From Streptomyces sp. NBC_01351 (GTDB taxonomy: Bacteria > Actinomycetota > Actinomycetes > Streptomycetales > Streptomycetaceae), in the NCBI RefSeq assembly GCF_036237315.1, contig NZ_CP108356.1:2170001-2234000 (forward strand): a stretch of 64,000 bases of DNA, given 5' to 3'. The number at the start of each line of letters is the position of its first letter. The first letter of the stretch is position 1. Of this stretch, positions 1 through 64,000 are shown in pieces. The notes under the pieces were generated by a model, which worked only from the letters and a program-made list of their open reading frames with translations, did not search any database and was not told the DNA's origin. Position numbers and translations under genes: made by a program.

Positions 1-13
1 GGACACTGGGCAC

Positions 14-27
14 TGTGATCGATCACA
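14..27. promoter_or_regulatory. Perfect 14-bp palindrome, Crp-like
   Basis: The sequence TGTGATCGATCACA is its own reverse complement and contains the GTG-N6-CAC arrangement reported for Streptomyces Crp sites. It lies just downstream of the end of cutS, so its target gene would be outside the window. The call rests on the palindrome alone. Confidence 0.3.
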
Positions 28-87
28 CAGAATCAAGCGACTGCACAGGGCAAGCATTCAGCCAACAGCGAACACGGGGTCGGGATC

Positions 88-1332
88 TCACAAGGGAAGA
101 GTGACACGCATCACGAGGCCACCGCCCTCCCGGGGCACCGCCTGGATCCTCCCGCCGTGTGCGCGCGCCACGGAGCGCGCGATCGACAGGCCCAGTCCGA
201 CACCCTTGTCACTGCCCGTTCGCTCCGTACGCAGCCGTCTGAAGGGCTCGAAGAGGTTGTCCACCTCGTACGCGGGAACGACGGGACCCGTGTTCGATAC
301 CAGGAGCACCGCCTGGCCATGCACGGCCTCGGTCGTGACCTCCACCCAGCCGCCCTCCGGCACGTTGTACCGGACGGCGTTCTGCACCAGGTTGAGGGCG
401 ATCCGTTCCAGCAGCACGCCGTTGCCCTGGACGACGGCCGGCGCGCGCTCGCCCCGGATCTCCACGCCCTTCGCCTCGGCCTCGCCGCGCACCTGGTCGA
501 CGGCGCGCGAGGCGACCTCCGCCAGGTCCACGGGCTTGCGCTCGACGATCTGGTTCTCGCTGCGGGCCAGCAGCAGCAGGCCCTCGACCAGCTGCTCGCT
601 GCGCTCGTTCGTGGCGAGCAGGGTCTTCCCGAGCTGCTGGAGCTCGACCGGGGCCCCGGGATCGGAGAGGTGGACCTCCAGCAGGGTCCGGTTGATCGCG
701 AGCGGCGTCCGCAGCTCGTGCGAGGCGTTCGCCACGAACCTCTGCTGGGCCGTGAAGGCCCGCTCCAGCCGGTCGAGCATCTCGTCGAAGGTGTCCGCGA
801 GCTCCTTGAGCTCGTCGTCCGGGCCGTCCAGCTCGATCCGCCGGGTCAGATCGGAGCCGACCACCCGGCGGGCGGTGCGGGTGATCCTGCCGAGCGGCGA
901 GAGCACCCGGCCGGCCATCGCGTAGCCGAAGGCGAAGGCGATGATGCTCAGGCCGAGCAGGGCCATCAGCGACCGGCTCAGCAGATCGTCCAGGGAGTGC
1001 CGGCGCTGTTCGGCCATGCACTGGCTGATCGCCGCGTTGAACTGCGAGGCCGACTGGTTGATGGTGGCGACGCCGGGGCAGGTGGCGCTGGTGACCTGCG
1101 CGTTCCCGCCGACGAACTCGTACGGCATCGCGTTGCCCTCCCGCAGGGCCTGCGCCGCCAGGAGGTAGATGATCGACAGCAGCAGGATGCCCGCGATCAG
1201 GAACATCCCGCCGTACAGCAGCGTGAGGCGTATCCGGATGGTCGGCCTCAGCCACGGGAAGGGACCCTCGGGCTGACCGGGGTCCCAGGTCGGTTTCGGT
1301 GGCGCCGGAGGTGGCGCCGGAGTCGTCGCCAC
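88..1332 (-). CDS. cutS: Sensor histidine kinase CutS
   Basis: Membrane sensor kinase of the CutRS two-component system. With the GTG start 6 nt after the cutR stop it is 414 aa: TM1 about 37-60, an extracellular loop of about 60 aa, TM2 about 121-141, HAMP, then HisKA/HATPase. The phosphorylated His is about 205 in ANASHELRTP, followed by an N-box (NLVQNAVRYN) and a G-box (GVGLGLSIARS). The sensor loop has exactly two cysteines (about C85 and C105), a pair proposed in this family to sense extracytoplasmic redox or secretion stress. The gene lies directly after cutR, with which it forms an operon. The identification rests on the gene pair, its lengths, and the neighbouring IMPase and ferrochelatase. 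Confidence 0.9.
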   Translation of the reverse strand: MATTPAPPPAPPKPTWDPGQPEGPFPWLRPTIRIRLTLLYGGMFLIAGILLLSIIYLLAAQALREGNAMPYEFVGGNAQVTSATCPGVATINQSASQFNAAISQCMAEQRRHSLDDLLSRSLMALLGLSIIAFAFGYAMAGRVLSPLGRITRTARRVVGSDLTRRIELDGPDDELKELADTFDEMLDRLERAFTAQQRFVANASHELRTPLAINRTLLEVHLSDPGAPVELQQLGKTLLATNERSEQLVEGLLLLARSENQIVERKPVDLAEVASRAVDQVRGEAEAKGVEIRGERAPAVVQGNGVLLERIALNLVQNAVRYNVPEGGWVEVTTEAVHGQAVLLVSNTGPVVPAYEVDNLFEPFRRLRTERTGSDKGVGLGLSIARSVARAHGGRIQAVPREGGGLVMRVTLPL

Positions 1333-1337
1333 CCTCG

Positions 1338-1991
1338 TCAGATCCGGTACCCGGAGCCAGGCACGGTCACGATGACCGGCGGCTCCCCCAGCTTGCGCCG
1401 CAGGGTCATGACCGTCACCCGCACCACGTTCGTGAAGGGATCGGTGTTCTCGTCCCATGCCTTCTCCAGCAGCTGCTCGGCGGAAACGACGGTCCCTTCG
1501 CTGCGCATGAGGACCTCCAGCACCGCGAACTCCTTCGGCGCCAGCTGCACCTCCTTGCCCTCGCGGAACACCTCGCGGCGGTTCGGGTCCAGCTTGATCC
1601 CGGCCCTCTCCAGCACGGGCGGCAGCGCGACGGTGGTGCGCCGCCCCAGCGCCCGCACGCGGGCGGTGAGCTCGGTGAAGGCGAAGGGCTTGGGCAGGTA
1701 GTCGTCCGCCCCGAGCTCCAGCCCCTCCACCCGGTCGCTGACGTCTCCGGAGGCGGTCAGCATCAGCACGCGGGTGGGCATGCCGAGCTCGACGATCTTG
1801 CGGCAGACGTCGTCCCCGTGGACGAGCGGGAGGTCCCGGTCGAGCACGACCACGTCGTAGTCGTTCACCCCGACGCGTTCGAGGGCGGCGGCGCCGTCGT
1901 ACACGACGTCCACGGCCATGGCCTCCCGGCGCAGTCCGGTGGCCACCGCATCGGCGAGCAGCTGCTCGTCCTCGACGACGAGTACGCGCAC
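1338..1991 (-). CDS. cutR: Response regulator CutR (OmpR family)
   Basis: DNA-binding response regulator of 217 aa. It has an N-terminal receiver domain (VRVLVVEDE start; phospho-acceptor Asp about 51 in VVVLDRDLP) and a C-terminal OmpR-type winged helix ending TVPGSGYRI. The GTG start is chosen because GGAGGAAGG lies at proper spacing upstream and the receiver domain begins exactly there; upstream in-frame sequence is low-complexity. It is first in an operon with cutS. In S. coelicolor and S. lividans CutRS loss raises antibiotic production, so it is a global rather than pathway-specific regulator (known of the family, not seen here). Confidence 0.9.
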   Translation of the reverse strand: MRVLVVEDEQLLADAVATGLRREAMAVDVVYDGAAALERVGVNDYDVVVLDRDLPLVHGDDVCRKIVELGMPTRVLMLTASGDVSDRVEGLELGADDYLPKPFAFTELTARVRALGRRTTVALPPVLERAGIKLDPNRREVFREGKEVQLAPKEFAVLEVLMRSEGTVVSAEQLLEKAWDENTDPFTNVVRVTVMTLRRKLGEPPVIVTVPGSGYRI

Positions 1992-2238
1992 GTCGTTTCC
2001 TTCCTCCGAGCCCGTGAGGGCACACGTGTATTGCGTCGTCCATCCTGCCCGTTTCGCCGGTAAACCGGCTGTAAGGCGCCGCACGGAGGGGGCGCCCGGG
2101 GTGGAAGTGAGGATTGACTCGCCTGGTGAGGTTTCCGGGCCCGGAGGGCCGGGGAGGACGTCAGCACACCCCATCCACTCCCTGACGGCGGACAGCCACG
2201 TGCCGCCGCCGACCCACGAAGAGGGGGCGAACCCCATC

Positions 2239-2418
2239 ATGGACGCATTCACCGCGGGTCTCCTGCAGCGCATCAGGGCCACGCAGTCGGACCTCAGGCA
2301 GGCCCGCGAGACGGGCGACGACTTCCTCGCGGAAGTGGAACAGGCGGAGCTGGAAGACCTCCAGCGCCTCGCCGCGGAACACGGAGTCCCGGTCTCGGCC
2401 GCGGTCCCCGCCTCCTGA
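2239..2418 (+). CDS. Small conserved hypothetical protein (59 aa)
   Basis: Small, acidic, helix-rich protein (starts MDAFTAGLLQRIRATQSDL) with no cysteines or membrane segment. The start is set by the GAGGGGGCGAAC purine stretch 5' of ATG and by a change in composition at that point. It stands alone between divergent cutR and the convergent IMPase gene and is followed directly by a strong hairpin, so it is a monocistronic unit. A small protein at this place beside cutRS is common in Streptomyces. Function unknown. Confidence 0.7.
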   Translation: MDAFTAGLLQRIRATQSDLRQARETGDDFLAEVEQAELEDLQRLAAEHGVPVSAAVPAS

Positions 2419-2438
2419 CCTGCCGGTCCTGCACGCAT

Positions 2439-2473
2439 CGAACCCCGGCCGCCCTCACGGCGACCGGGGTTCG
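2439..2473 (+). terminator. Hairpin terminator after the small protein gene
   Basis: A 10-bp perfect inverted repeat (CGAACCCCGG / CCGGGGTTCG) with a 15-nt loop starts 20 nt after the stop codon. No clear T-run follows, as is usual in Streptomyces. Confidence 0.7.
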
Positions 2474-2498
2474 CGCATGTCCGGCCCCGCCGCTGCCA

Positions 2499-2605
2499 GG
2501 GGCTCCGCCCCCGGCCCCTCCCCCGGCTACCGCTGGGGGTACCCCCAGCGCCTCAAACGCCGGCGGGGCTGAATTTGGCTGATGCAGCCTGCCTGGCGGA
2601 GCCCC
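2499..2605. repeat. Nested inverted-repeat intergenic element
   Basis: GGGGCTCCGCC (2499-2509) is matched by its exact reverse complement at 2595-2605. Between them lies an 18-bp perfect palindrome (2532-2549, centred on GGGTACCC) and the block CTCCCCCGGCTACCGCTGGG (2518-2537), which recurs exactly at 50429-50448. It sits downstream of the leftward IMPase gene and may act as its terminator or be a dispersed intergenic repeat. Confidence 0.6.
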
Positions 2606-2625
2606 GGGAAGGCGGCCCGCAGGGG

Positions 2626-3429
2626 TCAGTCGTGCCAGGCCCCGGCCGCGTCCAGGAGCGGCTGCAGCGAGGCGAAGACGGCCGGTGTGGCGGCCAGGGC
2701 GAGCTCCCCCGAGGCGGCCTCCCCCGGCCGACCGCCCGTGAGGGCCCCGGCCTCGCGGGCGATGAGGTCACCCGCCGCCAGGTCCCACGGGTTCAGCCCC
2801 CGCTCGTAGTACCCGTCCAGCCGCCCGGCCGCCACGTCGCACAGGTCCAGCGCCGCCGACCCGCCCCGACGGATGTCGCGGACCAGCGGGATGATCCGTG
2901 CCGCGACCTCGGCCTGCCGGACCCGCCGCGTCTGGAGGTACCCGAAGCCGGTCCCGACCAGCGCCTGGTCCAGCGGCGCCGCCGCCCGGCACGCGAGCCG
3001 CGCCCCGCCCAGCCACGCCCCGCCGCCCAGCACCGCGTGATACGTCTCCCCGCGCATCGGCGCCGCCACGACGCCGACCACCGTCTCGCCCTCGTACTCG
3101 GCCGCGATGGACACGCCCCAGCTCGGCAGCCCGTAGAGGTAGTTGACCGTGCCGTCCAGCGGGTCGACGACCCACCGGATCCCGCTCGTGCCCCGGGAGT
3201 CCGCGCCCTCCTCGCCGAGCAGCCCGTCCTCGGGCCTCCGCTCCGCGAGGATCCCCGTGATCACCTTCTCCGCCGCGATGTCCATCTCGGTCACCACGTC
3301 GATCGGGCTGCTCTTGACCGCGGCCACCGCCAGATCGGCCGGCCGGCCGTCGCGCAGCAGCGCTCCGGCCTGCCGGGCGGCCTCCAGGCCCACGTCCAGC
3401 AGTTCGGCCTTCAGCTCTTCAGAGATCAC
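2626..3429 (-). CDS. Inositol monophosphatase family protein
   Basis: Mg-dependent sugar/inositol phosphatase of 267 aa. Seen: the metal-binding GEE (about 72-74), the signature DPLDGT (about 89-94), and the C-terminal GLNPWDLAAG block with the final metal-binding Asp. The GTG start has AGAGGAG at good spacing. It lies just downstream of the ferrochelatase gene on the same strand (23-nt gap) and is probably co-transcribed with it. Actual substrate (inositol-1-P, histidinol-P or other) cannot be told from sequence. Confidence 0.85.
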   Translation of the reverse strand: MISEELKAELLDVGLEAARQAGALLRDGRPADLAVAAVKSSPIDVVTEMDIAAEKVITGILAERRPEDGLLGEEGADSRGTSGIRWVVDPLDGTVNYLYGLPSWGVSIAAEYEGETVVGVVAAPMRGETYHAVLGGGAWLGGARLACRAAAPLDQALVGTGFGYLQTRRVRQAEVAARIIPLVRDIRRGGSAALDLCDVAAGRLDGYYERGLNPWDLAAGDLIAREAGALTGGRPGEAASGELALAATPAVFASLQPLLDAAGAWHD

Positions 3430-3452
3430 GGTCCGGCTACTCCTCTGCGTTC

Positions 3453-4610
3453 CTACGCGTACGGACTGTCCACGCCCGCGGCCGCCGGCCGGGGCCCTCG
3501 CGCCGGGCAGCAGCCCACGGCGCACAGATCATGGCTTGCTCCGAGCAGCCCGAGCGCGCACCGCTCGACGGGCTCGCCCCGTTCGGCCGCGGCCCGCTCC
3601 AGCACGAGTTCCCGTACCGCCGCCGCGAACCGCGGGTCGGCCCCGACCGTCGCCGACCGGGCGATCGGCAGGCCCAGCTCCGCGGCCTTGGCCGTCGCCT
3701 CCGTGTCGAGGTCGTACAGGACCTCCATGTGGTCCGAGACGAAGCCGATCGGCACCATGACCGCCGCCGGGGCGCCCGCCGCGTGCAGGGCCTCCAGGTG
3801 GTCGCAGATGTCCGGCTCCAGCCACGGGATGTGCGGGGCGCCGCTGCGCGACTGGTAGACGAGCTCCCAGGGCAGTTCGGTGCCCGTCTCGGCCCGGACC
3901 GCGTCCGCGATGACCTCGGCGACGTCCAGGTGCTGCTTGACGTAGGCCCCGCCCTCGCCGCCCCGCGTGTGCTCCTCGACCGGCCCGGAGGTGTCGGCCG
4001 CCGCGGTGGGGATGGAGTGCGTGGTGAAGACCAGGCGGGCGCCGGCCCGGACCTCGTCGGGCAGGGACTCCAGCGAGGCGAGCACCCCGTCGATCATGGG
4101 CTGCACGAAGCCGGGGTGGTTGAAGTAGTGCCGCAGCTTGTCCACCTTCGGCAGCTCGGCCACCCCCTCCTCGGCGAGCGCGGCGAGCGCGTCGGCGAGG
4201 TTCTCGCGGTACTGGCGGCAGCCCGAGTACGAGGCGTACGCGCTGGTCGCGAGGACGGCGATGCGGCGGCGCCCGTCGGCGGCCATCTCGCGCATCACGT
4301 CGTTCAGGTACGGGGCCCAGTTGCGGTTGCCCCAGTAGACCGGCAGGTCCAGCCCGTGCTGGGCGAAGTCCTTGCGCAGCGCGTCCAGCAGCTCGCGGTT
4401 CTGGCCGTTGATGGGGCTGACGCCGCCGAAGCCGAAGTAGTGCTGCCCGACCTCCTTGAGCCGCTCGCGCGGGATGCCCCGGCCGCGTGTGACGTTCTCC
4501 AGGAACGGCACGACGTCGTCGGGTCCCTCGGGGCCGCCGAAGGACAGCAGCAGGAGGGCGTCGTAGGGAGCGGCGGGCCCGCCGGCGGGCGGGAGGAGCT
4601 GGTCTGACAT
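3453..4610 (-). CDS. cpfC: Coproporphyrin/protoporphyrin ferrochelatase
   Basis: Inserts Fe2+ into the porphyrin; actinobacteria use the coproporphyrin-dependent haem route, so CpfC (formerly HemH) is the better name. 385 aa. Seen: [18 protein letters not shown] at the N-terminus, GFGGVSPIN, the substrate-site segment FTTHSIP, and [15 protein letters not shown] near the C-terminal half. The C-terminal tail carries a Cys cluster ([20 protein letters not shown]) that fits the [2Fe-2S] ligands typical of actinobacterial ferrochelatases. A candidate iron box lies 66 nt upstream of the ATG. IMPase follows in the same transcript. Confidence 0.9.
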
Positions 4611-4675
4611 GCGTCGAATCCTGCCACCCGGCGCACTCGGGCGGGAACCGGCCCGGCCGCGAGCCACCCCGCACC

Positions 4676-4694
4676 ACAGGTAAGGTGACCCTAA
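4676..4694. promoter_or_regulatory. Candidate DmdR1/DtxR-type iron box
   Basis: Read on the minus strand this is TTAGGGTCACCTTACCTGT, a 19-mer matching the DtxR-family palindrome (TTAGGTTAGSCTAACCTAA) at about 12 positions. It lies between the divergent ferrochelatase and MFS genes, a sensible place for iron control of haem synthesis. Confidence 0.4.
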
Positions 4695-4781
4695 GTTCCA
4701 GGATCCGGAACCCTCCCCATGCGGGCGCCCCGCCGGCGGTCGTAACCTGTATGGGCCAATGACGTCCCTTACGGAGGGCCC

Positions 4782-6047
4782 TTGCCCAGTCCCTACCGCG
4801 CGATCTTCGCGGCCCCCGGCACCAAAGGGTTCAGCGCCGCCGGCCTGATAGGCCGGCTGCCGATATCCATGGTCGGCGTCGGCATCCTGACGATGATCTC
4901 CGAGATGACCGGCCGCTACGCGATGGCCAGCGCCCTCACCGGCACCCTGGCGCTCGCCGCCGCGGTCATCGGCCCCCAGGTCTCCCGCCTGGTGGACCAG
5001 TACGGGCAGCGCCGCGTCCTGCGGCCGGCCACCGTGATCTCGGTGGCCGCCGTCGCCGGACTGCTGCTGGCCGCCGCGTACGGGCTCCCGGACTGGACGC
5101 TCTTCGTCTTCGCCGCGATCGCGGGTTGCGTGCCGAGCGTGGGCTCGATGATCCGCGCCCGCTGGACCGTGATCTACCAGGACTCCCCGCGCGAGCTGCA
5201 CACCGCGTACTCCTTCGAGTCCGTGGTGGACGAGGTCTGCTTCATCTTCGGCCCGATCATCGCCATCGGGCTGTCCACCACCTGGTTCCCGGAGGCCGGC
5301 CCGCTGATCGCCGCCATCTGCCTGATGGTCGGCGTCTGGTGGCTCACCGCGCAGCGCTCCACCGAGCCGGCGCCGCACCCGCGCGACGAACACGCGGAGC
5401 GCACCTCGGCCCTGCGCTCCCCCGGCCTGCAGGTGCTCACGGCCACCTTCGTGGCCACCGGCGCGATCTTCGGCTCCATCGACGTGTCCACACTGGCCTT
5501 CGCCGAGGAGCAGGGCCACAAGGCCGCAGCGAGTCTCATCCTGGCCATCTGGGCGCTGGGGTCCTGTATCGCCGGAATCGTCTTCGGTCTGCTGCACCTC
5601 AAGGGCCGGACCGAACGCCGGTGGGTACTGGGCATCTGTGCGATGGCCGTGAGTATGATCCCCCTCCTACTGGCCGGGAACTTGCCGTTTCTGGCCGTGG
5701 CGCTCTTCGTCTCGGGCCTCGCCATCGCTCCCACGATGATCACCACGATGGCCCTGATCGAGGCGCACGTACCACGCGCGATGCTGACCGAGGGCATGAC
5801 CTGGATCAGCACCGGCCTCGCGGTCGGCGTCGCCGTCGGCTCGTCCGTGACCGGTCTGGTCATCGACGCCGCCGGGGCTCGCAGCGGGTTCGTGGTCTCC
5901 ATCTCGGCGGGGCTCGCCGCGGCGGCGGTGGCGTTCGCGGGATACCGCCGGCTGACGAGGCCGGCGCAAGGGGAGGAGCGTTCTGGCGATGGCGGACACA
6001 CCGACGGCGCAGACAGCGGGGAAGAACGGGCCGACCACGTGGCGTAA
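4782..6047 (+). CDS. MFS transporter
   Basis: 421-aa inner-membrane protein with about 12 hydrophobic helices in two six-helix halves split by a charged loop at about 200-215. The TTG start is chosen for the GGAGGG six nt before it and the fit of the N-terminus ([20 protein letters not shown]) to the family. Its end overlaps the start of the flavin oxidase gene by 59 nt in another frame, so the two are translationally coupled. Substrate unknown; the gene is divergent from ferrochelatase. Confidence 0.85.
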
Positions 6048-7326
6048 CTGGGCGGGGAACGTCACCGCCGCGCCCGCCCGCACCGTGGCTCCGGCCTCGG
6101 TCGAGGAGCTCCAGGAGACGGTCCGCAGGGCCGCGCAGGAGGGCTTGCGGGTGAAGGCGGTCGGCACCGGCCACTCCTTCACCGCGGCCGCCGCGACCGA
6201 CGGGGTGCTGGTACGGCCGCAGACGCTGGCCGGGATCCGGGAGATCGACCGGGCCGCGGGCACGGTGACGGTGGCGGCGGGCACGGTCCTCAAGGACCTG
6301 AACGTGGCCCTGGCCCGGGAGGGCCTCTCCCTGACCAACATGGGCGACATCATGGAGCAGACGGTCTCCGGCGCCACGAGCACGGGCACGCACGGCACCG
6401 GCCGCGACTCGGCCTCCATCGCCGCCCAGATCCGCGGCCTGGAGCTGGTCACCGCGGACGGCGAGCTGCTGGTGTGCTCCGAGAAGGAGAACCCGGAGGT
6501 CTTCGCGGCGGCCCGGCTCGGCATCGGGGCGCTCGGCATCGTCACCGCGATCACCTTCGCCGTGGAGCCGATCTTCTTCCTGACCGCCCGTGAGGAGCCC
6601 ATGGGCTTCGACCGGGTGACGGCCGAGTTCGACCAGCACGTCGCGGAGAACGAGCACTTCGAGTTCTACTGGTTCCCGCACACCGGCAACTGCAACACCA
6701 AGCGGAACAACCGCAGCCAGGGTCCCGCCGCCCCGCCCGGACCGGTCAGCGCCTGGATCGAGGACGAGCTGCTGTCCAACGGCCTCTTCCAGGCCGTCAA
6801 CTCGCTGGGCCGAGCCGTCCCGGCCACCATCCCCGCCATCGCCCGCGTCGCGAGCCGCGCCCTTTCGGCGCGCACTTACACGGACATCCCGTACAAGGTG
6901 TTCACCAGCCCGCGCCGGGTGCGTTTCGTGGAGATGGAGTACGCCCTCCCGCGCGATCAGGTCGTCGAGGCCCTGCACAAGCTGCGGTGGATGGTCGACC
7001 GCTCGGACCTGCGGATCAGCTTCCCGGTGGAGGTGCGGACGGCCCCGGCGGACGACATCACGCTGTCGACGGCCTCGGGGCGCGAGACGGCGTACATCGC
7101 GGTGCACATGTACAAGGGCACCCCGTACCAGGCCTACTTCACGGCGGCCGAGCGCATCTTCACCGCGCACGGCGGCCGTCCCCACTGGGGCAAGGTGCAC
7201 ACGCGGGACGCGGAGTACTTCGCGGCGGCCTACCCCCGGTTCGGCGAGTTCACCGCGCTGCGGGACCGCCTCGACCCGGACCGGGTGTTCGGCAACGACT
7301 ACCTGCGGCGCGTCTTGGGCAACTGA
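5989..7326 (+). CDS. FAD-linked oxidase, D-arabinono-1,4-lactone oxidase family
   Basis: 445-aa oxidoreductase of the VAO/PCMH flavoprotein type. An N-terminal FAD-binding domain (GTGHSFTAAA at about 60-69, where the family's covalent His lies; MGDIMEQTVSGATSTGTHGTG) is followed by the ALO substrate domain, and the HWGKVH motif near the C-terminus matches the family HWxK. Members oxidise aldonolactones or alditols at C1, giving H2O2. It overlaps the MFS gene, which may import the substrate or export the product (inference). Confidence 0.85.
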   Translation: MADTPTAQTAGKNGPTTWRNWAGNVTAAPARTVAPASVEELQETVRRAAQEGLRVKAVGTGHSFTAAAATDGVLVRPQTLAGIREIDRAAGTVTVAAGTVLKDLNVALAREGLSLTNMGDIMEQTVSGATSTGTHGTGRDSASIAAQIRGLELVTADGELLVCSEKENPEVFAAARLGIGALGIVTAITFAVEPIFFLTAREEPMGFDRVTAEFDQHVAENEHFEFYWFPHTGNCNTKRNNRSQGPAAPPGPVSAWIEDELLSNGLFQAVNSLGRAVPATIPAIARVASRALSARTYTDIPYKVFTSPRRVRFVEMEYALPRDQVVEALHKLRWMVDRSDLRISFPVEVRTAPADDITLSTASGRETAYIAVHMYKGTPYQAYFTAAERIFTAHGGRPHWGKVHTRDAEYFAAAYPRFGEFTALRDRLDPDRVFGNDYLRRVLGN

Positions 7327-7341
7327 GCCTGGGCGACTGAC

Positions 7342-8142
7342 CTAGGAGGCGCTCTGCTCGCCCGAAGGCGTCGGGGTGCCCGTGCCGGGGGTCGGGGTGG
7401 GCGTGGGTGTCGGCGTCGGGGTCTGCTTCGACGGCGAGGGGTCCGGAGCCGGGTCCCCCGAGCCCGAGGGGCTCGGGTCCGGGCTCGGGCTTCCGCCGCC
7501 TTGGGAGCGCGAGGGGCTCGGGGACGTCCCGGGTTCGGGGGTCTTCCCGCCCTTCTCGCCCCGCTCGCCCTTCTCCCCCGTGCCCGACTCGCTCCCGGAG
7601 GGGGCCGGTTCGTCGTGGCTCACCTTGCGGGTGCCGCCGGAGAAGATGGTGCCGCCGCCGCTGCTGACCGAGGTGTCGGAGATCGCCTCGTAGGTGCCGA
7701 GGGCGCCCAGCGAGATGACGAAGGCGGCGCCCGCGGCCACGGCCGTGCGCTTCCAGCCCCGTACCCGGGTGCCGTGCACGGTCGCCTCGCCGAACTCCTC
7801 GTCCGGGGGCGCGGCGGCACGGAGCGTCATCGTGCCGTCCGGAGCCCGTTCCCCGCCGGGCGCCGGCACCTCGCGGGTCCTGGGGCGGGCGCTCTCGCGC
7901 AGCTGGTCGCCGGTGCGCCGGAAGAGGTGCTGGATGACCGGTCCGCCGGCGGTGGCGACCACGCTGACGACGCCGGCGCCCAGGATCGTTCCGTAGACGC
8001 CCATCTTGGAGGCCAGCAGGGCCGCGGCGACCGTGGCGAGGGAGCTGCCGGCCACCTGAGCCGCACTCAGGTCGAGCTTCTTCTCCGCCTTCTTCTCCGC
8101 CGGTGTCTCCGGTTCGACGTCGTGCGTAGCCTTCTGACCCAT
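7342..8142 (-). CDS. Membrane protein with Pro/Ser/Thr-rich tail
   Basis: 266 aa. Hydrophobic segments lie at about 35-75 (a small-residue-rich pair) and 130-155. An acidic, Gly/Lys-rich stretch and a Pro-Ser-Thr tail with a (PT)n run follow. The second ATG (MGQKATHD) is preferred because AGGGG is 6 nt from it but abuts the first ATG. The tail is probably outside the cell and resembles wall-spanning linkers. No enzymatic motif is visible. A perfect 9+9-bp palindrome (8208-8227) lies about 65 nt upstream. Confidence 0.7.
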   Translation of the reverse strand: MGQKATHDVEPETPAEKKAEKKLDLSAAQVAGSSLATVAAALLASKMGVYGTILGAGVVSVVATAGGPVIQHLFRRTGDQLRESARPRTREVPAPGGERAPDGTMTLRAAAPPDEEFGEATVHGTRVRGWKRTAVAAGAAFVISLGALGTYEAISDTSVSSGGGTIFSGGTRKVSHDEPAPSGSESGTGEKGERGEKGGKTPEPGTSPSPSRSQGGGSPSPDPSPSGSGDPAPDPSPSKQTPTPTPTPTPTPGTGTPTPSGEQSAS

Positions 8143-8207
8143 CGCCATCCCCTGCGCGTCCTGCCCCTCGCGTGAACGAATCCCTCAGCACTTACTGACA
8201 GCCGAGC

Positions 8208-8227
8208 GAAACGGAAAGTTCCGTTTC
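8208..8227. promoter_or_regulatory. Perfect palindromic operator candidate
   Basis: GAAACGGAA-AG-TTCCGTTTC: 9-bp perfect arms with a 2-bp spacer, AT-richer than its surroundings, upstream of the leftward membrane-protein gene. Its shape fits a dimeric repressor site; the regulator is unknown. Confidence 0.45.
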
Positions 8228-8425
8228 TGCGGATTCTGTGAAGCAAGACACCCCGAATCGGACACGGGTGCAGGTGGGACCCGACAGAGGGCACGCCAAC
8301 TCCCGCCGTCCGGGAGAAGTTCGGCGGCGCGGCGGTCCACCCAGGTGGCCCGAATGGAGTACTGTGGCGAGCCCTGGGGCCGTCCTTCCTTACGGATGTC
8401 CGGACTCGGGAGAGGGGGCCGGCTG

Positions 8426-8491
8426 ATGGAAAACGGCACTCGAAGACCGGTGATGCCGCGGTATCGCACGGGCTCCTGCTGCGCACAGTAA
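8426..8491 (+). CDS. Possible 21-aa peptide
   Basis: An ATG follows a strong GAGAGGGGG ribosome binding site at 6-8 nt spacing and opens a 21-codon frame ending CCAQ before TAA. It lies 180 nt upstream of sepH. It could be a leader peptide or chance; only the good ribosome site supports it. Confidence 0.3.
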   Translation: MENGTRRPVMPRYRTGSCCAQ

Positions 8492-8670
8492 TCACTCGGT
8501 CACTGTGCGTGCCCAACAGGTAACCGTGCCATAACGGCGATCAAGGGCGCATGCCCGACACGCCGGTTTAACTCGGCAAGGTTGTGGCAGGCTGCACCCG
8601 GGCAGGCCACACTCGACTAGCGGAAGCAGCGACGCACGTGACGTCGGCAGGCACCACCCGGGAGGTCCCC

Positions 8671-9699
8671 ATGCCCGAACTGCGTGTCGTGGCCGTCTCA
8701 AATGACGGCACACGACTGGTGCTCAAGGCTGGGGACAGCACGGAGTACACGCTTCCGATCGACGAGCGGCTGCGGGCTGCCGTGCGCAACGACCGCGCGC
8801 GCCTGAACCAGATCGAGATCGAGGTGGAGAGCCACCTCCGCCCCCGCGACATCCAGGCCCGCATACGGGCCGGTGCCTCCGCGGAGGAGGTCGCTCAACT
8901 CGCCGGCATCCCCGTCGACCGCGTACGCCGCTTCGAGGGCCCCGTGCTCGCCGAGCGCGCCTTCATGGCCGAGCGGGCCCGCAAGACCCCCGTGCGCCGT
9001 CCCGGCGAGAACACCGGTCCGCAGCTCGGCGAGGCCGTGCAGGAACGGCTGACCCTGCGCGGGGCCGAGAAGGAATCCGTCCAGTGGGACTCGTGGCGCC
9101 GCGACGACGGCACCTGGGAGGTCCTGCTCGTCTACCGGGTCGCGGGCGAGCCGCACTCGGCGAGCTGGACCTACGATCCGCCGCGCCGACTGGTCGTGGC
9201 CGTGGACGACGAGGCCCGCTCCCTGATCGGGGAGGCGGAGGACCTGCCGGCGACGCCCGAGCCGAGCTTCCCCTTCGTGCCGAGGATCGCGCGGCTGCCG
9301 CGCGACCGGCCGCTGGACCGCGCCCTCGACCGGCAGTTGGAGCGTGCCGACAGCAGGCCGGCCGCCCCCCAGCCGGATCCGGAGGAGGAGCGGGACACCC
9401 TGACGAGCCTGCTGGAGGCCGTCCCGAGCTTCCGCGGCGATCTGGTGGTCCCGGACCGCACCGACACCCCGGCCACGGAAGCGGAGGTGGAGGAGCCGCC
9501 GGCCCCGGCCGCCTCCGCGGGCGCGGGCTCCGCGTACGCCGACGTCCTGATGCCCCGCACGGTGGCGGGCCACCGCGACCGCCTGACCGGCACCACCGAC
9601 CGCCAGGCCGAGGCCGACGGGGTCCGTCCGGGGCGCCGAGCGGCGGTGCCCAGCTGGGACGAGATCGTCTTCGGCACGCGGCGCAAGAAGCAGGAGTAG
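8671..9699 (+). CDS. sepH: Septation protein SepH, FtsZ regulator
   Basis: 342-aa cytoplasmic cell-division protein. The N-terminal DUF3071 domain (about 1-170; opens MPELRVVAVSNDGTRLVL) contains a helix-turn-helix-like part (SAEEVAQLAGIPVDRVRRFEG). It is followed by a long disordered, acidic Pro-rich linker and a conserved C-terminal motif PSWDEIVFGTRRKK. SepH stimulates FtsZ filament assembly at sporulation septa. The ATG has GGGAGG at good spacing. The upstream in-frame extension has no ribosome site and is not used. Confidence 0.92.
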   Translation: MPELRVVAVSNDGTRLVLKAGDSTEYTLPIDERLRAAVRNDRARLNQIEIEVESHLRPRDIQARIRAGASAEEVAQLAGIPVDRVRRFEGPVLAERAFMAERARKTPVRRPGENTGPQLGEAVQERLTLRGAEKESVQWDSWRRDDGTWEVLLVYRVAGEPHSASWTYDPPRRLVVAVDDEARSLIGEAEDLPATPEPSFPFVPRIARLPRDRPLDRALDRQLERADSRPAAPQPDPEEERDTLTSLLEAVPSFRGDLVVPDRTDTPATEAEVEEPPAPAASAGAGSAYADVLMPRTVAGHRDRLTGTTDRQAEADGVRPGRRAAVPSWDEIVFGTRRKKQE

Positions 9700-9893
9700 C
9701 GGGGCCGCCGACGCCTGAAGCGGCGGGCTGAACGGTACGGCGGGACCTGAGCGGGCCGGCCCGGCCGGGGCCGGGCGCGCGCCGGGGCGTCACCTCGGAC
9801 GCCGAACGTGACGAGGGGCCGGACGGTCGGGCGCGTAGTCGCGTTCGGCGCCCTGCGAGGAGCACCCCGGCACACACCCGACCCCCGTCACGA

Positions 9894-10739
9894 CTACTGC
9901 GGGTCGGGGCCGGTGGCCACCGGGCGGGCCGGGTCCGAGGACCAGTGCGACCAGCTGCCCGCGTACAGGTCGGCCTCGATGCCGGCCACCGCCAGGGCGA
10001 GGACCTCATGGGCTCCGGAGACCCCCGAGCCGCAGTACACGCCCACCGCCGTGCCCTCCGAGGCGCCGAGCCCCTCGAAGCGGGCGCGCAGTTCCGCCGC
10101 CGGGCGGAAGTGGCCGTCCTCGGTCACGTTCTCCGTGGTCGGGGCCGACACCGCGCCCGGGATGTGGCCGCCGACCGGATCGATCGGCTCGACCTCACCG
10201 CGGTACCGCTCCCCCGCCCTGGCGTCCAGCAGCAGGCCCGCGCGCGCCCGCGCGGCCGCTCCGTCCGCGTCCAGCAGCCCGACGGATCCCGGAGTTGGCT
10301 TGAAATCGCCCCCCATGGGAGTCACCTGGTCGGCCGATACGGCACCCCCCGCCGCCGTCCACGCGGCCAGGCCCCCGTCCAGCACCCGCACGTCCGGGTG
10401 GCCCGTCCATCGGAGCAGCCACCACGCGCGGGCGGCAGCCCAGCCCTGGCCGCCGTCGTACACGACCACGGGCCCGTCGGAAGTGACCCCGGCCCGCCGC
10501 ATCGCCGCGCCGAAGGCCTCCGTGTCGGGGAGCGGGTGACGGCCGCCCGCCCCGGGCGGACCTGCCAGTTCGCGGTCGAGGTCGACGTACACGGCGCCGG
10601 GCAGGTGCCCGGCCTCGTAGGCGGGCCGCTGGTCGGGGCCGCCCAGCTGCCAGCGGACGTCCAGCAGCACCGGCGGCCGGGAGCCGGCCGTCTCGGCCTT
10701 CAGCTCGGCGGCGGAGAGGATCGCAGAATGAGCAGTCAT
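9894..10739 (-). CDS. Sulfurtransferase (two rhodanese domains)
   Basis: 281-aa thiosulfate/3-mercaptopyruvate sulfurtransferase. The N-terminal rhodanese domain lacks the cysteine. The C-terminal domain carries the active-site loop CGSGVSG, close to the CGSGVTA loop of mercaptopyruvate sulfurtransferases. Typical sequence is seen in LLDVRWQLGG, AGHLPGAVYVDLD and GGHIPGAVSAPT. GGGAGG lies upstream, but its spacing does not decide between ATG 10739 and ATG 10748. Soluble; convergent with sepH. Confidence 0.88.
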   Translation of the reverse strand: MTAHSAILSAAELKAETAGSRPPVLLDVRWQLGGPDQRPAYEAGHLPGAVYVDLDRELAGPPGAGGRHPLPDTEAFGAAMRRAGVTSDGPVVVYDGGQGWAAARAWWLLRWTGHPDVRVLDGGLAAWTAAGGAVSADQVTPMGGDFKPTPGSVGLLDADGAAARARAGLLLDARAGERYRGEVEPIDPVGGHIPGAVSAPTTENVTEDGHFRPAAELRARFEGLGASEGTAVGVYCGSGVSGAHEVLALAVAGIEADLYAGSWSHWSSDPARPVATGPDPQ

Positions 10740-10915
10740 GCGGGCCATCTTCCTCCCCACCCGGCAGCCTCGTAACACGCCCGTCACCGGCCGGGCGCAC
10801 CGATCCGGTCATCTCTGTCCCGGGGCCCTACGAAGCGGCCCGGTCGGGGCGCGCCGGGGCGTTCGGGGTGGAAGCATCAGCACCGGCGAGCGACTCAACG
10901 GAGGAGACGGCTGAC

Positions 10916-11707
10916 ATGACCGAGGCAGCGACAGCGACCCGGCACACGCCCGGCACCCCGTGCTGGGTGAGCCTGATGGTGCACAGCCTCGGATCCACCG
11001 AGGACTTCTACGCCGACCTGTTCGGCTGGGAGTACGTGCCCGGCCCCGAGCAACTGGGCCCGTACGTCCGGGCCGTACTGAACGGCCAGGAGGTGGCCGG
11101 AATCGGCGAGATGCCGCCGGACCGGCACCTTCCGGTGGCCTGGACCACGTACTTGGCCACCGACGACGCCGACGCGAGCGCCGAGGCGATCCGTTCCTGC
11201 GGCGGCACGGTGGCGGTGGGCCCGCTGGACGGCGGCAGCGCCGGGCGCGTGGCGATCTGCTCCGACCCGCTGGGCGCGATCTTCGGACTGTGGCAGGCGC
11301 GGGGCCACATGGGGACCCAGCTGCCCGGCCCGCCCGGCACCCCGGTGTGGAACGAGCTGGTCACCCAGGACACCTCGACGGTCGGAAAGTTCTACCAGCA
11401 CGTCTTCGGCCACGAGGTGCAGGCCCACACCACGGGCCCCGACGACTTCGACTACCTCACCCTCCAGTTGGGCGGCCGCCCGGTGGCCGCCGTGCACGGG
11501 GTCGGCCGCTCGCTGCCGCACGACCGGGGCCCGCACTGGATGGCTTACTTCGAGGTCGAGGACACCGACGCGGCCGCCGCCCGGGTCACGGAGCTCGGCG
11601 GGCGCGTGGTCGAACCGCCGAGCGAGGGCGTCAAGGGGCGGGTGGCCACGGTCGCGGACCCGGAGGGCGCGGTGTTCACCGTCGTGCGCTCGCGGCGCGG
11701 GGACTGA
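10916..11707 (+). CDS. VOC (glyoxalase-like) family protein
   Basis: 263 aa made of two beta-alpha-beta-beta-beta VOC modules (about 12-125 and 140-258). Each opens like TPCWVSLMVHSLGSTEDFY or TPVWNELVTQDTSTVGKFY and ends with a DPEGAVF-type strand. Preceded by GGAGGAG. It resembles the two-module VOC protein at 30000-30794, also in this window. VOC proteins can be isomerases, dioxygenases or binding proteins; none can be assigned here. Confidence 0.85.
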   Translation: MTEAATATRHTPGTPCWVSLMVHSLGSTEDFYADLFGWEYVPGPEQLGPYVRAVLNGQEVAGIGEMPPDRHLPVAWTTYLATDDADASAEAIRSCGGTVAVGPLDGGSAGRVAICSDPLGAIFGLWQARGHMGTQLPGPPGTPVWNELVTQDTSTVGKFYQHVFGHEVQAHTTGPDDFDYLTLQLGGRPVAAVHGVGRSLPHDRGPHWMAYFEVEDTDAAAARVTELGGRVVEPPSEGVKGRVATVADPEGAVFTVVRSRRGD

Positions 11708-11732
11708 CGTACCCGGCGTGCGCGGTTGGGCG

Positions 11733-12296
11733 TCAGATCCGGGTCGCGAGGACGAGGCCCGAGGACCAGTCCAGCCTGGTCGCCGCGAGCCGCGGTTCGG
11801 CCAGCAGGCGCTCCGCCAGCGCCTGGGCCTTGGGGCCGTGGCCGGGCGGCCACGTGGCCTGCGGCAGCAGGTCGTCCACGACGTACAGGCCGCCGGGGGC
11901 GAGCAGTTCGAGGGCGTCGTCGAGCTGCTCGAACTTGCCCGCCCAGGTGTCGGCGAAGATCAGGTCGAAGCGTGCTTCCTCCGCCACCAGGCGCTTCAGG
12001 AGCGCGCCCGCGTCGTCGTGCACGCACCGTACGCGCCCGTCCCGGCCCAGGTGCCGCTCGGCGATGCCCACCAGCGCCGCCTCGCTCTCCACGGTGAGCA
12101 GCGTGCCGGCGGGGCCCATCCCGCCGAGCAGCCAGGTGGTGGACATGCCCGCGCCGGTGCCGAGTTCGAGCAGCCGGCCGGCCGGCTTGGCCGCGGCGAG
12201 CGTGCGCAGCAGGGCGCCCGTGCGCGGGTCGCACGACATCTCGAAGCCGAGGCCTGCGCAGGCCTCGGCGATGGAGTCCCGTATCTCCTGGGTCAT
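11733..12296 (-). CDS. Class I SAM-dependent O-methyltransferase
   Basis: 187 aa, methyltransferase_24-like. Motif I is LLELGTGAGMSTTWLL, the acidic SAM-ribose strand is TVESEAAL, and DLIFADTWAGKF plus LLAPGGLYVVDDLLPQ follow. The ATG is chosen for GGGGGAGG upstream. Its size fits catechol-O-methyltransferase-like proteins lacking the N-terminal extension. It shares its strand with the DM13 gene, 23 nt upstream. Substrate unknown. Confidence 0.82.
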   Translation of the reverse strand: MTQEIRDSIAEACAGLGFEMSCDPRTGALLRTLAAAKPAGRLLELGTGAGMSTTWLLGGMGPAGTLLTVESEAALVGIAERHLGRDGRVRCVHDDAGALLKRLVAEEARFDLIFADTWAGKFEQLDDALELLAPGGLYVVDDLLPQATWPPGHGPKAQALAERLLAEPRLAATRLDWSSGLVLATRI

Positions 12297-12319
12297 ATGC
12301 CCTCCCCCTGTGGGTCCGC

Positions 12320-12889
12320 TCACACCTTACTGAGGGCCGCCGCGCCGAAGGAGACGTCGAAGCGGTCGCACCAGATCGTGACGCTGCCGTAGTCGGCGAG
12401 GTTCACGCCGGCCGGGATCTCGTAGTTCTGGTCGCCCTTGTTGCCCTTGAGCTTGCCCAGGCTGACGTACTTGCCGTCGTCGAAGACGGTCCAGCCGGCC
12501 ACGCCCTCCTTGACGGGGGCGTCGGTGAGCCACACCCGCAGGTCCGGGCCGTTGCTGGTGTCCAGGTTCTCCAGGCGCAGGGTGTGGGAGCCGTCGGCGA
12601 GCCGGACCAGCTTCACCGTGCCGGTGGTCGCGTGCTCGTGGCTGATCAGGCTGCCCCGCGCCACGGTCTGCGGCCCGGCCGCACCGGAGGGCGCGGTGCC
12701 GGGCGCACCTGAGGCGGCCGGGGCCGCGGGGGCCGCGGGGGCCGCCGGGGCGGACGGCAGCGCCTCGCGGACGGTGTCGTTCTGCCAGAGCTTCCACGGC
12801 TGGAACCAGTACAGCCCGGCGCCCAGCACCACCACCGCCACGATCGCCGCGACCACCACGATCGGGCCCCGCCGCCTCGAACTTGCCAT
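12320..12889 (-). CDS. Membrane-anchored DM13-domain protein
   Basis: 189 aa. A short basic N-terminus, one TM helix (about 9-28), an Ala/Pro-rich linker (about 45-75), and a C-terminal DM13 domain outside the membrane (HEHATTGTVKLVRLADGS ... VTIWCDRFDVSFGAAAL), including the single Cys of that domain. DM13 domains are proposed redox or electron-transfer modules. The ATG follows a GTG directly; either could be the start. Followed by the O-methyltransferase gene. Confidence 0.82.
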   Translation of the reverse strand: MASSRRRGPIVVVAAIVAVVVLGAGLYWFQPWKLWQNDTVREALPSAPAAPAAPAAPAASGAPGTAPSGAAGPQTVARGSLISHEHATTGTVKLVRLADGSHTLRLENLDTSNGPDLRVWLTDAPVKEGVAGWTVFDDGKYVSLGKLKGNKGDQNYEIPAGVNLADYGSVTIWCDRFDVSFGAAALSKV

Positions 12890-13058
12890 CACGTATGCCT
12901 CTTCCTCGCTGATCCGTCCTTCGCATTCAACGCGGCGCGCCCGGCGCACGCCATGCCCGCCCTGATGACGAAAGCCTTACGTCGTCACGATGCGGCCTGA
13001 GGAATGCCCAAGAAGATGACATTCATCCGTTTCGTCATTTCGGGAAGGCGGCTCGCTC

Positions 13059-13262
13059 ATGCCCACTGGCCTTGTGCCCGACACGGTCGGCCCGGTCGAT
13101 GTCGCCGTGGTCGCCTTCGAAGGCAACCGGTTCAACGGTGACGTCGCCCCGGCCCTGCGCGAGCTGCAGGAGAGCGGGGTGGTGCGGCAGGTCGTCTTCA
13201 TGGAGCGGATCCCGCGGGGCGACGTCGTACGGGCGATCGCCGCCCTGGACCAGGAGGGTTGA
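13059..13262 (+). pseudogene. DUF6325-family gene with internal deletion
   Basis: Encodes 67 aa against about 140 aa for the family. The first part (GPVDVAVVAFEGNRFNG ... LQESGVVR) matches the family N-terminus and the last part (MERIPRGDVVRAIAALD) matches its C-terminus, with the middle half missing and the frame kept. The start codon and a ribosome site remain, so a stub protein may still be made. The SHOCT gene follows after 3 nt, the usual partner of DUF6325. Confidence 0.65.
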
Positions 13263-13265
13263 GCC

Positions 13266-13610
13266 GTGTTGCGTCGGAGGATGGGACGACCGGGGCTGCT
13301 GGGCACGATGGCCCGAACGGCCGTCGTGGCGGGCACGGCCACCGCGGTGTCGGGCCGGATGCAGCGCTCGGCCGCGCAGCGCGCCGAGCGGGAGCAACTG
13401 GCCGCCGAGGCCCGGCAACAGCAACTGCTGGACCAGACCGCGGCGCGGTCGGCGCCGCCGGCCCCCGCCCCGGTGGCGGCCCCGGTCGCCGCCGCCCCCG
13501 CGAGCGACCGGATCACCCAGCTCACCCAATTGTCGGAACTGAAGGCGCAGGGCGTGCTGACGGAGGAGGAGTTCGCGGCGGAGAAGGCGCGGATTCTGGG
13601 CAGCTGGTGA
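13266..13610 (+). CDS. SHOCT-domain protein
   Basis: 114 aa. A short hydrophobic N-terminal stretch (TMARTAVVAGTATAVSG), an Arg/Gln-rich helix, an Ala-Pro linker, and a C-terminal SHOCT domain (ITQLTQLSELKAQGVLTEEE ... KARIL). GTG start 3 nt after the DUF6325 stop. Such proteins are usually paired with DUF6325 in Streptomyces; function unknown. This gene looks complete while its neighbours on both sides are damaged. Confidence 0.8.
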   Translation: MLRRRMGRPGLLGTMARTAVVAGTATAVSGRMQRSAAQRAEREQLAAEARQQQLLDQTAARSAPPAPAPVAAPVAAAPASDRITQLTQLSELKAQGVLTEEEFAAEKARILGSW

Positions 13611-13626
13611 GGACGGGCGGTCCCGC

Positions 13627-14290
13627 ATGCCACAAGTCGATGCGGCCGCCGCGCGGTGGATGGCCGGGGCCCTCTTCATCGAACGCTTCTGGCGCAGTCC
13701 CGGTTCCATCCGGTTCTGGGTACTGCTGGTCCTGGCGGCGATCACCGCGAGCGCGGGAGTGGTCCCGTGACTCGACGGCCACCGTGATCGGGGCGATGAT
13801 CGTCGCCCCGCTGATGACCCCGATCCTGGGCAGCGCGCCGGCCCTGGTCCTCGCCGACCGGCACCAGGTGGTGCGCTCCGCACTGCTGGTGCTCGGCGGG
13901 GCCCTGACGGTCGTGACCATCGGCATGCTGATGGGGTGACTGGTCTCGCCGCCCGACGCCTTCGCCACGAACAGCCAGGTGTCCTCGCGGATCAGCCCCC
14001 GGCTCATCGACCTGGTCGTCGCCCTGGCCACCGGCACCGTGGGGGCGTACGCGCTGGTGCGCTCCGACATCTCCGACACCCTGCCGGGTGTCGCCATCGC
14101 CATCTCCCTGGTGCCGCCCCTGGCGGTCACCGGCCTCCCGCCCCAACCGGCCCCCACCGCCCTGCGCGCCGCGCTCGACGCGAAGGGCATGCGCGACGCC
14201 GACCTCGAACTCCACCTGGTCGGCGGCCGCACCCACTGGTGCCCGGCCGACACCACCACGTGCACGGTCCGGGAGTCGGCCCGCAGCTGA
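13627..14290 (+). pseudogene. DUF389 membrane-protein pseudogene
   Basis: Remnant of a DUF389 multi-TM protein. The first 47 codons end GVVP-stop because of a one-base insertion near 13765. The reading then resumes in another frame as DSTATVIGAMIVAPLMTPIL. A TGA interrupts that frame at 13937-13939 in what should be a continuous helix. After VAIAISLVPPLAV most of the remaining TM helices are missing and a soluble tail follows. So it carries a frameshift, a nonsense codon and a deletion. Confidence 0.8.
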
Positions 14291-14334
14291 GCGGGACGAC
14301 CGGCCGCGAGCCCGCGCCGCGGCCGGTTCCGTCC

Positions 14335-15024
14335 TCACGGTCCGGGCGGCGCGAGCTCCCGGGCGGGCGTGCGCCAGGCGAACCAAGAGGGGAACGCGGC
14401 AACGAGCTCGGGGTCGCCGTCGATCCGAACGCGCCCGGACCGGCGCGCGGCCTCCAGCGTGGCGGTGCCCGCCACCATCCGGTGCAGCTCCGCCAGATCG
14501 GCGCTCACCCATACGCCGACCTCGTACCCGGGGTGTACGCGGCAGGCACTCACATCGCCCCCGGGCGCCAGCACGAGCCACACGTGTTCGTCCGGCACCC
14601 CTTCCAGTCGCAGCGCGAACTCCACGACCACCCGCGCCCGGGGCAGCGCCTCGGCACGCACGAACTGCCGCAGCCGCCACAACACCCAGCCTCCGTCGAG
14701 CTGTTCGCGCATGGGGTCACCGAAGGACCAGCGGCGCGCCCAGTCGCCGAGCTGCCAGACCAGCGGTTCGAGTGCGGCGCCCGCGGGCGTCAGCCGGTAC
14801 GCGGGGCGGCCGTCGGCGTCCAGGGCGCGCAGGACCAGCCCGTGGGCGCGCATCCGGCGCAGGCGCGCCGACAGCAGGCTGCGGCTGATGCCGGGCAGCC
14901 CGCGGTGGATGTCGTTGAACCGCTCGGAGCCCAGGAGCAGCTCACGCAGGACGAGCAGGGTCCACCGGTCTCCGACCGCTTCGACCCCCGCCGTGACCGG
15001 GCAGTACTCGATCCCCCGCCGCAT
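14335..15024 (-). CDS. HxlR-family transcriptional regulator
   Basis: 229 aa. An N-terminal HxlR winged helix (EYCPVTAGVEAVGDRWTLLV, then RFNDIHRGLPGISRSLLSAR) carries a C-terminal extension of about 120 aa, probably ligand-binding and SCP2-like. The Cys near the N-terminus is the usual redox-reactive Cys of the family. It is divergent from a methyltransferase gene. The 80-bp gap contains two ACCGGT boxes and a perfect inverted repeat, so it probably controls that gene and itself. Confidence 0.85.
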   Translation of the reverse strand: MRRGIEYCPVTAGVEAVGDRWTLLVLRELLLGSERFNDIHRGLPGISRSLLSARLRRMRAHGLVLRALDADGRPAYRLTPAGAALEPLVWQLGDWARRWSFGDPMREQLDGGWVLWRLRQFVRAEALPRARVVVEFALRLEGVPDEHVWLVLAPGGDVSACRVHPGYEVGVWVSADLAELHRMVAGTATLEAARRSGRVRIDGDPELVAAFPSWFAWRTPARELAPPGP

Positions 15025-15079
15025 GGCCCGCCCCCTCGCGTCCCCCACTGACCGGTCCACTTCTTGTACCGGTGCCCGC

Positions 15080-15104
15080 GGACCGAGCATAGGAGGCTCG
15101 GTCC
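15080..15104. promoter_or_regulatory. Inverted repeat enclosing the methyltransferase ribosome site
   Basis: GGACCGAGC-ATAGGAG-GCTCGGTCC: perfect 9-bp arms around a 7-nt loop that contains the AGGAG Shine-Dalgarno core, ending one base before the GTG start. It could be an operator for the divergent HxlR protein, or an RNA hairpin that presents or masks the ribosome site. Two ACCGGT boxes lie just upstream (15051-15056 and 15068-15073). Confidence 0.55.
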
Positions 15105-15971
15105 GTGAACACTCCGCCAGCCGCCTCCGGCTCCGCCCCCACGTCCACGTCCACCTCCACCTCCACCTCCACCTGGGCCGCGGGCGACTACCCCGCGATG
15201 GCCCGCCGGCTCGTCCCGGCCTCGGCGCGGGCCGTCCTGGCCGCCGCGCCCGGCCCCGGCACGACTGTGCTCGACGTCGGCTGCGGCACCGGCAACGCCG
15301 CCCTCGCGGCCGCCCTGACCGGCGCGACGGTCACGGCCGCCGACCCGACGCCGCGGCTCCTCGCGATCGCCGCACGTCGGGCGCGCTCCGCGGACCTCCC
15401 GATCGCCTTCCAGGACGCCGACACCGACCACCTCACGGGCACGTACGACCGCGTCCTGACCGTGTTCGGAGCCATGTACGCCCCCGACGCGACCCGGGCC
15501 GCCGCCGCCCTCACCCGCTGCTGCGCCCCGGGCGGGCAGATCGTGACGGCCGCCTGGACACCGGACGGGTTCATGGCCGCCGCCAATCGCGTCATGGGCG
15601 CGTACCTCCCGCCCCCGCCCGCCGGCGCGCGACCGCCTACGCGCTGGGGGGACGAAGCGTTCCTGCGCGGCCTGTTCCCGGGCCACGAGGTCGCCGTGAC
15701 CACGGAGCACGTCCGCTTCGCCTTCGGGTCACCGCTCGCGGCGGCCGAGTTCTGGGTCCGCACGGCAGGACACCTCCAGGCGGAGCGCGACCGGCTCCGC
15801 GCCGCCGGCGCGTGGCAGGCGCTCCACCACGATCTCGCGGCACTGTTCGCCGAGTGGAACCGGGACGCGGGGGCCGGGGAGGACTCGGGCGTGCACGTCG
15901 ATTCGGCCTACCTGCTGGGTGTGATCCGCCCGGCCCCGGGCACCGCCCGCGCGCTGTGGTCGGGTGTCTGA
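15105..15971 (+). CDS. Class I SAM-dependent methyltransferase
   Basis: 288 aa. Motif I is VLDVGCGTGNAALAAAL (about 61-77), acidic motif II is TVTAADPTPRLL, and a GGQIVTAAWTPDGF post-motif follows, as in UbiE/Methyltransf_11 proteins. The N-terminus has a Ser-Thr run from codon-level repeats. GTG start with AGGAGG enclosed in a perfect hairpin. Divergent from the HxlR gene, convergent with the PTP-like gene. Substrate unknown. Confidence 0.82.
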   Translation: MNTPPAASGSAPTSTSTSTSTSTWAAGDYPAMARRLVPASARAVLAAAPGPGTTVLDVGCGTGNAALAAALTGATVTAADPTPRLLAIAARRARSADLPIAFQDADTDHLTGTYDRVLTVFGAMYAPDATRAAAALTRCCAPGGQIVTAAWTPDGFMAAANRVMGAYLPPPPAGARPPTRWGDEAFLRGLFPGHEVAVTTEHVRFAFGSPLAAAEFWVRTAGHLQAERDRLRAAGAWQALHHDLAALFAEWNRDAGAGEDSGVHVDSAYLLGVIRPAPGTARALWSGV

Positions 15972-15991
15972 TGAAGATCTCCAGGAGACTC

Positions 15992-16450
15992 CTAGGACTG
16001 CCCTGAGCCCGAGCCTTCGGCAGCGTAGACCTGACGGATGAAGCGCCGTTGCCACCGCATTTCGACCGCACGGGAGTGGTAGTTCCGCCTCACCCACTTC
16101 ACCGCCTCCTTGGGATCCATGCCCTCGAAGACGCACATCACGGAGAGCCCCGTACCGGTCCGGCCGACGCCTCCCCCGCAGCAGACCTCGACGCGTTCAT
16201 CTGCGGCACGGTCGTAGGCGATGCGGAGTTTGCGCATCGCGTCCATGGGGTCGGCGGGAAGCCAGAAGTCCCGCCAGGGAACCCACAGGGACTCCCACGG
16301 CGGCTTGGGCGGTTCGTGGTCCGTCAAGTGCACCGCGAAGGTAGGGGTCTGCCCCTCTGGCAGGTCGTATCTGAGCCCGCGTCCGCGAATCGTCCGCCCC
16401 GACGGGAGCGTAACCACCTTGGGGGTATCGGTGTTCCACAGTTCGGTCAT
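15992..16450 (-). CDS. Protein-tyrosine-phosphatase-like protein
   Basis: 152 aa. The P-loop VCCGGGVGRTGT fits the Cys-x5-Arg catalytic signature of tyrosine/dual-specificity phosphatases, with Cys in place of the usual preceding His. An upstream ADPMDAMRKLRIAYDRAADE helix and a downstream KEAVKWVRRNYH segment follow the family. Last gene of the leftward terpenoid-type operon; its ATG overlaps the flippase stop (ATGA). It may act on a phosphorylated intermediate instead of protein (inference). Confidence 0.75.
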   Translation of the reverse strand: MTELWNTDTPKVVTLPSGRTIRGRGLRYDLPEGQTPTFAVHLTDHEPPKPPWESLWVPWRDFWLPADPMDAMRKLRIAYDRAADERVEVCCGGGVGRTGTGLSVMCVFEGMDPKEAVKWVRRNYHSRAVEMRWQRRFIRQVYAAEGSGSGQS

Positions 16451-17415
16451 GACGAATCCCGTTTCGATCGGTTGCGTAAGAGCGAGTTGTCGGCCATTGC
16501 AATCATCCCCAGCGGGATCTGGGGAAGCACTTGTTGAGCATGGAGAACCAGTGCGAACGCCAGACCTTCAGCCTGCCCGAGGGCGCCCACTGTCGCGCCC
16601 AGCACGGCCGCCTCGAAGGTCCCCAGCTGGCCCGGCAGGGTCGGCAGAACGTTGGACACCTCGATCGACAGCAGTACGAGCACCAGGACGGCCACCGACA
16701 GCCGTAGGTCCAGCGCCTTCGCGATGACCACCGCGGCCAGGAGATCCAGTGCTCGGGCGACGACCGCGGCCACCCCCACCTCCGCGAAGACGCGCGGGCG
16801 GCGGACCGGCCCGAGTGCTGTGCGCGCGTCGAACACGATGGTGCGCAGCCGGCCCTCCCGGGCGGGGGCGGACGGAGTGCGCACGACCCTCACGATCAGT
16901 ACGAACGCTACCAACAGCACGGCCAGGTACACCCAGGCGACGGCCGACGCCCAGCCCGGCACGTTGCTCCCCGGCCACCATATGAACACCAGAAAGGGCA
17001 CGAGGCCCAGGCTGGAGAAGAACTTGCGGACCACCATGAGCGCGACGGTCACCGTCCGGGCCACACCCTCGCGCAGGAGATAGCCGATCCGGACGAACTC
17101 GCCCACGCCCTCCGGGCTGACGGCCGCCGCGGCCTGGACGGCGAACTCGATCCGCACCAGGAGGGAGAACCGGATCCTGGACTCGGTGAACAGCGCGTTC
17201 CAGCCGACGGCCCGGGACACCTGCGAGGCGACATTGGCCAGGACGGCCACGGCCAGCCAGCGCCAGTCGGCGGCCTCCAGTGCCGCCCACAGATGCCCCG
17301 GGTCCATGCCCCAAAGGGTGACCACGAGGCTGACGCCCACCGCCGCGAACAACAGTGTCCGGATCACCCGGTCGCGCGTGCTGTGATCCTTCGGCGGGGA
17401 CTCGGTCGGGGTCAC
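16447..17415 (-). CDS. LPG-synthase TM / flippase-like membrane protein
   Basis: 322-aa inner-membrane protein with about 8 hydrophobic helices, of the UPF0104/AglD-like (lysylphosphatidylglycerol synthase TM region) family. Family-like blocks are NVASQVSRAVGWNALF, SPEGVGEFVRIGYLL and NVLPTLPGQLGTFEAAVLG. It lacks the cytosolic aminoacyl transferase of true MprF. GTG start overlaps the upstream gene's stop (GTGA) and its own stop overlaps the PTP-like start, so it is coupled on both sides. Export or flipping of a lipid-like product is an inference from the operon. Confidence 0.8.
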   Translation of the reverse strand: MTPTESPPKDHSTRDRVIRTLLFAAVGVSLVVTLWGMDPGHLWAALEAADWRWLAVAVLANVASQVSRAVGWNALFTESRIRFSLLVRIEFAVQAAAAVSPEGVGEFVRIGYLLREGVARTVTVALMVVRKFFSSLGLVPFLVFIWWPGSNVPGWASAVAWVYLAVLLVAFVLIVRVVRTPSAPAREGRLRTIVFDARTALGPVRRPRVFAEVGVAAVVARALDLLAAVVIAKALDLRLSVAVLVLVLLSIEVSNVLPTLPGQLGTFEAAVLGATVGALGQAEGLAFALVLHAQQVLPQIPLGMIAMADNSLLRNRSKRDSS

Positions 17416-19787
17416 GGCTCGCTCCGCACCCGCACGGTGCCTCCATCACCGTCCACGGTCAGCACGTCCCCGGTCGCGATCCGCGACGTCGCCGTCCGCA
17501 CACCCATCACCGCCGGGATGCCGTACTCGCGCGCCACCACCGAGCCGTGGGACAACGCGCCCCCGACGTCGGCCACCACCGCGCCGGCCCGGGCCAGCAG
17601 GGGCGCCCACGCCGGCGTCACCTGGCGTACGACGAGCACTTCGCCCCTCTCCAGCGCGTCCGCGTCCGCGAACTCGTGGATCACCCGGGCCCGGCCCGTG
17701 TAGCACCCCGGGCTCACCGGGGATCCGCTCAGCCCGTCGCCCTTGCTCTCCCCCCGCTCGGTCCCGAACAGCGCCAAGGAGGTGATGTCGGACCCGAAGA
17801 GCGTGATCCGCGCGTCGGCGGGGACCACATCGGGCGGATTGAGCCGCCGCTGCCACTGGCGCCGCAGTCGGCGCTCACGCACCAGGCCGCGCCACCGCGC
17901 GTCGTCCGCGTCGGCGTTCACCCAGCCCCTCAGCTCCTCCCCGGTCAGGTAGAACACGTCGTCGGCCACGTCGAGCAGGTCGGCGAGGACGAGCCGGCGG
18001 CCGAGTTCGAGATATCCGGCCCGCATGAACGGCCAGCCGAGCGTGAAGTAGTGCAGGGCCTCGTCCCGTACTCCGCTCCAGTGGTGCGCCCACTGGTGGA
18101 CCTCGCGCCGCAGTCGGCCGGCCGGACCGCGTCCGAGCCGGCGTACGGGGGCGCCGCCAGGGGCCGCTGCCGGCGCCAGGCCACTCGGTTCGCCTCCGTC
18201 GCGGCGGCCGGCGATCACCGAGCGGAGCATCGAAGGATCGTCGATCGCGGTGGGTTCGGCCGGGTCGAGGCTGTACACCAGGTGGCCGAAGCGTCGCAGG
18301 TACTCCCGCAGCAGTTCTTCCTCGTCTTCCGGGGTGGCCGCCGCGACCCGGTCCAGGGCACGGTCGGCCTGGTGGGCGAGCCGATCGTCGCCCACGAGCA
18401 GGGATCCGGCCGTGAGCCCGGCGGTGCGCCGACCGCCGCGCGCCAAGACCAGCCCCAGCAGCCACTCGCTGGTGTTCCAGTGCCAGGCGAGCCCTCCGAT
18501 CACCGCCCAGTACCGGGCGCTCAGGTCCTCGACGGCCCGGATCCGTCGCAGCACTTCGGCCGACGTCAGGTCCTCGAGAGGTGCGTTCCGTGCGCGCTCC
18601 AGGCCTTCCTGGAGGGCGGGCAGCACCTCGTGCCGCCAGCGCCGCTCCACCGGTGAGAGGTGGAAGGCCAGCCAGCGCGCGATGAGTCGCAGGGTCCGCA
18701 ACGGATGCTGGGAGAGGGGGAAGTCGAAGCGCAGATAGGCGAACCCGTTCACCGTTCCGTGCATCGGCTCCGGGATCAGCGGACTGCGCGCGCGCAGTTT
18801 GCGCGGACCACCCCAGTTGGTCGCCCACCGGTCGATGAGCGACGGGAACAGCGTGGTGGCGAAGAGCGGGGAGAGCGGATCGGACAGCCACGAGTCGCAG
18901 ATGCTCATCCGGGCCCATCGCGCCCCGGGGACCTCGCTCGCCCAGTCGCCGAACTGCGTCGGCGGCGGGACGGCGGCGGTGATCGGGCGAGCCTGCAACA
19001 GGTGCAGTCCGGTGTCGTCCAGCGCCCATTCGATGTCCTGCGGTCCACCCAGCGCCCGCTCCACCGCCAGCGCCGTGCGCACCAGAGAGCGAAGAGGGCC
19101 CTCGCCCTCGGCCGTCTCGCCCATCCGTTCTCCGAACGCGGTGCTGAACACGGGCGTGTGAGGCTCCTTCCGGGAGTACACCGCCCGGTTCGGCTCCGCC
19201 GTCCCGTCCACGAGCTGCGTGCCGAGCCCCTCGACCGCCTCGACGAGAACCAGCTGGTCGTCGTCCGCGACGGGGGCCTCCGCGGTGAACACCACCCCGG
19301 CCCATTCGGGCACCACCATCGCCTGGACCACGACGGCCATCGCCGGGGCCTCCTCGGCGAGGCCGATCCGGCCCCGGTAGACGCCGGCGGCGGCGGAGTG
19401 CCGGGACCGCTGGCAGCGGGCGACGGCGGCCAGCAGCTCGTCGAAGGTGCGGACGCCGAGCACGCTTTCGTACTGGCCGGCGGCACTGCTTTCCGCACCG
19501 TCCTCGTTGGTGGCCGACGAACGCACGGCGACGCCGTGCGGGGCGGGCAGGGCCTCCCAGCACTCCCGCACCTGATCAAGGACGTCGTCACGCAGCCCCG
19601 ATCCGCCGGTGCGCCCCCCGTCTCCCTCCAGACCCGCCACGGTGGTGAAGACATCCACCGGGAGACAGAACCCGGGGGGTACGGGAAATCCCGCCGCCAT
19701 CAACCGGCCCAGCCCCTTGGCCTTGCCCCCGACCCGTCCGACGGGCAGGTCCGCGGCCTCGGTCAGGCTCACGACGCCCTCAGCCAT
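17412..19787 (-). CDS. Rifampin-phosphotransferase-like / PEP-synthase-like protein
   Basis: 791 aa. The N-terminal ATP-grasp (PPDK_N) domain is about 1-325 (VGGKAKGLGRLMAAGFPVPP, then VRSSATNEDGAESSAAGQYE). A large central domain follows, about 330-690. The C-terminal swivelling His domain reads GGALSHGSVVAREYGIPAVM with catalytic His about 747. There is no PEP/pyruvate TIM barrel, and the SHGS context matches rifampin phosphotransferase (Rph) more than PpsA. It should therefore transfer the beta-phosphate of ATP to a hydroxyl of some compound, leaving AMP and Pi. The operon suggests a terpenoid acceptor or self-protection (inference). Confidence 0.82.
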   Translation of the reverse strand: MAEGVVSLTEAADLPVGRVGGKAKGLGRLMAAGFPVPPGFCLPVDVFTTVAGLEGDGGRTGGSGLRDDVLDQVRECWEALPAPHGVAVRSSATNEDGAESSAAGQYESVLGVRTFDELLAAVARCQRSRHSAAAGVYRGRIGLAEEAPAMAVVVQAMVVPEWAGVVFTAEAPVADDDQLVLVEAVEGLGTQLVDGTAEPNRAVYSRKEPHTPVFSTAFGERMGETAEGEGPLRSLVRTALAVERALGGPQDIEWALDDTGLHLLQARPITAAVPPPTQFGDWASEVPGARWARMSICDSWLSDPLSPLFATTLFPSLIDRWATNWGGPRKLRARSPLIPEPMHGTVNGFAYLRFDFPLSQHPLRTLRLIARWLAFHLSPVERRWRHEVLPALQEGLERARNAPLEDLTSAEVLRRIRAVEDLSARYWAVIGGLAWHWNTSEWLLGLVLARGGRRTAGLTAGSLLVGDDRLAHQADRALDRVAAATPEDEEELLREYLRRFGHLVYSLDPAEPTAIDDPSMLRSVIAGRRDGGEPSGLAPAAAPGGAPVRRLGRGPAGRLRREVHQWAHHWSGVRDEALHYFTLGWPFMRAGYLELGRRLVLADLLDVADDVFYLTGEELRGWVNADADDARWRGLVRERRLRRQWQRRLNPPDVVPADARITLFGSDITSLALFGTERGESKGDGLSGSPVSPGCYTGRARVIHEFADADALERGEVLVVRQVTPAWAPLLARAGAVVADVGGALSHGSVVAREYGIPAVMGVRTATSRIATGDVLTVDGDGGTVRVRSEP

Positions 19788-20835
19788 GCTCTGCCACCTC
19801 CACCCACTGCTGATAGAAACGTCGGAATCGCCGCACGGCGTCGTCGCCGGGCACGTAGATGCCGTGCCGGTCCCCCGGCAGCATCGTGTCGAAGACCGGG
19901 AGGTCCTGGCGGGCGGCCACCTGCACCTCCGCACGGTGCACGAGTGCGCGCAACCACCCCAGGGCACCCGCCCCGTCGGGGTCGACGGAGGCATTGATGT
20001 GCTGGATGCTGTGGTGCTCTCCGATCGGGGTGACGGCCAGGACCATTCGGTACAGGCGCCGGCCGTCCGCGTAGTACTCGATCTCCTGGCAGCTCGCCCA
20101 GCCGCGCATCCGCAGGGTGAACTCGCGCGCGTTGAGCCCGAACGCGTTCGACACGGTGCCCAACGCGCCCCGGTACGCGGGCCAGGTGAGGGTCGCGTCG
20201 CAGCGCTCCGCCGGTTTGTCGTCCGGCGCCTTGTCGCCGGTCTCCTCCTCCTCGCGGGCGTCCGAGAAGGCGATCCGGGCCTCCCCGGTCACCGTCAGCC
20301 CGTGCAAGGCCACCAAATGGTCCGGATCGTAGGTGTTTTCCAGGATTCGCCTGGTGGTGGCCCGGGTCGGGTCGGCCAGCCGGAAGCTCCGGACGCCGGG
20401 AATCTGCCGCGCTTCGAGGTCCGGCAGGTCCGGAGGCTCGTAGCGGGGCGTCCCGCTGCCGTACCACGCCCACACATAGCCCGAGCATTCGCGGGTGGGC
20501 AGCGCGGTGACGGCGGCCCGCGCCGGCGGGCGTCGCCCCGGCACGAAGACACACGCCCCGGACTCGTCGAACCGCCAGCGGTGGAAGGGGCATTCGAGCG
20601 TGCCTTCGACCACCTTGCCGCCGTGCAGGGCTGCCCCCGCGTGCGGGCAGATCGCGCTCTGCACATGGGCCCGGCCGTCGTCGCCGCGCCAACCCACGTA
20701 GGAATCGCCGAACAGCGTGATCCGGCGGGGCCGACGCCGCAGATCCGCGGAGGGCAGCGCGACGTACCAGCCCGAGGCGAGGTTCGTGACGGGCCGTGGC
20801 GACGCGGCCATCCGCTCCGACGTCTTGCGCCTCAT
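19780..20835 (-). CDS. Rieske non-haem iron oxygenase 1
   Basis: 351 aa. The N-terminal Rieske [2Fe-2S] domain has CPH (C63, H65) and CPFH (C82, H85). The C-terminal catalytic domain has ENTYDPDHLVALHG with the mononuclear-iron His pair about 173 and 178. This is the KshA/VanA-like oxygenase layout and needs a separate reductase, none of which is encoded nearby. Its stop overlaps the start of the phosphotransferase-like gene by 8 nt. One of three related genes in a row, likely hydroxylating or desaturating the cluster product. Confidence 0.88.
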   Translation of the reverse strand: MRRKTSERMAASPRPVTNLASGWYVALPSADLRRRPRRITLFGDSYVGWRGDDGRAHVQSAICPHAGAALHGGKVVEGTLECPFHRWRFDESGACVFVPGRRPPARAAVTALPTRECSGYVWAWYGSGTPRYEPPDLPDLEARQIPGVRSFRLADPTRATTRRILENTYDPDHLVALHGLTVTGEARIAFSDAREEEETGDKAPDDKPAERCDATLTWPAYRGALGTVSNAFGLNAREFTLRMRGWASCQEIEYYADGRRLYRMVLAVTPIGEHHSIQHINASVDPDGAGALGWLRALVHRAEVQVAARQDLPVFDTMLPGDRHGIYVPGDDAVRRFRRFYQQWVEVAEHG

Positions 20836-20890
20836 CCCGTCCCCTTCCGAACAATCCGCCGTCGTATCCGCGCCGCCTTGGACCGGCCTC

Positions 20891-21892
20891 TCACTTGTCC
20901 CCCCGCCCCGTCCAACGGCGATGGAACTGACGGAACCTCAGTACGCCCTCGTCGTCAGCGGTGTTGATCGAACCGTCGGTTTCCTCGGCGTCCCGGTAGA
21001 TGCGCAAGTCCGCCCGGGTCCCCCACCAGTGCTGGAGCCGGTAGCCCCAGAAGACCGGGAAAGAACCGAGCAGACCGTCGGCCCGCGGCACGACGGTCCA
21101 GCCATGCATCGTGGTCCGCCCCTGCGCCACCGGCGTCACGGCGAGCAGCTCGTGCGCCACCGGGCGGTCGTTCAGCTCGAACGTCAGCACCTGGTACGAA
21201 GGCGTCGAGCGCAGGTGCAGACAGAGCCGTCCAAGACCGCCCGGCCGCCGGTCCAGCGGAGGCGGCAAGGTGATCGCGTCCGTGGTGATGCGCGCCGCGA
21301 TCGTGTGCCGGTCCCCTTCTGCGTCCCAGGTGAGCCGGAGGTCGTCGGAGATCCCGTGGATCACCGGGAAGTGGGGTACGTCGAATCCGTTCTCCAGCAC
21401 CCGGCGTGCCGGTGCGGGGGTGTCGAAGGAGAACCGGTAGCGCCGGTGGGCCGGTGCCTGCCGGTCCAGGTGGGGGAAGTCCGGCGGCGGATACTCGGGG
21501 ACCTCCGATCCCACCCAGGTCCAGACATAGCCGAACCCTTCCCAGGAGGGGTGTACCCGGGCCGAGGCGTCGCGCGGCACCCGCCGGGTGGCGGGGGCGG
21601 CCACACAGGTCCCCTCGCCGTCGAACCGCCAGTGGTGGAACGTGCACCGCAGCTCCCCGCCCACCACCTTCCCGAGCTCCAGGGCGGCTCCCTGATGGGG
21701 GCAGAAGCGGTCCATCACGACTGCCGCGCCGTCTCCCGCACGCCAGAGCACCACCTCTCGCCCGGCCACCACGGCGGCCAGGGGCCTTCGCCCCACGCCG
21801 GTGGAACGCCCGGCCACGTACCAACCACGCGCCAGATCGCGCGGCGGTTCGAGATCCCGGGGCGGCCGTCCCCGTACCGGCGCGAGGCTCAT
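20891..21892 (-). CDS. Rieske non-haem iron oxygenase 2
   Basis: 333 aa. Rieske ligands lie in CPHQGAA (C64, H66) and CTFHHWRFDG (C83, H86). The catalytic iron site is in LENGFDVPHFPVIHG (H174, H179). ATG chosen because it overlaps the previous gene's stop (ATGA). It is closer in sequence to oxygenase 3 in the Rieske domain than to oxygenase 1. Fifty-five nt separate it from oxygenase 1, the one visible gap in the coupled run. Confidence 0.88.
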   Translation of the reverse strand: MSLAPVRGRPPRDLEPPRDLARGWYVAGRSTGVGRRPLAAVVAGREVVLWRAGDGAAVVMDRFCPHQGAALELGKVVGGELRCTFHHWRFDGEGTCVAAPATRRVPRDASARVHPSWEGFGYVWTWVGSEVPEYPPPDFPHLDRQAPAHRRYRFSFDTPAPARRVLENGFDVPHFPVIHGISDDLRLTWDAEGDRHTIAARITTDAITLPPPLDRRPGGLGRLCLHLRSTPSYQVLTFELNDRPVAHELLAVTPVAQGRTTMHGWTVVPRADGLLGSFPVFWGYRLQHWWGTRADLRIYRDAEETDGSINTADDEGVLRFRQFHRRWTGRGDK

Positions 21893-22998
21893 CGGCCGAC
21901 CTTTCCGTCGTCCGCGGCGCGGTCGACCCATGACTGGTAGTAGCGGCGGAACCGGAGCAGCCCGTTGTCGTAGCGCACGTAGACCGTGGGCTGGGCGTTG
22001 CGGGTCGAGTCGTAGACGGGTACGTCCTGGAAGGTCCCCGCGCGGTTCTGGACCCAGAACAGGACGTAGTTGAAGAGGGTGCGGTGCCAGCGTCCGGTGC
22101 GGCGCACCCCGGCCCAGCCGACCTGCCGGGTAGCCCGGTCCCCCTCGGGGACGATGCCCATGATCACTTTGTAGACCTCGGTGCCGTCGACGTACGCCGT
22201 GAAGCGCTGGCCGCCCGGCCATCCGTCGACCAGCAGTTGCATGTGGCGACCCATCGCGAAGGTGGAGACGACACCGGTGATCCAGCCCAGGGGTGAGCGG
22301 CGCAGCGGCGGCCGCCATGGCCGGCCGGAGAACCACACGCCGAACCAGGCGTCGTCCCGTGTCAGCGGCGGACCGTTGTCCGCCGCCTCGGACTGTTCGG
22401 CCAGCACGCGGAACTCCACCTTGTCCAGGGCCAGTCCGTGCAGAGCGCTGAAGTGCTGGTGGTCGACCGCGTTCTCCAGTAGTTGACGGATCGTTCCGGT
22501 GGTCGCGTCGTCATAGGAGAAGCCGAGGTAGCGACGGGGCCTGTCGGTCAGCGCCGGGAACTCCGGCAGCTCGAAAAGGGGTTCGGTGGTGCCGTACCAG
22601 ACCCAGACGAACCCGTACGCCTCGCGGGTGGGATAGGACCGGGTCCGGGCCGTCGTCGGGATGCGCGAGAGGCCGGGGATCGAGGAGCAGACCCCGTTGC
22701 CGTCGAACCGCCAGTGGTGGAAGGGGCAGCGCAGTTCGCCGTTGACGACGTCCCCGAGGCCCAGGTTGGCGCCCTGGTGCGGGCAGTGCGCGGACACGCA
22801 CCGCACCACCCCCTTCCGGTCGCGCCACAGCACGACCTCGCGCCCGAACAACCGCATCCGGTGCGGCCCCTTGCCCAGTCGGGAACTCTTGATCGCGGCA
22901 TACCAGGAGGCGGCGATGTTCGCTCCGGCGGGATTCGGCGGGGCGGCCGAGGCGGGGACGGTCCGAAGCTCTTCCTGGGAGCCGTCTGCGCCGATCAC
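21889..22998 (-). CDS. Rieske non-haem iron oxygenase 3
   Basis: 369 aa. Rieske ligands lie in CPHQGANLG (C72, H74) and CPFHHWRFDG (C91, H94). The catalytic iron site is in LLENAVDHQHFSALHG (H182, H187). The GTG start overlaps the stop of the prenyl synthase gene (GTGA), so prenyl synthesis and first oxidation are coupled at translation. The N-terminus (about 1-30) is a Pro/Ala-rich extension absent from the other two. Confidence 0.88.
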   Translation of the reverse strand: MIGADGSQEELRTVPASAAPPNPAGANIAASWYAAIKSSRLGKGPHRMRLFGREVVLWRDRKGVVRCVSAHCPHQGANLGLGDVVNGELRCPFHHWRFDGNGVCSSIPGLSRIPTTARTRSYPTREAYGFVWVWYGTTEPLFELPEFPALTDRPRRYLGFSYDDATTGTIRQLLENAVDHQHFSALHGLALDKVEFRVLAEQSEAADNGPPLTRDDAWFGVWFSGRPWRPPLRRSPLGWITGVVSTFAMGRHMQLLVDGWPGGQRFTAYVDGTEVYKVIMGIVPEGDRATRQVGWAGVRRTGRWHRTLFNYVLFWVQNRAGTFQDVPVYDSTRNAQPTVYVRYDNGLLRFRRYYQSWVDRAADDGKVGR

Positions 22999-23912
22999 GC
23001 CGCCGCCCGGCCGCGGACCACCTCGGCGGCCCAGCGGAGCATGGACGCTCGCTCGCCGAACCCGTCGAGCTCCGCCACCGCCCCCGTGATCAGTCCGCGC
23101 ACCCGCTCACGTGCCTCCTCCACCCCCACCAACCGGGGATACGTCCACTTGCCGGCGGCCCGGTCCTGGCCGACTTCCTTGCCGAATTCCTCAAAACTCG
23201 ACGTCTCGTCGAGAATGTCGTCGACGATTTGATACGCGAGCCCGAGATTCCGCGCATACGTGGCGAGGCGAGTGATGTCGTCCTGCGACGCCCCTCCCAG
23301 AATCGCCCCGGTGACCACGGACGCCTCGATGAGCGCACCGGTCTTCTTGATGTGCATCTCCTCCACGGTCAACGGGTCGACATCGTCGCGTCCCTGGGAG
23401 TAGAGGTCGAGCGCCTGGCCGCCGGACAGGCCGGACGGGCCCACCACCTCGATGAGTTTGGCCATGACGCCCAGCAGTCTCTCCGGCTGCAGCGAGTCGG
23501 AGTTCTGGAGTATGAACTCCAGCGCATAGGCGAGCAGCGCGTCACCCGCCAGCAGCGCCATACCCTCACCGAACACCCGGTGGTTGGAAGGGCTGCCGCG
23601 GCGGAAATCGTCGTCGTCCATGGCCGGCAGGTCGTCATGGATGAGCGAAGCCGTGTGCAGCATTTCCAGGCCACAGGCGGTGGGAAGTGCGATGGATACG
23701 TCGGTGTCGAATATCCCGTAGGCCAACAGGCACAGCGTCGGCCGGATGCGCTTCCCATCGGCCAGCAGCGAATAGGCCATGGCCTCGCGCAGTCGAGGCG
23801 GTTCCACCGAGTCGACGGAGGAGCGCAGCATCTCATTGACCTGGCGGCGGAATTCCTCCATAGGAACCGGAAGGCCTGTTTCCACTTGGGTGTTGTCAAT
23901 CGCGAAGGACAC
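22995..23912 (-). CDS. Polyprenyl (GGPP-type) diphosphate synthase
   Basis: 305 aa, trans-isoprenyl diphosphate synthase (IspA/CrtE group). First Asp-rich motif HDDLPAMDDDDFRRG (D93, D94, D99) and second DDILDE (from D231). The residue five before the first Asp is Ala, where farnesyl synthases of this type have an aromatic residue, so C20 or longer is likely. The GTG start is preferred over ATG 23930 because GGGGAG lies about 10 nt upstream of it and nothing lies before the ATG. It heads the coupled run of Rieske and phosphotransferase genes. Confidence 0.88.
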   Translation of the reverse strand: MSFAIDNTQVETGLPVPMEEFRRQVNEMLRSSVDSVEPPRLREAMAYSLLADGKRIRPTLCLLAYGIFDTDVSIALPTACGLEMLHTASLIHDDLPAMDDDDFRRGSPSNHRVFGEGMALLAGDALLAYALEFILQNSDSLQPERLLGVMAKLIEVVGPSGLSGGQALDLYSQGRDDVDPLTVEEMHIKKTGALIEASVVTGAILGGASQDDITRLATYARNLGLAYQIVDDILDETSSFEEFGKEVGQDRAAGKWTYPRLVGVEEARERVRGLITGAVAELDGFGERASMLRWAAEVVRGRAAA

Positions 23913-24124
23913 GAAGCTCACTCTCCCCATGGATGCACCGAACGGGCCATCGCACGAAGGGGCGGTGGCCATGATGCAGATTCACAGCGATGGAATAGAG
24001 GCTGACGGCGGATTCCGGCGTCGATCGCACCAATCCGGCCTGCGGATGTGCTGCGTTCGACCCTCCGGGACCCTTCGTGCAGAGATGACGACGGATGGAT
24101 CGCAGTGCGACGGCCGGCGTCTGC

Positions 24125-25153
24125 TCAGATCGCCAGTACCCGCGCTTCCGCGCCTGCCGTCGCCTTCGACAGGGGACTGGCGGCAACGCTCATGCGCTTC
24201 AACCAGCGGTCCGTACCGTCGAACCGCGGCTCGAAGGCCCGACGCCCGTGCACGGCACGGTAGTTGTCCACGATCAGCACGTCCCCCTCGCCGACCACCA
24301 CGTCGCGCTGGGCACGGGTGAGCTCGTCGACGATCGCGGCCAGCGCCTCGGTGGCCTCACCGTCGCCGGCCAGTGCGGTCGTATAAGGGGCGTCGATCCG
24401 CAGGCTGGGAGCCTCGGGGTCGCCGAAGAGGAGCGCGACCGGCTCCGGGTTCTCGTACATCTCGTGCGCACGCCGGAGCATCTCGCTGTCGGGTGCGTAC
24501 CTGGCCAGTTGACGCAGGTGCTCCAGGTCGGGCCGGATCAGAAAGCGCCGCTCGCGGAGCACGGAGCGGTGGCCCTCGGCCAGCCGCACGTCGTTGACCG
24601 TGCCGATCGTGGTCGGCACCCGGTCGGGGTTCCTGATGCCGAGGAGCGCCAGGTAGCGGCATCTGTCCTGGTGAAAGCCGTCCTCGGTGTGCCATTCCAG
24701 GGCGACCGAGCCATGGCCGCTCTGTTCCTCGCGGTCGCTCTCGACCGGGAGGAGGTTCTGGACCATCCGGCCCCGCTGGATGGTCGGCCACGCGAAAACG
24801 CCACCCAGGCTGGAGGCCAGCAGGGCCAGCTGCGCCTCCTCCAGCTCCTGGCGGCCGTCATCGAGGGCTTCCTGCCAGGAGAGCGGAGTGGGCCCGCACC
24901 GGCCGGGGTCGACGCGCACGCCTGAAACGCGCAGCGCACACAGTGAGGGTGAGTCCTTGAATTCGTTCAGTACCGAGCGGATCGACACCGGTATTCGATG
25001 AACGTACTCTTCCAGGCCTTCATAGAATAAGGACTTCGCGGGAGAGCCCTGCGCGGTCAGCGCAGCCTGGGCTGCCGCGCACAGGCCATCGGCCTCTTCA
25101 GCCGACAGGGAGTGCTCTAAAACCGATGGAGAGCGCCCCGAAAAGACATCCAT
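24125..25153 (-). CDS. Fe(II)/2-oxoglutarate oxygenase, AsnO/VioC-like
   Basis: 342 aa, clavaminate synthase-like family. Iron ligands read as EWHTED (H155, E157; the HxE form used by AsnO and VioC instead of HxD) and distal H302 in NYRAVHGRR, with a nearby Arg for 2-oxoglutarate. Characterised relatives hydroxylate free Asn or Arg at C-beta, which is odd beside terpene genes. Two in-frame TTA codons (L12 and L42) imply bldA dependence. It ends 213 nt before the prenyl synthase start and may share or precede that operon's promoter. Confidence 0.82.
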   Translation of the reverse strand: MDVFSGRSPSVLEHSLSAEEADGLCAAAQAALTAQGSPAKSLFYEGLEEYVHRIPVSIRSVLNEFKDSPSLCALRVSGVRVDPGRCGPTPLSWQEALDDGRQELEEAQLALLASSLGGVFAWPTIQRGRMVQNLLPVESDREEQSGHGSVALEWHTEDGFHQDRCRYLALLGIRNPDRVPTTIGTVNDVRLAEGHRSVLRERRFLIRPDLEHLRQLARYAPDSEMLRRAHEMYENPEPVALLFGDPEAPSLRIDAPYTTALAGDGEATEALAAIVDELTRAQRDVVVGEGDVLIVDNYRAVHGRRAFEPRFDGTDRWLKRMSVAASPLSKATAGAEARVLAI

Positions 25154-25276
25154 TCCGATTCCCCCGAATTGGTTGGAAGTGACCGCACCACGAAGAGCAA
25201 CACAGGCGGCGTTCTTGGCGAATCAAGTGAAGCCTGCGCATCAGGCCTTGCGAGTAAGCCTGGACGGTGCGGATCA

Positions 25277-25298
25277 TGATGGTACACCATGTCCATCA
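25277..25298. promoter_or_regulatory. Inverted repeat in the divergent control region of the terpenoid cluster
   Basis: TGATGG (25277-25282) and CCATCA (25293-25298) flank an inner ATGGT-AC-ACCAT repeat. They lie in the 251-bp AT-richer gap (25154-25404) between the Fe/2OG oxygenase gene and the membrane-cyclase fusion gene. Any cluster regulator would act here; none is encoded in the cluster. No confident -10/-35 pair is seen. Confidence 0.35.
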
Positions 25299-25404
25299 CC
25301 CGCTCAGGTAAACTTTGCCTCAACTACGCATGCAGGTACGTGAGTTGGGTGTCCACGGATTGGACTGGCTGTGCGGGACTCGGCTCTGGGAGGCTGGATT
25401 GAGC

Positions 25405-26940
25405 ATGATGCGAAACCTGAGGCTGGCGGCGTCTCGGCGCGCCAAGCACTTACTGGCTTCGGCCGTTACCCAAGTGGCGCCACCGATTCGACGCGGCATC
25501 GAGACCACCATCAGCGAGGGCATGCACGCCACGGTCCTCGGCGCGTCGCTGAAGCAGCAACTTCGCGCTGCACCAGTTCGGTTGACAGCCCGATACCTTA
25601 CCTTCGCGGTCAAGCGCGCACGTCTCGCCGCACTGGCTCCAGAACCAGTCGGAGGCAACCTTTCCGGATATCTGGCAGGGGTTCGGGACGCGGGCATCGA
25701 AAAGGTCCTGACCCGGCTTTGCGCCCGCATCCCCGACGGCGCACGCGCCCGGCAGGACGTCACGGAACTCGCCGAAGTGGAATTCGCGGTTCGCCAGGGC
25801 ACGGCGAAGCCGGAACAACTCCGGCGGCTCCTGGAGTTGGCTCCGAGTGAACTGCGCATCGTCCGAGACCTCGGCCGGCCGTGGGACCGCGAGGGCGACG
25901 AGGAACTCCGCGAGACGCTGCGCCCCGCCGAGACCCTGGCCTACGTCGCCTGGGACCTGAAGCAGTACGCCTGCACCACCGGCCCGATCAAACGCACCAA
26001 CATCTACGCCGCCTTCGTCGACACCTACGGCGACGCCGCCACGGAGCGAATACGGGAGGAAATCTCCCATTTCGAAGCGCTCTTCGAGAAGGGGCTGCGA
26101 TCGGTCGGCGCGGAGCACCAGGAACAGCTCGAACGGGCGTTCTTGCTCCACTGCGCCCCGCTCCGGGACGACTTCCCGGACCCGGCCGCCGACCGGCACG
26201 AAGAGAAGAACGCGGCCGAAGGGGTGTCGAGTGCCGTCGTCCTGTTCGGCATGCTGTGCGCCCTCGGATGGCTGGTGGCCTACGTGGCGATCGTCTACCG
26301 GGGCTTCGCCGATCAGACGTACGGCGTGCCACTCGCCGCCTTCTTCGCCAATCTCACCTGGGAGTTCGCCTACGGCTTCCTCCTGGACCCGCTCGGCGAC
26401 TACTTCCACACCGCGAGCATCGCCGGCTTCCTGGTCGACGTGGTGATCGCCTGGCAGGTGTGGAAGTACGGCGCGGCGCAGTTCCCGGACAGCGCGCTCG
26501 GCCGCTACTTCCGGCCCGTCTTCGGACTGTGCGTGGCCGCCGCCCTGTCGGTCAACTACCACGCGTTCATCGACCTGGCAGATCCCGATGGGGAGTACAC
26601 GGGATTCGGCATCAACCTGATGATGTCCATCCTGTACCTCAAGATGCTGGAGGACCGCGGCTCCCCTGCGGGCCAGTCGATGTACATCGCCATCGGCAAA
26701 TGGCTGGGCACGCTGTGCGCCTGGATCGCCACGGCCCTCACCGTCACCACCTCACCGCAACGGACCTGGCCCACGAGCTGGTCCGAGTTCACGCGGAAGT
26801 CGCTGGGCCACCGTTCGTATCCGCTGACCCCGCTGATCAACGTCATGTACGGGTGGACGTTCCTGCTGGACGTCGCCTACTGCGTCCTGCTCCACCGCTC
26901 CATAAAGGCCGCCGGCATGTCGCCTTGGCGCCGGCTCTGA
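25405..26940 (+). CDS. Fusion: YtpB-like domain + Pyr4/PaxB-type membrane terpene cyclase
   Basis: 511 aa. Residues about 1-280 form a soluble all-helical domain homologous to the protein at 27718-28638 (shared TNIYAAFVDTYGDAATERIR block). Its acidic motif is degenerate (WDLKQYACTTG). Residues about 300-511 have about 6-7 TM helices and match fungal Pyr4/PaxB integral-membrane terpene cyclases: FFANLTWEFAYGF with the presumed catalytic Glu (E320), and WTFLLDVAYCVLL with the second acid (D489). These enzymes protonate an epoxide or alkene to fold polyprenes into rings. TTA codon at L16. ATG 25405 chosen after GGGAGG; TTG 25399 is also possible. Confidence 0.78.
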   Translation: MMRNLRLAASRRAKHLLASAVTQVAPPIRRGIETTISEGMHATVLGASLKQQLRAAPVRLTARYLTFAVKRARLAALAPEPVGGNLSGYLAGVRDAGIEKVLTRLCARIPDGARARQDVTELAEVEFAVRQGTAKPEQLRRLLELAPSELRIVRDLGRPWDREGDEELRETLRPAETLAYVAWDLKQYACTTGPIKRTNIYAAFVDTYGDAATERIREEISHFEALFEKGLRSVGAEHQEQLERAFLLHCAPLRDDFPDPAADRHEEKNAAEGVSSAVVLFGMLCALGWLVAYVAIVYRGFADQTYGVPLAAFFANLTWEFAYGFLLDPLGDYFHTASIAGFLVDVVIAWQVWKYGAAQFPDSALGRYFRPVFGLCVAAALSVNYHAFIDLADPDGEYTGFGINLMMSILYLKMLEDRGSPAGQSMYIAIGKWLGTLCAWIATALTVTTSPQRTWPTSWSEFTRKSLGHRSYPLTPLINVMYGWTFLLDVAYCVLLHRSIKAAGMSPWRRL

Positions 26941-27011
26941 GCACCTCCGCTCCGCACCTCCGCTCCGCAACGGCGCTGCCGTCCGTGCCGGGACGGCAGA
27001 AGGGAATGGTC

Positions 27012-27062
27012 ATGAACACGCTCCGCCGACAGTTCACCGGTCCCGTCGAGCCCACGTCGTGA
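27012..27062 (+). CDS. 16-aa leader peptide coupled to PAP2 gene
   Basis: MNTLRRQFTGPVEPTS, with AGAAGGGAA upstream, ends in TGA that overlaps the GTG start of the PAP2 gene (GTGA). The PAP2 gene has no good ribosome site of its own, so this short frame may serve for translational coupling. It is too short for further support. Confidence 0.4.
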   Translation: MNTLRRQFTGPVEPTS

Positions 27063-27721
27063 CCGGCGCCGCAGCCGGGACCGCCCCCCGACACCTCCTC
27101 GGATCGGCAGTCGCGGCGACGGCGCTCGTCACCCTGACCGCGCTGGTGGCGTCCGGGAGCAACGCCGTCAGCGCGTTCGACGCCGAGGCCCGTGCACTGG
27201 CCGACCGCGCTTTCGGGGCATCGGGCGGCTCCTGGCTCGGCGCCGGCGGACCGGCGGACATGGTGGGCTCGGCCCTGGTGTGGGCGGGCCTGCTCACGAT
27301 CCTCGGCGTACTGCTGCGCCGCCGCCGGCCGGGCGCCGCACTGTGGGTGCTCGGTGGCCTGAGCGTGCAGTTCGCGGTGGAGACGGCGCTCGAAGTGCTG
27401 GTGGGACGGCCGATGCCGCTGCCGGCCGACGGCACTGCCCCCGACCCCGGGTACAGCTTCCCGTCCGGGCACACGGCCTCCGCGACGCTCATCGTGTTGG
27501 CGCTGCTGGTCGTGCTGCGTACCGGCACACCCGTGTGGTGGCTGTGCCTGGGCCTGGGTCCGGTCCTCGTGGCGGCTGTCGCCGTCTCCCGCGTGCTGGC
27601 AGACGCCCACCACGCCGCCGACGTCGCGGGCGGCGTCCTGCTCGGGCTCGCGGTCGGCTTCGCGGTCGCCTGGCGTGTGGACACCCGCACCCCGGACACC
27701 TCCGGAAAGGAAACACGATGA
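27059..27721 (+). CDS. PAP2-family membrane phosphatase
   Basis: 220-aa inner-membrane protein with 5-6 TM helices. PAP2 motifs: GRP, PSGHT (SFPSGHTAS), and SRVLADAHHAADV (SRx5Hx3D). The lysine that normally opens motif 1 is not evident (TALEVLVGRP). The family dephosphorylates lipid or prenyl diphosphates, so here it could cleave prenyl-PP or a phosphorylated terpenoid. Its stop overlaps the next gene's start (ATGA). Confidence 0.85.
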   Translation: MTGAAAGTAPRHLLGSAVAATALVTLTALVASGSNAVSAFDAEARALADRAFGASGGSWLGAGGPADMVGSALVWAGLLTILGVLLRRRRPGAALWVLGGLSVQFAVETALEVLVGRPMPLPADGTAPDPGYSFPSGHTASATLIVLALLVVLRTGTPVWWLCLGLGPVLVAAVAVSRVLADAHHAADVAGGVLLGLAVGFAVAWRVDTRTPDTSGKETR

Positions 27722-28638
27722 ACAGCTTGGCCCGTCTGGCGTCGACCCCTCTGGGGAAGGCGATGGGCATCACGCGGGACTACGTGTCGCACATGTACTA
27801 CATCGTGGACGAAGTGCCGCGCAGGCAGCGCTTACGCCTGACGCCCGTGCTGCTCGGCGTCGAGTACCTGGTCTACCGTGTCGATTCCCTGGCCGAACGC
27901 AACACGGCGGTGGACCTCGACGCCGAGCGCAACAGCGACTACGAGGCGTTCCACACGTACAAGAAGGCTTTCGAGAAGGTGCTGCGGTCCCTGGGCGCAT
28001 GGAACGAGGAGGTGGCCTTCCTGGTCGACGAGGCGGAGCGGTTCATCCGCCTGGAGAACGCCACGACGTCGCGCGGCTCCGTCACCCGTCAGGACGCTCT
28101 CGCCCTGGTCGAACTGAGACCCACCGACGTGCGTCTGCTGCGTGCCATGACCTTCGCCCTTCGCGGACGGTCGATGGGCCCCGCGGCCCGGGACCTGCTC
28201 TGGCCGGTGGAAGTGCTCGCGGACATCGCGAACGACCTCGGGCACTACGAACAGGATGTCGCCTCGGGGACCTTGAACGTCTACGCCTGCTTCGTGGAGC
28301 TCTTCGGCGACGCGGCCGCCGCAGAGTTGCGACGCGAGGTGGACCGGTACGAGTCGATGTTCCTGGATCGCCTCTCCGCGCTGCCACCCGAGCGGCGCGC
28401 ACGGGTCGCGGAGGTCTGCCGACGCCGCTACGCGGCGGCCGTGCGGCCGTACCCCCGGGCGATCACCACGCCCCCGGACCCCGCGCCCCCTTCACTGCCC
28501 GCCGGCACGAGCCTGCGCAAGAAGGTGGCCATCGGCGCGGCCCTGGCCGTCGGCATCCTCGGCGCAGCGGCGTACGGGCGTGGCCGGCGGCCGCTCTTGA
28601 TCACGGCTGCCCGCCGCCTGCCTCGGCCATCTGCCTAA
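27718..28638 (+). CDS. YtpB (DUF2600)-like putative terpene synthase
   Basis: 306 aa, helical, with one C-terminal hydrophobic helix (about 265-290). RVDSLAERNTAVDLD (D56 onward) lines up with the DYLDNLCDRS-type motif of the YtpB/tetraprenyl-curcumene synthase family. YEQDVASGTLNVY (E178, D180, N187) lines up with that family's second motif (QEED-x3-GDLNF), and the spacing fits. This alignment is from memory and needs an HMM search. It is homologous to the N-terminal domain of the fusion gene upstream but keeps the acids lost there. TTA codon at L39. ATG with GGAAAGGAAA; coupled to PAP2. Confidence 0.6.
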   Translation: MNSLARLASTPLGKAMGITRDYVSHMYYIVDEVPRRQRLRLTPVLLGVEYLVYRVDSLAERNTAVDLDAERNSDYEAFHTYKKAFEKVLRSLGAWNEEVAFLVDEAERFIRLENATTSRGSVTRQDALALVELRPTDVRLLRAMTFALRGRSMGPAARDLLWPVEVLADIANDLGHYEQDVASGTLNVYACFVELFGDAAAAELRREVDRYESMFLDRLSALPPERRARVAEVCRRRYAAAVRPYPRAITTPPDPAPPSLPAGTSLRKKVAIGAALAVGILGAAAYGRGRRPLLITAARRLPRPSA

Positions 28639-28639
28639 G

Positions 28640-28905
28640 GGTGCGTCGGGAGCGCGTCGACCGGGCTCGCCAGGGGTCCGGCGTGCCCTTCGCGGAGGCG
28701 CTTTCGTCGGCGCGCTTGACCAGCAGCCACGCTTCGCGCCCGCCGCCTTCGGCGGTGCGGAAGCGGGTGAGGGAGTAGCCGCCGTGCGGCGCTGCTCGTC
28801 CGGCTCACGGCCGGTCCCGGCGCCGCTGCCGCTGCCCTTGGGCTCCACGGTCTTCGCGAAGTCACGCCGCCGCCGGTACTCCGCGAGACCCTTCTCGGCG
28901 CTCAT
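28640..28905 (-). pseudogene. LigD 3'-phosphoesterase-domain remnant
   Basis: The start (MSAEKGLAEYRRRRDFAKT; GGAGGTGACC ribosome site) matches the N-terminus of DNA-ligase-D phosphoesterase-domain proteins. After about 38 codons a shift of frame leads directly to the family's C-terminal end (HGGYSLTRFRTAEGG, then EAWLLVKRADE and GTPDPWRARS). The catalytic middle is deleted and no continuous frame remains. Confidence 0.75.
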
Positions 28906-28930
28906 GGTCACCTCCGGCGTCGTCCCGCCC

Positions 28931-29374
28931 TCAGGTGACGGGTTCCGGTGCCGGTACGGGCCCGGGAAGGGGCCCCGGCTGAGGGTGCGGCTCGGGACGC
29001 GGTGCGGGCGGCGGCTGGGGATCGGGCTCGGGCTGCGGCGGTGCCGGGGGCACCGGATCCGGCCCGCCCGGCGCCGGAACCGGGCCCGGCAACGGCCCGG
29101 GATGCGGACCGGGACCCGGGCCAGGCGACGGCGTCGGACTGGGCGGGACGGGATCGTTCGGCGGAGTACCCATGGCCGCGGCCCCCTCACGGCTGCCCTG
29201 GAGGGGCGGGGACGGCGGTCGATCGGGCTCCGGCTCCGGGCCCGGGGCGGGCGTGGGCGCCGGCCGGGGTGCCTGGGGATCTCCGGGCCACGGGTGCGTG
29301 GGAGGCGCCGGATGCGGATCCGCGGGGTCCCGGGGGAACGGGTGGGTAGGCGGGCCGGTCTTCAGATTCGTCAT
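28931..29374 (-). CDS. Proline-rich hypothetical protein
   Basis: 147 aa, more than a third proline, with repeated PGP/PxP units (LPGPVPAP occurs twice) and no hydrophobic helix. It opens MTNLKTGPPTHPFPRDPADP. Low-complexity proteins of this kind recur in Streptomyces and are poorly conserved. The start site lacks a strong ribosome site. It may be intrinsically disordered or partly a coding artefact of high GC. Confidence 0.45.
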   Translation of the reverse strand: MTNLKTGPPTHPFPRDPADPHPAPPTHPWPGDPQAPRPAPTPAPGPEPEPDRPPSPPLQGSREGAAAMGTPPNDPVPPSPTPSPGPGPGPHPGPLPGPVPAPGGPDPVPPAPPQPEPDPQPPPAPRPEPHPQPGPLPGPVPAPEPVT

Positions 29375-29634
29375 GGTCCGTCCGGTTGCGTCAGGGAGCG
29401 GTAGCTCGGTTTCCCCTCCACTCCGTCTTCTGCTCCGCGCCTTCCCGCTCTCATCCGGCCCAACCTCCGCTGTCGCCATCCCCCGGTTCCCCGTTCCCTC
29501 CGGCGCTCCCCAGCTCCCGTTCACGCTCCGCCGCCCGGGTGTCCGTCCGCCATGTCGCCGTGTCGTCGCGGGGCCCGCCCTGCCTCGGTACGAGGATGTG
29601 GCGGACGTTCCCCGAACCGGCAGGAGCCTGTCCC

Positions 29635-29919
29635 GTGCTCGAACGCAAGCGCCGCAAAGACGACAAGGGCCACACCGAGATCACCTTCGTCCTGCCGGCC
29701 GACACCCCGCCCGGACCGGTCAGCGTCGTGGGCGACTTCAACGACTGGCAGCCGGGCACGCACGAGCTGCGGCCACGCAAGGACGGCACCCGCGCGGTGA
29801 CCGTCGCACTGCCCGGCAAGAGCACGCACGCCTTCCGCTACCTGGCGGCGGGCGACTACTGGTTCAACGACGAGGGCGCCGACGCACTCGACGGCTCCAA
29901 CAGCCTGCTCCGTACCTGA
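29635..29919 (+). CDS. Isoamylase N-terminal (CBM48-like) small protein
   Basis: 94 aa consisting of one early-set beta-sandwich domain. ITFVLPADTPPGPVSVVGDFNDW matches the glycogen-binding/AMPK-beta-type module, with the GDFNDW signature and a YWFNDEG near the end. GTG start with AGGAG at 8 nt. The enzyme domain normally attached is absent; such stand-alone modules are common in Streptomyces and may bind glycogen or trehalose enzymes. Confidence 0.8.
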   Translation: MLERKRRKDDKGHTEITFVLPADTPPGPVSVVGDFNDWQPGTHELRPRKDGTRAVTVALPGKSTHAFRYLAAGDYWFNDEGADALDGSNSLLRT

Positions 29920-29999
29920 CGGGCTGCGCCCGCACACGTACGCACCGTCCCGGGGGCCCGCGAGTACCGTGGGAAGGGCTCCCGGGGGTGCACCAGCGG

Positions 30000-30794
30000 A
30001 TGGGGTTGACCGTCGTGTCGACATCGAGTCACGAAGTGTTCGGCGCACCCTGCTGGGTCAGTCTGCCGGCCCGCGACCTCGGCGCCGCGCAGGAGTTCTA
30101 CGGCGCGGTTCTCGGCTGGGAATTCGGGCCCGCGCATCTCGGAGGGGTGTTCTCCGTCGGCTTCAGCGACGGGGTCCCGGTGGCCGGCCTCGGCTCCCAG
30201 CCCGCGACGCACACGATCCCCGTCGCCTGGACCCCGTACTTCGCCGTGGACGACGCCGACGCCACGGCGGCACGCATCCTCGAACGCAGCGGAACCGTCG
30301 CCGTCGGCCCCCTGCCCTTCGGCACCGGACGCGCCGCGCTCGCCGCCGACCTCGACGGGGCGGTCTTCGGGATCTGGCAGGGCGACGCCATCCCCGACTG
30401 GGACATGGACGGCGAAGCCGCTCCGGCCTGGCTCGAACTGCGCACCAGGAACGCCTTCGAGGCAGCCATCTTCTACGGCGAGGTCCTGGAGTGGGCCTGC
30501 GAGCACGCCGGCTGCTGCGAGGTCGCCTACGTGGAGGAGAACAACCACATCCAGCTCCGCCACGCGGGCCGGACCGTGGCCCGCCTGCACGGCGGGACGC
30601 TCGCGCAGGCCCCCGACCCGCATATGCGGCCCCACTGGCACGTCCACTTCCGGGTGCCCGACCTCGAAGCCGCCGTGAATGCGGCCCTCGGACTGGGCGG
30701 CAGCACCGTCCTCGGGACGGACTCCGGCCCCTTCCCCCACGAGATCACCCTGAGGGACCCCGACGGCGCGTTGTTCAGCATCGTCGGCCCCTGA
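30000..30794 (+). CDS. VOC (glyoxalase-like) family protein
   Basis: 264 aa with two VOC modules (about 12-125 and 140-260). The first opens APCWVSLPARDLGAAQEFY and the second WLELRTRNAFEAAIFY; the last strand is DPDGALFSI. It has the same layout and key phrases as the VOC protein at 10916-11707, so the two are probably paralogues. ATG 30000 and GTG 30015 are both possible starts. Stands alone. Confidence 0.82.
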   Translation: MGLTVVSTSSHEVFGAPCWVSLPARDLGAAQEFYGAVLGWEFGPAHLGGVFSVGFSDGVPVAGLGSQPATHTIPVAWTPYFAVDDADATAARILERSGTVAVGPLPFGTGRAALAADLDGAVFGIWQGDAIPDWDMDGEAAPAWLELRTRNAFEAAIFYGEVLEWACEHAGCCEVAYVEENNHIQLRHAGRTVARLHGGTLAQAPDPHMRPHWHVHFRVPDLEAAVNAALGLGGSTVLGTDSGPFPHEITLRDPDGALFSIVGP

Positions 30795-30805
30795 TCGCAC
30801 CGGCC

Positions 30806-31447
30806 TCAGTCGGATCTACGCAGGTCAGCGGCGGCTCCCTTGGAGAGTTCAACCCGGACCAGGGCGGCTGCCAGCCTCGGCACGTCATCGGCCGTGACGA
30901 GATGTGCCAGGCCCTCGGGCGTCTTGGGGAGCCCGAGCTCGGCGGCGGCGTGGCGGGCCCGGCGGTCGAACGAGGGACGCAGCTCGGGCCATACGCCCTG
31001 GGCCTCCCGGCAGAAGATGTCCGCCCCGACCGGGCCGATCCGCGGGACCTCCCGCAGCAGCTCCCGCACCCGTCCGGGATCTCCGTCGGCCTCGTCGCGC
31101 AGCCGGCGCAGGTCCCCGCGGTACCGGTCGAGGACGAGCTCGGCCCCGGCTCCGAGCGCGGTGGCGGTGCTCTCGTCGTAGCGGCGGTAGTGCGCGCGGC
31201 CGAGTGCGTCCACACGGTCCTGCCAAGGGGCGGCGGCCATCGCCCGTGGGGTGCGCATTCCGGCCGAGAAGAGCTCGCGGGCCGCCGCCACCGCGATGTC
31301 GGCCTTGATGCGGACGGAGAACAGCACGCAGAGGGCCAGCAGTTGGTACAGCGGCGCGGGTGTGTTCCGCAGCCGGATGCCCGCCTCCTCGGCGTGGGTG
31401 CGGCCGTACTCCGCCAGGAGGTGCTCGACCGTCGCTTCCCGGGACAT
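30806..31447 (-). CDS. HhH-GPD family DNA glycosylase/endonuclease-like protein
   Basis: 213 aa resembling the endonuclease III fold without its C-terminal 4Fe-4S cysteines. The helix-hairpin-helix reads REVPRIGPVGADIFCREAQG and is followed by the GPD-like loop. The family catalytic Lys/Asp are not clearly placed, so activity is uncertain. Starts 3 nt after the stop of the truncated phosphatase gene and was probably co-transcribed with it. Confidence 0.7.
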   Translation of the reverse strand: MSREATVEHLLAEYGRTHAEEAGIRLRNTPAPLYQLLALCVLFSVRIKADIAVAAARELFSAGMRTPRAMAAAPWQDRVDALGRAHYRRYDESTATALGAGAELVLDRYRGDLRRLRDEADGDPGRVRELLREVPRIGPVGADIFCREAQGVWPELRPSFDRRARHAAAELGLPKTPEGLAHLVTADDVPRLAAALVRVELSKGAAADLRRSD

Positions 31448-31450
31448 GGC

Positions 31451-31837
31451 TCAGGCCGCACGGGGAGCGGGTGCCTCACGCGGTTCCCGGTCCGGTGGGT
31501 GCCACTCGGCCGGCAGGATCGTCGCGTCGTCGATGAGGTGGCCCTCGTGGCGGTCCGAGGTCAGCTGGTTGGACCCGGTGCGGTACGCCCAGCCGGCGAG
31601 CGTCCCGTCCACGGGCAGACCCGGTTCACCGCCATCGGCGGCATCGGAAGGGTCCTCACCCAGGGGAACGAGCCTGATCTGCTGCAGATCGGCCAGGTAG
31701 ATCACCGAATCGAGCAGCCCCAGCGACTGCGTCGCACTGCGCACGAGATCAGGCAGCGCTCCGGGACTGATCCTGTGCGCGGACCGAAGCAGCGAACTCA
31801 CGAGCCCCGCGAACTCGGCATTGTCCATGTCGGTCAC
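31451..31837 (-). pseudogene. SpoIIE-type phosphatase gene with internal deletion
   Basis: Encodes 128 aa. Residues 1-100 match the N-terminal GAF region of Streptomyces SpoIIE/PP2C phosphatases (ISPGALPDLVRSATQSLGLL; YRTGSNQLTSDRHEGHL). The next residues (DDATILPAEWHPP) match the extreme C-terminal strand of the PP2C domain. The intervening 250 or more residues, with all metal-binding aspartates, are gone and the frame is kept. Confidence 0.7.
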
Positions 31838-31995
31838 CGCCTGTCACCGCGGTACGACGGCACGCCCGGCCCGCCGGATCACGCCTCAACTCTACCGGCG
31901 CAGGGCAGTACACCACCGCACCTGACCCCGATCCGCGGGGATCTCCTTGGCGCGCGCGTTCACGCTGGGACGGGAACCGCGGGGCATCGTGACGC

Positions 31996-32826
31996 CTTGC
32001 CCGGGATGCGACCTCGATGACGAAGCCACTGCGGGGCCGGGTGGGGATCCGGCTCAGCGGGATGGACAGGTGCTGATGCGGTACGGCGGGGTCCGTGCGG
32101 GCGAGGGCCGAGGACAGAGGCGCGAGCAGGGAGAGGGTGATGTCGTGGGCGGCCAGGCCTGCGATGAAGGGCACGAAGGGGTAGAAGCGGCGGACTTCGT
32201 GGGCGAACGCGCGGGCGCGGGCGGAACCGTCGGTCTTCAGCTGGTCAGGCCGGCCGGGGTGGCGGTGGAGGGCGTGGGCGGCGAAGGTGACGTACCAGGT
32301 GACGGCGACGGTCGGACGGATGATGTTGAGGAGTTCGACGGCCGCCGTGTGCGGATCGAGCAGGGTGCCGTCCGGTTCGCGGTGCAGGGCGACCGTCTCC
32401 AGCACCGTCCCGGCGACCAAGTGAGGGTCGTCCGCGCGGACTCGGTTCACGGCGGCCATGAGGCCCTGCTCCTGGCGGCGGGCTCGGCGGGCCCGTACGT
32501 GCCGGGGTCCGGCCGTGGCGAACCCGTCCACCATGGCCACGCAGTCCTCGGCGATCTCATGGGCCGCGTCCTCCGTGACCGGCAGACCGGCAGACCGGAC
32601 CAGTCACAGATCACCCCCGCGAGCAGGGTCGCCACCTCGTCGAACAGCACCACCCCGCGGCCCTCCCAGCGGGTCACGGCCTCGCGCCGGCCGCTCTCCA
32701 CCCGCGCGGTCAGACCGCCGATCGCCACACCACCGGCGCGCCGTCACGGGCCCGGCGCAGATCCGGGGCCCGCGCATAGCCGTGGGCCGGCAGGGACAGA
32801 GTGCCGTCGATGTGGTGACCGGACAT
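31996..32826 (-). pseudogene. CYP152-like P450 pseudogene
   Basis: Pieces of a fatty-acid peroxygenase-type P450 occur in order across frames. The N-terminus (MSGHHIDGTLSLPAHGYARA, then TGA after WRSAV) is followed by LTARVESGRREAVTRWEGRG in another frame and by HTAAVELLNIIRPTVAVTWY to AFAHEVRRFYPFVPF. The extreme C-terminus (SIPLSRIPTRPRSGFVI) is joined on after a deletion that removed the haem-cysteine loop. At least two frame changes and two deletions, so non-functional. Confidence 0.75.
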
Positions 32827-33097
32827 ACCGTGCGCCTACCCGAGGCGGGTGCGCGCATTCGGGCCGGGGCTCATGGTCGCTGCGAACGCTCAGGAGCCCG
32901 TGCAGCGGCGGATCACGGATGGTCCCAGCTGCTCAGCCACTCCGTAGCCGCCCGAATTCCTCGCCCCCTCGCTCGACTGCCCGTAGCACCGCTGCGCCTT
33001 ACAGGGGAGCCGCCGGAGCGCCACCCGCTCCGCTCCACCGGATGCGGGCCATGGTGAACAGCCTGGACAACGGCAGCAGCGAACGAGGAGAGCAGCC

Positions 33098-33451
33098 ATG
33101 GCAGACGAGGGCATCTGGGGTTACCGCGCCGATTCCGGCTACGGGACCGGAATCGACTTGATCGGATTCAAGGTCGAGGCGACCGACGGAAGCATCGGAA
33201 AGGTCGACGAGCACACGGACGAGGCCGGAGCCGGCTACCTCGTCGTCGACACTGGTGGATGGATCTTCGGCAAGCACGTACTGCTTCCCGCCAGCACCAT
33301 CCAGCGCGTCGACCGCGACAACGAGACGGTCTACGTCAGTCGCACGAAGGACCAGATCAAGGACGCCCCGGAGTTCGAACGGGAGAAGCAGCCCCGCGAC
33401 CCCAGCTACCTGGAGCAGTTCGCCAAGTACTACGGCATGCCGCACATGTGA
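33098..33451 (+). CDS. PRC-barrel domain protein
   Basis: 117 aa. The PRC-barrel is about 20-90 (IGFKVEATDGSIGKVDEHTD ... YLVVDTGGWIFGKHVLLPAS), followed by a short charged tail. ATG with AACGAGGAGAG upstream. Small PRC-barrel proteins are common stress-associated proteins in Streptomyces with no proven role. Intact, unlike its neighbours. Confidence 0.85.
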   Translation: MADEGIWGYRADSGYGTGIDLIGFKVEATDGSIGKVDEHTDEAGAGYLVVDTGGWIFGKHVLLPASTIQRVDRDNETVYVSRTKDQIKDAPEFEREKQPRDPSYLEQFAKYYGMPHM

Positions 33452-34012
33452 CGAGGCCTTCCACGTCCGCCTGCCACAACGTGCCGGTCAGGGCGGTGAG
33501 CAGCGACCAGAGACGCCGGCGAATACCGGCCGACCCGCAAGGGGCTCGAACCCTCTACCGGTCCGAGTCGATGCTCACCGGGGGGAGCCGGCAGGTTCAA
33601 GGGACCCGCGCCCTGGTCCTCTTCCTGGAGTCCCCGTCCCACCCCGATGACGGCGGCCTGCTGGAATTCCACCCCGGCCACCCCGACCTCGACGACGGTC
33701 CCGCACCCGAGGACGCGGATGCACCGGACGGGCACCACCAGCGGCGCCGCGCGGAACGTCCAGCATCCTGAGTGCTGCTTCTGAACCTCGATCTGCAGGT
33801 GACCGGTACAAGGGCCGCACCCGCCGCGGTGAGCTGGGGAAGATCAGCAGCGAGGAGAACCTACTGGAGGAACGCCTCGCCGGCTGCGCACCCGCAAGAG
33901 CGCGCCGCATCCCGAGCCGACCGACGGCAAGTGCAGGCGCCGTGAGCGGACTGCGGGCCCAGCATGGTCCACCTGGGCCCGCGAGAACAGCTACGAGGTT
34001 GCCGGACCGGGG
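33452..34012. other. 561-bp stretch with no recognised gene
   Basis: Several open frames pass through here, but none has a ribosome site or matches a family I know. A tRNA T-arm-like string lies around 33531-33560 (minus strand) without a cloverleaf. The stretch may be debris of deleted genes, like its surroundings. Confidence 0.4.
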
Positions 34013-34675
34013 TCAGTGGCCATGGGACGTATGTCCGTCCTTCGTCGGCTCGGCGGGCGCCTTGGCCGGGGGGGCCTGCTCAACGGGAGCCTGGTCCGGC
34101 TTTGCGGGGGTCCCGGTCGTGGAGCCCTGGTCATGGCTGTGACCACCGGAGCTGATGGTGCCGGCGAGGGCGGTCATGCCCAGCCAGGCGACGGCCGAGA
34201 TGACGACGACGACGGCCGCGAACGGGCTGACGAGGTGCCGCCAGCGCCCCTTGGAGTCCTTGGCGACGAACGCGACGTACGACATGAGCAGGCCGACGGG
34301 GGTCATCAAGGCGCTGCGCTCGGGGAACTGCTCGAAGTGCTGGATACCGCCGCCGACCAGGCCGACACCGAAGGACAGCAGCAGGGAGAACGCGACCAGC
34401 GAGACCGCCTGGCTCAGCGCCGGACGCTCGTCGGCCAGCACGAACTCGTTGACGAGGGTGCCGAGGAGGAACACGACGGCGCCGACGCCGCAGATGATCG
34501 CGTACAGCGACGGATTGATCGGGTAGTGGACGACGGCGCCGGCGATGAGGGCGGCACCCATGAAGTAGAGCATCTGGCCGCTGTAGCGAGCCGGGAGCGC
34601 CTTCTTGTCGAAGGCGGGGCGGCGATGTCTCGAGGCGGACGTCTGGTGGAGCTCGGGCTTGAGAACGGTGGTCAC
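34013..34675 (-). CDS. Membrane protein with His-rich C-terminus
   Basis: 220 aa with about 5 TM helices (about 36-185) and a 45-aa soluble tail. The tail begins and ends with His clusters (GGHSHDQG and DGHTSHGH) around a Pro/Ala linker, and probably binds metal. GTG start (VTTVLKPELHQ) has only a weak ribosome site. It sits at the edge of a copper-handling gene group, so copper is the likely metal (inference). Family not recognised. Confidence 0.65.
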   Translation of the reverse strand: MTTVLKPELHQTSASRHRRPAFDKKALPARYSGQMLYFMGAALIAGAVVHYPINPSLYAIICGVGAVVFLLGTLVNEFVLADERPALSQAVSLVAFSLLLSFGVGLVGGGIQHFEQFPERSALMTPVGLLMSYVAFVAKDSKGRWRHLVSPFAAVVVVISAVAWLGMTALAGTISSGGHSHDQGSTTGTPAKPDQAPVEQAPPAKAPAEPTKDGHTSHGH

Positions 34676-34762
34676 GCGGGTAAGGCCTTTCGGATCTTGG
34701 TGGTTGAGAGCAGGCAGAAGCCGCGCCGACACCAGTGGTGTGGCGCAACGCTGGTGCAGCTC

Positions 34763-35170
34763 TCAGCAGCGCAGGATCGAAAGTCGGTGCAGGCACGGCG
34801 GGTCGCCGGTGCGGCTGGTCCAGGGATGCCCGCGTGCTGCCCATCGGCGGAGGACGCGGTTGGAGCCCCTGCGCCTGAGGACGAACGTGAACAGGGCAGC
34901 AACGATGCACAGCAGCGCCAGGCAGCTCTCTCCGACTCCGCCGTGGTCGCAGGGGGATTCGCCATCCGGGCTGTCCGGTGTTTCGGCGGCGACCCCGGGG
35001 GCGACGTCGGAGTGAGTGTGCTGAGCCTTGCCCCCGGCGGCGTGCCCGCCGTGGACTTGCTGATGTGAGGCCAGGATGTGCATCGCGAACAGGGCAAGCA
35101 CCACCGCGAGGAGCATTGCCCGCAGCAACACTCCCGTGTGACGGTCGCGACGGACCTTGCCTGAAATCAC
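34763..35170 (-). CDS. DUF6153 family protein
   Basis: 135 aa. The N-terminal helix is hydrophobic (LLRAMLLAVVLALFAMHILA). A His-rich periplasmic segment (HQQVHGGHAAGG ... HTHSD) follows, then a Cys pair-containing stretch (SPCDHGGVGESCLALLC) leading into a second TM helix. DUF6153 genes often lie beside copper or DUF305 genes in Streptomyces. Its 87-nt spacing from the His-rich membrane-protein gene downstream suggests one transcript. Confidence 0.7.
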   Translation of the reverse strand: MISGKVRRDRHTGVLLRAMLLAVVLALFAMHILASHQQVHGGHAAGGKAQHTHSDVAPGVAAETPDSPDGESPCDHGGVGESCLALLCIVAALFTFVLRRRGSNRVLRRWAARGHPWTSRTGDPPCLHRLSILRC

Positions 35171-35376
35171 GCTTCCCGACCATAGGAGTGCTTGGTTACG
35201 GGAATGCCAACAGGGGCGTCCCTACCTGGACTGGGAGGAAGATAACACCAGGTGGGGATGCGTCTGCGCGGCATCTCACAGCGTGGGCTGCAACGGTGCC
35301 GGCCGGCCCCGTGCCTCGGAGCCGGAGAACGAGCCGATGACTGTCCTGTCGGGATCCCATATCCGTTGGCGGGGTG

Positions 35377-35835
35377 TGGGGCCGCTGTGGAAGGCGGTCA
35401 GGTGGGCGTAGGTGTCCAGGTAGGGCTGGAGGTCGGTGACGGGCTTGCCGTCCTTGGAGACCGAGACGGTCAAGGGGTGGGCCATGCCTGCCATGGGCCG
35501 GCCCTTGACGGTGATGGTGTAGCCGTCGGCCTCGGTGGTGGTGGCCGGTGCGGGCAGCGGGGGTGGTGGCGTCGCCGGCCACGGTCACGGTGCGCGAGAG
35601 TACGAAGTCCTTGCCCTTCCCGGTGCCGCTGTCGGGGGTGAAGGAGGCGTACATCCGCCACGAGCCGGGGGCCAGGGCCATCAGGTCCGCGGTCCAGGTG
35701 CCGCCGGCGGCCATGGAGGGGTGGATGTGCTGGAAGCCGGTCAGGTCGGAGCGGATGGCGTAGAAGTGCATCCGCTGGGTCTGGTCGAGTGCAAAGGCCG
35801 TGACCGGCTTGCCGACCGCCGCGAGAGCACGGCGC
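35377..35835 (-). pseudogene. Copper-associated secreted protein (YtkA-like) pseudogene
   Basis: The older part of the gene reads VGKPVTAFALDQTQRMHFYA, then GFQHIHPSMAAGGTW and KDFVLSRTVTVAGDA. A one-base shift at the C-run near 35565 then moves it to TEADGYTITVKGRPMAG ... KPVTDLQPYLDTYAHLTAF. Both the N-terminal signal region and the C-terminal beta-strand end are missing. Two domains of this secreted family are still visible but no complete product is possible. Confidence 0.7.
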
Positions 35836-36045
35836 CGGACGGTGAAACAAGTGACAGCGGACGTCTGTGAGGTCTTTCCGGGTGGGCACACCGCAAAGTG
35901 GCGCGCCGGAGACGTGGAGGCGCGGCGCCGAGTGCCGGCCGGTGGCCGGGCGTCGGTGGTGCCCGTCACGTCCGCGCGATACAGACCCGAAGCAGCAGAT
36001 CCCGCCCGTCGCACGCAGGAGGAACTGCGCCTCCCGCGCCGGCGG

Positions 36046-36456
36046 TCAGCCCAGGGCGGCGAGTAGGTCGTTGCATGCCTGCTCGCAGGCACGGCACGCC
36101 TCCGCGCAGATCCGGCAGTGCTCGTGCATGCCGGCATGCGAGGCGCATTCGTCGCCGCACGCCTTGCAGGCGATGGCACACGCCCTGAGCATCGCAGCGG
36201 TGATGTTGGCGTCGTAGCCGGTGTGACGGGAGAGCACGGCCGCGGTGGCGGTGCAGATGTCGGCGCAGTCCATGTCGGTGCGGATGCACTTGGTCAGGTC
36301 GCCCACCATGCCCTCGGAGAGACAGGCGTCCGCACAGGCAGTACACGCCTGGGCGCAGGCGATGCATGCCTCGATGCATCGGGTGAGCTTGGTCTGGTCG
36401 ATGGCGCCGAGGTCGGCCGGGTAGGTGGCGAGCATGTCCTTGACGGTGCCGGCCAT
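36046..36456 (-). CDS. Four-helix-bundle copper-storage protein (DUF326/Csp-like)
   Basis: 136 aa, four amphipathic helices lined with Cys in CxxxC/CxxxxC spacing (CIEACIACAQACTACADACL; CADICTATA; CAIACKACGDECASH; CRICAEACRACEQAC). This is the pattern of Csp copper-storage proteins, which bind many Cu(I) ions inside the helical bundle. No signal peptide is seen, so it is the cytosolic (Csp3-like) form. ATG has GGAG upstream. Sits in the copper gene group and looks intact. Confidence 0.88.
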   Translation of the reverse strand: MAGTVKDMLATYPADLGAIDQTKLTRCIEACIACAQACTACADACLSEGMVGDLTKCIRTDMDCADICTATAAVLSRHTGYDANITAAMLRACAIACKACGDECASHAGMHEHCRICAEACRACEQACNDLLAALG

Positions 36457-36613
36457 GACGGATCAACTCCGTTCACCGCGGGCCGGCGGACCTGGCCGGG
36501 CCGCCAAGAAGCCCCCGGTACACCTCCAGCCAACACCCGCGCGCGCGGCAGCGCGCCCGGAGCACCTTCGCGGTGCGTCCGGGCGCGCTGCCGTACTGCG
36601 GGTGGAGCGGCGG

Positions 36614-37153
36614 TCAGTGGTAGGCGTGGACGACGGCGTGGCCCTTGCCGCGGCCGATCATCCACTTGTTGACCGGGGTCGTGATCAGGAAGGCGACGGC
36701 GAACCCACCCAGCAGGGCCGACCAGAACAAGGCGTCCGAGAGGTGGGCGTCCATCGCTCCCGGGGTGAGGGCGATGATGCCGTTGTCGACGAGCTCCATC
36801 ACCGCGATCGAGACAGTGTCGGCGGCGAGGGCGACCTTGACGGCGCTCTTGAAGTCCAGGCCGGCCCGGCGAACGGCGAACAACGTGAACGAGTAGCCGA
36901 AGAGGAACGCCAGGGTGATCGCGAGGATCATCGTCGGGGCGTTGCCCCAGGCCAGGGCAGTGCCGATGACCATGCCCAGGATCTCGCCGATGGCGCACCC
37001 GGTCAGGCAGTGCAACGTCGCCTTCGCGGCAGCGCCCCAGGTCACTCCTCCTACGTGATGACCATCGTGGCCGCCGTGGCCGCCATGCCCCTCGTGCCCC
37101 TGGTGCGCGGCGTGGTCGTGACCGGTGCTGGTGTGGTGCGCGCTGTGATCCAT
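36614..37153 (-). CDS. DUF4396 membrane protein with His-rich N-terminus
   Basis: 179 aa. The first about 45 residues are His/Gly-rich (HHTSTGHDHAAHQGHEGHGG), a likely metal-binding arm. Four TM helices follow (family blocks LHCLTGCAIGEILGMVIG, FLITTPVNKWMIGRGKG). ATG at 37153 follows GACGAGGG. A perfect CsoR-type palindrome lies 59 nt upstream, so copper induction is expected. It is the operon head on this side of the two operators. Confidence 0.82.
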   Translation of the reverse strand: MDHSAHHTSTGHDHAAHQGHEGHGGHGGHDGHHVGGVTWGAAAKATLHCLTGCAIGEILGMVIGTALAWGNAPTMILAITLAFLFGYSFTLFAVRRAGLDFKSAVKVALAADTVSIAVMELVDNGIIALTPGAMDAHLSDALFWSALLGGFAVAFLITTPVNKWMIGRGKGHAVVHAYH

Positions 37154-37211
37154 GGCCCTCGTCCCCATTCCCGTCCCGTGTGGACTCCTGCCCGGCGCCC
37201 ACATCCTGAAC

Positions 37212-37232
37212 CATATACCCCTAGGGGGTATA
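37212..37232. promoter_or_regulatory. CsoR-type copper operator 1
   Basis: ATATACCCC-TAG-GGGGTATAT: 9-bp perfect arms, the TACCCC/GGGGTA pattern of CsoR boxes. Located between the DUF4396 start and the csoR remnant. Confidence 0.75.
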
Positions 37233-37265
37233 TGGCCAGAGATGGATCCCGCTCACCTCACCCCC

Positions 37266-37421
37266 TCAGGCGCGGACCATGCGGGCGATTCCCGGGAGGC
37301 TTCACCGACCTTGTCGCAGGCCTGATCGCGCTCGACCATGCGCTGCAGGCCGCGGACCTGGCCCTCGGTTCGGCGCAGGCGCTTGAGGACGTCGCCCTTG
37401 TGGGCGGTGTAGCCGTGCACG
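37266..37421 (-). pseudogene. csoR: csoR repressor remnant
   Basis: The start matches the copper repressor CsoR (VHGYTAHKGDVLKRLRRTEG, QVRGLQRMVERDQACD). After this, the helix bearing the His and second Cys copper ligands is missing. The gene resumes with KVGEASR and, one frame over, IARMVRA-stop, the family's C-terminal end. Internal deletion plus frameshift, so copper-sensing and tetramer contacts are lost. Both operators flanking it remain. Confidence 0.75.
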
Positions 37422-37443
37422 GCTCGGTCCCTTCCTTCGCAGT

Positions 37444-37458
37444 TACCCCTGGGGGGTA
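37444..37458. promoter_or_regulatory. CsoR-type copper operator 2
   Basis: TACCCCTGGGGGGTA, the same TACCCC/GGGGTA arms as operator 1, 23 nt upstream of the csoR remnant's start codon. This is the expected autoregulatory position. Confidence 0.65.
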
Positions 37459-37515
37459 TCGATTTCAATGACAGGGCGGGGAGAAGTGTTCCGGGGGCCG
37501 GTGTCCGGAGTGGGA

Positions 37516-37547
37516 CCGCCCCCGCCCGAGTGACCAGGCGGGGGCGG
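37516..37547 (-). terminator. Hairpin after the copper-ATPase remnant
   Basis: CCGCCCCCGCC / GGCGGGGGCGG, 11-bp perfect arms with a 10-nt loop, 24 nt downstream of the ATPase stop on the minus strand. Confidence 0.65.
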
Positions 37548-37570
37548 GGCGGAGCAGCCTGGCGGCCAGG

Positions 37571-38028
37571 TCAGACGCCGGCCCGGAAGGAGCGCAGACG
37601 GAGGCTGTTGCCGACGGCGAAGACGGAGGAGGAGGCCATGGCCGCTCCGGCGATCATCGGGTTGAGCAGGCCGGCCGCGGCGAGCGGCAGGGCGGCCACG
37701 TTGTAGGCGAAGGCCCAGAACAGGTTCGAGCGGATGGTACCGAGGGTCTTGCGGGAGAGGCGGATGGCGTCGGCGGCGGCACGCAGGTCGCCGCGTACGA
37801 GGGTGAGGTCGCCGGCCTCGATGGCGGCGTCGGTGCCAGTGCCCATGAGTCCCAGGTCGGCTTGGGCGAGGGCGGCGGCATCGTTGACGCCGTCGCCGAC
37901 CATGGCGACCGACCGGCCCTCGGACTGCAGGCGCTTGACGACGTTCACCTTGTCTTCGGGCATGACCTCGGCGATCACCTCGTCGATGCCGACTTCGCGG
38001 GCCACCGACTCCGCGACGGCCTTGTTAC
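37571..38028 (-). pseudogene. copA: Copper P-type ATPase, C-terminal fragment
   Basis: About 150 codons of a CopA-like P1B ATPase: the end of the P domain ([36 protein letters not shown]) and the last two TM helices ([40 protein letters not shown]). The metal-binding, A- and N-domains, the CPC motif and the DKTGT motif are absent. Homology stops abruptly near 38028, just before the divergent hypothetical gene. Non-functional. Confidence 0.8.
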
Positions 38029-38172
38029 CGTCCCGCGCCGATCTGCCCGACCAACTCCCGCACCTGTCCCGCTGTCTTGCCATGAGACTCGTCCACAACC
38101 GCTCCGTTCCGTGCCCTCGCCGCCTCGCCGAACCTTCCCTCCCGCACCGCCGTCAGCCGTAGGGTGCTTCCG

Positions 38173-39303
38173 GTGAGCGAGTACCAGTACTACGAGTTTC
38201 AGGCCCTCGACCGGCCGCTGAGCGGCAACCAGCGGGAAGCACTGCGGGGCGTCTCCAGCCGTGCCAGGATCACCGCCACCAGCTTCACCACCGATTACCA
38301 CTGGGGCGACCTGCGGGGGAATCCGCGAAACCTGGTGGAGCGGTACTTCGACGCCCATCTGTACGTCGCCGGCTGGGGCACACACCGGCTGATGCTCCGC
38401 CTGCCCATACAGCGCCTGGCCCTGCGCAGCGTCCAACCGTACGGTCTCGGCCACCATGTCGAAACCTGGGCCACCCGGACCCACCTTCTCCTCGACCTGA
38501 CCAGCGAGGACGAGGGCGGCGACTGGGTCGAGGGAGCCGACGATTCGCTGGCCGCCGTCATCGGCGTACGCGAGGAACTCGCCACCGGCGATATGCGGCC
38601 CCTCTATCTGGCGTGGCTCTCCGCCCTCTCTGCCTGGGAAGCCGAGGACGACGACGAAGAGGAGTACCAGTCCGCTCTGGAGCCTCCCATCCCCGCCGGC
38701 CTGGGAGAACTCACGGCTCCGCAAAGCGCGCTCGCGGACTTCCTGCGCGTCGACACCGACCTGCTCGCTGTCGCCGCACAGAGCAGCGCCGCGGCGCCGG
38801 AACCCGCGGCCGGTCTGACACGGAAGGAGCTCGCGCGACTCGTCTCCGCCCTCCCGGACAAGGAGAAGGACGCCCTACTGCTGCGCCTCGCCCTCGGCCC
38901 GGAACCCCACTTGCACAGCGAACTCCTGCACCGTCTGCGGGAAACCTCCGCCCCAGCGACCGCACCCGGTCACCGGACCGCCGCCCGGCTGCTGGATGCG
39001 GCGCACACCCGCCGCGCCGAGCGCCGCGGCCACGCCGAACGCGACCGGTTGCGAGCCCGCGCCACGCGCCTGACCGCCCTCGCCGCCGACGCGGACGTCA
39101 TCTGGAACCAGGCCGAAGCACACATCGCCTCCAAGAAGACCAGTGCCTACGACGCGGCTGTCGCCCTCCTTCGTGACCTGCGCGATGCCTGCGCTCACGC
39201 CGGACGCGGTGTCGATTTCCAGCAGCGTCTGGGGCTCCTGCGCGACACCTACCGGAGCCGGCCCGGCCTCATCCACCGTCTCGACAGTCACGGTCTCCGG
39301 TAA
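38173..39303 (+). CDS. Conserved hypothetical protein
   Basis: 376 aa. It opens SEYQYYEFQALDRPLSGNQR, then ARITATSFTTDYHWGDL and a segment ending LPIQRLAL, a recognisable conserved bacterial family with no known function. The middle has an acidic run (AEDDDEEEY) and the last third is an Arg/Ala-rich helical region. GTG 38173 is used because AGGG sits 8 nt upstream and the family begins with SEYQYYEF; GTG 38164 is possible. No catalytic motif seen. Confidence 0.75.
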   Translation: MSEYQYYEFQALDRPLSGNQREALRGVSSRARITATSFTTDYHWGDLRGNPRNLVERYFDAHLYVAGWGTHRLMLRLPIQRLALRSVQPYGLGHHVETWATRTHLLLDLTSEDEGGDWVEGADDSLAAVIGVREELATGDMRPLYLAWLSALSAWEAEDDDEEEYQSALEPPIPAGLGELTAPQSALADFLRVDTDLLAVAAQSSAAAPEPAAGLTRKELARLVSALPDKEKDALLLRLALGPEPHLHSELLHRLRETSAPATAPGHRTAARLLDAAHTRRAERRGHAERDRLRARATRLTALAADADVIWNQAEAHIASKKTSAYDAAVALLRDLRDACAHAGRGVDFQQRLGLLRDTYRSRPGLIHRLDSHGLR

Positions 39304-39330
39304 CTCGGCCGCGGGCATGGAAGAAAACGG

Positions 39331-39981
39331 TCAGGCGTGGTTGACCGGGAGGACGTCCGGGGAGAGGGCGCCCGCATGGGCCGCGGCCGAGGTCATCCGC
39401 TTGCGGTGGTGGCGGCGACAGAGGACTTCGTAGCCGATCTCCTCCGCCGGGCGGTTCACATCGCCGACCACGACCTGGGCGCCCTCGACCACCATCTCGC
39501 CGCCCACGGTACGGGCGTTGTGCGTGGCGCGGGCGCCGCACCAGCACAGGGCCTCAACCTGGAGCTGCTCCAGACGGTCCGCCAGCTCGATCAGGCGCTG
39601 CGAGCCCGGGAAGAGCTTCGTACGGAAGTCCGTCGTGATGCCGAAGGCGAAGACGTCCATGTCCAGGTCGTCCACGATCCGGGCCAACTGGTCGATCTGC
39701 TCCGGGGCGAGGAACTGCGCCTCGTCCACGATCACGTAGTCCGCCTTGCCGCCCTTGGAGAGCTCGGCGACGAGGTACGCGTACAGGTCCATTCCCTCCC
39801 CCGCCTCGACGGCCTCCGTCACCAGACCCAGGCGGGAGGAGAGCTTGCCCTCGCCCGCGCGGTCGTCGCGCGTGAAGATCACACCCTGGAGCCCCCGGGC
39901 AGAGCGGTTGTGACCAATCTGGAGCGCCAGAGTGCTCTTTCCGCAGTCCATCGTTCCGGAGAAGAACACCAGCTCGGGCAT
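39331..39981 (-). CDS. tdk: Thymidine kinase
   Basis: 216 aa, type II thymidine kinase: phosphorylates thymidine with ATP in the dTTP salvage pathway. P-loop GTMDCGKST (about 9-17), Walker B VIVDEAQFL with the catalytic Glu nearby, and the zinc-binding Cys pairs represented by CWCGARATHNAR and the later CRRHH. Soluble. Same strand as the phosphodiesterase gene upstream, 62 nt apart. Confidence 0.92.
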   Translation of the reverse strand: MPELVFFSGTMDCGKSTLALQIGHNRSARGLQGVIFTRDDRAGEGKLSSRLGLVTEAVEAGEGMDLYAYLVAELSKGGKADYVIVDEAQFLAPEQIDQLARIVDDLDMDVFAFGITTDFRTKLFPGSQRLIELADRLEQLQVEALCWCGARATHNARTVGGEMVVEGAQVVVGDVNRPAEEIGYEVLCRRHHRKRMTSAAAHAGALSPDVLPVNHA

Positions 39982-40043
39982 GGGAAGTACGGGACCTTTC
40001 GGGTCGGGTCGTGTGGGGTGGGCGGGCGGGGAAGGGCCGTCGG

Positions 40044-41246
40044 TCAGGTGCGGATTTCGAGCAGCGGGACCAGCTGCTCCGCCGCGGTCATGGAGCCGTG
40101 CATGCCGGCGAGGGCGGACTCGTTGGGCTCGTTGCGCGAGGCGGTGATGGCGACGTCGGCCTGGGCGGCCGCGATCACGTCGCCGATCCGGCCCAGCACG
40201 CGCTCGTCGCACTCCCCCGGGGCGCCGAACCAGCCGAGTTCCAGGGCCTCTTCGCGGCTCGCGACCCAGAAGCGGTCCCCGAGCACCTCGCGCCACACGG
40301 TCAGGACGTCGGCCTCGGCGCCCGGTACCGCGTACACGTGGCGGGCCCGGCCCTCGCCGCCGAGCAGGGCCACGCCCGCGCCGAGCTCCCAGTCGTCGTC
40401 GAAGTCGATGCGGGAGTCCTCGTCGAAGGGGATGTCGACCATGCCGTGGTCCGCGGTCACGTACAGCGCGGTGCGCGGCGGCAGCTGCTCGGCGAGGCGC
40501 TGGACGAGCCGGTCGACCAGCATCAGCTGGCCGCGCCAGGCGTCGGAGTCCACGCCGTGGCGGTGGCCGGCGCCGTCGAGCTCACTGAAGTACGTGTACA
40601 CGAGCGAGCGGTCGCCGCCCGCGAGCTGGATCGCCGCGAGGTCCATCCGCTCCTCGCCGGTCATCCGGCCGTGGAAGGTGCCGCCGGACAGGGCGACCTT
40701 GGTGAGAGGGGTGGTCTGGAAGGCGGGCGAGGACACCTGCGCGGTGTGCACCCCGGCCTTGTCGGCCAGCTGGAAGACGGTCGGGTACGGCTGCCAGGGC
40801 TTCGGCGAGGTCCACGGCTGCCAGCGGAGCTGGTTCATCAGCTCACCGGAGGCGGGGTTGCGGACGGTGTAGCCGGGCAGGCCGTGGCGGGCGGGCGGCA
40901 GGCCGGTGCCGACGGAGGCCAGCGAGGTGGCGGTGGTCGCCGGGAAGCCCGCGGTGATCGGGCGGCCGGTGCCGCCGCGCGAGCTGCCGAGGAGGGAGGT
41001 GAGGTACGGGGCCTCGTCCGGGTGGGCCTTGATCTGCTCCCAGCCCATGCCGTCGACGAGGAACACGCAGTTCCGGTCGGCCGGGGTCAGCTCGGCGATG
41101 GAGGCCGTGAAGCCGGGTACGCCCTGGCCCGCCACCAGCGTGGGCAGCAGATCGGCGAGCGAGCCGGTGCCGTAGTGCGGGACGGGGGCGCCGGCCAGGT
41201 CCAGCAGCTCCGGTTCGTCCCAGCCCTGCGGTGCGGAGTACGGCAT
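40044..41246 (-). CDS. Alkaline-phosphatase-superfamily phosphodiesterase
   Basis: 400 aa, nucleotide pyrophosphatase/phosphodiesterase type. Metal and nucleophile sites: FLVDGMGW, FPATTATSLASVGTG (nucleophile Thr), YFSELDGAGHRHG, and YVTADHGMVDIP with the ADHG metal ligands. No signal peptide, so cytosolic. Its ATG overlaps the stop of the DUF5998 gene (TGATG), so the two are coupled. Substrate unknown. Confidence 0.85.
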   Translation of the reverse strand: MPYSAPQGWDEPELLDLAGAPVPHYGTGSLADLLPTLVAGQGVPGFTASIAELTPADRNCVFLVDGMGWEQIKAHPDEAPYLTSLLGSSRGGTGRPITAGFPATTATSLASVGTGLPPARHGLPGYTVRNPASGELMNQLRWQPWTSPKPWQPYPTVFQLADKAGVHTAQVSSPAFQTTPLTKVALSGGTFHGRMTGEERMDLAAIQLAGGDRSLVYTYFSELDGAGHRHGVDSDAWRGQLMLVDRLVQRLAEQLPPRTALYVTADHGMVDIPFDEDSRIDFDDDWELGAGVALLGGEGRARHVYAVPGAEADVLTVWREVLGDRFWVASREEALELGWFGAPGECDERVLGRIGDVIAAAQADVAITASRNEPNESALAGMHGSMTAAEQLVPLLEIRT

Positions 41247-41842
41247 CAACGGGCGGAGGAGGACGTGGCCGCAGTCGCTTCGCTGAGCGCCTGCGCGAAG
41301 ACGAGGGTCTGGCGGACCGCCTCCGGGCCGTCACCGGCCTCGCTGACGCGCAGGCTGAGGTCGTCCGCGGTGGAGTTGCCGGTGTAGCCGTGGTCGGAGT
41401 CGCAGTTCGGGTCGCCGCAGGCGGCCGGCTCCAGGTCGATCCGGGAGACCGCGCCCCAGCCGATGGTCAGGACGACCTCGCGGGGCAGGGTGCCGGGAGT
41501 GTAGGACTCCGGGTTGGCGACAACGCGGCTGAGCACCACGGAGGAGATGCTGGACAACTTGACCGACTCGGTGGAGGTGGTCGCGTACGGGGACGGGGAT
41601 CCGGCGTCGGCGGCCTGCTCGTCGGTGTGGCTGACGATGAAACGGTTGCCCGTCAGAACGAGCACGGTGACATGGCGGCGCACCTCGTTGGAGTCGAAGG
41701 TCGTCTCCTGGTGGACCAGGTACGACGAAATCGGCTCGCCGCCCACCGCGGCCTCCACGGCCTCGGCCACGAGGGCCGGGTAGTAGCCGCTGCGCTCGAT
41801 CGCCGTGCGCAGCCCCTGGGTCGTCGTACCGGATTTCGCCAT
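41246..41842 (-). CDS. DUF5998 family protein
   Basis: 198 aa, soluble, actinobacteria-specific. It opens MAKSGTTTQGLRTAIERSGY and has a beta-rich middle (HVTVLVLTGNRFIVSHTDEQ). A conserved Cys/His stretch (CGDPNCDSDHGY) may hold a metal. Coupled to the downstream phosphodiesterase by a one-base overlap. Function unknown; its constant place beside the phosphodiesterase suggests a shared role. Confidence 0.85.
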   Translation of the reverse strand: MAKSGTTTQGLRTAIERSGYYPALVAEAVEAAVGGEPISSYLVHQETTFDSNEVRRHVTVLVLTGNRFIVSHTDEQAADAGSPSPYATTSTESVKLSSISSVVLSRVVANPESYTPGTLPREVVLTIGWGAVSRIDLEPAACGDPNCDSDHGYTGNSTADDLSLRVSEAGDGPEAVRQTLVFAQALSEATAATSSSAR

Positions 41843-41894
41843 GAGGTCCATCCTAAGGCCCGTTCGGCGCACCCCGACCTTTCCTGCGCCCCGC

Positions 41895-44756
41895 TCAGTA
41901 GCTGGGGAGCGTCCGCGGGCCGAGGTCGCCGCGGACCGGCGGGTGCGCGACGCGGACGGTGGCGCTGAGCACGGAGATCCCCTCGGTCGCGACGACCACG
42001 GGTTCCAGGGTGACCCCGACCACCTCCGGGTGGTCGTCCACCAGGCGGGACACCCGCAGGAGCAGCTCCTCCAGGGCGGGGGTGTCGACGGGGTCGCTAC
42101 CGCGCCAGCCGAAGAGGAGGGGTGCGGTCCGGATGGACCGGATCAGTCCCGCGGCGTCCCGGTCGGTGGCCGGGACGAGCCGGTGGGCGGTGTCGCCGAG
42201 CAGCTCGGAGGCGACTCCGGCCAGCCCGAAGGAGAGGACGGCGCCGGCGGCCGGGTCGATGACGGACCGGACGACGGTGTCGACCCCGCGCGGCACCATG
42301 GCCTGCACCACGGGCTGGAGCTCCGCCGGCTTGCCGAGCAGGTCGGTGAGCTCCTCGTACGAACGTCGCAGCTCCGTCTCGTTGGCGAGGTCGAGCCGTA
42401 CGCCGCCCAGGTCCACGCGGTGGCGCAGGTGCGGGGCGGTGGTCTTGAGGGCCACGGGGTAGCCCAGGACCCCGGCGGCCCGGACCGCGGCGTCGGGGCT
42501 GGGGGCGGGCAGGGCGGGCAGCACGCGGATCCCGTACCGGGCGAGCAGTTCGCGGCCGTCCCACTCGGACAGGGTCAGCACCTCCCCGCCGTCGGGGTCG
42601 AGGTACGCGAGCAGGGTGGTCAGCTGGGCGGCGGCGGCCGCCTCGTCGATGTCCTCGTACTCGGGGACCTGCCCGGCCGCCTCGGCGGTGGCCCGCCGCC
42701 ACTGGCCGTAGCGGACGGCCTCGGCGAGGGCCCGTACGGCCCGCTCGGCGGCGGGGTAGCTGGGGATCCGGCCCGGGTCCCCGGGCGCCGGCTCGGGGGT
42801 GGCGAAGGGCGCGAGTGCGGCGGGGGCCGGCGGGACGACCGGCGGGGCGGCAGGCGGGGCGACCGCCGGTACGGCAGGCGGCGCGACCGGGCTCGCCTCC
42901 GGCGGGAGGGGCTCGACGGGGTCGGAGGCCCGCGCGGCGGACAGGGCGGCGACCAGTTCGCCGAGTTCCACGTGCACGACGGCGACCGGCTTGCCCGGCA
43001 CCGCCGCCACGGCTTCGCGCAGGGCATCGGCCAGGTCGTCGGCCAGGGTGCCCTCGCCCACCCAGGGGATGGCGGTGACGACGACCGCGTCGTTGTCGGG
43101 TGAGGCCAGCGCGGCGGCCAGCGCGTCCCGGAAGTCGGCCGGGGAGGCCGCCGTCGTCAGGTCCAACGGCGGCAGCGGTCTCAGGCCCTGGGTCAGGCAG
43201 GCGTCGTAGGTGAGGACCCCGAGGGACTCGGAGTTGCCGAGGATCGCGATCCGAGGGCCGGCGGGCAGCGGCTGCGCGGCCAGCAGGAGGCCGACGTCCA
43301 CCAGCTCCGTCACCGTGTCGACCCGGATCACGCCCGCCTGGCGCAGCAGGGCGGAGACGGTGGCGTCGGGCAGCCGGGTGTCGGGGACGACGTGGCCGGC
43401 CGGGGTGTGGCGGCCGCCCTTGGCGACGACCACCGGCTTCACGGCGGCCGTGCGGCGGGCGAGGCGGGTGAACTTCCGCGGGTTGCCGAGGGTTTCCAGG
43501 TACATCAGGGCGACGTCGGTGGCCTCGTCGTCGTACCAGTACTGGAGGATGTCGTTGCCGGAGACGTCGGCGCGGTTCCCCGCCGAGACGAACGAGGACA
43601 GTCCCTCGCCGCGCCGCAGCAGCGCCGAGAGCAGGGCGATGCCGATGGCCCCGGACTGCGTGAAGAGTCCGATGCGGCCGCGCATGGGCATCGGGGCGGG
43701 GGTGAGGGAGGCGTTGAGCTCCACCTCCGGGGCGGTGTTGATCACCCCGTAGGCGTTCGGGCCGATCAGCCTCATCCCGTACGAGCGCACCTGGCGCACC
43801 AGTTCGCGCTGGCGGGCGAGCCCCTCGGTCCCGCTCTCCCCGTACCCGGCGGACAGGACGACGAGGCCCTGCACCCCGTGTTCGCCGCAGGCGGCCACGG
43901 CTTCCGGGACCCGGTCGGCGGGGACGGCGATCACGGCGAGGTCGACGGGGGCGCCGATGGCCTCGATGGTGCGGTACGCGCGGACGCCGTCGAGGAGGTC
44001 GCGGGTGACGGCCTCGTTGACGGCGTAGAGGTGGCCGTGGAAGCCGCTGTCGCGCAGGTTCCGCAGGGCCGCGGCGCCGACTCCGCCACCGGAGCGGCTG
44101 ACTCCGACGACCGCCACCGAGCCGGGGGCGAGCAGCCGCTGTACCGAACGGGCCTCGGCGCGCTGTTCGCGGGCGCGCTGCACGGCGAGGGACTCGGCGG
44201 TGGGTTCGAGGTCGAGGGTGAGGTGGACGGAGCCGTCCTCGAAGCTGCGCTTCTGCTCGTAGCCGACGTCCGTGAACACCTTGATCATCTTGGTGTTGGC
44301 GGGCAGCACCTCGGCGGCGAAGCGGCGGATGCCGCGCTCGCGGGCCACCGCGCCGATGTGTTCGAGGAGGGCGGAGGCCACCCCGCGGCCCTGGTGGGCG
44401 TCCTGGACGAGGAAGGCGACCTCGGCCTCGTCGGCGGGGCCGGAGGCGGGCCGGCCGTCGGCGCCGATGCGGTCGTAGCGGACGGTGCCGATGAACTCCC
44501 CGCCGATGGTCGCGGCGAGACCGACGCGGTCCACGTAGTCGTGGTGCGTGAAGCGGTGCACGTCGCGGTCGGAGAGCCGGGGGTAGGGCGCGAAGAAGCG
44601 GTAGTACTTCGACTCGTCGGACACCTGCTCGTAGAAGCTGACCAGCCGGCCCGCGTCCGCGGTGGTGATCGGCCTGATGCGGGCGGTTCCGCCGTCACGC
44701 AGGACGACGTCCGCTTCCCAGTGGGCCGGGTACGAGGGGTCCGACTCGGTGGTCAT
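41895..44756 (-). CDS. GNAT + acyl-CoA-synthetase-like protein acetyltransferase (Pat type)
   Basis: 953 aa. An N-terminal GNAT domain (about 20-185; DAHQGRGVASALLEHIG acetyl-CoA loop) precedes the ADP-forming acyl-CoA synthetase domains (CoA-binding SVAVVGVSRSGGGVGAAALR; succinyl-CoA-ligase-like; a Pro/Ala-rich linker about 620-660; a C-terminal ATP-grasp). This N-terminal GNAT order is the one known for S. lividans PatA, which acetylates and silences acetyl-CoA synthetases. ATG 44756 is favoured because AAGG abuts ATG 44762 but is 7 nt from this one. Confidence 0.85.
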   Translation of the reverse strand: MTTESDPSYPAHWEADVVLRDGGTARIRPITTADAGRLVSFYEQVSDESKYYRFFAPYPRLSDRDVHRFTHHDYVDRVGLAATIGGEFIGTVRYDRIGADGRPASGPADEAEVAFLVQDAHQGRGVASALLEHIGAVARERGIRRFAAEVLPANTKMIKVFTDVGYEQKRSFEDGSVHLTLDLEPTAESLAVQRAREQRAEARSVQRLLAPGSVAVVGVSRSGGGVGAAALRNLRDSGFHGHLYAVNEAVTRDLLDGVRAYRTIEAIGAPVDLAVIAVPADRVPEAVAACGEHGVQGLVVLSAGYGESGTEGLARQRELVRQVRSYGMRLIGPNAYGVINTAPEVELNASLTPAPMPMRGRIGLFTQSGAIGIALLSALLRRGEGLSSFVSAGNRADVSGNDILQYWYDDEATDVALMYLETLGNPRKFTRLARRTAAVKPVVVAKGGRHTPAGHVVPDTRLPDATVSALLRQAGVIRVDTVTELVDVGLLLAAQPLPAGPRIAILGNSESLGVLTYDACLTQGLRPLPPLDLTTAASPADFRDALAAALASPDNDAVVVTAIPWVGEGTLADDLADALREAVAAVPGKPVAVVHVELGELVAALSAARASDPVEPLPPEASPVAPPAVPAVAPPAAPPVVPPAPAALAPFATPEPAPGDPGRIPSYPAAERAVRALAEAVRYGQWRRATAEAAGQVPEYEDIDEAAAAAQLTTLLAYLDPDGGEVLTLSEWDGRELLARYGIRVLPALPAPSPDAAVRAAGVLGYPVALKTTAPHLRHRVDLGGVRLDLANETELRRSYEELTDLLGKPAELQPVVQAMVPRGVDTVVRSVIDPAAGAVLSFGLAGVASELLGDTAHRLVPATDRDAAGLIRSIRTAPLLFGWRGSDPVDTPALEELLLRVSRLVDDHPEVVGVTLEPVVVATEGISVLSATVRVAHPPVRGDLGPRTLPSY

Positions 44757-44913
44757 GCCCATACCTTACGGGCCGGAGACCGGCGGGGACGGGGCGGGTG
44801 CTATTCGCGCGGCGCATTGGGCAATCCGGGGCAAAGCGGTGCAAGCTGGGGAAGGTCGAACGGCGGGAAATCCGGGCCGAAGGTCGGTCCGAGCATTCCG
44901 GGCGTCGTGAGAG

Positions 44914-44929
44914 ACTGGTCTAGACAACC
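44914..44929 (+). promoter_or_regulatory. DasR-responsive element (dre) upstream of ptsH
   Basis: ACTGGTCTAGACAACC matches the DasR palindrome ACTGGTCTAGACCACT at 14 of 16 positions and lies 24 nt before the ptsH start. DasR represses PTS genes until N-acetylglucosamine derivatives build up, and ptsH is a known DasR target in Streptomyces. Confidence 0.82.
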
Positions 44930-44952
44930 GTAAGAACCTGAAGGGCATCACC

Positions 44953-45234
44953 ATGGCAGAGCGCCGCGTCAACGTCGGCTGGGCCGAGGGCCTGCACGCT
45001 CGTCCCGCCTCGATCTTCGTCCGCGCGACGACCGCTTCCGGCGTCCCGGTGACCATCGCGAAGGCCGGCGGCGACCCCGTCAACGCCGGTTCCATGCTGG
45101 CGGTTCTGGGCCTGGGCGCCCAGGGCGGCGAGGAGATCGTCCTCGCCTCCGAGGCCGATGGCGCGGACGCCGCGCTGGACCGCCTCGCGAAGCTGGTCGA
45201 GGAGGGTCTCGAGGAGCTCCCCGAGACCGTCTGA
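44953..45234 (+). CDS. ptsH: Phosphocarrier protein HPr
   Basis: 93 aa. Carries phosphate from enzyme I to the PTS enzymes IIA. The active-site His15 is in GLHARPAS. The Ser46-region regulatory motif is AGSMLAVLGLGAQ, lacking the Gram-positive low-GC HPr kinase context. GAAGGG precedes the ATG. Controlled by the dre site just upstream and followed by a strong terminator, so monocistronic. Confidence 0.95.
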   Translation: MAERRVNVGWAEGLHARPASIFVRATTASGVPVTIAKAGGDPVNAGSMLAVLGLGAQGGEEIVLASEADGADAALDRLAKLVEEGLEELPETV

Positions 45235-45266
45235 CCCTTCGGGTTCGCCCGAGCAGCACCCTCCGC

Positions 45267-45300
45267 CGAAGCCGCGGTCCCTCCGGGGGCCGCGGCTTCG
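45267..45300 (+). terminator. ptsH terminator
   Basis: CGAAGCCGCGG / CCGCGGCTTCG, 11-bp perfect arms with a 12-nt loop, 33 nt after the ptsH stop, ending in TTCGTC. Confidence 0.85.
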
Positions 45301-45512
45301 TCATGGGGCCCGGTCACTCCGGGGCACCCGGGCAGGAATTGCGCGCGCCAGAATTCACCGCGCACGCGCCACACATCACAAACCCGGACGCCGAAACTCG
45401 GCCCCCGAATCGCGAAATACGAAACGCGGATCACGCACCGCGCAGCGAATTCACACCGGGAAGGAATTCCATCCGTGGCGCACGGATACCAGACCTTTGT
45501 ATACGGCTCTTG

Positions 45513-46190
45513 TTAATGCCGGCCGCTCGACATGTTTACGGCAGGTTGCGAAGTGCTCACCGCCTGCCGGATCCGCAGCCGGTGCGCCCCCGTCGCGCGC
45601 TCCGCGTGGATCGCCGCCAGGGCCCGCGCCCGCTCCGCGTCACCCCGGGCCACCGCGTCCACGATCGCGCCGTGCTCCGCCCAGGACTCCACCGGCCGGG
45701 CCGGCGCCTCCACCACGTACATCCACGCGACCTTGTGCCGCATCTGCGTCAGCAGCGCGATCAGCCCCGGGCTGCCCGAGGCCTGTGCGAGCGTCTCGTG
45801 GAACCAGCCGCCCAGGGACCTCAGATCCTCCCCCTGGCCCCGCCTGGCCCGTTCCTGGCCCAGCCTGACCAGCCCGCGCAGGACCTTGAGGTGCGCGTCC
45901 GTACGCCGGCGCGCCGCCCTGGCCGCGGCGAGCGGCTCCAGCAGCATCCGCAGCTCCAGCAGATCGGCGGCCTCCTGCTCCGTCGGCTCGGCCACACAGG
46001 CCCCGGCGTGGCGCCGCGTCGTCACGAACCCCTCGGACTCCAGGGTCCGCAGCGCCTCGCGGACCGGGACGCGGGAGACTCCGTACCGGCGGGCCAGCAC
46101 CTCCTCGGTCAGTCTGCCGCCCGGACCGAAGACCCCGGAGACGATGTCGTCGCGAATTGCCGTGCATACCGCGTGCGCAGGAATACGCAA
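45513..46190 (-). CDS. GntR-family (FadR/FCD) regulator
   Basis: 225 aa. N-terminal winged helix (AIRDDIVSGVFGPGGRLTEE, YGVSRVPVREALRTLESEGF) and a C-terminal all-helical FCD ligand domain (ELRMLLEPLAAARAA; WFHETLAQASGSPGLI; HGAIVDAVARGDAERARAL), with His/Asp residues that usually hold a metal. The TTG start is set by GGAGG nine nt upstream. Stands alone between ptsH and the M23 peptidase; ligand unknown. Confidence 0.85.
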   Translation of the reverse strand: MRIPAHAVCTAIRDDIVSGVFGPGGRLTEEVLARRYGVSRVPVREALRTLESEGFVTTRRHAGACVAEPTEQEAADLLELRMLLEPLAAARAARRRTDAHLKVLRGLVRLGQERARRGQGEDLRSLGGWFHETLAQASGSPGLIALLTQMRHKVAWMYVVEAPARPVESWAEHGAIVDAVARGDAERARALAAIHAERATGAHRLRIRQAVSTSQPAVNMSSGRH

Positions 46191-46308
46191 GACCGAACCT
46201 CCGCCTATTTCCGACTCACACCCTCATTGGTGCCCCTGCTGCTGCGACTCTATTGCAACACACGATAATTTCCGAGAGCGGCCGGAAATACGAAACATGA
46301 CGAAACAC

Positions 46309-46339
46309 GAAGGCCCCGGCTCGGGGAGCCGGGGCCTTC
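46309..46339 (-). terminator. M23 peptidase gene terminator
   Basis: GAAGGCCCCGGCT / AGCCGGGGCCTTC, 13-bp perfect arms with a 5-nt loop, 33 nt downstream of the peptidase stop on the minus strand. Confidence 0.85.
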
Positions 46340-46372
46340 GGTGAAGCGTGTGGTGCGGAGAGCTCAGGAGGC

Positions 46373-47173
46373 TCAGAGGCTGACACCGTGCGAGCGCAGG
46401 TACGCGACCGGGTCGATGTCCGAGCCGTAGTCGGCACCGGTGCGGGCCTCGAAGTGCAGGTGCGGGCCGCTGGAGTTGCCGGTAGAGCCCGACAGGCCGA
46501 TCTGCTGGCCCGGGGTGACCTGCTGGCCGACGGAGACGCTCAGCGAGGTCATGTGCCCGTACTGGGTGTACGTACCGTCGTTGTGCTTGATGACGACGTT
46601 GTTGCCGTAGGCGCCGCCCCAACCGGCCTCCACGACGGTACCGAGGCCCACCGCGCGGACCGAGGTGCCGGAGGCGGCGCGGAAGTCGATGCCGGTGTGG
46701 CTGCCGGAGGACCACATGCCGCCGCCCGCGTGGTACTGCGTGCTGATCCCGCCGGGTACCGGGGCGACGAAGGTGTTGAGGCGCTTGCGCTCCTCCTCGC
46801 GGGCCGCACGCTCGGCGGCCTCGCGCTCGGCCTTCGCCTTGGCCTCGGCGAGGCGCTTGGCCTCGGCGGCCCGCTGCTTGGCTTCGGCCTCGGCCTGCGC
46901 CTTGGCGGCGGCCTGCTCGGCGGCGCGCTGCTGGGACTCTGCCTGGTCGGCGATGTCGCCCGGGAGGTCCTCGGCAACGACGACGGCGCCCAGCGCGTTG
47001 TCCTGCGAGTGGTTGTTGTTGCCGTTGTCGGCGGCGAAGGCCGGGGCGGCGAGGGAGCCGACGACACCAGTGGTGGCGAGGGCGGCTATGCCGGCGTAAC
47101 CGGCGGTCTTGCGGCTCAGACGGCTGGAACCACGGTGCTTACCGGAGCCGGTGGGACGACTGCCAAACGCCAT
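46373..47173 (-). CDS. Secreted M23 (LytM) endopeptidase
   Basis: 266 aa cell-wall hydrolase. Signal region about 1-48 (basic start, hydrophobic core, AAPAFA-AD cut site), an Ala/Glu/Lys/Arg coiled coil (about 75-132), and an M23 domain about 135-262 with zinc ligands H159 and D163 (SHTGIDF) and GPHLHFEA. Expected to cut peptidoglycan cross-links during growth or spore germination. The long leader carries a c-di-AMP riboswitch, so its output should fall when c-di-AMP is high. Confidence 0.92.
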   Translation of the reverse strand: MAFGSRPTGSGKHRGSSRLSRKTAGYAGIAALATTGVVGSLAAPAFAADNGNNNHSQDNALGAVVVAEDLPGDIADQAESQQRAAEQAAAKAQAEAEAKQRAAEAKRLAEAKAKAEREAAERAAREEERKRLNTFVAPVPGGISTQYHAGGGMWSSGSHTGIDFRAASGTSVRAVGLGTVVEAGWGGAYGNNVVIKHNDGTYTQYGHMTSLSVSVGQQVTPGQQIGLSGSTGNSSGPHLHFEARTGADYGSDIDPVAYLRSHGVSL

Positions 47174-47190
47174 GAAGGGGCTGATCCTTT

Positions 47191-47345
47191 CCTTCCTTCT
47201 CGCCTACCGGGTTAGCTGACGGGTTCGGAGCAGGAAGGTCTCCTACGGGCCTCCTCTTGCGAGGCGGTCCGATTCACCCCAGGGACTGATGTGGGTCCCC
47301 GGCTCCCCAGGCTCGCGCCTGACGGGGACTCGGCGATCGCTGCCC
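47191..47345 (-). promoter_or_regulatory. ydaO-type c-di-AMP riboswitch
   Basis: Read on the minus strand the leader contains the conserved ydaO blocks in order: GCCGAGTCCCCGTCAGGCG, GGGGAGCCGGGGACCCA, GGGGTGAATCGG, and CCGAACCCGTCAGCTAACCC then GTAGGCGAGAAGGA. These are the hallmark segments of actinobacterial c-di-AMP riboswitches that control cell-wall hydrolases. It ends about 20 nt before the start codon of the M23 gene. Confidence 0.88.
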
Positions 47346-47485
47346 GGTGCCGCGGATGCGGCGGGTACAACTGACGGACAGCACGGCCGACGCTAGGCGG
47401 ATCATCAGTCAATCGCCAAACAGACACGCCCTTTTGTTGCGTACGCCACACCACATACGAGCAACCTCACCATGAAACAGACAAA

Positions 47486-47518
47486 AGGGACCCCGGCGGA
47501 CAAGCCGCCGGGGTCCCT
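47486..47518 (-). terminator. M16 operon terminator
   Basis: AGGGACCCCGGCGG / CCGCCGGGGTCCCT, 14-bp perfect arms with a 5-nt loop, 60 nt after the stop of the second M16 gene. The upstream riboswitch transcript runs the other way from here. Confidence 0.85.
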
Positions 47519-47577
47519 CGAAGACCCGCCGGTCAGACGCCAGTTGAGGCGTCGGAGGCGAACGTCAGTACCTCGCG

Positions 47578-48969
47578 TCAGTTGGTGACGACGCTCACGT
47601 CGCCGATGCCGAGGGCCCGCACCGGCTCCTCGATCAGTGCCGCGTCGCCCACCAGGATCGTGACGAGCCGGTCCGCCGGGAAGGCGCTCACGACCGCCGA
47701 AGTGGCCTCCACCGTGCCGGTTTCGGCGAGCCGCGCGTACAACTGCGCCTGGTAGTCGTCCGGCAGCTCCTGCTCGACCTGGTCGGCGAGGGTGCCGGCG
47801 ACCGAGGCCGCGGTCTCGAACTTCAGCGGGGCGACGCCCACCAAGTTCTGCACCGCCACGTCCCGTTCGACGTCGGTCAGGCCGCCCTCCGCGAGGGTCC
47901 GAAGCACCTTCCAGAGGTCCTCCAGCGCCGGCCCGGTGTTCGGGGTGTCCACCGAGCCGCTGATGGCCAGCATCGAAGCGCCCTTGCCGTCCGCGGTGGA
48001 GCGCAGCACCTGGCCGAAGGCGCGCACGCCGTACGTGTACCCCTTCTCCTCGCGCAGCACCTTGTCCAGGCGGGAGGTGAGGGTGCCGCCCAGGCAGTAC
48101 GTGCCGAGCACCTGGGGAGCCCAGACCCGGTCGTGGCGGTCCGGCCCGATCCGGCCGATCAGCACCTGCGTCTGAACCGCGCCGGGCCGGTCCACGATGA
48201 CCACGCGGCCCGTGTCGTCGGCGGTCACCGGCGGCACCGGGAGGGGCTCGGCGGAGTTGCCCGTCCAGGTGCCCAGGGTGTCCGCCAGCACGGCGTCCAG
48301 ATCGATGCCGGTCAGGTCGCCGACGACCACCGCGGTGGCGGTGGCGGGGCGCACGTGGGCCTCGTAGAAGGCCCGCACGGCGGTCGCGTCGATCCGGGCG
48401 ACCGTCTCCTCGGTGCCCTGGCGCGGGCGGGACATCCGCAGGTCGGCCGGGAACAGCTCCTTGGAGAGCTGCTTGGCGGCCCTGCGCTGCGGGTTGGCCA
48501 GCTCGTGCGGGATCTCGTCGAGCCGGTTGCGCACCAGCCGGTCGACCTCGCTGTCGGCGAACGCCGGTGCGCGCAGCGCCTCGGCGAGCAGGCCCAGCGC
48601 CTTGTGCAGCCGCGAGGCCGGGACCTCCAGGGAGACCCGGAGGCCCGGGTGGTCGGCGTGCGCGTCGAGGGTGGCGCCGCAGCGCTCCAGCTCGGCGGCG
48701 AACTCCTCGGCGGAGTGCTTGTCGGTGCCCTCGGAGAGCGCACGGGCCATGATGGTGGCCACGCCGTCCAGGCCCGCGGGCTCCGCGTCGAGCGGGGCGG
48801 CCAGGTTGATCTCGACGGCGACCACCTGCTGGCCCGGGCGGTGGCAGCGCAGCAGGGTGAGGCCGTTGCCGAGCACACCGCGCTCGGGGGCGGGGAAGGC
48901 CCACGGCTTGGCCTCGCCGGCCTCCGGCCGCGGGTGGAAGGTCATCGTGACGGCTGCGGTGTCGCTCAC
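47578..48969 (-). CDS. M16 peptidase-family protein, non-catalytic subunit
   Basis: 463 aa with two M16 halves. The zinc site HxxEH is replaced (position occupied by ARALSEGT), while the C-terminal domain keeps the conserved REEKGYTYGVRAFG substrate-site block. This is the usual partner of a catalytic M16 subunit in a clam-shell heterodimer. GTG start overlaps the catalytic gene's stop (GTGA), so the two are made together. Acts on unfolded peptides in the cytosol. Confidence 0.88.
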   Translation of the reverse strand: MSDTAAVTMTFHPRPEAGEAKPWAFPAPERGVLGNGLTLLRCHRPGQQVVAVEINLAAPLDAEPAGLDGVATIMARALSEGTDKHSAEEFAAELERCGATLDAHADHPGLRVSLEVPASRLHKALGLLAEALRAPAFADSEVDRLVRNRLDEIPHELANPQRRAAKQLSKELFPADLRMSRPRQGTEETVARIDATAVRAFYEAHVRPATATAVVVGDLTGIDLDAVLADTLGTWTGNSAEPLPVPPVTADDTGRVVIVDRPGAVQTQVLIGRIGPDRHDRVWAPQVLGTYCLGGTLTSRLDKVLREEKGYTYGVRAFGQVLRSTADGKGASMLAISGSVDTPNTGPALEDLWKVLRTLAEGGLTDVERDVAVQNLVGVAPLKFETAASVAGTLADQVEQELPDDYQAQLYARLAETGTVEATSAVVSAFPADRLVTILVGDAALIEEPVRALGIGDVSVVTN

Positions 48970-50327
48970 TGCTCCGCCCCCTCGTTCTCGTCGGACTCGT
49001 CGGACTCGGCGGACTCCTCGGAGCCCGGCAGCGGCTCGTAGACCAGCACCGCGCGGTTGTCGGGGCGCAGTCGGGCCGCGGCCACGGCCTGCACCTCCTC
49101 GGCGGTGATGTCGAGGACCCGCTGGACGGCGGTCAGCGCCAGTTGCGGGTCGCCGAACAGCACCGCGAAACGGCACAGTTCGTCGGCGCGGCCGGCCACC
49201 GTGCTCAGCCGGTCCAGCCACTCGCGCTCCAGCTGCGCCTGGGCGCGCTCCATCTCCTCGGCCGTCGGGCCCTCGGCGGCGAACCGCGCGAGCTCCTCGT
49301 CCACGGCCGCCTCGATGGCGGGGATCTCGACCCCGCTGGAGGTCTTGACGTCCAGCCAGCCCAGCGAGGGCGCGCCCGCCAGGCGCAGCATGCCGAAGCC
49401 GGCTGCGACGGCCGTCTGGTCGCGGCGTACCAGCCGGTTGTGCAGCAGCGAGGACTCCCCGCCGCCCAGGATGGTCAGCGCCACGTCGGCGGCGTCGCAC
49501 TCGCGGGTGCCGTCGTGCGGGAGCCGGTAGGCGGCCATCAGCGCGCGCGCCGGAACCTCCTCCACGATCTCCTCGCGCAGCTGCTCGCCGATGATCTCGG
49601 GCAGCGAGCCGTCACGGGGCGGCTGCTTGCCGTCGTGCGCGGGGATGGAGCCGAAGTACTTCTCGACCCAGGCGAGCGTCTGCTCGGGGTCGATGTCCCC
49701 GACGACCGACAGCACCGCGTTGTTGGGCGCGTAGTACGTACGGAAGAAGGTGCGCGCGTCCTCCAGGGACGCGGCGTCCAGGTCGGCCATGGAGCCGATC
49801 GGGGTGTGGTGGTAGGGGTGGCCCTCCGGGTAGGCGAGGGCGGTCAGCTTCTCGAACGCCGTGCCGTACGGGACGTTGTCGTACCGCTGGCGGCGCTCGT
49901 TCTTGACGACGTCGCGCTGGTTCTCCATGGACTCGTCGTCCAGGGCGGCCAGCAGCGAGCCCATCCGGTCCGCCTCCAGCCAGAGCGCGAGCTCCAGCTG
50001 GTGGGTCGGCATCGTCTCGAAGTAGTTGGTGCGCTCGAAGCTGGTGGTGCCGTTGAGAGAGCCGCCGGCGCCCTGGACCAGCTCGAAGTGGCCGTTGCCC
50101 GGTACCTGCTTCGAGCCCTGGAACATCAGGTGCTCGAAGAGGTGAGCAAGGCCCGTACGCCCCTTGACTTCATGGCGCGAGCCGACGTCGTACCACAGGC
50201 AGACCGCGGCGACCGGAGTCAGGTGGTCCTCGGAAAGCACCACGCGCAGGCCGTTGGCCAGCCGGTGCTCGGTCGCTGTCAGGCCGCCGGAGCCGGCCTG
50301 AGCTGTGGCCGTGTGACCCATGGGCAT
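48966..50327 (-). CDS. M16 zinc peptidase, catalytic subunit
   Basis: 453 aa. The inverted zinc motif is HLFEHLMF (HxxEH), followed by the downstream Glu helix (ENQRDVVKNERRQRYDN). Pitrilysin/processing-peptidase family. It ends in an acidic Ser/Glu-rich tail. ATG 50327 has GAAGGGA at good spacing. First gene of a two-gene operon, divergent from parC. Confidence 0.92.
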   Translation of the reverse strand: MPMGHTATAQAGSGGLTATEHRLANGLRVVLSEDHLTPVAAVCLWYDVGSRHEVKGRTGLAHLFEHLMFQGSKQVPGNGHFELVQGAGGSLNGTTSFERTNYFETMPTHQLELALWLEADRMGSLLAALDDESMENQRDVVKNERRQRYDNVPYGTAFEKLTALAYPEGHPYHHTPIGSMADLDAASLEDARTFFRTYYAPNNAVLSVVGDIDPEQTLAWVEKYFGSIPAHDGKQPPRDGSLPEIIGEQLREEIVEEVPARALMAAYRLPHDGTRECDAADVALTILGGGESSLLHNRLVRRDQTAVAAGFGMLRLAGAPSLGWLDVKTSSGVEIPAIEAAVDEELARFAAEGPTAEEMERAQAQLEREWLDRLSTVAGRADELCRFAVLFGDPQLALTAVQRVLDITAEEVQAVAAARLRPDNRAVLVYEPLPGSEESAESDESDENEGAEQ

Positions 50328-50428
50328 GTGGTCCCTTCGATCGCGATGCAGAGATTTCTGTCAGACCTGCCACTGTATGCAAGCGCGTCGGCCGCCGGAT
50401 AAGTTCCCGGGTCACTCCCCCAAGGACT

Positions 50429-50480
50429 CTCCCCCGGCTACCGCTGGGAGGGCCCCCATCCAGGGGGTACCCCCAGGGTC
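50429..50480. repeat. Second copy of the intergenic repeat block
   Basis: CTCCCCCGGCTACCGCTGGG at 50429-50448 is identical to 2518-2537. It is followed, as there, by a GGGGGTACCCCC palindrome. It lies in the 328-bp gap between the M16 operon and parC, which also contains a run of ACCAG-type tandem strings (about 50545-50630). Confidence 0.6.
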
Positions 50481-50655
50481 GGAGTCGGCGTTGTCGGTGC
50501 GTCGGGCCACAATGGTCCGCGTCGTACCCGAGTCCCACCCGAGTCCGACCGCACGAACCAGCCAGACCACGCCAGACCAGTCAGTACCCGCCAGACCCAG
50601 TCAGAACCCCGCCAGACCCCAGCACACCCATTCTTGGTTAAGGAGCCGCGCAGCG

Positions 50656-53112
50656 ATGGCCCGCCGCAGCACGAAGACCCCGCCGCCGGAGGATTTCGAG
50701 GAGAAGATCCTCGACATCGACGTCGTCGACGAAATGCAGGGCTCCTTCCTCGAGTACGCGTACTCGGTGATCTACTCCCGCGCCCTGCCCGACGCCCGGG
50801 ACGGCATGAAGCCGGTCCACCGGCGCATCGTCTACCAGATGAACGAGATGGGCCTGCGCCCCGACCGCGGCTACGTGAAGTGCGCCCGTGTCGTCGGCGA
50901 GGTCATGGGCAAGCTCCACCCGCACGGCGACGCGTCGATCTACGACGCCCTCGTGCGCATGGCCCAGCCCTTCTCCATGCGGCTGCCGCTGGTCGACGGC
51001 CACGGCAACTTCGGCTCGCTCGGCAACGACGACCCGCCGGCCGCGATGCGGTACACCGAGTCCAAGATGGCCGACGCCGCCTCGCTGATGACGGAGTCGA
51101 TCGACGAGAACACCGTCGACTTCGTCGCGAACTACGACGGCCAGGAGCGGGAGCCGGTCGCACTACCCGCGGCCTACCCGAACCTGCTGGTCAACGGCGC
51201 GTCCGGGATCGCGGTCGGCATGGCCACCAACATGCCCCCGCACAACCTCGGCGAGGTCATCGCGGCCGCCCGCCACCTGATCCGCTACCCGCAGGCGGAC
51301 CTGGAGGCGCTGATGCGCTTCGTACCGGGTCCGGACCTGCCCACGGGCGGCCGGATCGTCGGGCTGTCGGGCATCAAGGACGCCTACGAGAACGGCCGCG
51401 GCACCTTCAAGATCCGCGCGACGGTGGCCGTGGAGAACGTGACGGCGCGCCGCAAGGGCCTGGTCGTCACCGAACTGCCCTTCACGGTCGGCCCCGAGAA
51501 GGTCATCGCGAAGATCAAGGACCTGGTCGGCTCGAAGAAGCTCCAGGGCATCGCCGACGTCAAGGACCTCACCGACCGCTCGCACGGTCTGCGCCTGGTC
51601 ATCGAGATCAAGAACGGCTTCCACCCCGAGGCCGTACTGGAGCAGCTCTACAAGCTGACGCCGATGGAGGAGTCCTTCGGCATCAACAACGTGGCGCTCG
51701 TGGACGGGCAGCCGCTGACGCTGGGCCTCAAGGAGCTGCTGGAGGTCTACCTCGACCACCGCTTCGAGGTCGTCCGGCGGCGCAGCGAGTTCCGCCGCGG
51801 CAAGCGCCGCGACCGGCTTCACCTGGTCGAGGGCCTGCTGGTGGCGCTCCTCGACATCGACGAGGTCATCCGGCTCATCCGGGACAGCGACAACTCCGCG
51901 CAGGCCAAGGAACGCCTGATGGAGCGCTTCTCGCTGAGCGAGATCCAGACCCAGTACATCCTGGACACGCCGCTGCGCCGGCTCACCCGCTTCGACCGGA
52001 TCGAGCTGGAGTCCGAGCGCGACCGACTGACCGGCGAGATCGACGAGCTGACCGGGATCCTGGATTCCGACACCGAGCTGCGCAAGCTGGTCTCCACGGA
52101 GCTGGCGGCCGTCGCGAAGAAGTTCGGCACCGAGCGCCGTACGGTCCTGCTGGAGTCGGCGGGCACCGCGGTGGCGGCGGTTCCGCTGGAGGTCGCGGAC
52201 GACCCCTGCCGGGTGCTGCTGTCCTCGACGGGCCTGCTGGCGCGCACCGCGACCGGCGACCCGCTGCCCGAGGAGGAGGGTGGCTCCCGCGCCAAGCACG
52301 ACCTGATCGTCTCGCAGGTCGCGGCGACCGCCCGGGCGGACGTCGGCGCGATCACCTCGTACGGGCGCCTGCTGCGGCTGTCGGTGATCGATCTGCCGCA
52401 GCTCCCGGACACGCACGCCGCGCCGAACCTGGCGGGCGGCGCCCCGGTCTCGGAGTTCCTCTCCGGGCTGGAGGCGGACGAGAAGGTGGTCTGCCTGACC
52501 TCGCTGGACGAGTCCTCGCAGGGCCTGGCCCTGGGTACTGAGCAGGGTGTGGTCAAGCGGGTCGTGCCGGACTACCCGGCCAACAAGGACGAGCTGGAGG
52601 TCATCACCCTCAAGGAGGGCGACCGGATCGTCGGCGCGGTCGAACTGCGCACGGGCGAGGAGGACCTGGTCTTCATCACCGACGACGCCCAGCTGCTGCG
52701 CTACCCGGCGAGCCAGGTCCGCCCGCAGGGCCGCCCGGCGGGCGGCATGGCGGGCATCAAGCTCGCCGACAACGCCAAGGTGATCCACTTCTCGGCGGTG
52801 GACCCGGCCCGGGACGCCGTGGTGTTCACGGTGGCGGGCTCGCACGGGACGCTGGACGACTCGGTGACGTCCGGGAAGCTCACCCCCTTCGACCAGTACC
52901 CGCGCAAGGGCCGGGCCACGGGCGGTGTGCGCTGCCAGCGGTTCCTGAAGGGCGAGGACGTACTGGTCCTGGCCTGGGCGGGCGGTTCTCCGGCCCGCGC
53001 GGCCGCGGCGAACGGCACTCCGGCCGAACTCCCGGCCGTGGACCCGCGCAGGGACGGCTCGGGGACGGCGCTGCCGGCAGTGGTCGCGACGCTGGCGGGG
53101 CCCGCGCTGTAG
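50656..53112 (+). CDS. parC: DNA topoisomerase IV subunit A
   Basis: 818 aa, type IIA topoisomerase A subunit. The breakage-reunion domain has catalytic Tyr133 (AAMRYTES), preceded by [20 protein letters not shown] and [15 protein letters not shown]. The C-terminal half is a six-bladed beta-pinwheel. The GyrA-box is not obvious, and the sequence context fits the Streptomyces ParC-type gene separate from gyrAB. ATG with TTAAGGAG upstream. Cuts and passes DNA to unlink sister chromosomes together with ParE, which is not in this window. Confidence 0.9.
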
Positions 53113-53220
53113 GACGGACGACGGCATTCGGGTGGTGCGCCCAACGGGGGACGTACCACCCGAATGGCGACTAGTGTTTTCCCTCTTGGCACTGTCGGGT
53201 GGGGCGGGAGAACAGGGCTG

Positions 53221-55311
53221 ATGAGCCGTCGATCGAGCAGCGGACTGATCGGGACGTGGGCGGAGGCACAGCGGCGGCAGCAGCAGACGCAGCTGATCCA
53301 GCAGCGGGAGGCCGAACGCCGGCAGCGGGCGTACGAACGGGACGTGGCCCGGGGTCAGCGCGAGCAACAGGCCGCGTACAAGCAGCACCGCGAGGGCGAG
53401 GCCCGGCGGGCGACGGAGCGGCTCGACGCCCAGGTCGCGGCCCTGCAGGGGCTGTTGGCCGCGGGCTGCCGGGCCCCGGCGTTCCGAATGGCCGCCCTGG
53501 TCCGGCCCGAGCAGCTCGAACCCTTCAATCCGGGGACGCTGGCGCACCCGGTGCCGATGCCTCAGCTGCACCAGTTCCAGCAGCAGAGCAGCGGCTGGAC
53601 GCTGGGCTCGAACCGGCGCGCGCAGGCGGAGCGGGACGCGCACGCCCGGTACACCCAGGCCTGGCAGGCGGCGCAGGCCGCGGAGGCGCAGCGGCAACAG
53701 CAGCTGGCGGCGTACCGGCAGCAGTACGACCGGTGGGCGGCGGATCAGCTCACCGGGATCCGCGGGCACAACGGCGGGCTCACCGACATGGCCGGGGCGC
53801 TGCGCGCGGGCGACGCGGAGGCCACGGTGGAGTACTTCTCTGCGGCCCTGTATGCCTCGGCCGCGTGGCCCGAGGAGCTGCCGAGGCAGGTGTCGGCCGC
53901 GTACGACCCGGCGCGACGCCAGCTGGTCCTGGACTGGGAACTGCCCGGGTACGAGGTGGTCCCGGCGGCCAAGTCGGTCCGGTACGTGCCGAGTACGGAC
54001 CAGGACAAGGAGACGGCCCGCCCGGCCACGCACCGGCGGGCGGTCTACCGGGACCTGCTGGCGCAGTGCGTGCTGCTGGTGGTGCGCGAGCTGTACGCGG
54101 CGGACGAGTTCGGCGTGCTGGAGTCGGTCGTCGTCAACGGTTTCGTGGACGCCCACGATCCGGTGACGGGGCGGGAGGCGCAGCTCGTGCTCGCCTCGGT
54201 GTCGGCGGCTCGGTCTGCCTTCACGGGGCTGCGGCTGGAGCTGGTGAGCGCGGTGGACTGTCTGGTGGAGGGGCTGGGCGGGCAGCTCTCCGCGCGCCCG
54301 GACCAGCTGACCGCCGTGCGCCCGGAGCGCCGGCCCGGTGAGGTCGGCGGTGTCGTGAGTCATGGCGGGCACGCGGGCCGCGACGATGACGAGCCGGACC
54401 TCTTCGCGATGGACCCGATCGCCTTCGAGAACCTGGTGGCGGAGCTCTTCCGGGCGATGGGCATGGAGGCGCTGACCACACAGCGGTCGGGCGACGGCGG
54501 GGTGGACATCGAGGCGAACGACCCGTCCCCGATCACGGGCGGGCGGATCGTGGTGCAGGTCAAGCGCTACCGCAACACCGTGTCGCCCACGGCGGTCCGG
54601 GACCTGTACGGCACGGTCCAGGATAAGGGGGCGAACAAGGGGGTGCTGGTCACCACCGCGTCCTTCGGGCCGGGGTCGTACACCTTTGCCAACGGCAAGC
54701 CGCTGGAGTTGGTTCCCGGCGACAAGCTCGTGGAGCTGCTTCACCAGTACGGGTTGCGGGGGCGCCTGGGAGAGGGCGCCGGCGCGGCCATCCCGGCGCA
54801 GCGGACGCCCGAGCCCGCCCCTTCGGCGGACCACAATGTGCTGGGCATGTCCTGGTCGGGTGCGGTCGCGCTCGACGTGTGCGCTCTGGTGTGCGCGGGC
54901 AACCGGGTGCTGAGCGAGGACCATTTCGTCTTCTTCAACAACCCGCGGACTCCGGACGGTTCGGTACGGGCCCGCGCACACGCGGCGCCCGACAAAGCGG
55001 CCCTGGAGGTCTCCTTCGACACCCTGCCCGCACAGGCCGACCGGCTGGTCCTGGTGGCCGCGATCGACCCGGAGGCCGATCCGCACGCCGACCTGGCCGG
55101 TTTCACCGACGCCCGGATCCGGCTCCTGGACGCTGCGGGCGCGGAGGCCGGGCAGCTGGAGGTCTCCGACGGGCGGGCCGGCGAGACCGCGCTGGTCCTG
55201 GGCTCGTTCCGGCGCCGGGCGAACGGCGACTGGGACTTCGTGATCGGCGGCAAGGGCTACCGGGGCGGGCTGGAGGACCTGCTGCGGGAGTTCGGCGTCG
55301 ACGTCGCCTAG
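53221..55311 (+). CDS. Mrr-type nuclease / TerD fusion protein
   Basis: 696 aa. N-terminal about 1-200 is Gln/Arg/Ala-rich coiled coil. The middle (about 200-390) is a conserved domain of unknown role. About 400-520 is an Mrr_cat restriction-endonuclease-like domain with PD-(D/E)xK residues in SGDGGVDIEANDPSP and VVQVKRY. About 538-690 is a TerD domain (NVLGMSWSGAVALDVCALVC; ending FRRRANGDWDF). TerD domains bind Ca2+ and occur in stress and phage-defence systems. Its TAG stop shares a palindromic CTAG with the stop of the facing CobW gene. Confidence 0.8.
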   Translation: MSRRSSSGLIGTWAEAQRRQQQTQLIQQREAERRQRAYERDVARGQREQQAAYKQHREGEARRATERLDAQVAALQGLLAAGCRAPAFRMAALVRPEQLEPFNPGTLAHPVPMPQLHQFQQQSSGWTLGSNRRAQAERDAHARYTQAWQAAQAAEAQRQQQLAAYRQQYDRWAADQLTGIRGHNGGLTDMAGALRAGDAEATVEYFSAALYASAAWPEELPRQVSAAYDPARRQLVLDWELPGYEVVPAAKSVRYVPSTDQDKETARPATHRRAVYRDLLAQCVLLVVRELYAADEFGVLESVVVNGFVDAHDPVTGREAQLVLASVSAARSAFTGLRLELVSAVDCLVEGLGGQLSARPDQLTAVRPERRPGEVGGVVSHGGHAGRDDDEPDLFAMDPIAFENLVAELFRAMGMEALTTQRSGDGGVDIEANDPSPITGGRIVVQVKRYRNTVSPTAVRDLYGTVQDKGANKGVLVTTASFGPGSYTFANGKPLELVPGDKLVELLHQYGLRGRLGEGAGAAIPAQRTPEPAPSADHNVLGMSWSGAVALDVCALVCAGNRVLSEDHFVFFNNPRTPDGSVRARAHAAPDKAALEVSFDTLPAQADRLVLVAAIDPEADPHADLAGFTDARIRLLDAAGAEAGQLEVSDGRAGETALVLGSFRRRANGDWDFVIGGKGYRGGLEDLLREFGVDVA

Positions 55312-56411
55312 ACGGCCTGGTCCTCGGCGGGCTCGGGCTCGGAATCGGGCTCGGACTCGGACTCCGGTTCGGGCCGGGCCACGTACCGCAGTACCCCCCA
55401 CATGCTCTCGGGGTGCAGCTCGTGCGGTGCCTCCTCGCGGCAGGCCTCCAGTTCGCGCAGCAGCCCGGGGCCATCGGTGCCCGAGCCGATCAGGACCAGC
55501 TGCGTCAGGCGCTCCTCGCCCCGCGCCCAGGGCCCCGGTGCGAAGCGGAGGAAGCGGCCGACCGCGTGGACCTCGTACCGCTCCTCGTGCCCGGGGACGC
55601 CGAAGTAGACGAAGCCCTTGATCCGGTAGAGGCCGGCGGGGCGGCGGTCGAGGAAGTCGATGAACCGGCGCGGCGAGAGGGCCTGTCCGGAGACGAACTC
55701 GACGGTGTCGTAGGCGGCGTGCGCATGCGTGCTGTGGTCGTGGTCCTGGCCGTCCGTCTCCGCGAGCAGGTCCTCGAAGGAGAGCTGCCCGCGCGTCTCG
55801 GTCCAGGGGCGGCGGTCGAAGAGCAGCTCGGGGTCGATCCGCCCGTGGTCGGCGCCCACGACCGGGGTGCCCGGGGCGCACAGGGTGCGCAGGACGCCTT
55901 CGATCCGGGCCCGTTCGGCCGCGTCCGCCCGGTCGGTCTTGTTGAGTACCACCAGGTCCGCGACGGCGAGATGGCGGTCGGTCTCCGGGTGCCTGGCCCG
56001 GGTCGCGTCGAACTCGGCCGCGTCCACGACCTCCACCAGCCCGCCGTAGCGGATGGCGGGGTTCTCGTTGGCGATGAGCATCCGGACCATCTCCTGGGGC
56101 TCGGCCAGCCCGCTCGCCTCGATGACGATCACATCGATGCGGTGGACGGGCGCGGCGAGCTTCTCCAGGTACGTGTCCAGTTCGCTGCCGTCGACGGCGC
56201 AGCACAGGCAGCCGCCGCCGAGGGAGACCATCGAGTCGCCGACCTGGCCGGCCACCGACATCGCGTCGATCTCGATCGAGCCGAAGTCGTTGACGACGAC
56301 CCCGATCCGGGTGCCCCCACGGCTCGCGAGGAGGTGGTTCAGCACGGTGGTCTTGCCGGATCCGAGGAAACCGGCGAGGACGACTACGGGGATGGGCTGC
56401 CTGCTGTTCAC
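55308..56411 (-). CDS. CobW/COG0523 family GTP-dependent metallochaperone
   Basis: 367 aa G3E GTPase. P-loop GFLGSGKTT (about 14-22), the metal-binding CxCC motif in GGGCLCCAVDG (about 65-75), NKTD guanine specificity (VVLNKTDRAD), a His-rich insertion (DGQDHDHSTHAHAAY), and a C-terminal CobW_C domain. The tail is an acidic ESESEPDSEPE repeat. Members insert zinc, cobalt or nickel into client enzymes. GTG start; tail-to-tail with the Mrr-TerD gene. Confidence 0.88.
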   Translation of the reverse strand: MNSRQPIPVVVLAGFLGSGKTTVLNHLLASRGGTRIGVVVNDFGSIEIDAMSVAGQVGDSMVSLGGGCLCCAVDGSELDTYLEKLAAPVHRIDVIVIEASGLAEPQEMVRMLIANENPAIRYGGLVEVVDAAEFDATRARHPETDRHLAVADLVVLNKTDRADAAERARIEGVLRTLCAPGTPVVGADHGRIDPELLFDRRPWTETRGQLSFEDLLAETDGQDHDHSTHAHAAYDTVEFVSGQALSPRRFIDFLDRRPAGLYRIKGFVYFGVPGHEERYEVHAVGRFLRFAPGPWARGEERLTQLVLIGSGTDGPGLLRELEACREEAPHELHPESMWGVLRYVARPEPESESEPDSEPEPAEDQAV

Positions 56412-56435
56412 CCGGTCGATCGTAGTCAGCCCCCG

Positions 56436-57587
56436 TCAGCCGAGCGGCGGCACCGGCTGCGGCGGGGTGGGGCCGACGTAGCGGGCGGCCGGGCGGATGA
56501 TCTTCGAGTCGGCGGCCTGCTCCAGGACGTTCGCGCTCCAGCCGACCACGCGGGCCGCGCAGAACGTCGGCGTGAACATCTCTCGGGGCAGCCCGCACAG
56601 CTCCATGACCACGCCCGCGTAGAACTCGACGTTGGTGTGCAGTTCGCGGCCGGGCTTGAGCTCGGCGAGGATTTCCTCGACCTGGCGCTCGACCTCGACG
56701 GCGAAGTCCACGAGCGGGCCGCCGAACCCGCGCGCGATGTCGCGCAGCATGTGCGAGCGCGGATCCTCGGTGCGGTACACGGGGTGGCCGAAGCCCATGA
56801 TCCGGTCCCCCGCCAGGACCCTCTCGCGGATCCACGGCCCGATCCGGTCCGTGGTGCCGATCGCGTCGAGCGTGTCGAGGGCCCGGCTGGGGGCGCCGCC
56901 GTGCAGCGGTCCGGAGAGCGCGCCGATCGCGCCGGTCAGACAGGCGGCGACGTCGGCGCCCGTGGAGGCGATCACCCGGGCGGTGAAGGTCGAGGCGTTG
57001 AAGCCGTGGTCGATGGTGGAGATGAGGTACCGCTCGACCGCGCGGGCCTTGGCGGGGTCGGGCTCCTGCCCGGTGAGCATGTAGAGGTAGTTCTCGGCGT
57101 AGGGGAGGTCGTCGCGCGGTTCGACCGGTTCCAGGCCCTGACCCAGTCGGTGCAGGGCGGTGAGCAGGGTCGGGACGGCGGCGCAGGCTGCGAGCGCGTC
57201 GGCGGCCCGGCGGTCCGGGTCGATGTCGTAGACCGGGCGGAAGCCGGCCGAGGCACCGAGCAGCGACAGGCCGGTCCGCAGACCGGCGAGCGGACCGGAG
57301 AGCGCGGTGGCCCTGGCGAGGGCGGGGAGCGCGTCGCGAACCTCTTCGGGGAGCCGGCGCAGCGGGGCGATCTCGGCCGCGAAGGCGGCGCGCTCGGCGG
57401 CATCCGCGGGCAGGGCGCCGCGGAACATCAGGTGCCACACGTCCTCGAAGCTGCGGCCGCCCGCGAGCTCGACGGCCGAGTACTGGCGGTAGTGGTAGAA
57501 GCCCTCACGGCCCCGGACGTCACCGAGTTGGGTTTCGGTGACCACGACTCCCGCGAGACCGCGGGGCACTTCGACTGTGGTGTTCAT
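56436..57587 (-). CDS. Citrate synthase-family enzyme
   Basis: 383 aa, condenses acetyl-CoA (or propionyl-CoA) with oxaloacetate. Catalytic residues: His in DHGFNASTFTARV, His in IMGFGHPVYRTEDPRS, and the Asp of the C-terminal FAVEVERQVEE/NVEFY region. It opens MNTTVEVPRGLAGVVVTETQ, as in methylcitrate-type or second citrate synthases. Divergent from a second citrate synthase gene across an 80-bp gap full of palindromes. Start ATG 57587 is preferred by family fit. Confidence 0.88.
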   Translation of the reverse strand: MNTTVEVPRGLAGVVVTETQLGDVRGREGFYHYRQYSAVELAGGRSFEDVWHLMFRGALPADAAERAAFAAEIAPLRRLPEEVRDALPALARATALSGPLAGLRTGLSLLGASAGFRPVYDIDPDRRAADALAACAAVPTLLTALHRLGQGLEPVEPRDDLPYAENYLYMLTGQEPDPAKARAVERYLISTIDHGFNASTFTARVIASTGADVAACLTGAIGALSGPLHGGAPSRALDTLDAIGTTDRIGPWIRERVLAGDRIMGFGHPVYRTEDPRSHMLRDIARGFGGPLVDFAVEVERQVEEILAELKPGRELHTNVEFYAGVVMELCGLPREMFTPTFCAARVVGWSANVLEQAADSKIIRPAARYVGPTPPQPVPPLG

Positions 57588-57596
57588 GGATCGACC

Positions 57597-57638
57597 ATCC
57601 ATGATGGATTTAATCCTTGTCAATATTGATTGAATCAA
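57597..57638. promoter_or_regulatory. Palindromic operator region between the two citrate synthase genes
   Basis: Three AT-rich dyads in 42 bp: ATCCAT-G-ATGGAT (57597-57609), TCAATATTGA (57620-57629) and TTGATT-G-AATCAA (57626-57638). They lie in the 80-bp gap, far below local GC. The DNA-binding domain on the rightward citrate synthase could act here on both genes. Confidence 0.6.
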
Positions 57639-57667
57639 CTCAACAATGCCTCTGTAAGGTGTGCGTC

Positions 57668-58918
57668 ATGAGCGACGAGAGGGACGCCGAGACGGTCGGC
57701 GGGCGCAGGATCGGCACTCAGGAGGCGGCCCGGCTGCTCGGGGTGAAACCGGCAACGGTGTACGCGTACGTCAGCCGCGGCCAGCTCACCAGCCGCCGCG
57801 ACCCGGTCGGCCGGGGCAGCAGCTTCGACGCGGCCGAGGTGGAAGAGCTGGCCCGGCGGAGCCGGCGCGAGGCGGCGGCGCCCGCGGGCGGGGAGCTGTC
57901 CGTACGCACGTCCCTCACCCTCATCGAGGCCGATCGGTACTACTTCCGGGGCGTGGACGCCGTGGCCCTGGCCTCCCGGTACCGCTACGAAGAGGTCGCC
58001 GAGTGGCTGTGGACGGGGGCACTCGCGCACGGCGCCCGGTTCACCGCTCCCCCGGAGCCCCTCGCCGCGGCCCGGCGGGCGGTGGCGGCCCTGCCCGAGC
58101 ACAGCGGTCCGGTCGACCGGCTGAGGGTGGCGGTCGCCGCGGCCGCGGTGGCTGACCCCTTGCGCTTCGACCTGTCCGAGGAGGCGGTACTGGGCTCCGC
58201 GCGCTGCCTGATCCCCACGCTGGTCGGCGCGCTGCCGATGGCGGGCCCCGCCCAGTGGGCCGGGGACGGCAGGATCGCCCGGCAGCTGTGGTCGCGGCTG
58301 ACCGCGCGGGAACCGGACCCGGACGCGCTCGCCGCCCTGGACCTGGCCCTCGCCCTGCTGGTCGACCACGATCTGGCGGCCTCGACCCTGGCCGTACGGG
58401 TGGCCGCTTCGGCGCGGGCCCACCCCTACGCGGCGGTGTCGGCGGGACTCGGCGCGCTGGAAGGGCCGCTGCACGGCGCGGCCGGACGGCTCGCGCACCG
58501 GATGCTGGTGGAGGTGCTGGAGCGGGGCGGGGCCGCGCCGGTGGTGGCGGAGTACCTGCGGGCCGGCCGCCGGGTCCCGGGCCTCGGCCACCGGCTGTAC
58601 CGGGGCGAGGACCCGCGGGCGCGGGCCCTGTTCGACCGGCTGGAGGGCCTGGAGCAGGCCGGTCCCGCACTGGGCGCGGCGCACGAGGTGGCCGCCGTGA
58701 TGGCCCGGCAGGGCGGGCTGCACGCCAATGTGGACTTGGCTCTGGCGGTACTGACGGTGTCCTGCGGGATGGAGGCGGAGGCCGGGGAGTCGGTCTTCGC
58801 GGTGTCCCGGACCGCGGGCTGGATCGCGCACGCGCTGGAGGAGTACCAGGAACGCCCGCTGCGCATGCGGCCGAGCGGCCAGTACCAGGGCCCCCGCCCG
58901 CCACAGCCGATGCCGTAA
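57668..58918 (+). CDS. Citrate synthase with N-terminal helix-turn-helix domain
   Basis: 416 aa. Residues about 12-60 are a MerR/excisionase-type HTH (GTQEAARLLGVKPATVYAYV). The rest is a citrate synthase fold (SLTLIEADRYYFRGVDAVAL; GALEGPLHGAAGRLAHRML; PGLGHRLYRGEDPRARALF; GGLHANVDLAL), with the last catalytic His kept in GLGHRLY. The first catalytic-His context is altered (LVDHDLAASTLAVRV). AAGGTG precedes the ATG. A built-in DNA-binding domain suggests a metabolite-sensing regulator of the facing gene as well as an enzyme. Confidence 0.85.
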   Translation: MSDERDAETVGGRRIGTQEAARLLGVKPATVYAYVSRGQLTSRRDPVGRGSSFDAAEVEELARRSRREAAAPAGGELSVRTSLTLIEADRYYFRGVDAVALASRYRYEEVAEWLWTGALAHGARFTAPPEPLAAARRAVAALPEHSGPVDRLRVAVAAAAVADPLRFDLSEEAVLGSARCLIPTLVGALPMAGPAQWAGDGRIARQLWSRLTAREPDPDALAALDLALALLVDHDLAASTLAVRVAASARAHPYAAVSAGLGALEGPLHGAAGRLAHRMLVEVLERGGAAPVVAEYLRAGRRVPGLGHRLYRGEDPRARALFDRLEGLEQAGPALGAAHEVAAVMARQGGLHANVDLALAVLTVSCGMEAEAGESVFAVSRTAGWIAHALEEYQERPLRMRPSGQYQGPRPPQPMP

Positions 58919-59125
58919 CCCCCTGCGGCTAGGGCGTGTCCCCCAGCCCAGGCCGAAACGCCCGCCGGCTCGGTCGGGGCCGGGTGTGCGTCGAGGCGTC
59001 CCCGCAGGGCGTCGAACTGGGCCCCCTCGGCCCACCGACCCCTGGAACCGTTCGACGCCCGAGGAGATGCCCCGGCGCGCGCCCGGCCCCGGCCGGGCCG
59101 GCCCGCGCACACCCGGGCCCACCGC

Positions 59126-62100
59126 CTAGGGCCGCGCCGCGCTACCCAGCGGGCTGCCCCACAGCTCCGAGATGGCCGCCGCGCGCGCGAAGTGGGCCGC
59201 GGCCTCGTCCTCGCGGCCCAGGAACTCGGCCAGTTCGCCGAGGGTGCGGGCGACCGGGCGCAGGGCCACGCTGAATCCCGAAGAGGCCGGTGGTGCCTCG
59301 CGGTAGGGCAGCAGGGCGGCGTACAGCTCCTCGGCGCCCTGCCGCTCCCCCAGCGTGACCAGGGTCATCGCGCGGAAGCTCGCGAAGATCTTGAAGAAGT
59401 AGTCCGTGCGCAGCGGTCCGGCCCGGCCGAGGACCTCGCGAGCCTCCTCCGCCCGACCCGCCGCGGCCAGCGCGACCGCGAGCAGGTCCGCCGCCGGCGG
59501 CCCGAACGCCGCGTACACCTCACGGAGCCAGGGCAGGGATTCCGCGAGCCGCCCCTGGCTCGCCCGCAGCGTGGCGGTCGCGACGGCCAGTTGCCCCTGG
59601 GCGTGCGGCGAGCCCTGGCGGGACATCCGCGCGGCCGCCGCCGCGTACATGCGTTCCGCGTCCTCGAAGCGCCCCTCGACGTGGGCCAGGGTCGCCACGG
59701 CGATCTCGCCCACGGCCATCGGACCGGGCATCCGGTAGGCCCGCGCGAACTCGGCCGACCGTTCCAGCAAGGCGTGCACGCCGGCGACATCGCCCTCGGC
59801 CGCCAGGGCGGTGGAGCGGATGAACATCCCGTACCAGCGGTGGGACGGCAGGTCGTGGGCGGCGCCGAGCCGGTCCAATTCGCCTCCCAGCTCGGCGCGT
59901 TCGCGCCATTCCAGGTCGGCGTCGAGCTCCTTGGCGAGCGTCGCGACCGCCCCCGCCAGCAGCGCGGGCTCGCCCAGCTCCCGCGCGAGACCGAGCGCCT
60001 CGCGGGCCGCGGCCCGTACCTTCAGCACCTTGCCGTCGGACAGCTCCGCGGCGTACGCCCCCAGCAGCAGGCACCGTACGGCCGGTTCGTGATCGGAGCG
60101 CTCCAGCAGTCGTTCGAGCAGTTCCACCACGGGCGTGTCGACCGTGCCGTAGGGCCGGGTCTGCCACGGAGTCGGCTCGGTCCACGCGGTAAAGGCCCGG
60201 ACCAGCAGGTCGTCCCGGCCCGCCGCGACGGCCCGGTCGATCGCCCTCCGGCGCGTCTCGCGGGCCACGGTCACCGCCCCCGCGCGCACCTGGGCCCGTA
60301 CCAGCCGGCCCAGGAGCTCCACGTGATCCGCGTCCCGGTCGCCGCCGGGCGTCGCGGGGATCCGCTCGGCGCACTCCACCGCCTCCACGAGCACCTTCGC
60401 GGCGGTGTCGTGGGCGTACCGGAATTCGGCGAGCTGGGCCGCCCGCAGGCAGTGGTCGACCGCTTTCGCCGCCGTCGCCGAGGTCGCCGCGCGTACGTAG
60501 TGATGGGCGAGCGCCGAGGCGTCGTCCGGGCGGAGCCGCTCCAGGCAGCCCGCGATCCGGCCGTGCATCCGCGCGGAGCGCAGCCGGCTCAGGTCCGCCA
60601 GCAGGGTCTCCCGTACGAGCGCGTGCGCGAACCGGACCCGGCCGGGCCCCGGTTCGATCAGCAACCCAGCCAGCAGCCCGGCCTCCAGCGCGCCGAGCAC
60701 GGCGTCCTCGTCGGTGTCCGCCGCCCCCACGAGCACCTCCACAGCGGCCTCCCGCCCCACGACGGCGGCCAGGCGCAGTACGGAGACCACCTCTTCGGGG
60801 AGCCGGCCGAGACGCCGGCGCAACACGTCCCGTACGCCCTCCGGCACCTCGGACAGCGCGACGAGCGATCCTTCACTGCCCAGCAGCCGGGCGCTCTCCC
60901 GTACGTAGAAGGGGTTTCCTCCCGTACGTTCGGCCAGTGCGGCCACGGTCTCCGGGTCGACCCCGGGTCCGCTCACCGCGCGCACCACCTCCGCCACCGC
61001 CGCCTCCGGCAGTCCGCGCAGCGCCACGCGGGCCGGCGAACGCCGGGCCAGACCGGCGAGGGCCTCGGCAAGGCGCCCCTCCACCTCTTCGGGGCGGTAC
61101 GCGCCCACGAGCAGCAGCGCGACCCCCGGGGACGGGTCTGCCAGGGCGGTCAGCAGCGCGAGCGTCTCGGCGTCGGCCCAGTGCAGGTCGTCCAGTACGA
61201 GGGCCACGGGCCGCTCGCGCGCGGCCCGGGCCAGCCACTGCCGGACGGTGCGGTGCAGCCGGAACCGCCCGGCGGCGGCGTCCGCGGCAGGGCCCGCAGC
61301 GGCCTCGGAGAGCAGGGGCGCGAGCGCGGCGGCCTCCTCGGGCCCGGGCGGGGCAGCGGCGGCGACGGCGCGCAGCGCTTCGACCCAGGCCCACGCGGGC
61401 GGCGCGCCCTCGGCGTCGGGGGTGCGGCCGACCGCGACGATCCAGCCCTCGGCGTGCAGCCGGTCCGCGAGCCGGTGAAGCAGCGCCGACTTGCCCAGCC
61501 CCGCCTCGCCGGTGACCAGCGCCACCCCGGGCCCATCGACCCGGGCCCGCTGCCCCGCTGCCGCCAGCCGCGCCAACTCCTCCCCACGCCCGACGAACAG
61601 CTCACCCCCGGACCCACCCGCCACACCCCCCGAGCCGGACTCCGACCCACCGCCCGCACCAGGCGCCGACCCACCGCCCCACCCCCATCCCCGCTCCGGC
61701 CCTCCGGCAGCACCCCGCTCCGAAGCCCGGTCCTGCCCCGACTGAAACGCACCGCCCGCACCCCGCTCCGAAGCCCGGGCCTGCCTCGCCCCCGGCCCAC
61801 CGCCCGAACCCCACCCCGTAGCCCCGACCGGATCCCGCTCCGGCCGCCCGACCCCATCCCGCTCCGGATCTGAAGCCCCACCCGCCTCCGCACCTTCGAC
61901 CCCACCGCGCGCCGACAGGCCGCCCTGCCCCCGCTCCGGCCCACCGACCCGTCCCGGCCCCGAAGTCCCGGCCGGCGGACGCTCCGGCCTGCCGAACCGC
62001 CCCGCACCCGGCCCACCGGGCCGCCCCGCATCCAGCCGCCCCGGCCGGCTCGGCTCCGGCTCACCGGGCCACCCCGCCGCCGGCCCGCCGCCCTCGCCCG

Positions 62101-62887
62101 GGGCTTGAGCCCGCGTGGCCCCGCGCAGCACCCGCTCGTCCTGCGCCAGTACGGCCTGCTCCAACGCCACCAGCGCGGCGCCCGGATCCAGCCCCACCTC
62201 CTCGGCCAGGATCGCCCGCGCCCGGCGCAGCGCCGCGAGCGCGTCGGCCTGTCGCCCCGCGGCCCACAGCGCGAGGGCGTGCAGCCGCCACGCCTCCTCC
62301 CGCAGCGGCTCCTCGCGGGTCAGGAGCGCGGCCTCGGAGACCGCCCCCGTGATGTCCGCGACCCGCAGCCCGGCCTCGACGGCGAGTTCGCGCGCGGCCA
62401 GTCGGAGTTCGTCGAGCCGCAGGATCTCCGCGTGGCTCCACGGCTCGTCGGCCGCCTCCGCGTACGCAGGCCCCTGCCACAGCGCCAGCGCCTCGCGGAG
62501 CAGGCCCCGGGCGGTCTCCGGCTCGGCCGGGAGCAGCTCCCGGGACCGCCCGAGCAGCTCCTCGAAGCGCCAGGCGTCGACGGCGTCCTCGGGCAGCCGC
62601 AACGCGTACCCGGGGGGCGCGCTGACCAGCAGCCGGGCGGGGGTACGCGGAGCCCGGCCCGGTTCGAGGAGCCGGCGCAGGTTGGAAACGTAGGCCTGGA
62701 GGGAGGCGACGGCCCGGGCGGGGGCGGCCCCCTGCCACAGCTCCTCGATCATCCGGTCCATGGACACGACCCGGCCGCGCACGGAGACCAGCAGCGCCAG
62801 GACGGAACGCTGGCGGTGACCGCCGAGCGGGATCGACTCGCCGTTCCGCTCGGCTGCGAAGGAGCCGAGTACGCGTATGTGGACCAT
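59126..62887 (-). CDS. SARP-type regulator with AAA/NTPase and TPR-like region
   Basis: 1253 aa. The N-terminal OmpR-like DNA-binding domain is about 1-95 (VHIRVLGSFAAERNGESIPL), with BTAD to about 245. An unusually long low-complexity Gly/Pro/Arg/Glu linker with repeated GRPERDP/GRPGGPGAGR-like units follows (about 265-440). An AAA_16 ATPase has a Walker A GEAGLGKSALLHRL (about 463-476) and Walker B LVLDDLHWAD. A helical repeat C-terminus of about 600 aa completes it. Layout of AfsR-like large SARPs. Start MVHIRV; divergent from the hemerythrin gene with SARP-like repeats between. Confidence 0.85.
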   Translation of the reverse strand: MVHIRVLGSFAAERNGESIPLGGHRQRSVLALLVSVRGRVVSMDRMIEELWQGAAPARAVASLQAYVSNLRRLLEPGRAPRTPARLLVSAPPGYALRLPEDAVDAWRFEELLGRSRELLPAEPETARGLLREALALWQGPAYAEAADEPWSHAEILRLDELRLAARELAVEAGLRVADITGAVSEAALLTREEPLREEAWRLHALALWAAGRQADALAALRRARAILAEEVGLDPGAALVALEQAVLAQDERVLRGATRAQAPGEGGGPAAGWPGEPEPSRPGRLDAGRPGGPGAGRFGRPERPPAGTSGPGRVGGPERGQGGLSARGGVEGAEAGGASDPERDGVGRPERDPVGATGWGSGGGPGARQARASERGAGGAFQSGQDRASERGAAGGPERGWGWGGGSAPGAGGGSESGSGGVAGGSGGELFVGRGEELARLAAAGQRARVDGPGVALVTGEAGLGKSALLHRLADRLHAEGWIVAVGRTPDAEGAPPAWAWVEALRAVAAAAPPGPEEAAALAPLLSEAAAGPAADAAAGRFRLHRTVRQWLARAARERPVALVLDDLHWADAETLALLTALADPSPGVALLLVGAYRPEEVEGRLAEALAGLARRSPARVALRGLPEAAVAEVVRAVSGPGVDPETVAALAERTGGNPFYVRESARLLGSEGSLVALSEVPEGVRDVLRRRLGRLPEEVVSVLRLAAVVGREAAVEVLVGAADTDEDAVLGALEAGLLAGLLIEPGPGRVRFAHALVRETLLADLSRLRSARMHGRIAGCLERLRPDDASALAHHYVRAATSATAAKAVDHCLRAAQLAEFRYAHDTAAKVLVEAVECAERIPATPGGDRDADHVELLGRLVRAQVRAGAVTVARETRRRAIDRAVAAGRDDLLVRAFTAWTEPTPWQTRPYGTVDTPVVELLERLLERSDHEPAVRCLLLGAYAAELSDGKVLKVRAAAREALGLARELGEPALLAGAVATLAKELDADLEWRERAELGGELDRLGAAHDLPSHRWYGMFIRSTALAAEGDVAGVHALLERSAEFARAYRMPGPMAVGEIAVATLAHVEGRFEDAERMYAAAAARMSRQGSPHAQGQLAVATATLRASQGRLAESLPWLREVYAAFGPPAADLLAVALAAAGRAEEAREVLGRAGPLRTDYFFKIFASFRAMTLVTLGERQGAEELYAALLPYREAPPASSGFSVALRPVARTLGELAEFLGREDEAAAHFARAAAISELWGSPLGSAARP

Positions 62888-62955
62888 GATCTGTCCAACG
62901 TAATCGGCTTCGATCAACTTCGGTCCGGATAACGCCAGATGCCGGCCACGGAAGC

Positions 62956-62973
62956 TTCCAAGCGGTTTCCAAG
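62956..62973 (+). promoter_or_regulatory. SARP-type heptamer direct repeat
   Basis: TTCCAAG-CGGT-TTCCAAG: two identical heptamers 11 bp apart, the helical-turn spacing used by SARP proteins. They lie 45 nt before the hemerythrin gene and 69 nt before the SARP gene itself. Confidence 0.55.
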
Positions 62974-63017
62974 TGGACGCCAGGAACCCTCCATGAGCCG
63001 GCCTCCAGTCTTTTGCC

Positions 63018-63725
63018 ATGAAGACGACACGGACACCGACAAGCGCACAGGCCGGGCCGGACACCCACGAGATGGTGGTCATCCACCGCGGCCTGCGCCG
63101 CGAGGCACGGCTGCTGGTCGAACTGGTCGCGGCGGTCACCCCCGGCGACACCGCCCGGGCCCGGATCCTCGCGGACCACTTCCGCGACTACCTGCTCGGC
63201 CTCCACAACCACCACCACGGCGAGGACGAGCACCTGTGGCCGCCACTGCTCGCCCGCGTGGACCTCGAAGCCGACCTCGTGCTCCTGATGGACGAGCAGC
63301 ACGAGAGGGTCGCGGCGACGTTGTCCGCCGCCCAGCAGGCCCTGCCGGCCTGGGAGCGCACGGCCGGGGAGGCGGAGCGGGACACTCTCGTGGCCCGGCT
63401 CGTCGAACACCGGACCGTCCTCGTGGAGCACCTCGACGACGAGGAGCGCTCGCTCCTGCCGCTCGCCGCCCGGCACCTGTCCCGGAGCGAGTGGGACGCC
63501 ATGGGCGAGCACTTCCTGGAGAGAACGCCCAAGCCCAAACTGCTGTTCTTCCTCGGCATGGCCCTGGAGAACGCCGACCGGGACGAGCGCGCGTCGATGC
63601 TCGCCGCTCTGCCACGCGCCGCGCGACTGCTCTGGTACACGGTCGGACGCCCCGCCTACGCCCGCAGGATGCGCACCGTCCGCCGAACCACAGCCACTGC
63701 CGCAACCACGGCCACCTCTCGCTGA
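63018..63725 (+). CDS. Hemerythrin HHE-domain protein
   Basis: 235 aa. Metal-ligand pattern of the HHE cation-binding domain: HRGLRREARLL, HNHHHGEDEHLWPPLL, EQHERVAATL and EHLDDEERSLLPL. It presumably binds a di-iron centre and senses or carries O2/NO; role unproven. The C-terminus is basic and Thr/Ala-rich. Upstream lies a SARP-type repeat. Same strand as the DUF4267 gene, 41 nt on. Confidence 0.85.
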   Translation: MKTTRTPTSAQAGPDTHEMVVIHRGLRREARLLVELVAAVTPGDTARARILADHFRDYLLGLHNHHHGEDEHLWPPLLARVDLEADLVLLMDEQHERVAATLSAAQQALPAWERTAGEAERDTLVARLVEHRTVLVEHLDDEERSLLPLAARHLSRSEWDAMGEHFLERTPKPKLLFFLGMALENADRDERASMLAALPRAARLLWYTVGRPAYARRMRTVRRTTATAATTATSR

Positions 63726-63766
63726 CCCCTGGCCCCTTCCCCTCCGACACATCCAGGAGATCCGCC

Positions 63767-64000
63767 ATGACCCTCAAGCACCTCGCCACCGCCCTGGCCG
63801 CCATCGGCGCCGCGTTCATCATCTACATCGGCCTCGCCTACCTCATCGCCCCGCAGGCCACCGCGCCCGACTTCGGCGTTCCGACCTGGCCGCAGAACGA
63901 CGGCACCGCCTTCCTCGCCGTCAAGGGCGTGCGGGACGTCGCAACCGGGCTCGTCGTCCTGGCCCTCCTGCTGACCGGACAGCGGCGGGCCCTCGGCTGG
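63767..64000 (+). CDS. DUF4267 family membrane protein (partial)
   Basis: First 78 codons; the gene runs off the window. It opens MTLKHLATALAAIGAAFIIY, then GVRDVATGLVVLALLLTGQR, with the GVRD motif and TM helices of DUF4267. AGGAG precedes the ATG. Probably co-transcribed with the hemerythrin gene. Function unknown. Confidence 0.8.
   Translation, partial: MTLKHLATALAAIGAAFIIYIGLAYLIAPQATAPDFGVPTWPQNDGTAFLAVKGVRDVATGLVVLALLLTGQRRALGW

Follow-up and report, generated by a model that had tools for sequence, protein, structure and literature searches.

The locus at 15992-28638 of the window (the whole stretch of 64,000 nucleotides that was analysed, from Streptomyces sp. NBC_01351) is very probably a gromomycin cluster, comprising gro3 to groH without groI, and its predicted product is a gromomycin C-type tetracyclic triterpene capped by a guanidine. 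The gromomycin cluster was published in March 2025 with gene deletions and heterologous expression (PMC12105684) and again in 2026 (PMC13010261). Ten of the eleven gromomycin genes named in the accessible text of these two papers are present here in matching order; only the P450 gene groI is missing. The GroH protein of the window shares 86% identity with P0038, its counterpart in the original producer, Streptomyces sp. Je 1-332. The sequence-only reading had taken the locus for an undescribed cluster whose gene set matched nothing known, which is wrong, as the set is that of the gromomycin cluster; its description of a cluster for an oxygenated polycyclic terpenoid was correct. It had the terpenoid product class right and missed the guanidine, to which both the membership of GroE in the arginine/enduracididine hydroxylase family and arginine labelling point; according to PMC12105684, labelling shows that the gromomycin guanidine derives from arginine. 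With this identification the case for a new type of cluster falls away, and the strain joins the predicted producers of an antibiotic class described in 2025. What remains of interest is that groE occurs here in the absence of groI, and how GroF arose.

By the ORF calls the locus holds eleven intact, open genes in two divergent groups. The minus strand carries a gro3-like gene for a protein-tyrosine-phosphatase-like protein (15992-16450; 152 aa; Pfam PTP-SAK and Y_phosphatase; motif CCGGGVGRT), a gro4-like gene for an LPG-synthase-TM (flippase-like) membrane protein (16447-17415; 322 aa; Pfam LPG_synthase_TM) and a gene for an Rph/RedH/PEP-synthase-like enzyme (17412-19787; 791 aa; Pfam PPDK_N and PEP-utilizers; motif GGALSH). 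Three Rieske oxygenase genes follow at the groA position (19780-20835; 351 aa; Pfam Rieske and VanA_C; CPH...CPFH and DPDHLVALH), the groB position (20891-21892; 333 aa; corrected start; Rieske motifs, and Pfam Rieske on a longer ORF) and the groC position (21889-22998; 369 aa; Pfam Rieske and motifs); assignment of the individual genes to groA, groB or groC rests on position. The group ends with a groD-like polyprenyl diphosphate synthase gene (22995-23972; 325 aa; Pfam polyprenyl_synt; DDLPAMD and DDILD) and a groE-like gene for an Fe(II)/2OG oxygenase of VioC/MppO/GntD type (24125-25153; 342 aa; Pfam TauD; matching PDB 6daw; WHTEDGF, AVHGRRAF and DRWLKR). The plus strand carries a groF-like cyclase gene (25405-26940; 511 aa), a groG-like PAP2 phosphatase gene (27059-27721; 220 aa; Pfam PAP2; PSGH and RVLADAHHAAD) and a groH-like gene for a YtpB-like enzyme, the proposed guanidine prenyltransferase (27718-28638; 306 aa), placed by its identity to GroH of Je 1-332 and by its fold.

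With corrected starts, gro3/gro4, gro4/gro5, groB/groC, groC/groD and groG/groH overlap by 4 nt and gro5/groA by 8 nt; gaps of 55, 152 and 118 nt separate groA from groB, groD from groE and groF from groG. The catalytic motifs looked for were present in every protein checked, and the gene list and families given earlier for this region proved accurate, the genes being open and Pfam confirming the families of all but the YtpB-like protein. These families correspond to the published ones: PMC12105684 describes groA-C as Rieske genes, groD as a polyprenyl synthase, groF as a cyclase, groG as PAP2, groH as a proposed prenyltransferase and groI as a P450, with genes 3-5 in front, and PMC13010261 identifies the products of gro3 and gro4 as a protein-tyrosine phosphatase and an LPG-synthase-TM protein, respectively. 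As far as their text is accessible, both papers mine for gro clusters by groD, groF and groH lying near one another, as the three do here; the three Rieske genes also adjoin groD, and gro3 and gro4 sit at the border. The 12.6 kb region had no match in a plasmid collection.

When genome contigs were scanned with alignment A1 of GroF (the window plus 25 of the 33 proteins found as homologues, 26 rows in all), 35 loci were returned, 7 of them actinobacterial (L005-L011) and 28 from Paenibacillus/Bacillus. The actinobacterial loci belong to Streptomyces sp. JJ66, Streptomyces sp. BR123, S. termitum, S. pilosus, K. aureofaciens NRRL B-2183, Streptomyces sp. MH60 and A. xinjiangensis. All seven carry gro3, gro4, the Rph-like gene, groA-D, groF and groH, at 35-94% identity (gro3 at 80-89% in L005-L010 and 55% in L011), while groE and groG occur in six (L005-L010), no match to either being found in A. 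xinjiangensis (L011). Because the core set is shared by every actinobacterial locus that the groF scan returned, the neighbourhood is more than chance; the co-conservation in other genomes on which the sequence-only reading had staked its cluster is present. PMC12105684 and PMC13010261 count five of these as gro carriers (JJ66, S. termitum, S. pilosus, MH60 and A. xinjiangensis); the accessible text of these papers does not name the strain of the window, Streptomyces sp. BR123 or K. aureofaciens as such. A groF match at E 1e-60 occurs in 3 of 392 sampled genomes of the genus, the strain's own among them, and the GroH profile matches 3 of 394 genomes sampled class-wide, namely the strain's own, G490 (L040) and G729 (L041), the last with no other gro gene in the 20 kb around its GroH-like match.

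The Paenibacillus/Bacillus loci (L012-L039) were rejected as gro clusters: all 28 match the cyclase domain only, and none has another gro gene at E 1e-5. Neither the 12 ORFs to the left of gro3 nor the 5 to the right of groH, some of which are perhaps not real genes, have a match at E 1e-10 around the JJ66 and BR123 clusters, over a span of about 14-16 kb on the gro3 side and 8 kb on the other. As the flanking ORFs are not common to these strains, the shared unit runs from gro3 to groH. A methyltransferase gene on the plus strand (15105-15971), convergent with gro3, was considered as a cluster gene and rejected, having no match at E 1e-10 near the JJ66 or BR123 clusters. Just outside the cluster lies a gene for an HxlR-type regulator with a weak SCP2 sterol-transfer-like match (14335-15090, minus strand). 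Elsewhere in the window, a c-di-AMP riboswitch (47187-47345, minus strand; Rfam RF00379, 81.2 bits) lies just upstream of an M23-peptidase gene (46373-47173).

By the route that the papers propose, and which likely holds for the window strain too, GroD would make hexaprenyl diphosphate and GroH would attach the C30 chain to a guanidine derived from arginine; oxidation would fall to the three Rieske enzymes, the membrane cyclase GroF would form four carbocycles from the chain and the fifth ring would be closed by a guanidine nitrogen, with gro3 and gro4 supporting titre. A quite different route would have the Rph-like enzyme of an undescribed terpenoid cluster make a phosphorylated intermediate, PAP2 trim it and the flippase-like protein export the product. 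The enzyme families for such a route are present and the Rph-like gene is kept in all seven actinobacterial loci, but the same gene set has already been published with its product (PMC12105684, PMC13010261), and deletion of gene 5, taken from its place in the order to be the Rph-like gene, made no discernible difference (PMC12105684); we regard this route as extremely improbable. The Rph-like protein itself scores 248.3 against the NCBIfam Rph cut-off of 999 and also falls below that for RedH. In the accessible text neither the phosphorylated intermediate put forward earlier nor export by the LPG-type protein finds support: beside the result for gene 5, loss of gene 3 or gene 4 lowered titres, an effect read by the authors as regulatory (PMC12105684).

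Taking groI of S. termitum as reference (L007 13091-14290), copies 78-81% identical follow groH in L008-L010. No groI follows groH in the window, L005, L006 or L011, and the best match in the window is not below E 6.7. Among 20 matches to S. termitum GroI in the strain's own genome, the best full-length ones reach 41-42% identity and none exceeds 42%; the best P450s of G218 and G347, taken as the genomes of L005 and L006, reach 42-44%. A methyltransferase gene between groF and groG, found in L008-L010, is likewise absent from the window. Gromomycin C was the product when groI was deleted (PMC12105684), and expression of the A. xinjiangensis cluster, which lacks groI, yielded gromomycins C, I and J (PMC13010261). 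With neither groI nor a methyltransferase gene between groF and groG, the cluster is predicted to carry out no C-17 oxidation and no side-chain methylation. The product would be an unmethylated gromomycin C-type compound ([M+H]+ 480.39) and not the C-17-oxidised gromomycin A or B; GroE, which is kept in the window, may modify it further. A P450 encoded elsewhere might instead replace GroI in a gromomycin cluster, so that the C-17-oxidised A and B were made with GroE acting as published. The genome has 28 Pfam P450 matches, some of them pieces of one gene, and GroE is retained; yet no full-length P450 passes 42% identity to GroI, against 78-81% among the GroI copies themselves (L007 versus L008-L010), and we judge such a replacement unlikely. 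In PMC13010261 the JJ66 and Je 1-332 clusters are called almost identical, a wording with which the absence of groI after groH in JJ66 (L005 13275-21533) fits poorly.

The retention of groE without groI bears on the published role of GroE. PMC12105684 annotates groE as an enduracidin beta-hydroxylase, yet proposes it as a reductase. By sequence, GroE is a VioC/MppO-type Fe(II)/2OG oxygenase and not a reductase. Its best solved chain is PDB 6daw (E 1.4e-84), followed by CmnC and arginine beta-hydroxylases, and the HxD/E...H iron triad is present (WHTEDGF at 154, AVHGRRAF at 300) and aligned with 6daw. Within the best 29 of 420 homologues (P0076-P0104; 57% identity or more; one is the window's own fragment), 26 of 29 have WHTED and 28 of 29 have HGR. 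The NCBIfam scores, 308.4 against a cut-off of 345 for GntD and 250.1 against 418.6 for VioC, both lie below threshold and so do not settle the substrate.

One possible, if rather doubtful, reading is that GroE oxidises the guanidine end or arginine and is not a C-17 ketone reductase. The VioC/MppO-family sequence with its iron triad in place argues for it, and enzymes of this family would not be expected to reduce a ketone. In addition, groE persists in each of the three groI-less Streptomyces loci found, those of the window, L005 and L006; there, in the absence of GroI, the proposed ketone would not form. These three are, however, near relatives, and the absence of groI may be a single loss; the GroH tree, with 9 of its 14 inner branches open, is compatible with one. 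The genetics also weigh against an oxygenase role of this kind. The groE mutant accumulates gromomycin B with the cyclic guanidine intact, which fits a late step on the terpenoid and from which the authors infer a C-17 ketone reductase (PMC12105684, PMC13010261); clusters without groE still yield guanidine products (PMC13010261); and the groI mutant, which retains groE, gives gromomycin C (PMC12105684). In view of the second of these observations a role for GroE as the only supplier of free guanidine ranks low, and in view of the third so does direct hydroxylation of gromomycin C by GroE. A literature search combining arginine hydroxylase with guanidine, prenyltransferase and terpene cyclase found no paper. 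The natural gene set with groE and without groI makes the published role testable.

The earlier recognition of the 25405 gene as a membrane terpene cyclase fusion holds: the C-terminal half of GroF matches Pfam Pyr4-TMTC (82.3 bits, cut-off 27) and its N-terminal half is GroH-like. The motif DLADPD, named by the authors in GroF (PMC12105684), stands at residue 390. The N-terminal half is a second, decayed copy of GroH that has lost acidic residues invariant in GroH, whose invariant positions in alignment A2 include D56, E60, D169 and D173. GroH itself has no Pfam match (a longer ORF was scanned) and no NCBIfam match, and a search of its profile against the sequences of solved structures returned two chance-level matches only. 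In structure comparison, its predicted model matches class I terpene and prenyl synthases and, over the domain, would have the class I isoprenoid synthase fold. Beyond the published account, as far as its text is accessible, go the family placement of GroE and the recognition of the GroF N-terminal half as a GroH copy. We tentatively extend both, in a proposal we consider somewhat unlikely, to a groI-less subtype in which the GroE oxygenase would act on the guanidine end or arginine to give a gromomycin not yet isolated, and the GroH copy, catalytically dead, would serve as a docking or folding module for the membrane cyclase. The GroF proteins lend themselves to an evolutionary reading in three forms, the cyclase alone, fused to an intact GroH and fused to a decayed GroH. 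A further Pyr4-like cyclase domain, with 29% identity to GroF, is encoded in the strain's own genome (G000:C1:4899522-4900010; L042); of the gro genes tested against the 20 kb fetched there, the groF domain alone was matched.

Set against known clusters, the locus resembles that of Je 1-332 (gro3-groI) in gro3, gro4, the order of groA-groH and the DLADPD motif of GroF, and differs from it, on the accessible account, in lacking groI. JJ66 and BR123 have the eleven genes in equal order and likewise no groI; their flanking genes are other, and their groF is 88% identical to that of the window. The A. xinjiangensis locus shares gro3, gro4, the Rph-like gene, the three Rieske genes, groD, groF, groH and the absence of groI, and differs in that neither groE nor groG was found and its GroF, of 239 aa, comprises no more than the cyclase; this short protein suggests that the GroH-like half may be dispensable. 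Most of the GroE sequence can be aligned with MppO, CmnC, OrfP and VioC, sharing HxE...H and the DRWLK stretch, whereas its own group is set apart by [LV]R[ILV]D[AGP]PYT, present in all 29 of the best 29 of 420 homologues. The C-terminal half of GroF belongs to the same Pfam family as the Pyr4-like transmembrane terpene cyclases TylF, XiaH and fungal Pyr4, and GroF and TylF fall in one network cluster in the accessible part of PMC13307353; GroF differs from all three in its extra GroH-like N-terminal half.
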